22,567 nucleotides of DNA, taken from positions 1 to 22,567 of IMG/VR virus record IMGVR_UViG_3300044489_000065; one strand, written 5' to 3'. Numbering within the stretch: position 1 is the first letter of the stretch; the number at the start of each line of letters is the position of its first letter. Under the pieces are notes generated by a model. It made no database searches. It was given only the letters and a program-made list of their open reading frames with translations, and was not told where the DNA came from. The position numbers and the translations under genes were made by a program. Source of the stretch: a virus. This document shows, one piece after another, positions 1 through 22,567 of this stretch.

Positions 1-86
1 GCACTGTCGGGATGATTGGCTTCGTTGATCATCCGGCGAATGTCGCCCGCTTCTTTTCCAAGAAGCTCAAGTCTCGAGGTGTCCAT
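1..86 (-). CDS. Unknown protein, N-terminal 28 residues only (runs off left edge)
   Basis: An open minus-strand frame begins at 86 and leaves the window at base 1. The visible start is MDTSRLELLGKEAGDIRRM, then INEANHPDS, a charged and probably helical sequence. Its ATG overlaps the TGA of the upstream 49-residue gene (TGATG at 84-88), so it is probably translated by coupling from that gene. I do not recognise the family and the rest is outside the window. An early, recombination or integration-side phage gene would fit this position left of the repressor, but that is inference. Confidence 0.5.
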   Translation of the reverse strand, partial: MDTSRLELLGKEAGDIRRMINEANHPDS

Positions 87-235
87 CAGAACACCGTCAG
101 GGCGGCCATGGCCACCACGCCCAAGATCACGGCCCATAAGACCAGGGCATCGCCCCGGTCCGAGTTCCAGTATTCAACCGAGGGGCCTTCGTGCCCGAAT
201 GCCTCGCGTATCGTGCGGTGAAAGGTGTTGTTCAT
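86..235 (-). CDS. Small single-span membrane protein (49 aa), unknown function
   Basis: The start at 235 is preferred over one at 298 because an AGGAG Shine-Dalgarno lies 6 nt upstream and starting at 298 would translate through the promoter region. The protein has a soluble, charged N-terminal half (MNNTFHRTIREAFGHEG...) and a C-terminal hydrophobic helix at about residues 29-49 (ALVLWAVILGVVAMAALTVF) that ends the protein. There is no signal-peptide cleavage motif, so an N-in/C-out or tail-anchored topology is likely. It is followed without a gap by the gene cut at the window edge. It has its own putative promoter and lies beyond the repressor's terminator, so it may be expressed in the lysogen. 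I do not recognise the family; superinfection exclusion or another lysogeny-linked membrane role is speculation. Confidence 0.6.
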   Translation of the reverse strand: MNNTFHRTIREAFGHEGPSVEYWNSDRGDALVLWAVILGVVAMAALTVF

Positions 236-266
236 TTTTTGCTCCTTTGTTGATGAAGGTTGCAGA

Positions 267-294
267 AGTTTAACTAAAAATAAATCACCGTCAA
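267..294 (-). promoter_or_regulatory. Putative sigma70 promoter for the 49-aa membrane protein operon
   Basis: On the minus strand TTGACG (294-289) is separated by 16 nt from TAAACT (272-267), in an AT-rich stretch about 30 bases upstream of the start at 235. The -10 lies in the odd palindrome AGTTTAACT, which could bind a regulator. This is pattern matching only. Confidence 0.4.
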
Positions 295-332
295 GCAAAA
301 AATAAACTTTTTGTCTGCGAGGAGCCAGGCAA

Positions 333-356
333 CAAAAAACCCGCCGAAGCGGGTTT
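333..356 (-). terminator. Rho-independent terminator of the repressor gene
   Basis: On the minus strand an 8-bp stem AAACCCGC/GCGGGTTT with a TTCG tetraloop (349-356 and 337-344) runs directly into a run of six T. It sits 22 bases beyond the repressor stop codon at 379. The orientation of the T run assigns it to leftward transcription. Confidence 0.85.
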
Positions 357-378
357 GTGTGATTACATTCCGGAAGTT

Positions 379-804
379 CTACGCGCGTTGCCGTTTTTTC
401 ATCAATTCGTCCATGATGGCATCGTTGCTCTGTTTCTGAGACTGAAGACGGCGGATCACTTCGTCCTGCTGGCCTTCTGTCAGTCCGTCGAACAGATCAA
501 CCAATGCCTGTTGGCGCGGCGTCAGCGGCGTGGCCTTTCTTGGCGGTGGCTCATTCCGCGCTTCGCCATGAGGCTGATCGAGCCAGCCGCGATCCTTATT
601 TCCGGCATCCTCAAAGCGCCAGGCTGTTTCCTTGCGCATGCCCCTGGGCTTGCCAGACCGCGCATCCTTGGCGCCGTCGCGCAGATTGACATATTGCGCA
701 TACGACATTTTGACGGCCTCGTGCATCGCCTTCACCGATCCCGCCTCGCGCTCGAGGATCAGTATGTTCTGACGCCGGATTTCATCAATATCCATAGCTT
801 TCAT
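379..804 (-). CDS. Phage repressor (CI-like), 141 aa, without a protease domain
   Basis: This is probably the lysogenic repressor. It is transcribed divergently from a Cro-type gene across a 77-base control region. Residues 1-60 look like a helix-turn-helix DNA-binding domain (DEIRRQNILILEREAGS, then VKMSYAQYVNLRDG), followed by a polar linker (KPRGMRKETAWRFEDAGN) and a C-terminal segment from about 92 (LTPRQQALVDLFDGL) rich in Q and K. It resembles short HTH repressors I associate with proteobacterial prophages. It is much shorter than lambda CI (about 237 aa), and I see no Ala-Gly cleavage site or Ser/Lys S24 peptidase domain, so RecA-stimulated self-cleavage is unlikely. Starts at 804 (no clear SD) and 795 (weak GAAAG) are both possible. 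A strong terminator follows at 333-356. Confidence 0.7.
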   Translation of the reverse strand: MKAMDIDEIRRQNILILEREAGSVKAMHEAVKMSYAQYVNLRDGAKDARSGKPRGMRKETAWRFEDAGNKDRGWLDQPHGEARNEPPPRKATPLTPRQQALVDLFDGLTEGQQDEVIRRLQSQKQSNDAIMDELMKKRQRA

Positions 805-828
805 TAGATACCAATTTACAGATCGTTA

Positions 829-857
829 ATACTTGCGCATTGCTATTGACAGGTCAA
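829..857 (-). promoter_or_regulatory. Putative repressor promoter (leftward)
   Basis: On the minus strand TTGACC (857-852) and AAGTAT (834-829) are 17 nt apart. The -10 matches consensus at only three of six positions. The -35 forms half of the palindrome shared with the Cro promoter, so the two promoters overlap back to back. Confidence 0.35.
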
Positions 858-858
858 T
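845..858. promoter_or_regulatory. Putative operator: 14-bp palindrome between repressor and cro
   Basis: ATTGAC-AG-GTCAAT is a perfect inverted repeat with 6-bp arms. It overlaps the -35 hexamers of both divergent promoters, where a CI/Cro switch operator would be expected. I see only one clear copy in the intergenic region, unlike the three sites of each lambda operator. Confidence 0.6.
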
Positions 859-874
859 TGTGCTGCGCTAAGTT
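846..874 (+). promoter_or_regulatory. Putative cro promoter, possibly giving a leaderless mRNA
   Basis: TTGACA (846-851) is a perfect -35 and TAAGTT (869-874) lies 17 nt further. Transcription would start at about 880-882, which is the cro ATG itself (882), and no Shine-Dalgarno precedes that ATG. The -10 match is weak (three of six). Confidence 0.5.
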
Positions 875-881
875 ACTCGGC

Positions 882-1112
882 ATGAACCTGACAACCTACC
901 TGGAACAAACCCGTAGCTCGACCACTCTTGCCAAGGCCATTGGTGTGTCGCCCGTAATGGTCAGCCTCTGGAAAACAGGCGCTCGACCCGTGCCGATTGA
1001 GCGATGCGTCGCCATCGAGCAGGCCACCGGCGGCGCCGTGACGCGGCGCGATCTTCGGCCCGACGACTGGCACCTGATCTGGCCAGAGCTCGCTCAGAAG
1101 GCTGCCGCATGA
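882..1112 (+). CDS. Cro/YdaS-family transcriptional regulator (76 aa)
   Basis: A small HTH protein at the head of the rightward early operon. The HTH is at about residues 15-35 (LAKAIGVSPVMVSLWKTG), followed by RPVPIERCVAIEQATGGAV and the C-terminal RRDLRPDDWHLIWPEL, the layout of the YdaS/Cro-like family (Pfam YdaS_antitoxin) in prophages. It probably competes with the divergent repressor for the 845-858 operator and commits the phage to lytic growth; this is inferred from family and position. The start at 882 is preferred over 840 because 840 lies upstream of the -35 and because the family begins MNL-like here. There is no SD, which fits a leaderless transcript. Its stop overlaps the next small ORF (ATGA). 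Confidence 0.8.
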   Translation: MNLTTYLEQTRSSTTLAKAIGVSPVMVSLWKTGARPVPIERCVAIEQATGGAVTRRDLRPDDWHLIWPELAQKAAA

Positions 1113-1171
1113 GCGATGCAGTCATCGTACACAAGCGCGCTGCGCGCAATTATTTGATTGAAAGGGCTTAA
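1109..1171 (+). CDS. 20-residue coupled ORF between cro and cII (tentative)
   Basis: MSDAVIVHKRAARNYLIERA starts in an ATGA overlap with the cro stop and ends two bases before the CII ATG. It has no SD of its own. Its sequence carries the AAAGGG that would serve the CII start. It may be a translational bridge between cro and CII rather than a functional peptide. No family can be assigned at this length. Confidence 0.35.
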   Translation: MSDAVIVHKRAARNYLIERA

Positions 1172-1173
1172 AC

Positions 1174-1611
1174 ATGGACGCGCTCGATCTATCCATCCAC
1201 GCCGCCGCGCACGGCTACGGCCTGCCCAAACTCGCCCGCAAGCTGGGCAAGTCGGAACAGGTGTTCCGCAATCGGCTTAACCCCAACGATGAGGCGAACG
1301 GCCTGCGTCTGGCGGAGTTCGTGGCGATCCTCGATGTCACGGGAAACATGACGCCGCTTGAGATTCTGGCCGGGATGTTCGGCCACACGATCTCGCACCG
1401 GCCAAAGACATATACCGGAAGCCTGCTGTCGGCCATCCTGGCCGCTGACGCCGAGTACGGCGACATCGCCCGCACCATCAGGGACGCCATCAGCGATGGA
1501 CGACTGAACACCCGTGAGCGGCTGGCGATCCGCAAGGAGATCAGCGAGGCGCGCCTGGTGCTGGATGCGCTCGAAGATCGCATCATGAGCACCGATGAGG
1601 ACGGTGTCTGA
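1174..1611 (+). CDS. CII-type phage regulatory protein (CP76 family), 145 aa
   Basis: The N-terminus MDALDLSIHAAAHGYGLPKLARKLGKSEQVFRNRLNP is typical of the Phage_CP76 (CII-like) family found directly behind cro in prophages. Residues 15-40 carry the HTH (LPKLARKLGKSEQVFRNRL) and 45-60 (LRLAEFVAILDVTGNMTPLE) a second helical region; residues 100-145 are charged and helical. Such proteins are thought to control the lysogeny decision; the exact target is unknown here. AAAGGG about 9 nt upstream supports the ATG at 1174. Its stop overlaps the next ATG (TGATG, 1609-1613). Confidence 0.85.
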   Translation: MDALDLSIHAAAHGYGLPKLARKLGKSEQVFRNRLNPNDEANGLRLAEFVAILDVTGNMTPLEILAGMFGHTISHRPKTYTGSLLSAILAADAEYGDIARTIRDAISDGRLNTRERLAIRKEISEARLVLDALEDRIMSTDEDGV

Positions 1612-1844
1612 TGACCACGCGGTGGACATGGCACCCGGTCAAGCCGGGCGACAAGTACGCCATCACGCCGTGGGTTGACGGTGAGCAGCTGCCATACACG
1701 GTGACCCAGATCACCATCTGGGACCGCGTGTTCTACGAATCGTGGTTTCTGGCCGACAACCACCACCACCGCATCGGGGCAGCCGATAACGCCGCCGACG
1801 CCCGCCACGCCTGCGTCAATCACCATCGAGAGCAGCAGCAATGA
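1611..1844 (+). CDS. Hypothetical early phage protein (77 aa)
   Basis: A small acidic-to-neutral protein rich in W, H and Q (MTTRWTWHPVKPGDKYAITP... ending NHHREQQQ), with His clusters near residues 50-54 and 70-72. The strand-like centre (LPYTVTQITIWDRVFYESWFL) suggests a small beta-rich fold. There is no membrane segment or recognisable catalytic motif. It overlaps CII by TGATG and the following 47-residue ORF by ATGA, so it belongs to the coupled early operon. I do not recognise the family. Confidence 0.65.
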   Translation: MTTRWTWHPVKPGDKYAITPWVDGEQLPYTVTQITIWDRVFYESWFLADNHHHRIGAADNAADARHACVNHHREQQQ

Positions 1845-1984
1845 AAAACCCGTCCCCAGCAGGATGCGGATTCGGACGCGCCCGCGCTCAAAGTCAATAC
1901 CAGGTGCGTGGGTCCTTCCTGAGCATCCCTGGCGCGGGTACGAAGCGGCGCGGAATCGCGCTAGGGTTTGGTGTCTGGGTATAG
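1841..1984 (+). CDS. Hypothetical small basic protein (47 aa)
   Basis: Begins in an ATGA overlap with the preceding gene (ATG 1841-1843, TGA 1842-1844) and stops at TAG 1982-1984, 9 bases before the minor tail Z gene. It starts MKNPSPAGCGFGRARAQ, is rich in G and R, and ends in a short hydrophobic tail (GIALGFGVWV). No SD of its own is visible. It fills the only space in the early operon between the 77-residue gene and Z, which argues for a real coupled cistron, but no family is recognised. Confidence 0.4.
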   Translation: MKNPSPAGCGFGRARAQSQYQVRGSFLSIPGAGTKRRGIALGFGVWV

Positions 1985-1993
1985 GTCACGCCT

Positions 1994-2602
1994 ATGCAGA
2001 TCAAAATGCGCATTAAAGGCCTTGAGGACGCGAAGCGCGAGCTTCGGCGGCTGGCGGATCGCGCCGAGCGCGACAGGGCCATTGCCGCCGCCATCAACAA
2101 GGTGTCCGAGAAGGGGCGAACGGAGGTCAGCCGTGCTGTGCGCGAGGAGTGGAACATTGGCGCGTCCGATGTCTCCGCGTCGATCGGCCTGCGCCGCGCC
2201 AGCGCCAAAGGGCTGCGCCTTGACGGCGCCATCAACATCTACGGAAGCCCGAAGCGGCGCGGACGGTCGCTCAATCTTGTCCGGTTCATGGAGAAGAAGG
2301 TGACGCTGGCCGAAGGCCGCCGCCGTGCCAAGCGCGGAGACCTCATGAAGTTGTTCTTCAGGATGCGCAAGGGCGGCGGTCTTAAAGGGGTTGCCGGTGC
2401 GTTTTTGGGCAACAAAGGCCGCACCGTATTCCGCCGCACAGGGAAGGGGCGGCTTCCCATTGAGCCGGTTCAGATGATCGGCGTCAGCCAGATGTTCAAC
2501 AGTCGCGCCATCCGGGACCGTGTGATGCGGCGGATCGAGAACGAGTTCGGCATCGAAATCCACCGCGCCGTCGAGATGGTCATTGCCAGAAGGATGAAAT
2601 GA
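1994..2602 (+). CDS. Minor tail protein Z-like (lambda gpZ family), displaced into the early operon
   Basis: 202 residues, highly basic, with an N-terminal motif MQIKMRIKGLEDAKRELRRL followed by DRAIAAAINKVSEKGRTEVSRAV. This matches the Prophage minor tail protein Z family (lambda gpZ is 192 aa): a short beta-helix start, then AINRV-like helices, a basic middle (KRRGRSLNLVRFMEKKV, then RMRKGGGLKG), and the C-terminal PIEPVQMIGVSQMFNS...RDRVMRRIENEFGIEI. gpZ is needed for correct tail-head completion. In lambda it lies between FII and U; here that position (about 16865) holds no Z, while this copy lies between small early genes and the primase. The SD (AGG near 1983) is weak. The stop overlaps the primase start (ATGA). 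Confidence 0.75.
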   Translation: MQIKMRIKGLEDAKRELRRLADRAERDRAIAAAINKVSEKGRTEVSRAVREEWNIGASDVSASIGLRRASAKGLRLDGAINIYGSPKRRGRSLNLVRFMEKKVTLAEGRRRAKRGDLMKLFFRMRKGGGLKGVAGAFLGNKGRTVFRRTGKGRLPIEPVQMIGVSQMFNSRAIRDRVMRRIENEFGIEIHRAVEMVIARRMK

Positions 2603-4959
2603 GCAACCACGACGCCGTCATCAGCACCCTGCGCGCATCCGGTTTTGTGCTGGATGGGCTCGAGATTGGCCGGATGGTTCGGGTCAAGCGGCAGGGGCAC
2701 AAGCAAAAGGGCTGGTATGTCCTGAACGAGATCACGCTGGACGACGGGGCGCGGCATCTGATCGGGTCTTACGGATATTGGGCCGGGGCCGAGAAGTTCT
2801 CTGACAAGATCAGGCCGGGCCGCGATGTGCGCCTGTCTGCCGAGCAGCGGGCCGAGATCGAGGCCCGTCACAAAGCCGCCACGAAGGCGGAGGAAGAGCG
2901 CCGCCGCCTGCTCGCGCTTGACGCCTCCGCCAAGGCCACCCGGGTTTGGCGCGAATACAGGCCGGGTGGCGGGCAGTCTGGTTATCTGGCGCGGAAGTCG
3001 GTGGGTGCGCACGGCGTGCGCTGGGCGCCCGATGATCGGGACACCTTCGCCATCCCGATCCGGGACAACGACTACAAAATATGGGGCTTGCAGATCATCC
3101 GTGGCGGAAACCGCCGCCCTGGGCAGCTCGAGAAAGAATACTTCCCGGCAGGACTGGTCAAAAAGGGCCACTACCATCTCATCGGCGCGATCGTCGATGT
3201 GGTGCTGATCGCCGAGGGCTACGCCACCGGATCATCCCTGCACGAGGCGACTGGCCTGCCTGTGGTGGTCGCGTTCGACGCCGGAAACCTCAAGCCGGTC
3301 GCCGAGGCCATCCGCCGGGTGCACAAAAAGGCGCGCATCCTGATCTGTGCCGATGATGACTACCTGACCGACGGCAACCCGGGCGTGCGCCACGCCAATG
3401 AGGCCGCGCTGACGGTCGATGGACACTGGTGCAAGCCCTCGTTTACCGTTGAGCGCGCCAAAACCAAAGACAGCCGCGACTATATAACCGATTTTAATGA
3501 CCTCGCCTGCCGCGAAGGGGCTCAGGCGGTGCAGCGCATCATCCAGGCCGCCGTCGCCAAGCTGCCGCCCGTGCGGGGCGTGCCCACCGTCATGGTGCGG
3601 GGCGCGATACCCACGGGGGGCGGGGAGACGGCGGATGACGGCGCGATGCCCTCCATCATGTCCGTTGACGATGCCGCGCTGCGCTACTGGGGCACCTATG
3701 GGTTAGGTGGCAAAGTGCTGTTCGATGAAGTCGAGCGTCGGCTGGTTGCGAAGGACGATGTCATGAACCTGCTGCCCGAGCGCAGCTGGAACGACCTCAA
3801 GCGCCACCCGCACTGGCGCGTAGCCCGCGACAGCGAGATCGGCTTCGACCCGACCGATAAGGACGCGCAGATCAGGTGCAACCTGTTCGGAGGCTGGCCC
3901 ACCACGCCCAAGGCGGGCACCTGCGACAAGCTGCTGGGGCTGCTGGAGTACCTTTGCGCCAACGAAACCAACGAGCGCGAGGTTTACGAGTGGGTTCTGA
4001 AATGGCTCGCCTACCCGCTACAGCATCGCGGAGCCAAGATGCACAGCGCCATCGTCGTGCATGGCGGACAGGGCACTGGCAAAAGCCGGTTTTTCGAGGC
4101 CTATGGAAAAATTTTCGGGCCTTACGGACGGGTGCTGGGGCAAGAGGCGCTGGAAGACAAGTTCAACGCAGACTGGGCCGAGAAAAAGCTGTTCATCCTG
4201 GCCGACGAAGTGCTCGCGCGGCAGGACATGTACCACATCAAAAACCGGCTCAAAGGCTTCATCACCGGCGACACCATCCGCGTCAACCCCAAAAATGTCG
4301 CGGCGCACAACGAAAAAAACCAGATGAACATCGTTTTCCTGTCCAACGAGCGCCAGCCGTTGGTACTCGAAAACGACGACCGCCGACACCTGGTGATATG
4401 GGTACCGCCCAAGCTGGGGGACGATTACTTCAACGCGGTCAATGTCGAAATCGACAATGGCGGCATCGAAGCCCTGCACCACTACCTGTTAAACCTCGAT
4501 CTTGGCGACTTCAAACCCTGGACCCGACCGCCCATGACGGCGGCGAAGTCCGAGCTGATCGAGCTGGGCGCGAGCAGCGAAGACCGCTTCCTCAGGGAAT
4601 GGATGGCCGGGGAAATCGAAGACAAAGACGGCGAGACGCTGCCATTCATCCCGTGTCTGGGCTCTCACCTGTACCAGGCCTATAGCCTGTGGTGCGAGCA
4701 GCACGGCGAACGACGCCGGGGCGCGAAGGATTTATTGAGTCTGGCTGGCAAACAGCCCGGATGGACAGCGGGGAAATCCTGCCCGACATGGACCTCGCTT
4801 GTCGACCGCACAAACAAAAACCGAAAGATGGTGGTTCCCGCCGAGAGCGCCGTCGAAGGCGGCCCCAGCGGAGGCCGACATGCGCGAGGCACAAAAAGTA
4901 AGGCCGAATGGCTGACCTCCTGTTTTTTCGCATTCTCACAGGCGATGGTGTCCGAATGA
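2599..4959 (+). CDS. Phage replicative primase-helicase (Toprim + DUF5906/SF3-like ATPase), 786 aa
   Basis: A two-part replication protein. The Toprim-type primase region has VVLIAEGYATG (E206, G207) and the acidic motif ICADDD (D252-D254). The C-terminal helicase ATPase has Walker A GGQGTGKS (489-496), Walker B FILADE (D536, E537) and an SF3-like sensor asparagine in FLSNE (N583), followed by ENDDRRHLVIWV, typical of phage DUF5906 proteins. The region about 85-115 (AEQRAEIEARHKAATKAEEE) is a charged helix or coiled coil. I see no N-terminal zinc finger. It should prime and unwind DNA at the phage origin, and a two-armed iteron cluster begins four bases after its stop. It is coupled to Z by ATGA. 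Confidence 0.9.
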   Translation: MSNHDAVISTLRASGFVLDGLEIGRMVRVKRQGHKQKGWYVLNEITLDDGARHLIGSYGYWAGAEKFSDKIRPGRDVRLSAEQRAEIEARHKAATKAEEERRRLLALDASAKATRVWREYRPGGGQSGYLARKSVGAHGVRWAPDDRDTFAIPIRDNDYKIWGLQIIRGGNRRPGQLEKEYFPAGLVKKGHYHLIGAIVDVVLIAEGYATGSSLHEATGLPVVVAFDAGNLKPVAEAIRRVHKKARILICADDDYLTDGNPGVRHANEAALTVDGHWCKPSFTVERAKTKDSRDYITDFNDLACREGAQAVQRIIQAAVAKLPPVRGVPTVMVRGAIPTGGGETADDGAMPSIMSVDDAALRYWGTYGLGGKVLFDEVERRLVAKDDVMNLLPERSWNDLKRHPHWRVARDSEIGFDPTDKDAQIRCNLFGGWPTTPKAGTCDKLLGLLEYLCANETNEREVYEWVLKWLAYPLQHRGAKMHSAIVVHGGQGTGKSRFFEAYGKIFGPYGRVLGQEALEDKFNADWAEKKLFILADEVLARQDMYHIKNRLKGFITGDTIRVNPKNVAAHNEKNQMNIVFLSNERQPLVLENDDRRHLVIWVPPKLGDDYFNAVNVEIDNGGIEALHHYLLNLDLGDFKPWTRPPMTAAKSELIELGASSEDRFLREWMAGEIEDKDGETLPFIPCLGSHLYQAYSLWCEQHGERRRGAKDLLSLAGKQPGWTAGKSCPTWTSLVDRTNKNRKMVVPAESAVEGGPSGGRHARGTKSKAEWLTSCFFAFSQAMVSE

Positions 4960-5237
4960 AAAAACCACGGCAACCACGGCAAGCCACCACGGCACAAACC
5001 ACGGCACAAACCCAGCGTGCAGGCCAAAACCACGGCAACCACGGCAGAGGGGCCTCGTATGCACATATGTGCGGGCGTGTGCGCGTCATGTACACACACG
5101 CACCCGCACGCCCGGGTGCGCATTTCTTCCGTGGTTGCCGTGGTGTTAAGTGGTTTCAAATACTTACACCATTTTTTGCCGTGGTTTTTGCCGTGGTTTC
5201 AAAAATCCTGCCGTGGTTTACAGAGGTGACGCAATGA
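4956..5237 (+). CDS. Possible 93-aa ORF spanning the iteron array (doubtful)
   Basis: This frame opens in an ATGA overlap with the primase stop and closes in an ATGA overlap with the terminase small subunit start, matching the coupling pattern of the neighbouring genes. The predicted product is repeat-derived: MKKPRQPRQATTAQTTAQTQ at the start, NHGNHG in the middle, and a hydrophobic end (ILTPFFAVVFAVVSKILPWF). There is no SD at its start. Another frame of the same DNA is also largely open, as expected from a repeated DNA motif without stop codons. I think the DNA is primarily a binding-site array and the ORF secondary, but it could keep ribosomes running through to terS. Confidence 0.25.
   Translation: MKKPRQPRQATTAQTTAQTQRAGQNHGNHGRGASYAHMCGRVRVMYTHAPARPGAHFFRGCRGVKWFQILTPFFAVVFAVVSKILPWFTEVTQ
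4963..5218. repeat. Two-armed iteron array (6 direct + 5 inverted copies of AACCACGGCA): candidate ori or cos-binding site
   Basis: Left arm, plus orientation: AACCACGGCA at 4963, 4972, 4997, 5028 and 5037, plus a CCACGGCA core at 4987. Right arm, opposite orientation (TGCCGTGGTT): exact at 5177, 5189 and 5209, one mismatch at 5127 and 5136, and a half site GTGGTT near 5150. The pitch is 9 bp in three tandem pairs and irregular elsewhere. The 80-bp centre holds two palindromes. The array lies between the primase-helicase and the terminase small subunit. Clustered sites next to a replicative primase suggest an origin (compare phage P4 alpha and its iterons); sites directly upstream of a Nu1-like gene also fit a cosB-like element. 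By eye I did not see the full decamer elsewhere in the window. Confidence 0.9.
5061..5120. repeat. Central palindromes of the iteron array
   Basis: GCACATATGTGC (5061-5072) is a perfect 12-bp palindrome. Further right CGCACCCG (5099-5106) and CGGGTGCG (5113-5120) form an 8-bp hairpin stem with the 6-nt loop CACGCC. Between them lies an alternating purine-pyrimidine stretch (GTACACACACGCAC). Together they mark the symmetric core between the two oppositely oriented iteron arms, a likely site of melting, nicking or protein-induced looping. Confidence 0.6.
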
Positions 5238-5854
5238 ACAAAGTCACACAGGCAGAATTTGCGCGGATGTCCAATGTCACCCGGACCACGGTCAACCGCT
5301 GGATCGCCACGGGGCGCATCCAGACCGAGGCTGACGGGCTGATCGACCCCGTAGCCGCCACCCGGATGCGTGAGGCTACCGAAAGCCCCCTGCCCCACCA
5401 TCAGGCCCGCAAAGCCCAGATAGAGGCCGCCAAAGCCGCGAAGAGCGCGGGTGAATACCTAGACCCCACCCAGACCGAGAAAACGCAACACAGCGCATCC
5501 ACGGCGACCTCCAATACGCAGGGCGACACCGTCCCCGCGATGGAAAAACTAGGGGCCGCGCTCAAGCTGGAGACCTACAAGCTCCAGAAAGCCAAGGCCG
5601 AGCGCGAAAACCTCGCGCTGGACAAAGAAGCCGGGCTGCTGGTCGAGCGTGCCGAGGTCGAAATCGTCCTGGCCGACTACGGCGCCACGCTCCGCACCCT
5701 CATGGAAGGCCTGGCTGATCGCCTCTCGCCCACGCTGGCGGCGCACAAAGGCGATGTGCCCGCCATCCACGAAAGCCTTGATGCCGCGGCGCAAGACATC
5801 CTTTACACGCTCTCCGAACAAATAAAACGAAAAATGGAGGCTGTATGCCGTTGA
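5234..5854 (+). CDS. Terminase small subunit, lambda Nu1-like (206 aa)
   Basis: The N-terminus MNKVTQAEFARMSNVTRTTVNRWIATGRI is a winged-HTH/MerR-like DNA-binding domain like that of lambda gpNu1, followed by a Q/T-rich linker (about 55-100). A helical domain (LKLETYKLQKAKAERENLALD, then GLLVERAEVEIVLADYGATL) matches the Nu1 pattern of an ATPase-associated/dimerisation region and ends with MEGLADRLSPTLA. The protein should recognise the packaging site and recruit the large subunit. The ATG at 5234 is chosen for its GAGGTGA SD; an upstream start at 5150 would lie inside the iterons. The packaging-type iteron array lies directly upstream. The C4 promoter overlaps its stop codon, and the large subunit is 2.7 kb downstream. 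Confidence 0.75.
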   Translation: MNKVTQAEFARMSNVTRTTVNRWIATGRIQTEADGLIDPVAATRMREATESPLPHHQARKAQIEAAKAAKSAGEYLDPTQTEKTQHSASTATSNTQGDTVPAMEKLGAALKLETYKLQKAKAERENLALDKEAGLLVERAEVEIVLADYGATLRTLMEGLADRLSPTLAAHKGDVPAIHESLDAAAQDILYTLSEQIKRKMEAVCR

Positions 5855-5880
5855 CGCGCCGCAAATATTCGGGCTATGCT
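5851..5880 (+). promoter_or_regulatory. Putative promoter of the C4-like antisense RNA and antirepressor leader
   Basis: TTGACG (5851-5856) and TATGCT (5875-5880) are 18 nt apart. The -10 matches consensus at four of six positions. The predicted start near 5886-5888 coincides with the base of the first C4 hairpin. The -35 overlaps the terS stop codon. Confidence 0.6.
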
Positions 5881-5885
5881 TCCCC

Positions 5886-5969
5886 CGTCGCGGCAAATTC
5901 CGCGACCGGGTTTGGAAGCCCGACACTACGGCGGCGAAAGCCGCTGCGCGCAAGCCGAGCGGCTTTTTT
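5886..5969 (+). ncRNA. C4-like antisense RNA (P1/P7 immI type) controlling the antirepressor
   Basis: An RNA of about 84 nt, like the 77-nt C4 of P1. It contains an imperfect 11-bp stem (CCC-c-GTCGCGG ... CCGCGAC-c-GGG, 5883-5910) with loop CAAATT. A short GGG/CCC hairpin (5908-5921) exposes TTTGGAAG, then GACACTACG follows, and it ends in a terminator hairpin with six T. Two segments are complementary to the downstream antirepressor leader: GGGTTTGGAAGCC with 6041-6053 (12 pairs, two single-base bulges), and GCCCGACACTACG with 6081-6093 (12 pairs including one G-U, one bulge). This is the arrangement of the C4 antisense RNA family (Rfam C4), which represses translation of icd/ant in P1 and P7. 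Confidence 0.85.
5938..5969 (+). terminator. Terminator ending the C4-like RNA
   Basis: AAGCCGCT (5938-5945) pairs perfectly with AGCGGCTT (5958-5965) across a 12-nt loop, followed by T at 5964-5969. Readthrough would extend transcription into the antirepressor gene, so this is an attenuation or processing point. Confidence 0.8.
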
Positions 5970-6040
5970 CATGCCTTGGTGCGTCCAGTTTATGGGCGGG
6001 CCGGGCGGGGAGCCGCAAGGCTCGCCGGTTGCCGTAGCCG

Positions 6041-6093
6041 GCCTTCCAACCCGTTCGGTTCCGCCCACCCCGTTTGGAAGCGTGGTGTGCGGG
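6041..6093 (+). promoter_or_regulatory. C4 target sites in the antirepressor leader
   Basis: Two blocks complementary to the C4 RNA, at 6041-6053 and 6081-6093, lie 25-77 bases upstream of the BRO start codon. The leader also carries a sense copy of the C4 loop sequence, TTTGGAAG (6073-6080), which can pair in cis with CTTCCAA (6043-6049). The leader can therefore choose between an internal hairpin and pairing with C4, a plausible translational switch. Confidence 0.7.
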
Positions 6094-6117
6094 TCACAGA
6101 CCTTACGGAGAAACACC

Positions 6118-6837
6118 ATGGCAAAGCAAACCACCCCCGTCGTATTCCAATCCACCACCTTCGACATCGTTGACCGCAACGGTCAGACCTGGCTAAGGGG
6201 GCACCAAATTGGTGTAGCCCTTGGATACGCCAGAACCGACATCATTCAGAAGCTCTACCGCCAGCACGCCGACGAATTCACCGGCGACATGACCGCCGTG
6301 GTGCGTCTGCCCACCGAGGGCGGCGAGCAGGAAGTGCGCATCTTCTCGCCGCGCGGCTGCTACGCCCTGGGCATGTTCGCCCGCACCAAGGTTGCCAAGG
6401 ACTTCCGCGTCTGGGTGCTGGATGTGCTGGAAGGCAGGATCATGCCGCCTGCCCGCTCTGAAACGCACGAATTCAACCTGCGCGCGGTCATGATGGAAGG
6501 CAACACTACGCCCACCGTACCGTTGACGCAGGCCGTCCAGAAGGCGGTCAACCGCCGCGCCTGGGGCATGGCGCACGAGGCCTACGAATTGGCGCGCGCC
6601 TTCATCGAACGCCGGGTGGCATACAAGGCAGCGCTCGGCGTGCCGCGTCGGATCGACTTTAATCTGGCGATGGCAGCGATCCGCGAATGCACCCTCGATA
6701 TGGCACTCGCGCCACGCCACTACAACATGCTTGAGCAGATCATGACCTCCTCAGAACTGCTGGCCATTGCGGCAGAAAACCAGAGGGCCGCGTTGCATGA
6801 AGAATTCTCACGCCTTACGGGAGAAAACGATGAGTGA
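6118..6837 (+). CDS. BRO-N domain phage antirepressor (239 aa)
   Basis: Residues about 8-105 form a Bro-N domain: PVVFQSTTFDIVDRNGQTWL, GHQIGVALGYAR, FSPRGCYALGMFARTKVAK, then FRVWVLDVLEG. The C-terminal part (residues 120-239) is helical and probably mediates binding to a repressor or to DNA. Proteins of this type in phages such as P22 and N15 inactivate the repressor. The ATG at 6118 has GGAG 7 nt upstream; the frame stays open to 5845, but that part overlaps the C4 RNA and its terminator. An in-frame leader peptide from 5971 or 5992 is possible and would parallel the P1 icd reading frame that overlaps ant. Expression should be repressed by C4 RNA. The stop overlaps the next gene by 8 bases. 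Confidence 0.85.
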   Translation: MAKQTTPVVFQSTTFDIVDRNGQTWLRGHQIGVALGYARTDIIQKLYRQHADEFTGDMTAVVRLPTEGGEQEVRIFSPRGCYALGMFARTKVAKDFRVWVLDVLEGRIMPPARSETHEFNLRAVMMEGNTTPTVPLTQAVQKAVNRRAWGMAHEAYELARAFIERRVAYKAALGVPRRIDFNLAMAAIRECTLDMALAPRHYNMLEQIMTSSELLAIAAENQRAALHEEFSRLTGENDE

Positions 6838-7111
6838 ACTGGAAGACCTCGGGCGCTACCACCAGCTGCTCGACGAACTTTCCGACACACTGGCCCGCCG
6901 CAACGACGCCCTGTCGCGCGTTGCGGCAGTGCTGGGCGAGGCAGCCAGGCCGCCGGTCAGCCGTTACAACCTGGCGCGCAAGTGCCGGTTCGACGCAGCC
7001 GACCGGCTGCTGAACGAGGCCCGCGCCGCGCACGCCGCGGCAGAGGCGGCACTGGCCGAGATCGCAGTACTCGGCCCCATCGTCAACAAGCCGGTGCCGA
7101 GGATGGAATGA
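6830..7111 (+). CDS. Small helical/coiled-coil protein (93 aa), unknown function
   Basis: The start MSELEDLGRYHQLLDELSDTL has GGGAG just upstream (6819-6823), and the ATG overlaps the BRO stop. Almost the whole protein is predicted helical with heptad-like Leu/Ala spacing (RYHQLLDELSDTLARRNDAL; then AARAAHAAAEAALAEIAVL near the end), interrupted by PPVSRYNLARKC at about residues 42-53. This suggests a small coiled-coil protein. It is coupled to BRO and to the next micro-ORF (ATGA), so it probably belongs to the antirepressor transcript. I do not recognise the family. Confidence 0.6.
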   Translation: MSELEDLGRYHQLLDELSDTLARRNDALSRVAAVLGEAARPPVSRYNLARKCRFDAADRLLNEARAAHAAAEAALAEIAVLGPIVNKPVPRME

Positions 7112-7188
7112 CACACACCGAAAACATCCCAAAACCGGGTCAAAACCGGGGTCAGACCCCTTTAACCTCAAACAAGGAGGCAGCATGA
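7108..7188 (+). CDS. 26-residue coupled ORF before the methyltransferase (tentative)
   Basis: MTHTENIPKPGQNRGQTPLT, then SNKEAA, starts in an ATGA overlap with the preceding gene and ends in an ATGA overlap with the methyltransferase. It has no SD of its own, and its 3' end carries the strong AAGGAGG of the methyltransferase. It may exist only as spacer and coupling sequence. Confidence 0.3.
   Translation: MTHTENIPKPGQNRGQTPLTSNKEAA
7131..7160. repeat. Short tandem repeat plus GGGGTC-A-GACCCC palindrome
   Basis: AAAACCGGGTC (7131-7141) is followed immediately by AAAACCGGGGTC (7142-7153), which opens the 13-base palindrome GGGGTC-A-GACCCC (7148-7160). Similar GGGGTCAGACCCC hairpins are scattered in many proteobacterial genomes as REP-like elements; this single copy could be a remnant or a coincidence. 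Confidence 0.4.
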
Positions 7189-8345
7189 CACCCATCCGCC
7201 TGCACGACCGTTTTGAGACGCTGTCCATCGACGCGCTGATACCCTACGCACGCAACAGCCGCACGCACTCGCCAGAGCAGGTGGCGCAGATCGCAGCGAG
7301 CCTGCGCGAGTTTGGATTCACGAACCCGGTCCTGATCGACGAGACCGGCGGCATCATCGCGGGTCACGGGCGCGTCATGGCCGCCCGCCAGGCCGGACTG
7401 GATCGCGTGCCCTGCCTGCGTCTGGAGGGACTGACAGAGACACAAAAACGCGCCTACATCATCGCCGACAACAAACTGGCGCTGAATGCCGGGTGGGACG
7501 AAGACCTGCTGGCGCTTGAAATCAAAGACCTGCAAGGCATGGACTTCGACATCGACCTGCTGGGCTTCGACGCCAGCGAGATCGAGCAATACATCGCCAT
7601 GGCAGACGCCACCCCTGACGGCGAGACCGACCCGGACGAAGTGCCAGAGGTGCAGGCCGAGGCGGTGACGAAGCCCGGGGATGTCTGGCTACTCGGCAAG
7701 CATCGGATCATGTGCGGGGACAGCACGAACGCGGAGCAGGTGGCGAGGCTGATGAATGGGGAGAAGGCGTCTGCGTGTTTAACTGACCCACCGTATGGAC
7801 TCGGTAAAAAAATGTCTGGCGGAACATGGGCCACGAATGACTCAAATTATGCAGAAATGCACGAATGGGACAGGGTGGCTGATCAGCGGTTTTTTGATGC
7901 TGTAAGTGCTTTAGAAATTCCGTCGATTGTTTGGGGGGGGAATTACTCTTTATGCCCACCGTCTCGCGGGTGGCTGATATGGAATAAACCGTATTTCCCA
8001 ACAATGTCTGATTGCGAGCTTGCGTGGACAAATATGGACATGAATGCAAAGCGTTTTGACGGCCCGCGTGTTCATCAGTCTGACGGGAAAAAACAGCACC
8101 CGACACAAAAGCCGGTTGATTTGATGGTGTGGTGTTTAGGGTATTTCAAGGATTGCGATTCTGTTGTTGATATATTTTCAGGCTCCGGCACCACCATCAT
8201 CGCCGCCGAGCAAACAGGCCGCCGCTGCTACGCGATGGAGCTGTCGCCGCAGTATGTCGATGTCGCCGTCCGCCGCTGGCAGCGATTTACCGGCAAAACA
8301 GCCACGCTTGAAGCGACCGGAGCGTCGTTCCCGGGTGACGCATGA
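7185..8345 (+). CDS. ParB-like N domain fused to N6-adenine DNA methyltransferase (386 aa)
   Basis: Residues 10-100 form a ParB/Srx-like domain (LSIDALIPYARNSRTHSPEQ, then IAASLREFGFTNPVLID, GIIAGHGRVMAARQAGL). After an acidic linker the methyltransferase begins (KPGDVWLLGKHRIMCGDST): catalytic motif IV is DPPY (201-204) and the AdoMet motif I is FSGSG (331-335), preceded by HPTQKPVDLM. The order DPPY before FxGxG indicates a beta-class adenine methyltransferase. Its likely role is protection of phage DNA from host restriction, or DNA marking. AAGGAGG lies upstream of 7185. The stretch 7801-8160 is about 47% GC (169 of 360 counted), against about 70-73% in sample rows on either side. A G8 run lies at 7933-7940. 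No restriction endonuclease is adjacent. Confidence 0.9.
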   Translation: MTPIRLHDRFETLSIDALIPYARNSRTHSPEQVAQIAASLREFGFTNPVLIDETGGIIAGHGRVMAARQAGLDRVPCLRLEGLTETQKRAYIIADNKLALNAGWDEDLLALEIKDLQGMDFDIDLLGFDASEIEQYIAMADATPDGETDPDEVPEVQAEAVTKPGDVWLLGKHRIMCGDSTNAEQVARLMNGEKASACLTDPPYGLGKKMSGGTWATNDSNYAEMHEWDRVADQRFFDAVSALEIPSIVWGGNYSLCPPSRGWLIWNKPYFPTMSDCELAWTNMDMNAKRFDGPRVHQSDGKKQHPTQKPVDLMVWCLGYFKDCDSVVDIFSGSGTTIIAAEQTGRRCYAMELSPQYVDVAVRRWQRFTGKTATLEATGASFPGDA

Positions 8346-8599
8346 CCCACGCCACCCTGTTCCTGTCCGCCTTCGCCACCGTGTTCCTGCTGGGCATCCA
8401 GCAACAGAATGTGCATGGTCGCCATTACCTTGCGGCGGTGGTGACAAGCGTTGGAATCGGCACGGCGCAGATATTTCTCTGGCGGCTTGTGCCCGAGGCC
8501 AGCGCATCAGAGATCGTGGCGACGCTGGCGGGCGGGCCGGTCGGCATCGTCTCTGCCATGTGGCTGCATCCACGCATCGCCAGGGTGTGGCGACGATGA
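8342..8599 (+). CDS. Small polytopic membrane protein (85 aa), unknown phage function
   Basis: Three hydrophobic segments are visible: residues 4-18 (ATLFLSAFATVFLLG), 29-48 (YLAAVVTSVGIGTAQIFLWR) and 57-75 (IVATLAGGPVGIVSAMWLH), with a basic C-terminus (RIARVWRR) expected in the cytoplasm. Size and topology resemble a holin, but it lies between a methyltransferase and the terminase rather than in a lysis cassette. I associate similar small membrane proteins with this position in other phages, without known function. It overlaps both neighbours by ATGA (8342-8345 and 8596-8599), so it is a coupled member of this operon. Confidence 0.65.
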   Translation: MTHATLFLSAFATVFLLGIQQQNVHGRHYLAAVVTSVGIGTAQIFLWRLVPEASASEIVATLAGGPVGIVSAMWLHPRIARVWRR

Positions 8600-10440
8600 A
8601 CCGCCGCTCCGCCGTCACCATCCCGCACGCCCGCCAGCGCCTGTACGAGGTGCTGGCGCGGGCCTGCCGACCGCGACCTGTCACCACCGTTTCGGCATGG
8701 GCCGACAAACACCGCGTGCTGACCTCCAAAGGCTCCGGCGAGCCGGGGCAGTGGCGCACCGATCGCACGCCCTACCTGCGCGAGATCATGGATCACCTCT
8801 CCGTCACATCGGCCACCCAGCGCATCGTGATGATGTTCTCTGCCCAGCTGGGAAAGACTGAAGCGGGACTGAACTGGCTTGGCTATGTCATGGACCACGC
8901 GCCAGGCCCCATGCTGACCGTGCTGCCCACGCTGGAGGTGGCCGAGCGCTGGGTGATGCAGCGGCTCAACCCGATGCTGGGCGAGACACCGGCCCTGCGC
9001 GCCATCTTCGACGCCAGGCGCAGCCGGGATGCGGCGAACTCCAAGCAGATCAAGGATTTTCCCGGCGGCATGCTGGTCATCGGTGGGGCCAACTCCCCGG
9101 CTTCGCTGGCCTCGATGCCGATCCGGTATGTGCTTTGCGATGAGGTGGATCGCTTCCCCTGGGAGGTTGGGCAAGAGGGCGACCCGCTGGGCCTGATCGA
9201 CGAACGCACCAAGACCTTCCCGCGCCGGAAGGTGCTGCTGGTATCCACGCCGACGGTGAAGGGGTCGAGCCGGATCGAGGCCGAGTACGAGAAATCAGAC
9301 CGGCGCGAATACCATGTGCCCTGCCCGCACTGCGGCGAGTATCAGGTGCTGCGCTGGCGTCACCCCGACGGGCGCTACGGGCTGATCCACAACGAGGCCA
9401 CCGGCGCGGTGTACTACGCCTGTTCGGAGTGCGGCGAGCGCATCGAGGGGCACCACAAAACCCAGATGCTGGCGCGCGGGCGCTGGATTCCGCGCAACCC
9501 GGATCGCGCGGTGCGCGGCTACTGGCTGTCCGGCCTGTACTCACCGATCGGGCTGGGCTTCACCTGGGCGGAATTGTGGTCTAAATGGCAGGACAGCCAC
9601 GGCGACACCGCCAACCTCAAGCGATTCATCAACACCACCCTGGGCGAGAGCTGGGAGGAACAGGGCGAGAGCATCCAGGACATGGCGCTGATCGCACGGC
9701 TCGAGGATTACCCCGAGCGACTGCCCATCGCCGTCACCACCGCCGGGGTGGATGTGCAGAAAGACCGCATCGAGGCCAGCATCGTCGGCTGGGGCGCGGG
9801 CGAGGAGGCATGGCTGCTGGATCACATCATCCTACCCGGCGACACGGCACGGCCCGAGGTGTGGACCGACCTGGACGATGCGCTGAAGGATGCGCGGGTG
9901 CAGGTCGCGGCCATCGACAGCGGCTTCAACGCCTCGATGGTTTACGACTTTGTCGATAAGCGCCGCTGGTGCATGGCCATCAAGGGCGTCACCGGCATGG
10001 GCCGCCCGCTGGTCGAGGATGAGAAAAAACGCCGCCAGCGCCTGCGCGCCCGGCGCAAAAAAGGCGCTTTCGTCGAGCCGATCGGCGTAGATCAAGGCAA
10101 GGCGCTGGTGTATTCGCGACTAAAACTCACCCGCACGGGCACGGGCTATATCCACTTTCCGCGCGACCCGGCCTTTGACGATGAGTATTTCGCGCAGCTC
10201 GCCGCCGAGAAGCTGGTCACCAAGGTGCGCGGCACCCGGCCCTTCCAGGAATGGGTGCAGACGCGACCGAGAAACGAGGCGCTGGACTGCCTGCTGTACG
10301 CACTGGCGGCCCTGCGCCTGTCCGGTCGCCCGCTGGACGCGCCGGGCGAACAAGGCGAGGGGAAGCCGACCGAGACACCCGCCGATAAGCCCGCCGATAA
10401 GACCCCCCGGCAGCGGCGGTATTTCGCAACGAGATGGTAG
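8596..10440 (+). CDS. Terminase large subunit, lambda GpA family (614 aa)
   Basis: The packaging motor and nuclease. The ATPase part has the Walker A-like SAQLGKT (82-88) and Walker B VLCDEVD (D182, E183), followed by the coupling-like VLLVSTPT. A zinc-binding insert has CPHC (243-246) and CSEC (276-279). The nuclease domain has acidic residues D386 (GVDVQKD), D441 (AIDSGF) and D564 (NEALDCLLYALAA), as in GpA-type terminases. The length is close to lambda gpA (641 aa). The start at 8596 is in an ATGA overlap with the membrane protein; an upstream start at 8164 would run through the methyltransferase in another frame. The C-terminal 40 residues are a low-complexity tail rich in P, T, K and D. 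Confidence 0.95.
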   Translation: MNRRSAVTIPHARQRLYEVLARACRPRPVTTVSAWADKHRVLTSKGSGEPGQWRTDRTPYLREIMDHLSVTSATQRIVMMFSAQLGKTEAGLNWLGYVMDHAPGPMLTVLPTLEVAERWVMQRLNPMLGETPALRAIFDARRSRDAANSKQIKDFPGGMLVIGGANSPASLASMPIRYVLCDEVDRFPWEVGQEGDPLGLIDERTKTFPRRKVLLVSTPTVKGSSRIEAEYEKSDRREYHVPCPHCGEYQVLRWRHPDGRYGLIHNEATGAVYYACSECGERIEGHHKTQMLARGRWIPRNPDRAVRGYWLSGLYSPIGLGFTWAELWSKWQDSHGDTANLKRFINTTLGESWEEQGESIQDMALIARLEDYPERLPIAVTTAGVDVQKDRIEASIVGWGAGEEAWLLDHIILPGDTARPEVWTDLDDALKDARVQVAAIDSGFNASMVYDFVDKRRWCMAIKGVTGMGRPLVEDEKKRRQRLRARRKKGAFVEPIGVDQGKALVYSRLKLTRTGTGYIHFPRDPAFDDEYFAQLAAEKLVTKVRGTRPFQEWVQTRPRNEALDCLLYALAALRLSGRPLDAPGEQGEGKPTETPADKPADKTPRQRRYFATRW

Positions 10441-10453
10441 GAGAGGAGCAGAA

Positions 10454-10744
10454 ATGGACAACGACATCATCGGCGACATCCTTTGGCGGGTCGCCGACCG
10501 CCTCGTCCTGCCGGACACCTCGCGCGAGCTGCTCAGGCAGATAGAGCATGACGCCCGCCGATACTGGGGCGGCGACCGCATATACATCGCACGCCACGGC
10601 GAGGACGCCCGACAGGAAATGACCGCCCGCAACCTCGCCATCATCCGCGACTGGCAGGCCGGAGAACGGGTCTCCTGCCTCGCACGCAAATACGGCATCA
10701 GCAAACAGCGCGTCAGCCGGATCGTCAGAACAGGCACACGGTGA
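10454..10744 (+). CDS. Mor/C-family-like transcriptional regulator (96 aa)
   Basis: Starts after GAGAGGAG (SD) 14 bases past the terminase stop. Residues 1-35 form a helical dimerisation-like part (MDNDIIGDILWRVADRLVLP), followed by WGGDRIYIARHG and a C-terminal HTH (RNLAIIRDWQAGERVSCLAR, KYGISKQRVSRIV). The middle motif and the HTH position match Mor transcription activator family proteins, which activate middle or late promoters in Mu-like phages. Here it sits in a lambda-like structural region, so it may control late or accessory transcription. The stop overlaps a GTG, but the next gene more likely starts at 10783. Confidence 0.7.
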   Translation: MDNDIIGDILWRVADRLVLPDTSRELLRQIEHDARRYWGGDRIYIARHGEDARQEMTARNLAIIRDWQAGERVSCLARKYGISKQRVSRIVRTGTR

Positions 10745-10782
10745 CCGGGCCGGAGGGTTTATTTTTTCAAAGGAGAAACAAA

Positions 10783-11343
10783 ATGATCGGACTCAAAAGA
10801 CTGGCAAGGCGGTGGAATGTGGATGAGGCGCTTTCGGGCGCAACGATGTTCCACCGATTCAGCGCGCACGCATTCCTGACGAACGCATACGGCGCAGCCG
10901 TTGTCACCGAGATCACCGACGCATGGAAAAAAACCAGCCCGGTCGAGCTTGAGGCCTACCGCACCGATGCCGAGTGTGGCTGCGGCGAAGATGGCTGCGA
11001 GGCATGCGACATGGACAACGACGAATGCACGGACAACACCCGCATCGAAATCCCGGATTGGGAAAACGGCGAAGGCCTCATTCTATCGCCGTGCTGGTAT
11101 GCAGCACCCACAGGATCGCCCGAGGGCAAGGAACTCGGGATGGACGATTACGCCAGAGCAAACGCAGAGTTTCTCGCCATCGCTCACTTCTACTGGCCTC
11201 AGGTCTATCAGTACACCAACAAAAGCCACGAGGCGATGCAGGATGCGCTGGAATACCTCTACGAAAAACGAGACACCATCGAAGGCAGCGACGAAGCCCT
11301 GGACGCGCTGATCGAGGAACTCGAAACCGCGTGCGGAGGGTGA
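10783..11343 (+). CDS. Hypothetical acidic protein with a Cys cluster (186 aa)
   Basis: The ATG at 10783 has AAAGGAG 7 nt upstream and is preferred to the GTG at 10741. A strongly acidic protein with a Cys-rich patch at about residues 66-85 (CGCGEDGCEACDMDNDEC) that may bind a metal. Later comes an aromatic region (FLAIAHFYWPQVYQYTN) and a helical acidic C-terminus (DALEYLYEKRDTIEGSDEAL). There is no signal peptide or membrane segment. I do not recognise the family. Genes of unknown function between the terminase and the head genes are often accessory (moron) genes. The next gene begins two bases after its stop. Confidence 0.6.
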   Translation: MIGLKRLARRWNVDEALSGATMFHRFSAHAFLTNAYGAAVVTEITDAWKKTSPVELEAYRTDAECGCGEDGCEACDMDNDECTDNTRIEIPDWENGEGLILSPCWYAAPTGSPEGKELGMDDYARANAEFLAIAHFYWPQVYQYTNKSHEAMQDALEYLYEKRDTIEGSDEALDALIEELETACGG

Positions 11344-11345
11344 CG

Positions 11346-11570
11346 ATGACCTGGACAGACGAAGAAATCGCCGAGCGCATCGCTCATGCAGGCAGCATTG
11401 AAGATGCGAGATATATACTGCACCGCTTTAAGGATCGGCTGACCTTCGACCTTCTTCACCATGCCGCCGATCTCGAACGCGCGCTGTGGCCGAAGCCAAG
11501 GTTGACGCTGATCCGCCTGCTGGAGACGAGGGCGCGAAAGGCGGCGAAGAAAGCCACTAATATCGGCTGA
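11346..11570 (+). CDS. Hypothetical small helical protein (74 aa)
   Basis: Begins MTWTDEEIAERIAHAGSIED and is mostly helical with a basic C-terminus (LLETRARKAAKKATNIG). It starts two bases after the preceding stop, in the same accessory transcript as the Cys-cluster protein. Its last 14 bases overlap the end of the convergent HTH gene at 11557. I do not recognise the family. Confidence 0.6.
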   Translation: MTWTDEEIAERIAHAGSIEDARYILHRFKDRLTFDLLHHAADLERALWPKPRLTLIRLLETRARKAAKKATNIG

Positions 11571-11778
11571 CGGCTTTCGTGCAAAAAAGCTCCCAGAATG
11601 CCGGGTGCATCCGGCGGTCGCCGGATTCCCACTGCTGCCACGCGCGGCAGGTCGCATGGATGATCTCTGCGGCTGCCGTTTGCGTTAGACCCGCAGCCTC
11701 GCGAGCCGCCCGAATCTCTTCGGGCGACGGGTTGCGGGACGGCGAGCCGCCCCGCGAGCGGTTTGGGTGGTTGGGCAT
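11557..11778 (-). CDS. XRE-type HTH regulator (73 aa), last gene of the antisense operon
   Basis: After a basic N-terminal arm (MPNHPNRSRGGSPSRNPS) comes an XRE-like helix-turn-helix: EEIRAAREAAGLTQTAAAEI, then IHATCRAWQQWESGDRRMHP, ending FWELFCTKAVSRY. The pattern resembles small phage and antitoxin-like HTH regulators. Its start overlaps the stop of the upstream gene (TGATG, 11776-11780). As the only DNA-binding protein of this operon it is the natural candidate to bind the palindrome at 12465-12489, though this is inference. It ends convergently with a 14-base overlap with the plus-strand gene. Confidence 0.75.
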   Translation of the reverse strand: MPNHPNRSRGGSPSRNPSPEEIRAAREAAGLTQTAAAEIIHATCRAWQQWESGDRRMHPAFWELFCTKAVSRY

Positions 11779-12074
11779 CAGAACCCAGCCGCCTGCGCCC
11801 TGGCGCAGAATTGCGCCTCCGTTTCACGGATGCCGCTGGTTGCGACCAGCTCGTTCAGAGCCAGCGTTTTTTCCCGGCTCGCGGCCTCAGCGCGGGCGCG
11901 TTCTTCCGGCGTGTACGGCACATTGACCCAAATTTCGGGCCAGTTCCCCCAGATCCTGATGAATCCTGACTCGTGATCCCAGGAATACCCGGGGACATTT
12001 TCTCGATCAAGGAATTCCTTGATCTCTTTTGACATTTCAAAGGCCGGCGCGGTGGTGTTGGCGTTGGTGTTCAT
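11778..12074 (-). CDS. Hypothetical acidic protein (98 aa), middle gene of the antisense operon
   Basis: AGGAG 8 nt upstream supports the ATG at 12074. The sequence begins MNTNANTTAPAFEMSKEIKE and has an aromatic-rich centre (YSWDHESGFIRIWGNWPEIW), then a charged helix (TPEERARAEAASREKTLALN). There are no membrane segments. I do not recognise the family. It is followed with overlap by an HTH regulator, a layout compatible with a toxin-antitoxin, anti-defence or defence pair, but no catalytic motif supports a choice. Confidence 0.6.
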   Translation of the reverse strand: MNTNANTTAPAFEMSKEIKEFLDRENVPGYSWDHESGFIRIWGNWPEIWVNVPYTPEERARAEAASREKTLALNELVATSGIRETEAQFCARAQAAGF

Positions 12075-12087
12075 TTTCTATCTCCTG

Positions 12088-12375
12088 TTAATTCGCCAAG
12101 GCCATGTAATCCGAAAACCTCGGACAAGTCCACGGGACGGGTTGCGTGGGGCGGTTTTCATCCACGAAACGGTCAACGCGGTCGACAATCGCGTCGATCT
12201 CGGACTGGGAAATCTCCCAGTCCTTTGCGCGAACGACGATCTCGGGATGGCCAGCCTCGTAGCGGCCAGAATCTCCGCCATCAACCACGAACACCGACAC
12301 GCCATAATCGGCTGCGCCGTTCACATAGATACGGGTTTCGTTGTTTTTGGGGTTCACCCATTTCTTGAATTTCAT
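12088..12375 (-). CDS. Hypothetical protein (95 aa), first gene of the antisense operon
   Basis: The start at 12375 is chosen because GGAG lies 6 nt upstream; the longer frame from 12459 would begin inside the -35 element. The sequence begins MKFKKWVNPKNNETRIYVNG, continues with a beta-rich YGVSVFVVDGGDSGRYEAGH, then a helical acidic part (EISQSEIDAIVDRVDRFVDE) and a C-terminal WTCPRFSDYMALAN. It looks like a small soluble alpha/beta protein. I do not recognise the family. Three 60-base rows in this operon count 48, 63 and 52% GC, lower on average than the flanking structural genes. Confidence 0.6.
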   Translation of the reverse strand: MKFKKWVNPKNNETRIYVNGAADYGVSVFVVDGGDSGRYEAGHPEIVVRAKDWEISQSEIDAIVDRVDRFVDENRPTQPVPWTCPRFSDYMALAN

Positions 12376-12430
12376 TTTCTGCTCCAGCCCACTGTTCCCG
12401 AGGCGCGGTTGTGGTCTATCCACGGTTCGC

Positions 12431-12459
12431 ATAATACGCGCATTGTTCGTGTTTGTCAA
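12431..12459 (-). promoter_or_regulatory. Near-consensus sigma70 promoter of the antisense operon
   Basis: On the minus strand TTGACA (12459-12454, perfect) is followed after exactly 17 nt by TATTAT (12436-12431, five of six). The predicted start is about 50 nt upstream of the first gene. It points against the flanking structural genes and is the best sigma70 match I found in the window. Confidence 0.85.
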
Positions 12460-12464
12460 GCGAT

Positions 12465-12489
12465 ATCGTATAAAATGTTTTTATACGAT
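12465..12489. promoter_or_regulatory. 25-bp perfect palindrome, candidate operator of the antisense operon
   Basis: ATCGTATAAAA (12465-12475) and TTTTATACGAT (12479-12489) are exact inverted repeats with 11-bp arms around TGT. CGATATCG (12461-12468) is a second small palindrome overlapping its left edge. The element lies directly upstream of the -35 at 12459. The AT-rich arms argue against a terminator and for a binding site of a dimeric regulator. Confidence 0.75.
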
Positions 12490-12544
12490 AAAGCGTCAAC
12501 AGCCCTGCCTTAACAGGTGACGCGCACGCCATTAAAACGGCGGC

Positions 12545-13102
12545 ATGGCTACACCCACCACCGAACCGACCACCATTGCCGCAGGCGACACCGTCACATG
12601 GCGGCGCGAGCTGCCGGATTATCCGGCAGGCGAATGGACGCTGAAATACAGGCTGATCAATCTCTCCGGCCCTATCGACATCACCGCCGACGCTGACGGG
12701 GCGGCCCATGCCGTCAGCGTTTCAGCCGAAACAACGGCGACATGGGCTGCTGGAACTTATCTCTGGCAGTCTTTTGTCGAGGCCGGTGCGGTGCGGCATA
12801 CCATCGGCGACGGCACTGTTGTTATCAAGCCAAATATCGCGGCCATGCCGGGCGGTTACGATGCACGATCGACCGCCAGAAAAGCGCTCGATGATGCACG
12901 CGCGGCCCGGGCTGCGTACATCGCCACGAACGGCCATGTGGCGGAGTACGAAATCGCAGGGCGGCGCATGAAATATAAAAGCGCGGCAGAGATCGAGGCC
13001 CATATTCAGGCGCTCGAAAGAGAGGTCGCTTCCGAAGCGAAGGCCGAACGACTGGCCGCAGGCCTGCCGTCCGGGAATCGCGTTTTGGTGAGGTTGCGCT
13101 GA
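12545..13102 (+). CDS. Ig-like N-terminal domain plus gpW-like C-terminus: probable head-tail joining protein (185 aa)
   Basis: It occupies the lambda W position, between terminase and portal. Residues 1-95 are beta-rich (TIAAGDTVTWRRELPDYPAG; LKYRLINLSGPIDI; GTYLWQSFVEAGAVRHTIGDG), resembling an Ig-like/fibronectin-type fold. The C-terminal half, from DARSTARKALDDARAARAAY, contains EYEIAGRRMKYKSAAEIEAH, IQALEREVASE and LPSGNRVLVRLR, which resemble gpW and related connectors. I recall similar unannotated proteins at this position in other prophages. gpW itself is only 68 residues. The SD is weak. The stop overlaps the portal start (TGATG, 13100-13104). Confidence 0.6.
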   Translation: MATPTTEPTTIAAGDTVTWRRELPDYPAGEWTLKYRLINLSGPIDITADADGAAHAVSVSAETTATWAAGTYLWQSFVEAGAVRHTIGDGTVVIKPNIAAMPGGYDARSTARKALDDARAARAAYIATNGHVAEYEIAGRRMKYKSAAEIEAHIQALEREVASEAKAERLAAGLPSGNRVLVRLR

Positions 13103-14532
13103 TGGGGTTTTTTGATTTCTGGCGTAAAAAACCTGCGGCGCACGCACGCCGCTTCGATGCGGCACAGATCAATCGCCTGGTCGCAGGCTGGCAGGGCGCA
13201 GCCAATCGCATCGATGATGACCTTCGCGGCGATCTCGACAGGCTGCGGGCACGAAGCCGCGATCTTGCGAACAACAACGATTATGTCCGCAAGTTTTTAC
13301 GCATCGTGTCGCGCAATGTGGTGGGGCCCGCGGGGTTCATCTTGCAGGCCCGCGCATCGGACAATGGGCGGCCTGACGCACTGGCAAACGCCGCCATCGA
13401 GGCCGCATGGGCCAGTTGGTGCCGTCGGGGTTCTGCCGAGATCAGCGGCAGGCTCTCCTTTGGCGACCTCTGCCGCCAGACGATAAGCGGCGTGGCGCGC
13501 GATGGCGAGGCCATCATCCGCATCCTGCGCGGCAACCATAACGCCGCCCACCTGGCGCTTCAGCCGCTCGACATCAACCGGCTTGAGACAAACAGAAACC
13601 GCGCGGCGGTCAACGGCGAAAACGCGATCGTCATGGGCGTGGAAATGGATGTTTACCAGCGCCCGGTCGCGTACTGGATGAGATTGGCGGGCCAGCAGGC
13701 CGAGCGCATCGACGCACGCGACATCCTGCACATATACCTGCCAGAGCGCGCCGAGCAGACGCGGGGCGTTCCCTGGACGCACAGCGCCATGCTGCGCCTG
13801 CATAACCTCAAGGGGTACGAAGAGGCCGCCATCGTCAACGCGCGCGTCGGCGCTGCCAAGATGGGCTTTTTTGTCACACCGGACGGCACGGGCCGGGAGC
13901 TCGCAAACGACACGGAAGCGGGCGAGTTCATCTCCGAGGTGTCCGCCGGTGAGTTCGGCGTCCTGCCCGCAGGGTACGACTTCAAATCGTTCGATCCGGA
14001 CTACCCGCATCAGCAATTCGGCGAATTCGTCAAATCGCACCTGCGCGGCATCGCGGCGGGCCTCGATGTGGCATACAACGGGCTGGCCAACGACCTCGAA
14101 GGCGTCAACTACTCATCCATCCGCGCGGGCCTGCTCGAAGAGCGCGACCAGTGGACCACGCTTCAGGCCTGGTTCATCGATGCCGTGCTGGAACCGATCT
14201 ATGCCGAATGGCTACCGCTGGCCCTGCTCAACGGCGCCATCACTCTTCCCAACGGGTCAACCCTGCCGATCACGAAGGCCGACAAGTTTGCCGCGCACGA
14301 ATGGCAGGGCCGCAGATGGGCCTGGGTGGACCCGAAAAAAGACATCGAGGCCGCGCGCCTGGCGGTCAAATCCGGCATCGCCAGCCCGCAGCAGATCGCG
14401 GCGCAGAACGGACAGGACATCGAGGATGTGCTGGACGCCATCGCTGCGTTCGAGGCCATGGCCAAGACCAAGGGCGTGAGCCTGATCGACTACGACACCC
14501 AGCAAGAACCGGCGTCAACAGACGCGCCTTAA
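13102..14532 (+). CDS. Portal protein, lambda gpB family (476 aa)
   Basis: The dodecameric channel through which DNA enters the capsid. The N-terminal MGFFDFWRKKPAAHARRFDA and the early motif NNDYVRKFLRIVSRNVVGPA are typical of lambda-type portals, followed by LSFGDLCRQTISGVARDGEA. The LQPLDINRLETN and DILHIYLPERAEQTRGVPW motifs mark the core fold, and SFDPDYPHQQFGEFVKSHLR with YNGLANDLEGVNYSS the stem and crown. The length is near lambda gpB (533 aa); the shorter C-terminus fits the absence of an obvious separate protease-scaffold arrangement like lambda C/Nu3. It lies between the gpW-like protein and the protease-capsid fusion. Confidence 0.95.
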   Translation: MGFFDFWRKKPAAHARRFDAAQINRLVAGWQGAANRIDDDLRGDLDRLRARSRDLANNNDYVRKFLRIVSRNVVGPAGFILQARASDNGRPDALANAAIEAAWASWCRRGSAEISGRLSFGDLCRQTISGVARDGEAIIRILRGNHNAAHLALQPLDINRLETNRNRAAVNGENAIVMGVEMDVYQRPVAYWMRLAGQQAERIDARDILHIYLPERAEQTRGVPWTHSAMLRLHNLKGYEEAAIVNARVGAAKMGFFVTPDGTGRELANDTEAGEFISEVSAGEFGVLPAGYDFKSFDPDYPHQQFGEFVKSHLRGIAAGLDVAYNGLANDLEGVNYSSIRAGLLEERDQWTTLQAWFIDAVLEPIYAEWLPLALLNGAITLPNGSTLPITKADKFAAHEWQGRRWAWVDPKKDIEAARLAVKSGIASPQQIAAQNGQDIEDVLDAIAAFEAMAKTKGVSLIDYDTQQEPASTDAP

Positions 14533-14563
14533 CACTTGACGAAATCACACGGAGACTGCGCCC

Positions 14564-16426
14564 ATGAGCAAATCCATCAAACCCGGCAGCACCGCACACC
14601 GCGCCATCCATGTGGCGCGGGAGTCTGTTGACGCCGAATCGCGCACCGTCTCGCTGGCATTCTCCAGCGAGGCACCCTACGACCGCTGGTGGGGCATCGA
14701 GATACTCGACCACTCGCCCACAAGCATCCGGCTGGGCCGCCTGACCAGCGGCGCGCCGTTGCTGATTGACCACGACAATTCCGTCCGTTCACAAATCGGT
14801 GTTATCGAATCTGTCGAGATCGGGGCCGACCGGGTAGGTCGCGCCACCGTGCGCTTTGGGAAAAGCGCCCTCGCGGACGAAGTGTTCGCCCATGTGCAGG
14901 ATGGCATTGTCCGCAATGTGTCCGTGGGTTACATGATCCACGAGGCAAAACTCATCGAAACCAACAAGGACACCGGGATCGACGCCTACCGTGTCACCGA
15001 CTGGGAACCGTTCGAGGTGTCACTTGTCTCTGTCCCTGCCGACGCCTCCGTAGGCGTAGGCCGCGCCGCCGATTCTGGCGGCACCGTCGAAATCATCGAA
15101 ACCATTGAAACCCTCACCCAAAAGGAATCCATCATGTCCGAAACCACCCTCGAAGAAGCACGCGCCGCAGCCGTTGCCGACTACCGCAAAACCGAACAAA
15201 CCCGCGTCGATACCATCATGGCCATCGGCGAGCAATTCAAGCGCTTCGGCGCCGACAAGATCGCAGCCGAAGCCATCCGCAACGGCGAAACCATCGATGC
15301 CGTGCGCTCCAAGGTCATGGACTTGCTGGACAAGCAGCAAAAGCCCACCGCCGACATCGGCATGAGCGCCGCCGAGGTCAAGAAGTTCAGCGTCGTCCGT
15401 GCGTTGAATGCACTGGCCAACCCGACCGACAGCCGCGCCCGCGAGGCCGCCGCGTTCGAGTTCGAGGCCAGCCGTGCAGCCGCCGAGAAACAGGGCCGCG
15501 AGATCAAGGGCATCCTGGTGCCCAACGATGTGCTCAAGCGTGAGCTGACCGTGGGTACCGCCTCGGCAGGCGGCCACACCGTCGGCACCGACATGCGCAG
15601 CGGCGACTTCATCGACATGCTGCGTAACGCGATGGTGCTCGACAAGATGGGCGTGCGCATGCTGTCCGACCTGGTCGGCAACATCGCAATCCCGAAGCAG
15701 TCTGGCGGCGCGACCTTCTACACGCTGGCAGAATCCGGCAGCGTGACCGGCACCGATCAGGCATTCGCCCAGGTGACGATGTCGCCGAAAACCGGCGCGG
15801 CCAAGACCCAGATCAGCCGCCGCCTGCTGCTGCAATCGAGCATGGACATCGAGGCGCTGGTTCGCAACGACCTGGCCACCGCCATCGGTCTGGGCATCGA
15901 GAACATGGCGATCAACGGCACGGGCTCCAACAACCAGCCCACCGGCATCCTGGCGACCACGGGCATCGGTTCTGTTGTGGGTGGCACCAACGGCGCAGCG
16001 CCGACCTGGGCCAACATGATCGACCTCGAGACCTCGGTCGCGGTCGCGAACGCAGCGGTCGGCAATCTGTCCTACCTGTCCAACGCCAAGGTGCGCGGCA
16101 AGCTCAAGCAGACCTTCAAGAACGCCACCTATGGCGAGCTGCCTGTCTGGGAAAAGGACGGCTCGATGAACGGTTACGCCGCGCACATGACCAATGCGGT
16201 TCCGTCCAACCTGACCAAGGGCACCGCCTCCGGCGTCTGCTCCGCAATCGCATTCGGCAACTGGGCCGACCTGCTGATCGGTCTGTGGGGCGGCCTGGAA
16301 TTGCAGGTTGACCCGTACTCCAGCGGCGATACCGGCGCGGTCATCGTGCGCGCCTTCCAGGACTTCGATGTGGCCGTGCGTAACGCAGTGTCCTTCGCGG
16401 CCATGAAAGACGCCCTGACCGCCTGA
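14564..16426 (+). CDS. HK97-type prohead protease fused to major capsid protein (620 aa)
   Basis: Residues 1-165 form an HK97-like (U35/S78) prohead protease with LLIDHDNS (H70) and RNVSVGYMI (S120), followed by TDWEPFEVSLVSVPADASVG, typical of the end of this domain. Residues 190-290 are a charged helical delta (scaffold-like) domain (ETTLEEARAAAVADYRKTEQ; SKVMDLLDKQQK). From about 320 to 620 is an HK97-fold capsid protein (TVGTDMRSGDFIDMLRNAMV; GENMAINGTGSNNQPTGIL-like segment; VKNAVSFAAMKD-like end). The protease presumably cuts after the delta domain during maturation. An internal SD and ATG at 15134 could make capsid protein without the protease. The SD for 14564 is GGAG, 9 nt upstream. 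Confidence 0.9.
   Translation: MSKSIKPGSTAHRAIHVARESVDAESRTVSLAFSSEAPYDRWWGIEILDHSPTSIRLGRLTSGAPLLIDHDNSVRSQIGVIESVEIGADRVGRATVRFGKSALADEVFAHVQDGIVRNVSVGYMIHEAKLIETNKDTGIDAYRVTDWEPFEVSLVSVPADASVGVGRAADSGGTVEIIETIETLTQKESIMSETTLEEARAAAVADYRKTEQTRVDTIMAIGEQFKRFGADKIAAEAIRNGETIDAVRSKVMDLLDKQQKPTADIGMSAAEVKKFSVVRALNALANPTDSRAREAAAFEFEASRAAAEKQGREIKGILVPNDVLKRELTVGTASAGGHTVGTDMRSGDFIDMLRNAMVLDKMGVRMLSDLVGNIAIPKQSGGATFYTLAESGSVTGTDQAFAQVTMSPKTGAAKTQISRRLLLQSSMDIEALVRNDLATAIGLGIENMAINGTGSNNQPTGILATTGIGSVVGGTNGAAPTWANMIDLETSVAVANAAVGNLSYLSNAKVRGKLKQTFKNATYGELPVWEKDGSMNGYAAHMTNAVPSNLTKGTASGVCSAIAFGNWADLLIGLWGGLELQVDPYSSGDTGAVIVRAFQDFDVAVRNAVSFAAMKDALTA
15121..15136 (+). promoter_or_regulatory. Internal ribosome binding site and start within the protease-capsid fusion
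   Basis: AAAGGA followed 7 nt later by an in-frame ATG at 15134 (codon 191) lies at the protease/capsid junction. Initiation here would give a 430-residue delta-domain plus capsid protein (MSETTLEEARAAAVADYRKT...) at higher levels than the fused protease. The position exactly at the domain boundary suggests a functional secondary start. Confidence 0.6.
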
Positions 16427-16438
16427 TAGGTGCATCAG

Positions 16439-16624
16439 ATGGACGCCATTCGCATCATCGAAAGCTGCTCTACCGCCCACCGTGATTTCGTTCGCGGTGA
16501 GGTGGTGGAGGTAGGCCAAGGCCTGTCGGCAGAGGATGCCGCCACCCTGGTCAGTCTTGGCCGGGCCGTGGTGGCGGATAAGCCAACGCGCAAGAAGGGT
16601 CGGCAGGATGTTCGAGACGCTTGA
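16439..16624 (+). CDS. Small phage protein between capsid and head-tail joining genes (61 aa)
   Basis: The ATG at 16439 has AGGTG 6 nt upstream. The sequence MDAIRIIESCSTAHRDFVRG, then EVVEVGQGLSAEDAATLVSL and a basic tail, contains an SAEDAATLVSLGRAVV motif common in small proteins found between capsid and connector genes. It may take the place of lambda FI or a head-completion factor, but that rests on position alone. Its 3' end overlaps the FII-like gene starting at 16608. Confidence 0.6.
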   Translation: MDAIRIIESCSTAHRDFVRGEVVEVGQGLSAEDAATLVSLGRAVVADKPTRKKGRQDVRDA

Positions 16625-16868
16625 TGTGTTTCTGGCTGAGTTCTCTGTCGCCGTCACGCTGCCGGGCGATGTCGTTGTTCGTGGCCTGTTCGACAACGGC
16701 TTCGTCAACGCGCTGGGCGTTGCAACCGGCGAACGGACGCTCACGATGAAATCGTCCGACATCGAAGGTCTGGCACATTCCCAGGCCGTTGTTGTCGGCG
16801 GCGTTTCGTACAAGGTCGCCCAGATCGAGCCGGATGGCACCGGCATCAGCGTGGTGAGGCTGCAATGA
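16608..16868 (+). CDS. Head-tail joining protein, lambda gpFII-like (86 aa)
   Basis: A small beta-rich protein: MFETLDVFLAEFSVAVTLPG, then VVRGLFDNGFVNALG, ERTLTMKSSDIEGL, VVVGGVSYKVAQIEPDG. The pattern of I/VRGxFD early and SSDxxxL...GxxYxVxxIxPDGTG late matches lambda gpFII (IRGVFDDPEN ... FWVDRVSPDDGG). It forms the head-tail interface. The start at 16608 is preferred, with GAAGGG upstream; a start at 16536 would overlap the previous gene further. The lambda order FII-Z-U continues directly with U here, without Z. Confidence 0.75.
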   Translation: MFETLDVFLAEFSVAVTLPGDVVVRGLFDNGFVNALGVATGERTLTMKSSDIEGLAHSQAVVVGGVSYKVAQIEPDGTGISVVRLQ

Positions 16869-17260
16869 GCCTGCGCGAAAGTGTACTCGCGGCAATCGCC
16901 ACCACGCTCGCATCGGCGGGTGTCGCAGGGGGTCGCGTCTATCGTAGCCGACAGGCTGCGGTCGGTACGCTCCCGGCGGTCACCATCGAGCCCGCCACCG
17001 AGCAGGTCATCGAGATCGTGCTGGGGGCGCTCGACCACACGCTGACGGTCGAGATCACCATCCTGGCCAGCGGCGACACGCCAGACAACGCGGCGGATGC
17101 CACGCTCGAGGCGGCTATATCCGCGCTCACGGCGGATCGCACGCTTGGACTCGGCAGCGCCGTGCAGGTGCAGGCCGGGTATGACATCCGGTGGGACTTC
17201 GATGACTTCGACATGGCTCGCGTCACCGCGGGCATCCAGATACACATGAGGACGACATGA
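16865..17260 (+). CDS. Tail terminator/minor tail protein, gpU-like (131 aa)
   Basis: MSLRESVLAAIATTLASAGV, then GGRVYRSRQAAVGTLPAVTI and ALDHTLTVEITILASGD, then DAADATLEAAISALTAD, ending in a long beta strand (ARVTAGIQIHMRTT). This is the pattern of tail-terminator proteins such as lambda gpU, which cap the tail tube and join it to the head. The length equals lambda gpU (131 aa). It overlaps FII by ATGA and the next small ORF by ATGA. Confidence 0.75.
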   Translation: MSLRESVLAAIATTLASAGVAGGRVYRSRQAAVGTLPAVTIEPATEQVIEIVLGALDHTLTVEITILASGDTPDNAADATLEAAISALTADRTLGLGSAVQVQAGYDIRWDFDDFDMARVTAGIQIHMRTT

Positions 17261-17355
17261 AACAGACCCGCGAAGGCTTCACCTACGACGAAGCCACCCA
17301 CCAGCACATTCCGGTTGCGCCCGCAGCGCCCTCGAAACCACAGAAAAAGGATTAA
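17257..17355 (+). CDS. 32-residue coupled ORF before the tail tube gene
   Basis: MKQTREGFTYDEATHQHIPV, then APAAPSKPQKKD, starts in an ATGA overlap with the gpU-like gene and ends 3 bases before the tail tube ATG. The last codons contain the AAGGA SD of the tail tube gene. The sequence reads like a natural hydrophilic peptide. I do not recognise a family, and part of its role may be translational coupling. Confidence 0.45.
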   Translation: MKQTREGFTYDEATHQHIPVAPAAPSKPQKKD

Positions 17356-17358
17356 GCC

Positions 17359-18345
17359 ATGGCTCGCTTTGTTCGTAATTCCGTTTTGACCGCAAAGGTC
17401 GAGACCACTTATGGCGTGGACGCCTCGCCGACCGGGGCCGCCAACGCGGTGCTGGTGTCCGACCTCTCCATCAACCCGCTCAACGCCAACAACATCGACC
17501 GCGCGCAGATTCGACCGTATTTCGGGTCGAGCGAGCAGCTTGTCGGGTCGGCCTATGTCGAGATCGAGTTTTCGGTCGAGTTCCAGCATTCCGGCGCCGC
17601 CGGAACTGCCGCCGCATGGGACGGTCTGCTGCAAGCCTGCGGCTTTTCTGCCGGGGCGTCTCTCACCTCGCCCGCCCGCGTCGAGCATACGCTGGCGACC
17701 GATTACAGCGCGCTCAAGTCGGCCACCCTCTACTACTACGATGACGGCGCGCTGCACAAGCTGCTGGGCGCACGCGGCACATTCTCGCTTGACCTCACCG
17801 TCGGCTCGCGGCCTGTGCTCAAGTTCAAGTTCACCGGCCTGGATGGCGGCATCACCGCGACGACCAACGCGACACCCACGCTCACGGCATGGAAGGCACC
17901 GCTCGTTGTCACCGACGCCAACACGGGCGCGGTCGTTCTGGGCGGAACCTATTCCGCAGGCACTATCAGCGGCGGCATCGAGCATGTCAGCGGCGGGCTC
18001 GAGATCGACCTGGGCAACAGCGTGCAGTTCATCGACCTGCTCGGCACGGCCTCCGCCAGCGGGCAGAGCGTCGAGATCACCAACCGCGAGGTGAGTGGCC
18101 GGGTGACATTCGACCTGACCGCCGCCAACGAGGCCAGCTTCATGGCATCGGTCAAGGCCAACACGACACAGAGCCTCGGCCTGGTGCATGGCACCACGGC
18201 GGGCTACAAGATGCTCGTACACATGCCGGTGGTACAGCTCATCAACCCGAAGAAGGAAGACCGCGACGGTCGCCGCATGATCGGCTTCGACCTCCGCGCC
18301 ATGCCGTCTTCTGGCAACGATGACATCCGCATCGTGGGGTTGTGA
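17359..18345 (+). CDS. Major tail tube protein (328 aa)
   Basis: MARFVRNSVLTAKVETTYGV, then DASPTGAANAVLVSDLSINP, IDRAQIRPYFGSSEQLVGS and VEIEFSVEFQHSG are typical of phage tail tube proteins (Phage_tube family). A second part (ITATTNATPTLTAWKAPLVV; GGIEHVSGGLEIDLGNSVQF) is beta-rich and ends GFDLRAMPSSGNDDIRIVGL. It polymerises into the tail tube along the tape measure. AAGGA lies 8 nt before the ATG. It is in lambda gpV position, and its stop overlaps the chaperone start (TGATG, 18343-18347). Confidence 0.9.
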   Translation: MARFVRNSVLTAKVETTYGVDASPTGAANAVLVSDLSINPLNANNIDRAQIRPYFGSSEQLVGSAYVEIEFSVEFQHSGAAGTAAAWDGLLQACGFSAGASLTSPARVEHTLATDYSALKSATLYYYDDGALHKLLGARGTFSLDLTVGSRPVLKFKFTGLDGGITATTNATPTLTAWKAPLVVTDANTGAVVLGGTYSAGTISGGIEHVSGGLEIDLGNSVQFIDLLGTASASGQSVEITNREVSGRVTFDLTAANEASFMASVKANTTQSLGLVHGTTAGYKMLVHMPVVQLINPKKEDRDGRRMIGFDLRAMPSSGNDDIRIVGL

Positions 18346-18653
18346 TGCTGAAGCTGAAACCGAATCCGACATTCACTGTCCCGGTCACCATCCCGGTGCC
18401 GGGTGGCGGTGACACCGCCATCGAGATCACCGTCAAGCACATGGGCCGCGCGGCCCTGCGTGCGTTCCTTGATGAGGCCAAGGATCGCGACGACCTGAGC
18501 AATGTGTCCGGGTTCGTCGTTGACTGGCGCGGCGTCGATGTCGGGTTTAGCCAGGATGCGCTGGCCAGCCTCCTCGACGACTACCCGCTGGCCGCCACGG
18601 CGATGCTGGATGCGTACCTTGCCGAGATCGGCAGGGCTGCCGCAAAAAACTGA
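18345..18653 (+). CDS. Tail assembly chaperone G-like (102 aa)
   Basis: MLKLKPNPTFTVPVTIPVPG, then DTAIEITVKHMGRAALRAFLD, VVDWRGVDVGFSQDALASLL and DDYPLAATAMLDAYLAEIGR are typical of phage tail assembly chaperones (Phage_TAC families). It ends GRAAAKN at TGA 18651-18653, directly after the slippery heptamer A AAA AAC. As with lambda gpG, most ribosomes should stop here and a minority slip back by one and continue into the T-like part. It lies between tail tube and tape measure, the canonical chaperone position. The ATG at 18345 overlaps the tail tube stop. Confidence 0.85.
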   Translation: MLKLKPNPTFTVPVTIPVPGGGDTAIEITVKHMGRAALRAFLDEAKDRDDLSNVSGFVVDWRGVDVGFSQDALASLLDDYPLAATAMLDAYLAEIGRAAAKN

Positions 18654-18684
18654 GCGCCGCTGCCCGCTGGCTGGTGGGCGGCGG
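18644..18684 (+). promoter_or_regulatory. Programmed -1 ribosomal frameshift element (slippery A AAA AAC plus stem-loop)
   Basis: The heptamer A AAA AAC (18644-18650) is in the correct phase (GCA AAA AAC TGA). Six bases later a 9-bp stem starts: CCGCTGCCC (18657-18665) pairs with GGGCGGCGG (18676-18684), including one G-U, around a 10-nt loop. A slip by -1 continues at CTG 18650 and reads through to 18967. This matches the lambda G/GT strategy. Confidence 0.9.
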
Positions 18685-18967
18685 ACAGGATGACACCGAG
18701 GCCGCGCTGGCGGCGTTTGGACTACAGGCCGACAGGCCATTGGCCCAGTCGATTGAGATATGGCCAGAGCACGAGCAAGCGGTGTCCGTATTCGCCGCCG
18801 CGCGAACCCAGTGGCGCATGGCGCCGATGGGTGGCGTGGTTGGCCTGGACTACGGCGCACTGCCCGCCGTGCTGGAGATGATGGGCGTGCCGCGTGCCGA
18901 TTGGAACGAGGTTTTTGAACAGATCAGGATCATGGAAACAGAAGCTGTCAGGGTGCTGAACAAATGA
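18650..18967 (+). CDS. T-like extension of the tail assembly chaperone (made by -1 frameshift)
   Basis: This -1 frame continues from the slip site as LSAAARWLVGGGQDDTEAAL, then AAFGLQADRPLAQSIEIWPE, FAAARTQWRMAPMGGVVGLD and PAVLEMMGVPRADWNEVFEQ, ending RVLNK. The motif AFG...IWPEH...AVSVFAAARTQW...G...GLDY resembles DUF1799-type tail chaperone extensions of other phages. It has no credible start of its own; a GTG at 18674 lacks an SD. It is therefore expressed as a G-T fusion of about 207 residues from 18345 to 18967. Its stop overlaps the tape measure ATG (18964-18967). Confidence 0.85.
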   Translation: MSAAARWLVGGGQDDTEAALAAFGLQADRPLAQSIEIWPEHEQAVSVFAAARTQWRMAPMGGVVGLDYGALPAVLEMMGVPRADWNEVFEQIRIMETEAVRVLNK

Positions 18968-21237
18968 ACAACTCAATCCAGATCGTACTGGCGGCTGTTG
19001 ACCAACTCTCGGGTCCGCTGGATCGCGCGCGCCTTGCGTTGGGAAACTTTGGCGGCGCTGCTGACAAAATAAGCAGGTCGCTCAACATGCTGGGCATTTC
19101 CAGCGGCCTTTCAGCCGCAGCACTGGCGTCATGGGTAAAGTCAGGCATCGACGCCGCCGATGCCATGAACGACCTGAGCGAACGCACCGGCATCGCCGTC
19201 AGCACACTGGCGGGCCTACAATACGCGGCAAAACTGTCGGACACGAGCCTTGAATCCATCGCCAAGGGCGTCAACAAACTGGCGATCTATATCGGCGACG
19301 CCAACCGCGGGAACGACAAATACAGGGAAACGCTGAACGCAATCGGAATCACGGCGCGCGACCCTGAAAAAGCGCTGGTGCAACTGGCGGATGTGTTTCC
19401 GAAGCTGACAGACCAGAACCAGCGCGCCAGCGTGATGACCGACCTTTTGGGTAAAAGCTGGCAAGAACTGGTCCCGCTGCTCAACAAAGGGGGCGACGCG
19501 CTACGCCAGCAGATCAGCATCGGTCAGCAACTCAATCCGATCACGGCAGAGATGGCAGAGCGTGCCGCACGGTTCAACGACCAGCTCGACACGACGATCT
19601 TCCGGCTGGACGGCCTCAAGATGAAGATCGCGAACGAGGTTCTGCCGGTTCTCAACGACATGATGAGAGACATCGACCTTGGCATCAAGCATTTCGGCAG
19701 CCTGGGCAACGCGCTGATCAATCTCGGTCTGAGCAACCCATTCAAGACGGCGCGCGAGCATGTGTCCGACTTGAAAGCCAGCATCGCCGAGCTGACCGAG
19801 CAGATTGTAAAAATCGACGCGAAGAGAGCCAGCCCGGGTTATCTCGAGAAAAAACTGGGTGAACTGGCGACATTGCGCGCGAAGCTCGCCTATTACGAAG
19901 AGCAGATCGAACCTCAAAAGAAAGACACCGCCGCGAAAAAGATCGGCGACAGCACATACAAACTGCCTGACATTGTGGTGAGGGCGAAAGCGCCAGAATT
20001 CACGGATGTTTTTACCGGCGAGGCATTCGACAAGGCAATGCGCGCGATGGCGGTCGCAGGGAAGCGGTCAGGCTTCAGCTATATCACCTCTGACAAGGAT
20101 TTTGCGAAGCAGGTGCGCGAATCTCAGGATTTCATCAATCAGGCGAACGCGGAGCAGGCCGAAAACCTCAAAAAACTTCAGGAGGACATATCGAAAGGCC
20201 TTCAGGAGAAGGGCATCGAGCCGCGCATGGACATCTACAGCCGCGCCAATGAAGCCACCGAAGCCTTCCTTAAACCGTTGCGCGAGCAGATTTATGACAT
20301 GGCGGGCACCGAAGGATTCGACGGGCTGCTGCTGTCTTTCAACGCGCTGTCCAAGGCTGCGTATGCGTATGGCGACGCGAGGGCCGCCATCGAATCAATG
20401 GACAAGGTGGCATCAGATCGTCAGTCGGCCCTGTCCGTGGTGCAGTCTGAAGTCACGGCGGGCGTGCTGAACGAAACCGATGCGCGCAACCGTGGCCTGG
20501 CCATCAACCGGGCCGCGCTCGAAGGTATGTCCGAGCATTATGAAAAGCTGCAAGCACTCGCGCAGACCGGATACCCGCCCGCCATCGAAGCCATGAATAA
20601 ATACAAGTCCGTGATGATCGACCTCAAGGACCAGGCCCGCGACAAAACATGGATCGACGGCATTCAACAAGGCCTGAAAGACTACGCGGGACAGTTCAAC
20701 GACACATTCAACAACATGCGCAGCGCCACGCAGAGGGCGTTCAAGAGCATGGAAGACGCCATGGTCAACTTCGTCATGACCGGCAAGCTCAATTTCAAAT
20801 CCCTGTCGAATAGCATCATTGCCGATCTTGTGCGCATCCAGATTCAGCAAAGCATCACCAAGCCTCTGTCGCAAGCAATGAGCGGCATCAACCTGGCGAG
20901 TCTGTGGCCCTTCGCCCAAGGCGGCGCGCCCGGCGGGGTGTCTGCATGGCGCAACCAGGTCGTCGACAAGCCGACCCTGTTCGCCTTCGCCAACGGCGGG
21001 ATCATGGGCGAGGCGGGGCCGGAGGCCATCATGCCCTTGCGCCGTGATTCGCAGGGCCGTCTTGGCGTCAGCGCCGAGGGCCGCACTGCGCCGGTGGTCA
21101 ATGTGACGCAGCACATCACCATCGACTCCCGATCCGACAAGGCCAGCATCGTCGCGGCGATAATCGCCGCCAAGGAGCAGGCCAAGGTCGAGATCATGGA
21201 CAGCATGCGCCGCGGCGGCGCATTCGCGAGGGCGTAA
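18964..21237 (+). CDS. Tail tape measure protein, lambda-type C-terminus (757 aa)
   Basis: A long, mostly helical protein that sets tail length. The N-terminus (MNNSIQIVLAAVDQLSGPLD, then RARLALGNFGGAADKISRSL) and residues 60-110 (DAADAMNDLSERTGIAVSTL, GLQYAAKLSDTSLE) are typical of tape measures. Helical, partly coiled-coil stretches follow (MKIANEVLPVLNDMMRDIDL). The C-terminus has the lambda gpH-like region at about 585-640 (SMEDAMVNFVMTGKLNFKSL, IADLVRIQIQQSITKPL), then a Gly/Ala-rich GGIMGEAGPEAIMPLRRDSQ. At about 1.5 Angstrom per residue, 757 residues suggest a tail near 110 nm (inference). It starts in an ATGA overlap with the chaperone extension. Confidence 0.95.
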   Translation: MNNSIQIVLAAVDQLSGPLDRARLALGNFGGAADKISRSLNMLGISSGLSAAALASWVKSGIDAADAMNDLSERTGIAVSTLAGLQYAAKLSDTSLESIAKGVNKLAIYIGDANRGNDKYRETLNAIGITARDPEKALVQLADVFPKLTDQNQRASVMTDLLGKSWQELVPLLNKGGDALRQQISIGQQLNPITAEMAERAARFNDQLDTTIFRLDGLKMKIANEVLPVLNDMMRDIDLGIKHFGSLGNALINLGLSNPFKTAREHVSDLKASIAELTEQIVKIDAKRASPGYLEKKLGELATLRAKLAYYEEQIEPQKKDTAAKKIGDSTYKLPDIVVRAKAPEFTDVFTGEAFDKAMRAMAVAGKRSGFSYITSDKDFAKQVRESQDFINQANAEQAENLKKLQEDISKGLQEKGIEPRMDIYSRANEATEAFLKPLREQIYDMAGTEGFDGLLLSFNALSKAAYAYGDARAAIESMDKVASDRQSALSVVQSEVTAGVLNETDARNRGLAINRAALEGMSEHYEKLQALAQTGYPPAIEAMNKYKSVMIDLKDQARDKTWIDGIQQGLKDYAGQFNDTFNNMRSATQRAFKSMEDAMVNFVMTGKLNFKSLSNSIIADLVRIQIQQSITKPLSQAMSGINLASLWPFAQGGAPGGVSAWRNQVVDKPTLFAFANGGIMGEAGPEAIMPLRRDSQGRLGVSAEGRTAPVVNVTQHITIDSRSDKASIVAAIIAAKEQAKVEIMDSMRRGGAFARA

Positions 21238-21239
21238 CC

Positions 21240-21842
21240 ATGCCGACATTGGCCTGGCCTACACTCACGCGCGGCAACCCTGCGCAGCTCGAAATGGCGC
21301 TCCGGTACAACACGGTGGTGTTCTCATCGCCCCTCACCCGTGCGACGCAGACGGTCGAGTTTCCGGGCGCGCGGTGGGAGGTCCAGTTCACCCTGAACAA
21401 CCTGACCGATCCTGACACAGCCATCTTGCAGGCCTTCCTCGCGCAACTGCGCGGGCAGGCAGGGCGGTTCACGCTGCATGATTTCTCGCGCCCCACGCCG
21501 CGCGGCACCGCTACCGGCACGCCGCTGGTGATGGGCGCGGGGCAGACCGGAACGACCCTGACAATGGATGGTCTGGCCGCAGGCGCGACCCTGCTGCGCG
21601 GCGACAAGATCGGCGTCAATGGCGAGCTCAAGATGGTGGTGTCCGACGCCACGGCGAACGGCAGCGGTGTCATGGCCGTCACCTTCGAGCCGCCACTTCG
21701 CGCATCGCCTGCTGACAACGCGACAGTCACCCTGATCAAGCCGACCGCGACCTTCCGCCTGACCGAGGACGCCATGCGCACGCTCACCCGTGCGCCCAGG
21801 CTGTCAGACATCACCATCGACGCCGTGGAGTGCTGGGCATGA
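21240..21842 (+). CDS. Tail tip protein following the tape measure (200 aa), probable distal tail component
   Basis: MPTLAWPTLTRGNPAQLEMA, then TQTVEFPGARWEVQFTLNNL, TDPDTAILQAFLAQLRGQAG, RFTLHDFSRPTPRGT, a beta-rich GTTLTMDGLAAGATLLRGDK, and the end RAPRLSDITIDAVECWA. The aromatic/Trp start and the GxxWxxxFxL...FLxxLRGqxgrF pattern resemble tail proteins directly downstream of the tape measure in proteobacterial siphophages. It probably belongs to the baseplate/distal tail. It begins three bases after the tape measure stop, and the ATGA overlap with the next gene indicates coupling. The family name is uncertain. Confidence 0.6.
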   Translation: MPTLAWPTLTRGNPAQLEMALRYNTVVFSSPLTRATQTVEFPGARWEVQFTLNNLTDPDTAILQAFLAQLRGQAGRFTLHDFSRPTPRGTATGTPLVMGAGQTGTTLTMDGLAAGATLLRGDKIGVNGELKMVVSDATANGSGVMAVTFEPPLRASPADNATVTLIKPTATFRLTEDAMRTLTRAPRLSDITIDAVECWA

Positions 21843-22393
21843 GCCGGGGCCAGTCTTCCGCCATTGATGCCGCGCTCGCAAGCGGCAATGTCCCGCTGTT
21901 GTCGTTCGTGGAGATGGATTTCCCGTCCGGCTTTCTGCGGGTGAACAATTCAGCAATATCAATCGCCTGGAACGGCCACGACTGGCTGGGCGTTGGCCGT
22001 GTGGGCAGCATCGACAGCATCGAGGAAGGCGCGGGTCTGGAATCGCGCGGCATGCGTTTTCGTGTGTCTGGCGTGCCGCAGGCCAACATCGCCACCGCGC
22101 TGGGCCAGCAGTATCAGGGGCGATCCTGCAAGGTATGGCTGGCGCCGTTGTCCAGCGACCATATCGTCATCGCCGATCCTGTGCTGGTGTTCTGGGGCCG
22201 CCTGGATGTGATGGACATCGAGCTTGGCGAAACCGCCACGATCACCGTGACCGCCGAATCACGCCTGGCCGACTGGCAGCGCCCGCGCGTGCGGCGCTAT
22301 ACCGACGAGGATCAACAGACCGAATACCCCGGCGACAAGGGCTTCGAGTTCGTTGCGCAGATGGTTGAGAAGGAGTTGCGATGGGGCTATTGA
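21839..22393 (+). CDS. Tail tip/hub protein, DUF2163-like (184 aa)
   Basis: Starts MSRGQSSAIDAALASGNVPL, then LSFVEMDFPSGFLRVNNSAI, ISIAWNGHDWLGVGRVGSID, RGMRFRVSGVPQANIATALG, and the C-terminal RLADWQRPRVRRYTDEDQQT with FEFVAQMVEKELRWGY. The N-terminal FVEMDFPSGxLRxxN and the late DWQRPRxRRYTDxDQQ motif recall the DUF2163/minor tail protein L-like family. It probably builds the tail hub near the receptor-binding spike. The start at 21839 is taken because of the ATGA overlap; the longer form from GTG 21830 has no advantage. It overlaps the next gene by 13 bases. Confidence 0.65.
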   Translation: MSRGQSSAIDAALASGNVPLLSFVEMDFPSGFLRVNNSAISIAWNGHDWLGVGRVGSIDSIEEGAGLESRGMRFRVSGVPQANIATALGQQYQGRSCKVWLAPLSSDHIVIADPVLVFWGRLDVMDIELGETATITVTAESRLADWQRPRVRRYTDEDQQTEYPGDKGFEFVAQMVEKELRWGY

Positions 22394-22567
22394 CCCGCCG
22401 CGCAGACTGGCCTGAACGCCTCGCCGAGGTGGTGGCGCATGCGAACGACCGGCCTTATGTGCTGGGCGAGTGGGACTGCCTGCGTTTTTCGTGCGCGGTC
22501 ATCGACGCCATGACGGGGCATGATTACTGGCCTCGGTTTGATGGCTACAAAACAAAACGACAGGCGC
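22381..22567 (+). CDS. NlpC/P60-like (DUF6950-type) tail protein, N-terminal 62 residues, cut by right edge
   Basis: AAGGAG 5 nt upstream supports ATG 22381. The visible part is MGLLTRRADWPERLAEVVAH, ANDRPYVLGEWDCLRFSCAV, IDAMTGHDYWPRFDGYKTKR. The WDCLRFSCAVIDAMTG motif, with a Cys in the usual active-site position, is typical of NlpC/P60-like or DUF6950 proteins next to the tail tip (compare lambda gpK). Such proteins may open peptidoglycan during infection. The His of the catalytic pair lies outside the window, so activity cannot be judged. Confidence 0.7.
   Translation, partial: MGLLTRRADWPERLAEVVAHANDRPYVLGEWDCLRFSCAVIDAMTGHDYWPRFDGYKTKRQA

Follow-up and report, generated by a model that had tools for sequence, protein, structure and literature searches.

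A two-armed iteron array after a phage primase-helicase gene: a probable replication origin read by a winged helix

Short repeats on both DNA strands separate the gene of a Toprim primase-helicase from that of a terminase small subunit (TerS) in an uncultured virus. The question is what this array does, and which of its neighbours reads it. The window, meaning the whole stretch of DNA that was analysed, comprises 22,567 nucleotides of IMG/VR record IMGVR_UViG_3300044489_000065. Besides the primase and TerS, the record has genes for a ParB-methyltransferase fusion, a gpA-type TerL, a portal protein, a major capsid protein and head-tail joining proteins. By its terminase, portal and capsid genes it belongs to a tailed phage rather than to a satellite.

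The reading favoured here, with a probability of about 0.88, is that the array is a phage replication origin, bound sequence-specifically by the C-terminal winged helix of the upstream primase-helicase. It is drawn from the comparison of sequences across homologous loci.

Geometry of the array

Eleven copies of the word AACCACGGCA lie over positions 4963-5218, six direct and five inverted. An earlier note, made from the window's sequence alone, had described these copies, their division into exact and mismatched ones and three pairs at 9-bp pitch. A recount bears out each of these points, the pairs being 4963/4972, 5028/5037 and 5127/5136. All eight occurrences of the exact 10-mer in the 22.6-kb record fall inside the array. 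The array scores 10.7, whereas none of 300 dinucleotide-preserving shuffles scores above 3.8 and none of 94 other window tiles above 6.6. Two features had been overlooked: an AT-rich spacer (5156-5176) and a degenerate twelfth copy, TTAAGTGGTT, which keeps the AACCAC half on the minus strand. The slot of this copy is filled in four homologous loci (L048, L050, L026 and L123), and is intact in the close homologues L048 and L050.

Table 1. Features of the array and its neighbouring genes in the window
Feature	Position	Strand	Basis or remark
Toprim primase / SF3-type (DUF5906) helicase, 786 aa, proposed origin-binding initiator	2599..4959	+	Pfam, phrog, fold
Winged-helix part of C-terminal domain, codons 684-747, proposed repeat reader	4648..4839	+	AlphaFold2 and co-variation
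Left arm site 1, AACCACGGCA	4963..4972	+	sequence scan, exact
Left arm site 2	4972..4981	+	sequence scan, exact
Left arm site 3, CACCACGGCA	4985..4994	+	sequence scan, one mismatch
Left arm site 4	4997..5006	+	sequence scan, exact
Left arm site 5	5028..5037	+	sequence scan, exact
Left arm site 6	5037..5046	+	sequence scan, exact
Core between arms (80 bp), alternating purine-pyrimidine tracts	5047..5126	.	18 bp at 5056-5073; 17 bp at 5087-5103
Right arm site 1	5127..5136	-	sequence scan, one mismatch
Right arm site 2	5136..5145	-	sequence scan, one mismatch
Right arm site 3, degenerate, AACCAC half only	5146..5155	-	sequence; homologous slot occupied
TCAAATACTTACA, instance of fixed element TCAANGRCTTACA	5156..5168	+	within AT-rich spacer
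Right arm site 4	5177..5186	-	sequence scan, exact
Right arm site 5	5189..5198	-	sequence scan, exact
Right arm site 6	5209..5218	-	sequence scan, exact
Terminase small subunit, neighbouring gene	5234..5854	+	phrog_57 5e-22; judged outside origin

Homologues of the primase were drawn from viral contigs, bacterial genomes and cultured phages, giving 97 non-redundant loci. Control tiles were taken from these loci, and their 95th percentile served as the threshold for scoring the 460 bp around and after each primase stop. An array above this threshold directly follows the primase stop in 96 of the 97, and in nearly all loci the first iteron lies at most a few tens of base pairs past the stop. Comparable repeat patches after DUF5906-type primases, which the earlier note had mentioned for other prophages, are thus real. 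Among cultured phages, S1, Turba, pAN, SC_9 and H4907 carry the array after the primase. A search for homologue records of phage identity with the portal family PF04860 returned nothing, this being the wrong portal family, and TerL matches were used instead as the sign of a phage.

The spacing of the sites is nearly constant: 9, 12, 12, about 31 and 9 bp, followed by the mirror image. Most pitches are 9 or 12 bp, and each arm has a single gap of 31-43 bp. Strand order is strictly forward then reverse in 83 of the 97 loci. The commonest left arm has six sites and the commonest total is twelve (6+6, 29 loci); seven loci have more than twelve. In L053 the arms mirror each other as 9-12-12-31-9 and 9-12-12-32-9, and mirror-exact arms are likewise found in L071, L074, L092, L099 and L104. 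The helical coherence of site positions peaks near 10.5 bp in both arms, so that the sites tend toward one face of the helix. Some loci show as few as 4-8 recognisable sites, which may reflect the calling of the word rather than biology.

Several layouts depart from this pattern. Four Pseudomonas phages (L023, L024, L025 and L131) have the outer sites of the right arm flipped (+++ instead of ---), a third layout variant. Another six loci (L035, L104, L109, L031, L039 and L044) have one flipped site per arm, ++-+++ then --+---, and their words start with TGTTC, as does the P4 word TGTTCACC. In Pseudomonas phage vB_Pae_U5 (L128, 6550-6850), the gene of a VapE-type Toprim primase is followed by a small ORF and an array like those above (CTGTCCCAC), which also has an alternating core and carries AACAATGGGTTAT; the module therefore extends beyond DUF5906 primases. 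Phages Mano and FoX1, which share only the Toprim part with the window primase and have VapE-type helicases, show no array after the primase. In Vibrio phage 1.111 (L126, 1-400), which has a DUF5906 protein, the toprim gene or operon is preceded on its 5' side by repeats (GGGAATCTA and its inverse), and these do not stand 3' of the helicase gene. The hypothetical gene gp2 annotated in Stenotrophomonas phage S1 (L020, 2454-2804) extends over the iteron array and is unlikely to be real.

Other genes around the array were noted as well. In the early region, a homologue of Minor_tail_Z or tail-completion proteins (1994-2602; PF06763, phrog_27) runs into the start of the primase gene. Six other loci (L065, L116, L084, L087, L100 and L123) have a relative at this place, an odd one for a structural gene. 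The ParB-like N-terminus fused to a DNA methyltransferase (7185-8345) lies near the array in many homologues, and directly after it in L050, L107 and L123. A BRO-N antirepressor-like ORF (5845-6837) is inserted between TerS and the methyltransferase.

The protein that tracks the word

The window primase-helicase combines a Toprim primase, an SF3/DUF5906 helicase and a C-terminal winged helix in one protein. Its Pfam matches are Toprim_3 (3e-10) and DUF5906 (6e-22), and it matches phrog_2249, DNA primase, at 2e-121. The model of residues 361-786 resembles the helicase region of the phage NrS-1 PrimPol (6k9c, 6k9e, 6lrb), the closest solved relative (sequence E 9e-17, fold E 1e-18). NrS-1 has a PrimPol where the window protein has a Toprim primase. 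The model also resembles SaPI5 PriRep1 (7ola, 5e-9), and the helicase part matches poxvirus D5/E5 in structure comparison.

For the C-terminal domain, AlphaFold2 predicts a confident winged helix (pLDDT 91, helix-helix-strand-strand), in which helix 709-718 is likely the recognition helix. A Foldseek search of this domain alone against the PDB gave no significant match (best E 0.5); the top matches, below significance, were winged helices (RFX-DBD, Orc1/Cdc6).

Each locus has its own iteron word. Examples are AACCACGGCA, AACTACGCCA, ATGGTTACGC, GCGCACGGG and TGTGCAGGGT, and further TGTGTTGGGT, TATTACCCAT, TGTTCCGGGT and AAGCCTACA. Identity among the copies of one locus is 90%, whereas it is 46% at the best offset between consensus words from loci whose ATPase domains are 50-60% identical. 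The copies of a replicon thus change in concert, which is what a single protein reading every copy would lead one to expect. A DNA-level search for the array among phages found no match, as expected if the words differ.

The earlier note had proposed that homologous loci be aligned and examined for co-variation of the repeat with either the primase or TerS. Mantel tests are liberal, and their informative part is the contrast between domains under one test. Across 86 loci, word distance follows the distance of the C-terminal domain given the ATPase (partial Mantel 0.33, p 0.001), with a reverse partial of 0.10. When windows are slid over residues 455-786, the signal concentrates at 684-747. Among full-length loci the partial correlation is 0.36 for the winged helix and 0.03 for both the N-terminus and the Toprim domain, although the N-terminus is nearly as variable as the winged helix. 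An example is L070, where the ATPase is 80% identical, the winged helix 27% identical and the word different. For 48 loci a TerS homologue allowed the two proteins to be compared: with TerS controlled for, word distance correlates with that of the C-terminal domain (partial r 0.52, p 0.002). The converse correlation, with TerS given the C-terminal domain, is -0.017 (p 0.56), and that with the TerS helix-turn-helix (HTH) is -0.013. The repeat thus co-varies with the primase, through its winged helix, and shows no co-variation with TerS.

Two further elements stay constant while the word changes. The longest alternating purine-pyrimidine run in the window core is 18 bp; in the cores of 81 homologous loci it averages 19.5 bp, against 6.5 bp in 9,377 control tiles, and 94% of these cores exceed the 99th percentile of the controls. 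The alternating, Z-prone tracts are kept between the arms in homologues, but their exact sequence is not. The element TCAANGRCTTACA recurs in right-arm spacers whatever the iteron word, scoring 8.3 bits per sequence where shuffled spacers reach 4.3 (80 loci). AT content is 61% in the right-arm spacer, 44% in the core and 39% in the loci overall. Since the alternating core and TCAANGRCTTACA are constant under a changing word, the winged helix probably does not read them. TCAAATACTTACA/TCAANGRCTTACA is a possible melting element; melting, host-factor binding and primer start sites are possible roles for both.

The core had been described in the earlier note as 80 bp long with two palindromes. 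The length stands and palindromes are present, such as a hairpin at 5099-5120, but shuffled versions of the core fold just as well (z = -0.5), and hairpins were rejected as its key feature.

Origin model and its rivals

That an origin is bound by the Toprim/SF3 protein upstream, as the earlier note had suggested, is strongly supported by the array's place at the primase stop (96/97) and by a word that tracks the winged helix. In the model proposed here, each arm would offer about six sites on one helix face, enough for one hexamer. The mirrored arms would place two hexameric, self-loading helicases head to head. This pair would open the duplex, probably at the AT-rich spacer of the right arm, in the core, or at both. 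Bidirectional synthesis would then start at the array, with primers made by the Toprim domain. Each phage has its own word, and the model explains this by a winged helix and iterons that change together. An origin would then respond to no initiator but its own.

The model predicts the binding, the stoichiometry of the hexamers, the place of melting and the activity as an origin. One hexamer per arm, melting and a bidirectional start are carried over by analogy from SaPI Rep (PMC7581432), from the plasmid test of EcCICFT073 (PMC6092414) and from the biology of P4 alpha. The two-hexamer reading is suggested by site counts. The loading of two helicases in opposite directions, raised in the earlier note, agrees with the 6+6 mirror layout and is still a proposal. 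Against an origin, the AT-rich segment lies inside the right arm, whereas phage-inducible chromosomal islands (PICIs) have it between the arms. GC skew gave no origin signal, the cumulative skew having only a weak local maximum near 4 kb.

Another model takes the array for mainly an operator or copy-number element (handcuffing, or like crr of P4). Through it the primase would regulate its own operon or titrate initiator, and replication would start elsewhere. The array precedes the packaging operon, and in P4 crr directly follows alpha and is distinct from a distant ori. The record of the window, which may be partial, has no second cluster of the word in its 22.6 kb. No promoter-like site was found in the array by a simple scan, and the 6+6 mirror layout with an AT-rich spacer resembles PICI origins of tested function. 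This model is considered unlikely. Because P4 keeps a separate ori besides crr, the array could, by the same analogy, be an accessory cis region.

A cosB-like packaging role, in which the downstream Nu1-like TerS would bind the array, is very unlikely, whether as the sole function or besides an origin. TerS is the next gene in the window and in most homologues, it has a weak N-terminal HTH match, and TerL is of the gpA type. Repeated sites near a terminase small-subunit gene are also found in lambda cosB/Nu1. Here, however, the word diverges independently of TerS and its HTH, as the correlations above show, and the array does not move with the gene. In many loci TerS is 0.7-5.2 kb away and the array is still at the primase; the distance is 1.5-5.2 kb in L050, L026, L065, L083, L107, L113, L118, L123, L024 and others. 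Phage Turba likewise has TerS 1.5-5 kb off, and in H4907 and Mcat6 other genes stand between the array or primase and TerS. A tblastn search of phages with the window TerS gave no match. The same TerS evidence leaves both the cosB-like site and the coupling of replication to packaging, which the earlier note had raised, without support.

The ParB-like methyltransferase fusion might instead use the array as a partition or methylation-control site, since ParB proteins bind repeated sites and the gene lies less than 2 kb from the array and near it in several homologues. However, many array loci, such as L054, L064, L081 and L053, have no match to this protein in the 6 kb searched downstream, and none was found in the fetched stretches of the cultured phages S1, Turba and pAN, which have the array. 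Such a role is extremely improbable.

Relation to the origins of P4 and PICIs

The preferred reading, an origin bound by the winged helix of the primase-helicase, has precedents in satellites. P4 alpha likewise unites Toprim_3, a DUF5906 helicase and a C-terminal DNA-binding domain in one protein. Directly downstream of its initiator gene, P4 has short iterons on both strands (crr), including pairs with a 9-bp pitch. The six sites of P4 ori are ordered ---+--, the reverse complement of the ++-+++ arm in L035, L104 and L039. The type I iteron word of P4, TGTTCACC, differs from AACCACGGCA, but the words of L035, L044 and L109 share its TGTTC. In P4 ori and crr are separate, and its crr, a direct duplication of 120 bp, differs from the mirror layout here. 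By Pfam, the window primase lacks the Zn-ribbon primase domain present in P4 alpha and Moraxella Mcat6, and it has no Pox_D5 match.

The pri-rep-ori units of EcCICFT073 and other Gram-negative PICIs have a DUF5906 helicase gene with two iteron sets right behind it, written in an element-specific word. EcCICFT073 has about twelve CTGTCTACC sites, in the strand order ++-+++ then --+, as in L035, L104 and L039, and its pri-ori unit supports plasmid maintenance (PMC6092414). PICIs are satellites that depend on a helper phage, unlike the phage of this record, and their AT-rich region is flanked by both iteron sets. No alternating core was seen in EcCICFT073, whose helicase has Pfam D5_N and Pox_D5.

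SaPI Rep (SaPI5 PriRep1, PDB 7ola/7om0/7pds) shares the hexameric self-loading helicase fold, with Foldseek E values of 5e-9 to 3e-8 for 7ola and 7pds. It reads the origin directly downstream via its C-terminal domain, and two hexamers have been proposed (PMC7581432). SaPI primases are of the AEP type, in contrast to the Toprim primase here, and the relatives found in this comparison belong to Proteobacteria or their phages. A kinship with P4 alpha and with PICI Pri is suggested by shared Pfam domains and predicted fold, not by direct alignment. BLAST between the window and EcCICFT073 primases was not significant, and single-sequence hhalign of the window primase with P4 alpha gave a probability of 33%.

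The origin layout has been called a hallmark of PICIs, present in no other known bacterial replicon (PMC6092414). Judging from the loci compared here, the mirrored layout of these putative origins is general in full-size tailed phages and not unique to PICIs. No description of it in full-size phages was found in CC-licensed full texts; an earlier one is possible in subscription papers.

A wider proposal is tentative, its odds falling somewhat short of even. Many temperate tailed phages may share a standardised two-hexamer origin of twelve sites, one per subunit, in which mirror arms surround a Z-prone core and a fixed TCAANGRCTTACA melting element, and the word is freely rewritten along with the winged helix. 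If this is true, these phages hold a natural library of matched initiator-origin pairs, and co-resident phages would be kept from firing each other's origins. Nearly 100 matched pairs of winged helix and word in a constant layout make a recognition code and the model of two-helicase loading directly testable. The arrays would also mark replication origins in otherwise unannotated prophages.

Follow-up and report, generated by a model that had tools for sequence, protein, structure and literature searches.

Prediction of a C4 immunity switch with an upstream IsrK RNA and a Bro-N antirepressor gene in a viral contig

In phages P1 and P7, C4 is well established as an antisense RNA that acts in trans (PMC5320573 and literature cited there). 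The RNA is represented in Rfam as C4 (RF01695) and its targets as c4-a1b1 (RF03163), and the elements of the system follow one another in the order promoter, a1/b1, C4, b2/a2 and antirepressor. A second system, isrK-STnc1160/orf45-anrP, has been described in the Salmonella prophage Gifsy-1, where IsrK in trans raised translation of the antirepressor about 139-fold and a transcriptional fusion 8-fold, STnc1160 was processed from read-through RNA and corresponded to a truncated orf45, and extra STnc1160 made the toxicity and growth arrest associated with IsrK stronger; the authors attributed activation by IsrK to refolding in cis (Hershko-Shalev et al. 2016, PMC4825925). Searching the text of their paper returned no mention of phage P1, the c4 repressor or Rfam, the term IsrK is absent from PMC5320573, and the two literatures appear to cover one device. 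The P4 CI RNA, with seqA and seqC, resembles the locus described here in that a processed RNA has a complementary site on either side of it within one transcript (PMC4825925), but what it controls is the termination of transcription in replication genes. The Group 1 and Group 2 small RNAs of Acinetobacter baumannii (PMC5320573) are likewise processed, C4-like and variable in a', and differ from our locus in occurring as many copies in one chromosome. Small RNAs antisense to C4-like RNAs have been reported in Acinetobacter (PMC5320573), in parallel to IsrK against C4, and an anti-C4 RNA is therefore not in itself a new idea.

The window analyzed here is IMG/VR virus record IMGVR_UViG_3300044489_000065, positions 1 to 22,567 (22,567 nt). 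Judged on its sequence, it holds a genuine C4 immunity switch, one more C4 system of the already known type, and the earlier note on this DNA was right to place a P1/P7-type system before the antirepressor gene. The window shares with P1 and P7 the order of elements, the C4 fold, and the complementarity of a' and b' to both target pairs (imperfect at a2 in the window), and with P7 a hairpin with a T-run 3' of a1/b1. P7 DNA that matches 5868-5923 of the window precedes the annotated c4 gene, and the order of Rfam matches in P7 is identical. Unlike P1 and P7, the window has no icd gene between C4 and the antirepressor, the Shine-Dalgarno site that a2 overlaps belongs to the antirepressor itself, the a'/b' allele is another one, and the antirepressor is of the Bro-N kind. 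The likeness to Gifsy-1 consists of an IsrK RNA with a terminator, a C4 RNA and an antirepressor downstream; the Gifsy-1 locus adjoins an antiterminator gene, Q, and its orf45 is separate, whereas the cassette in the window follows a terminase small subunit gene and its orf45-equivalent frame runs into the antirepressor. The order IsrK then C4 was also found with Rfam in Gifsy-1, in six other loci, and in 12 of 12 further loci.

Transcription of the cassette is predicted to start from a promoter at 5851-5880 (plus strand), with a -35 element TTGACG (5851-5856), an 18-nt spacer and a -10 element TATGCT (5875-5880). This pair was the only sigma-70-like site that a consensus scan found in 5700-6300 (1 found, 0.1 expected), and its -35, -10 and +1 G are kept in 123 related loci, which bears out the promoter proposed earlier. 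The predicted transcription start, G5887, is the first base of a match to Rfam isrK (RF01394; 58 bits at 5887-5969, curated cut-off 50), and c4-a1b1 scores 63 bits at 5874-5926 (curated cut-off 46.7). The two models overlap and appear to describe the same RNA. The first 13 columns of c4-a1b1 fall on 5874-5886, where the -10 element and the nucleotides leading to the transcription start lie; because the -35, the -10 and the +1 G are all kept in relatives, these columns probably represent the -10 element and not RNA. Rfam places C4 and c4-a1b1 in one clan and leaves isrK without a clan.

The IsrK RNA (5887-5969, plus strand), which carries the C4 targets a1 and b1, is 83 nt long and is predicted to fold into two hairpins followed by a third hairpin with six T (5964-5969), in good agreement with the two-hairpin RNA of about 84 nt and the six-T terminator that had been claimed. 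The intrinsic terminator (5936-5969, plus strand) has a stem of 5936-5945 with 5958-5967 and a hairpin energy of -20, and a T-run is present 3' of IsrK in 117 of 120 relatives. The features of an IsrK RNA are thus present in the sequence: its own promoter, a terminator, and an antirepressor downstream for read-through. On the same strand, b1 (5907-5918, with the loop TTTGGAAG at 5911-5918) forms 11 Watson-Crick pairs, interrupted by a single bulged U, with 6043-6053, and a1 (5926-5935), which covaries with the C4 loop in relatives, forms 10 pairs, two of them G-U, with 6028-6037. Two complementary blocks had been expected and do exist, but they are shorter than the 12 pairs given for each.

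The C4 RNA itself lies at 5988-6072 (plus strand), where RF01695 matches over model positions 1-87 with 64 bits and E 1.5e-10 (curated cut-off 45), and where the segment folds with a z-score of -4.2. The Rfam search proposed in the earlier note was therefore positive, but downstream of the RNA that had been taken for C4. Complementarity to the upstream a1 and b1 resides in a', the loop of the second C4 hairpin (6028-6037, plus strand; 10 pairs), and in b' (6043-6053, plus strand; 11 pairs), which includes CTTCCAAC at 6043-6050. By the GG cleavage rule for RNase P processing (PMC5320573), the 5' end of the mature C4 is predicted near GG 5994. As in P1, P7 and Gifsy-1, an antirepressor gene lies downstream on the same strand. 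An Rfam search with relaxed thresholds found no further credible RNA family near the cassette, and Rfam gave no match of the P4 CI type here.

Downstream of C4, on the same strand, the second target of b' is b2 (6072-6080), whose bases are identical to those of b1 and which lies just 5' of the antirepressor Shine-Dalgarno site. It includes the TTTGGAAG at 6073-6080 that had been read as a copy of the C4 loop; the sequence is there, but it is a target of C4, and since the C4 stretch CTTCCAAC targets the copies at 5911-5918 and 6073-6080 alike, these two run in the same sense. The a2 target and the Shine-Dalgarno site occupy 6103-6110 (plus strand; TTACGG at 6103-6108, GGAG at 6107-6110), and no icd-like gene lies between C4 and the antirepressor. 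In the window b2 matches b', and a2 overlaps the Shine-Dalgarno site; its pairing with a' is imperfect and the third weakest among 120 loci, such that repression may depend on b2 or fall short of that in relatives. The predicted pairing energies were -17.7 (a1) and -19.7 (b1) kcal/mol on the IsrK side, versus -8.5 (a2) and -10.3 (b2) kcal/mol on the leader side. The predicted binding to C4 is thus stronger for IsrK than for the leader, and IsrK could occupy C4. The antirepressor gene (6118-6837, plus strand) encodes a Bro-N domain (PF02498, E 2.7e-9), and the best PHROG match of its product is anti-repressor Ant (phrog_5060, E 1.6e-38), confirming the BRO antirepressor of the earlier note. The protein had no match in nine other contigs with a similar RNA, in a search that included no positive control.

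The energy of the whole-RNA duplex relative to shuffled sequence proved too blunt a measure in GC-rich RNA (z -2.2, weak) and was replaced by covariation. A pattern search for IsrK in viral and genome contigs gave 204 distinct stretches, of which 123 had a C4 core at the expected distance. About 80 of the 204 lacked a strict C4 core; some of these look like chance matches (Nonomuraea, Neobacillus, Chitinophagaceae), and others may be C4 variants. In all 123 loci, which represent 14 alleles, the three IsrK bases after TTGG complement the three C4 bases before CCAA, and none of 5000 shuffles of the distinct combinations matched b1 to b' as well. The b2 target was allele-matched to C4 in 121 of 123 loci, compared to 24% with loci shuffled. 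Complementarity of the C4 a' loop was 20.5 to its own IsrK and 12.3 to the IsrK of other loci, and 22.6 to its own downstream leader and 14.6 to the leaders of other loci, and a2 overlapped the Shine-Dalgarno site in 116 of the 120 loci with enough flank. Pairing on the IsrK side was stronger than on the leader side in 102 of 120 loci, and strongly so in the window, a comparison biased toward the IsrK side because the search pattern fixes part of b1. Among 120 loci there were 87 different a' loops. Runs of at least seven pairs (G-U allowed) between loop and leader occurred in 98% of own and 23% of foreign combinations, and insulation between a'/b' alleles is incomplete.

Since the pattern fixes part of b1 and the 123 loci are not independent of one another, a control set of 47 C4 copies was drawn from Pseudomonas genomes by use of the C4 model only, blind to IsrK. 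All four pairings (b' and a', each with its upstream and its downstream site) beat the best of 2000 permutations. It is the homology scores, together with covariation across related loci, that decisively place the predicted pairing above chance. One genome, G010, carries 18 C4 copies. Three of these (L263, L264 and L268) precede nearly identical proteins and differ in a' and b', and b1 and b2 match the locus's own b' in L263 and L264 and nearly so in L268. C4 was found in 92 of 99 Pseudomonas genomes (G010-G111), with a median of at least 13 copies and up to at least 39, each genome's figure being the number of candidates scored and hence a lower bound. Among the genes downstream of these copies (L256-L273) are those for small DUF6124 and DUF3077 proteins of unknown function and for a 52-aa family; DUF6124 was not mentioned in the literature searched. 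The Pseudomonas copies may represent a cellular use of C4 circuits.

Gifsy-1 offers experimental data on the same pairing. Rfam C4 matches Gifsy-1 at nt 103-186 from the transcript start, so the STnc1160/orf45 segment scores as a C4 RNA, and STnc1160, being a truncated orf45, is located where C4 lies. Mutants at G28, G31, C159 and C162, with compensatory data, have been described (PMC4825925). A check of the four bases against the Gifsy-1 record put G28 and G31 in b1 and C159 and C162 in b' of the Rfam C4, which means that the compensatory data support b1:b' pairing in the homolog. The IsrK and C4 literatures are thereby joined, with the Gifsy-1 mutants as direct tests of C4 pairing and IsrK as a candidate natural sponge. 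What the comparison adds is that IsrK appears to be the c4-a1b1 RNA, that STnc1160 lies within a C4 RNA, and that Pseudomonas genomes contain many predicted C4 copies.

The cassette is probably one transcription unit of the IsrK-C4-antirepressor kind, in which C4 represses and IsrK relieves. Within this explanation, the sequence supplies the layout, the families to which both RNAs belong, the partners in pairing and the covariation in relatives. RNA polymerase would start at about 5887, and many transcripts would end at 5969 as the 83-nt IsrK RNA. Read-through transcripts would be cut, presumably by RNase P, to give a C4 RNA of about 5994-6070, and would also serve as antirepressor mRNA. C4 is predicted to bind the leader at b2 (6072-6080) and at a2 (6103-6108, over the Shine-Dalgarno site), so that antirepressor translation would be blocked and the prophage would stay silent. 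IsrK, whose b1 and a1 are the same target sequences, may then act as a decoy, either occupying C4 in trans or holding it in cis, and the antirepressor would be switched on; the 139-fold rise seen with IsrK in Gifsy-1 fits such relief of C4. More tentatively, and with rather less confidence than we would need to expect it, we propose that IsrK is a natural sponge for C4: one promoter would make C4, the repressor, along with a free version of the C4 target, read-through would set their ratio, and the variable a'/b' alleles would give many partly insulated immunity types. The stronger toxicity with extra STnc1160 in Gifsy-1 does not fit a simple sponge. Studies of cross-immunity could draw on the natural a'/b' alleles, which already supply matched RNA pairs.

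The account given by the Gifsy-1 authors is a switch acting only in cis, in which pairing of the IsrK segment with the C4 segment of the read-through mRNA hides the start site, IsrK in trans refolds the mRNA, and C4 is not a trans repressor. The predicted fold of 5887-6135 pairs b1 with b' and a1 with a', as this account has it, and native gels and mutants of Gifsy-1 fit two folds (PMC4825925). However, b2 and a2 also covary with C4, though a cis-only model does not need them for b', and C4 of P1 and P7 acts in trans; we consider this account unlikely. Smaller still is the probability of control as in P4, raised by the Gifsy-1 authors (PMC4825925), whereby C4 on a1/b1 of the nascent RNA would favor termination at 5969 and read-through, not translation, would be controlled. 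The placement of a2 on the Shine-Dalgarno site in nearly all relatives points to translation, and the effect of IsrK in Gifsy-1 was larger on the translational than on the transcriptional fusion; the 8-fold rise in transcript level and the similar arrangement of CI with seqA and seqC speak for transcription control, which may act in addition.

The earlier note had the repressor and target RNAs exchanged: 5887-5969 was taken for C4, an antisense repressor acting in trans on blocks in the antirepressor leader. That segment does have a promoter of its own and a terminator, makes a short RNA and complements 6028-6053, but the downstream stretch regarded as the target leader is where Rfam C4 sits, and 5887-5969 gave no C4 match even at relaxed thresholds. 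Nor is there any block of at least eight Watson-Crick pairs between 5887-5969 and 6073-6117, so this RNA is not in a position to cover the ribosome site of the antirepressor. The c4 gene of P7 is downstream of the homologous segment, and the Gifsy-1 homolog of 5887-5969 activates and does not repress (PMC4825925), which leaves the exchanged roles most improbable.

The frame 5845-6837 is open from ATG 5845 or ATG 5992 across IsrK and C4 into the antirepressor, and an extended product is possible since ATG 5992, the equivalent of the orf45 start, is in frame with it. That the leader is mainly a reading frame, whose translation controls or extends the antirepressor, is scarcely credible and was rejected, even though frames over IsrK-C4 in relatives are open more often than in shuffles and orf45 coupling has been shown in Gifsy-1 (PMC4825925), because 5845-6114 has no Pfam match, the frame varies between relatives (53 of 114 open back to the IsrK start), and it would not yield RNA-RNA covariation. 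The main start is in one phase relative to b1 in 67 of 114 relatives, a count uncorrected for relatedness.

Directly 5' of the cassette is the terminase small subunit gene (5225-5854), whose stop codon overlaps the -35 box of the IsrK promoter, and the immunity cassette is located within the packaging gene region. A repressor-like gene (379-804, minus strand, 141 aa) reads leftward; neither Pfam nor NCBIfam gave a peptidase domain in it, which would fit induction via the antirepressor and not by self-cleavage. A search with 12 bases and at most 2 mismatches found no operator that the IsrK promoter has in common with the repressor-Cro gap (801-882). A second contig in IMG/VR, 7285 bases long, matches 328-7612 of the window with 100% identity and, as the same virus sampled twice, was not counted as independent. 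Another phage contig with an IsrK-C4 cassette, L010, carries a Type II hammerhead ribozyme (65.6 bits) at 7644-7710 on its minus strand.

Follow-up and report, generated by a model that had tools for sequence, protein, structure and literature searches.

Organization of the Antisense Operon

The window, meaning the whole stretch of DNA that was analysed, is a virus record of 22,567 bases. Three small genes run antisense within its late region, as the original prediction had claimed. The genes and their promoter are as follows:

12375 to 12088, minus strand: gene A, 95 aa, orphan, candidate counter-defence protein
12074 to 11778, minus strand: gene B, 98 aa, orphan, candidate counter-defence protein
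11778 to 11557, minus strand: gene C, 73 aa, Aca10-like HTH regulator
12431 to 12459, minus strand: sigma-70-type promoter TTGACA-N17-TATTAT, with the -35 element at 12459-12454 and the -10 element at 12436-12431

The flanking genes lie on the plus strand and encode TerL (large terminase subunit) before the operon and the head-tail joining, portal, and major head proteins after it. Genes B and C overlap at TGATG. The ORF list also included an alternative gene A of 123 aa from TTG 12459; ATG 12375 is the credible start because TTG 12459 lies upstream of the -10 element. The promoter was found as predicted, with 11 of 12 consensus positions matched, and was the sole promoter-like site between positions 10000 and 14000. 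Shuffled sequence gave a mean of 1.2 sites in the same scan, so the match by itself is within chance. The same promoter arrangement precedes 65 unique copies of the leader described below. A search with the whole region found no DNA similarity to phage records. At 7185-8345 of the window, a ParB-like domain fused to a DNA methyltransferase is encoded immediately upstream of the terminase gene.

Genes A and B had been described as unlike anything known, and this was borne out. Neither matched Pfam, NCBIfam, PADLOC, or phage records, and the best PHROGs match had an E of 0.22. Their relatives were found in only one other contig and were 100% identical. Structure prediction had been proposed for both proteins; the AF2 model of gene A (pLDDT 48.9) was too poor for a structure search, and that of gene B (pLDDT 67.6) gave no PDB fold match at E ≤ 0.001. 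No anti-CRISPR name could be supported for either gene.

Relationship of Gene C to Aca10

The best structure match of gene C was PDB 7XI5, with an E of 6.4e-21 over residues 14-68; the next best was 0.0091. The two proteins were 62% identical over a 55-aa segment. Among the DNA-contact and dimer residues of Aca10, Q22, Q37, R44, and E52 were retained and G49 was replaced by Ala. The Pfam family of gene C was HTH_31. According to the available text of PMC9410881, 7XI5 is the Aca10 dimer of Pseudomonas citronellolis, which binds AATACGCTCATTGAGCGTATT within the promoter of acrIC7-acrIC6-aca10. Known Aca families repress through inverted-repeat sites of this sort (PMC9410906, available text).

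The operon shares with acrIC7-acrIC6-aca10 the order of two small genes followed by an Aca10-family HTH gene, and a strong promoter. In acrIC7-acrIC6-aca10 an inverted repeat separates -35 from -10 (PMC9410881, available text), and the window has a putative, imperfect counterpart at this place. Gene C is the last gene in an operon of small genes, as expected of acr-aca operons. Since gene C is related to Aca10, the operon was placed in the acr-aca type; its HTH gene sets it among anti-CRISPR loci, which are of a known kind. The relationship also supports the original view of an autonomous, probably autoregulated moron with a possible anti-defence role; that interpretation as a whole was partly supported. 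Taken jointly with the control scheme given below, an acr-aca-type operon with two orphan counter-defence candidates is a probable reading. Chromosomal and plasmid Aca10-like relatives exist without the leader or the N-terminal tag described below, so this HTH family is wider than acr operons.

The best NCBIfam model of gene C was the VC1465 family, with 38.6 bits, which could make gene C a Xer-recombination activation factor instead of an operon repressor. This score is far under the model cut-off of 70, and gene C is much closer to Aca10. Such a role is extremely improbable.

Candidate Operators

Two candidate operator sites lie at the promoter:

12433 to 12453, minus strand: proposed Aca10-type operator AACACGAACAATGCGCGTATT, 16 of 21 positions identical to published Aca10 IR2
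12464 to 12490, no strand assigned: AT-rich inverted repeat of 27 bp, perfect 12-nt arms with a 3-nt loop, just upstream of -35

The first site fills the spacer between -35 and -10. It is an imperfect palindrome with a score of 4, and 7 of its 10 palindrome pairs are kept. The core-promoter palindrome score of the 65 leader promoters averaged 4.95, compared with 2.83 after shuffling, and reached at least 6 in 29 of them. The arms of these spacer palindromes differ between phages. Judged from the sequence, the spacer site is the likely, putative operator of gene C.

The 27-bp palindrome had been predicted to be the operator of the HTH protein, at 12465-12489 with 11-bp arms. The palindrome is real, but its extent and arms are those given above. 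It exceeds chance: when the window was resampled with a Markov model, 1 of 20 replicates had perfect arms of at least 12 nt (loop ≤ 10), and when the local 60 nt were resampled, 0 of 5000 did. The full pattern has no other copy in the window, and its half-site had 7 matches there, near chance (5 of 100 shuffles reached as many). Among other loci of this kind, the 75 nt preceding the promoter contained a perfect palindrome with arms of at least 9 at 5 of 175, and none was alike. As the HTH operator it was set aside, because it has no counterpart in other loci and the characterised Aca10 site lies between -35 and -10 (PMC9410881, available text), where the window has its 16/21 match. It is possibly a second operator.

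Conserved Leader RNA Upstream of Gene A

A conserved leader follows the promoter; this leader and the N-terminal tag of gene C had been missed in the original prediction. Its parts are as follows:

12376 to 12424, minus strand: conserved 5' leader RNA (covariance model R1, 36.8 bits, E 1e-11)
12423-12420 (GTGG) and 12414-12411 (CCAC), minus strand: hairpin H1
12404-12400 (GCCTC) and 12392-12387 (GTGGGC), minus strand: hairpin H2
12385-12382, minus strand: Shine-Dalgarno sequence GGAG

The leader consists of the variable hairpin H1, the hairpin H2 with CCGCGCCUCGGG-N-CAGGGGC, the Shine-Dalgarno sequence, and the ATG. Relatives of gene C were encoded at 46 viral loci, mostly behind unlike small genes. 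Many of these loci share -35, a palindromic spacer, -10, H1, the constant CCGCGCCTCGGG-N-CAGGGGC, the Shine-Dalgarno sequence, and the ATG. When viral contigs were scanned for the constant part, at least 120 stretches matched, which share the core by construction. The leader recurs in more than 100 viral contigs. Single-base variants of the pattern had just 6, 12, and 5 matches in viral contigs, and these counts define the level expected by chance. Among the 130 unique viral instances listed, a start codon lay a short way downstream in 129, an ORF of at least 30 aa was present in 122, and a Shine-Dalgarno match in 120.

In bacterial genomes, a longer pattern matched 51 stretches in 257 billion bases; several, such as those in actinobacterial DNA, were clearly due to chance. 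When 268 genomes from a single bacterial family were searched with the covariance model, it gave 3 matches, of which two were already known. A blastn search of the leader against phage and plasmid records returned chance-level matches alone (E about 4). Rfam 15 gave no match to the leader at gathering thresholds (15 loci), at E ≤ 5 (window 11500-12600), or at E ≤ 1 (8 loci).

The leader is conserved and shows covariation. A hairpin of at least 5 bp ending within 3 nt of the core occurred in 73 of the 130 instances listed, compared with 17.7 on average (at most 26) after shuffling and with 10-27 when the place was slid. The hairpin-bearing instances had 57 different H1 5' arms. In an alignment fitted to the model, all 7 H1 pairs changed on both sides, covariation was 0.143 (0.040 shuffled, at most 0.014 slid), and H2 was nearly invariant. 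H2 variants were compared by context. The variant CAGAGGC, which keeps the pair (U-G to U-A), was followed by a Shine-Dalgarno sequence and ATG at 6 of 6 sites, 4 of them distinct. The pair-breaking variants CAGCGGC (U-C) and CAGTGGC (U-U) had this context at 1 of 12 and 2 of 5 sites, the latter being one sequence twice. Folds predicted for the leaders of the window, L082, and L032 showed an extended H2, in which bases of CCGCG pair with the GG beside or within the Shine-Dalgarno sequence. The window's own H1 has only 4 bp, and its leader folds no better than shuffles (z -0.06).

The constant sequence could instead serve mainly as a DNA exchange site at which phages swap accessory genes by recombination. 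Its presence before 122 unrelated gene clusters, the tandem copies ahead of successive genes, and the transposase-like genes behind some copies are in line with this. However, H1 covaries and differs between copies, which suggests an RNA structure; the context of H2 variants depends on whether they keep or break the pair; and the place relative to the start codon is fixed in 129 of the 130 instances listed. An exchange site as the main function is quite improbable.

Some leader loci had further features. A suspected tendency of leaders to stand behind tRNA genes was not borne out in general: ARAGORN confirmed it at only 1 of 5 loci (L117). There, at 1240-1362, the leader overlaps the end of a tRNA-Glu gene, so it may be released by tRNA processing and not from its own promoter. 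At 990-1038 of L062, about 600 bases behind the leader, a hammerhead type I ribozyme matched with 28.4 bits (gathering 34). L012, which carries the leader and an Aca10-like gene, has an int-alpA RNA at 1092-1159.

N-Terminal Tag and Its Association with the Leader

Where the leader is present, relatives of gene C mostly start with M-x-NHPNR. In the window this tag is:

11746 to 11778, minus strand: N-terminal tag MPNHPNRSRGG of gene C

Aca10 of P. citronellolis has 65 aa, and its aligned part (from residue 3) is without the NHPNR tag. Across the loci examined, 128 non-redundant tagged proteins were found. Their five residues were encoded in 80 different ways, so the peptide itself is conserved. 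At motif-found loci, 87 tagged ORFs occur together with a counted leader, and 84 of them are situated 0-3 kb downstream on the same strand.

The leader and the tag were tightly associated. Among Aca10-like viral loci (41 of the 46, with 5 near-duplicates left out), the leader was present at 25 of 29 tagged and 2 of 12 untagged loci (p 5e-5). In bacterial genomes, the only tagged Aca10-like locus carried it, compared with 1 of 16 untagged loci; on plasmids, 0 of 5 untagged loci did. In the unrelated DUF6948 family (80 of 302 relatives), the leader was present at 51 of 54 loci with the tag and at 0 of 26 without it (p 5e-18). The 51/54 is partly post hoc, because the leader rule was widened after the misses of a stricter rule were inspected; under the stricter rule the counts for the same 80 of 302 relatives were 34 of 54 and 0 of 26. 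The antisense control of the tag-leader test was 0. The untagged locus L337 has a decayed leader that neither rule counted. On the DUF6948 tree, which was built from short sequences, the tag changes about 14 times and the leader about 13 times.

There were exceptions. The untagged Aca10-like loci L032, L042, and L269 carry the leader, and by the covariance model L260 is a second untagged bacterial locus with it (19.4 bits). The tagged Aca10-like loci L015, L036, L039 (only 1,028 nt upstream available), and L049 have no leader by the rule used. Of the 13 loci with two or three leaders, 11 encode a single true tagged protein, on the same strand as the leaders, and two encode no such protein; two more tag-pattern matches on the other strand look like chance.

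These data also bear on a simpler explanation, an ordinary acr-aca10-type operon in which the leader only stabilises the mRNA or sets translation through host factors, and the tag has another function, such as protein targeting, and merely travels along. Hairpins at the 5' end of an mRNA can protect it, and H1 starts mostly 4-9 nt past -10, which places it at the mRNA 5' end. Untagged loci bearing the leader exist, and 38 of the 108 leaders with at least 2 kb of downstream sequence have neither a tag nor an Aca10-like gene within 2 kb. Against this, the tag and the leader change together in two unrelated protein families, and one tagged protein is common to several leaders. In DUF6948 loci the two lie side by side and could be transferred on a single piece of DNA. 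In Aca10-like operons hundreds of bases often separate them, so simple joint transfer does not suffice as an explanation. The explanation by a stabilising leader and a passenger tag is rather unlikely.

Proposed Control of the Operon

Gene order, the Aca10 relationship, the promoter, and the operator-like site were directly observed in this analysis. The joint reading that we prefer, and consider reasonably probable, is an acr-aca-type moron operon with HTH repression at the promoter spacer and translational autocontrol through the tag and the leader. Either upon entry or in the prophage state, host RNA polymerase would use the near-consensus promoter to transcribe A-B-C. Genes A and B would supply small counter-defence proteins. 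As C accumulates, its Aca10-like HTH dimer would bind the imperfect inverted repeat in the spacer and shut off transcription, as judged from the characterised homologue. The mRNA would start with the two-hairpin leader, with H1 at its 5' end and the 3' side of H2 reaching into the Shine-Dalgarno sequence. The N-terminal MPNHPNR of C may then bind this leader and repress translation as a second layer; we infer this translational autocontrol, on top of the transcriptional one, from the sequence patterns.

Aca2 of Pectobacterium phage ZF40 acts on both DNA and RNA. The control proposed here resembles it in that an HTH regulator encoded last in an acr operon would control transcription and translation. 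It differs in that Aca2 belongs to another HTH family and that here the RNA-binding part is proposed to be a distinct peptide at the N terminus, which non-HTH proteins carry as well. For the acrIC7-acrIC6-aca10 operon, the available text of PMC9410906 has no mention of leader, hairpin, or translation.

Conserved sequences directly ahead of diverse phage start codons have been described before. The SAS/ESAS of cluster K mycobacteriophages lie just before the start codons of many different genes, about half have inverted repeats, and their function is not settled (PMC3203893, available text). They differ from the leader in their hosts, and the available text describes no HTH gene, peptide tag, or such RNA structure (PMC3203893). 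In archaeal viruses, early counter-defence genes of diverse kinds share a regulatory sequence that marks them; that system has archaeal viruses and promoters, with no RNA leader or tag in the available text (PMC11065993). A literature search with the leader and NHPNR strings found no relevant paper, most subscription journals and preprints being outside its scope. As far as the Rfam and literature-string searches reach, the leader and the tag are undescribed. If they are a regulatory pair, they would bring acr-aca-type operons a class of RNA-binding peptide and a second control layer.

Genes Behind the Leader

The first genes behind the leaders were clustered and searched against known families. 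Nine loci with evident chance matches were excluded beforehand, and 146 of 151 first genes were used; one analysis of the motif loci used 100 of the at least 120. The 146 genes formed 122 clusters, 107 of them single. Few were recognised by Pfam: DUF6948 (7), RadC/JAB (3), and M78 peptidase (2), with single matches to the ArdC N-terminal domain, DUF932, DUF3560, DUF2958, LPD29, and a methyltransferase domain, among others. No match to known Acr models was found among the 146. Counter-defence cargo behind the leaders is likely but unproven. Leader copies also stand in tandem before successive genes. For the 161 motif-found leaders, the nearest Aca10-like gene was on the same strand in 53, on the opposite strand in 0, and absent in 108.

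The RNA and the peptide are constant, and the operators and cargo vary. The simplest account would be that the peptide recognises the RNA and the HTH, if present, recognises its local operator. A broader proposal is tentative, and we hold it somewhat doubtful. In it, the peptide M-x-N-H-P-N-R-[SG]-[RK] and the two-hairpin leader might make up a portable pair of RNA and peptide through which HTH and non-HTH proteins control, in trans, the translation of more than 100 unrelated phage accessory families, many of them unrecognised counter-defence genes. Either way, the leader offers a sequence bait independent of protein similarity, and a search with it for counter-defence genes in phages of Proteobacteria is therefore directly testable. 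The recognisable first genes found with this bait include ArdC, RadC/JAB, and DUF932 proteins.

A toxin-antitoxin module, with C as antitoxin-repressor and A or B as toxin, had been named as an option in the original prediction. An HTH repressor in an operon with small genes would suit it, as would the HigA-type antitoxin gene that directly follows an H2-like core in L188 and L216. The similarity of C to MqsA and HigA that it could draw on is present but weak and below the type II antitoxin cut-off (MqsA 18 bits versus 30, and 31.4 versus 61.8), and C is far closer to Aca10 (6e-21 versus 0.009 or worse). A and B match no toxin family, and the first gene differs in nearly every leader operon (122 clusters among 146). 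A module of this kind is very improbable. In L178, L187, L191, and L199, the gene after the H2-like core is presumably also a HigA-like or similar antitoxin. The H2-like cores of all these loci are mostly without hairpin H1.

The leader operons of L105, L158, L074, L194, L091, and L144 have no close Aca10-like gene, and by eye they often carry another small HTH-like gene; these are possibly further Aca-type regulators. One kind of ORF recurs behind the leader, or behind the leader and a tagged gene, in L056, L059, L093, L113, L126, L132, L137, L139, L154, and L201. It resembles an IS1595-type transposase, and the leader cassette may ride on transposons.
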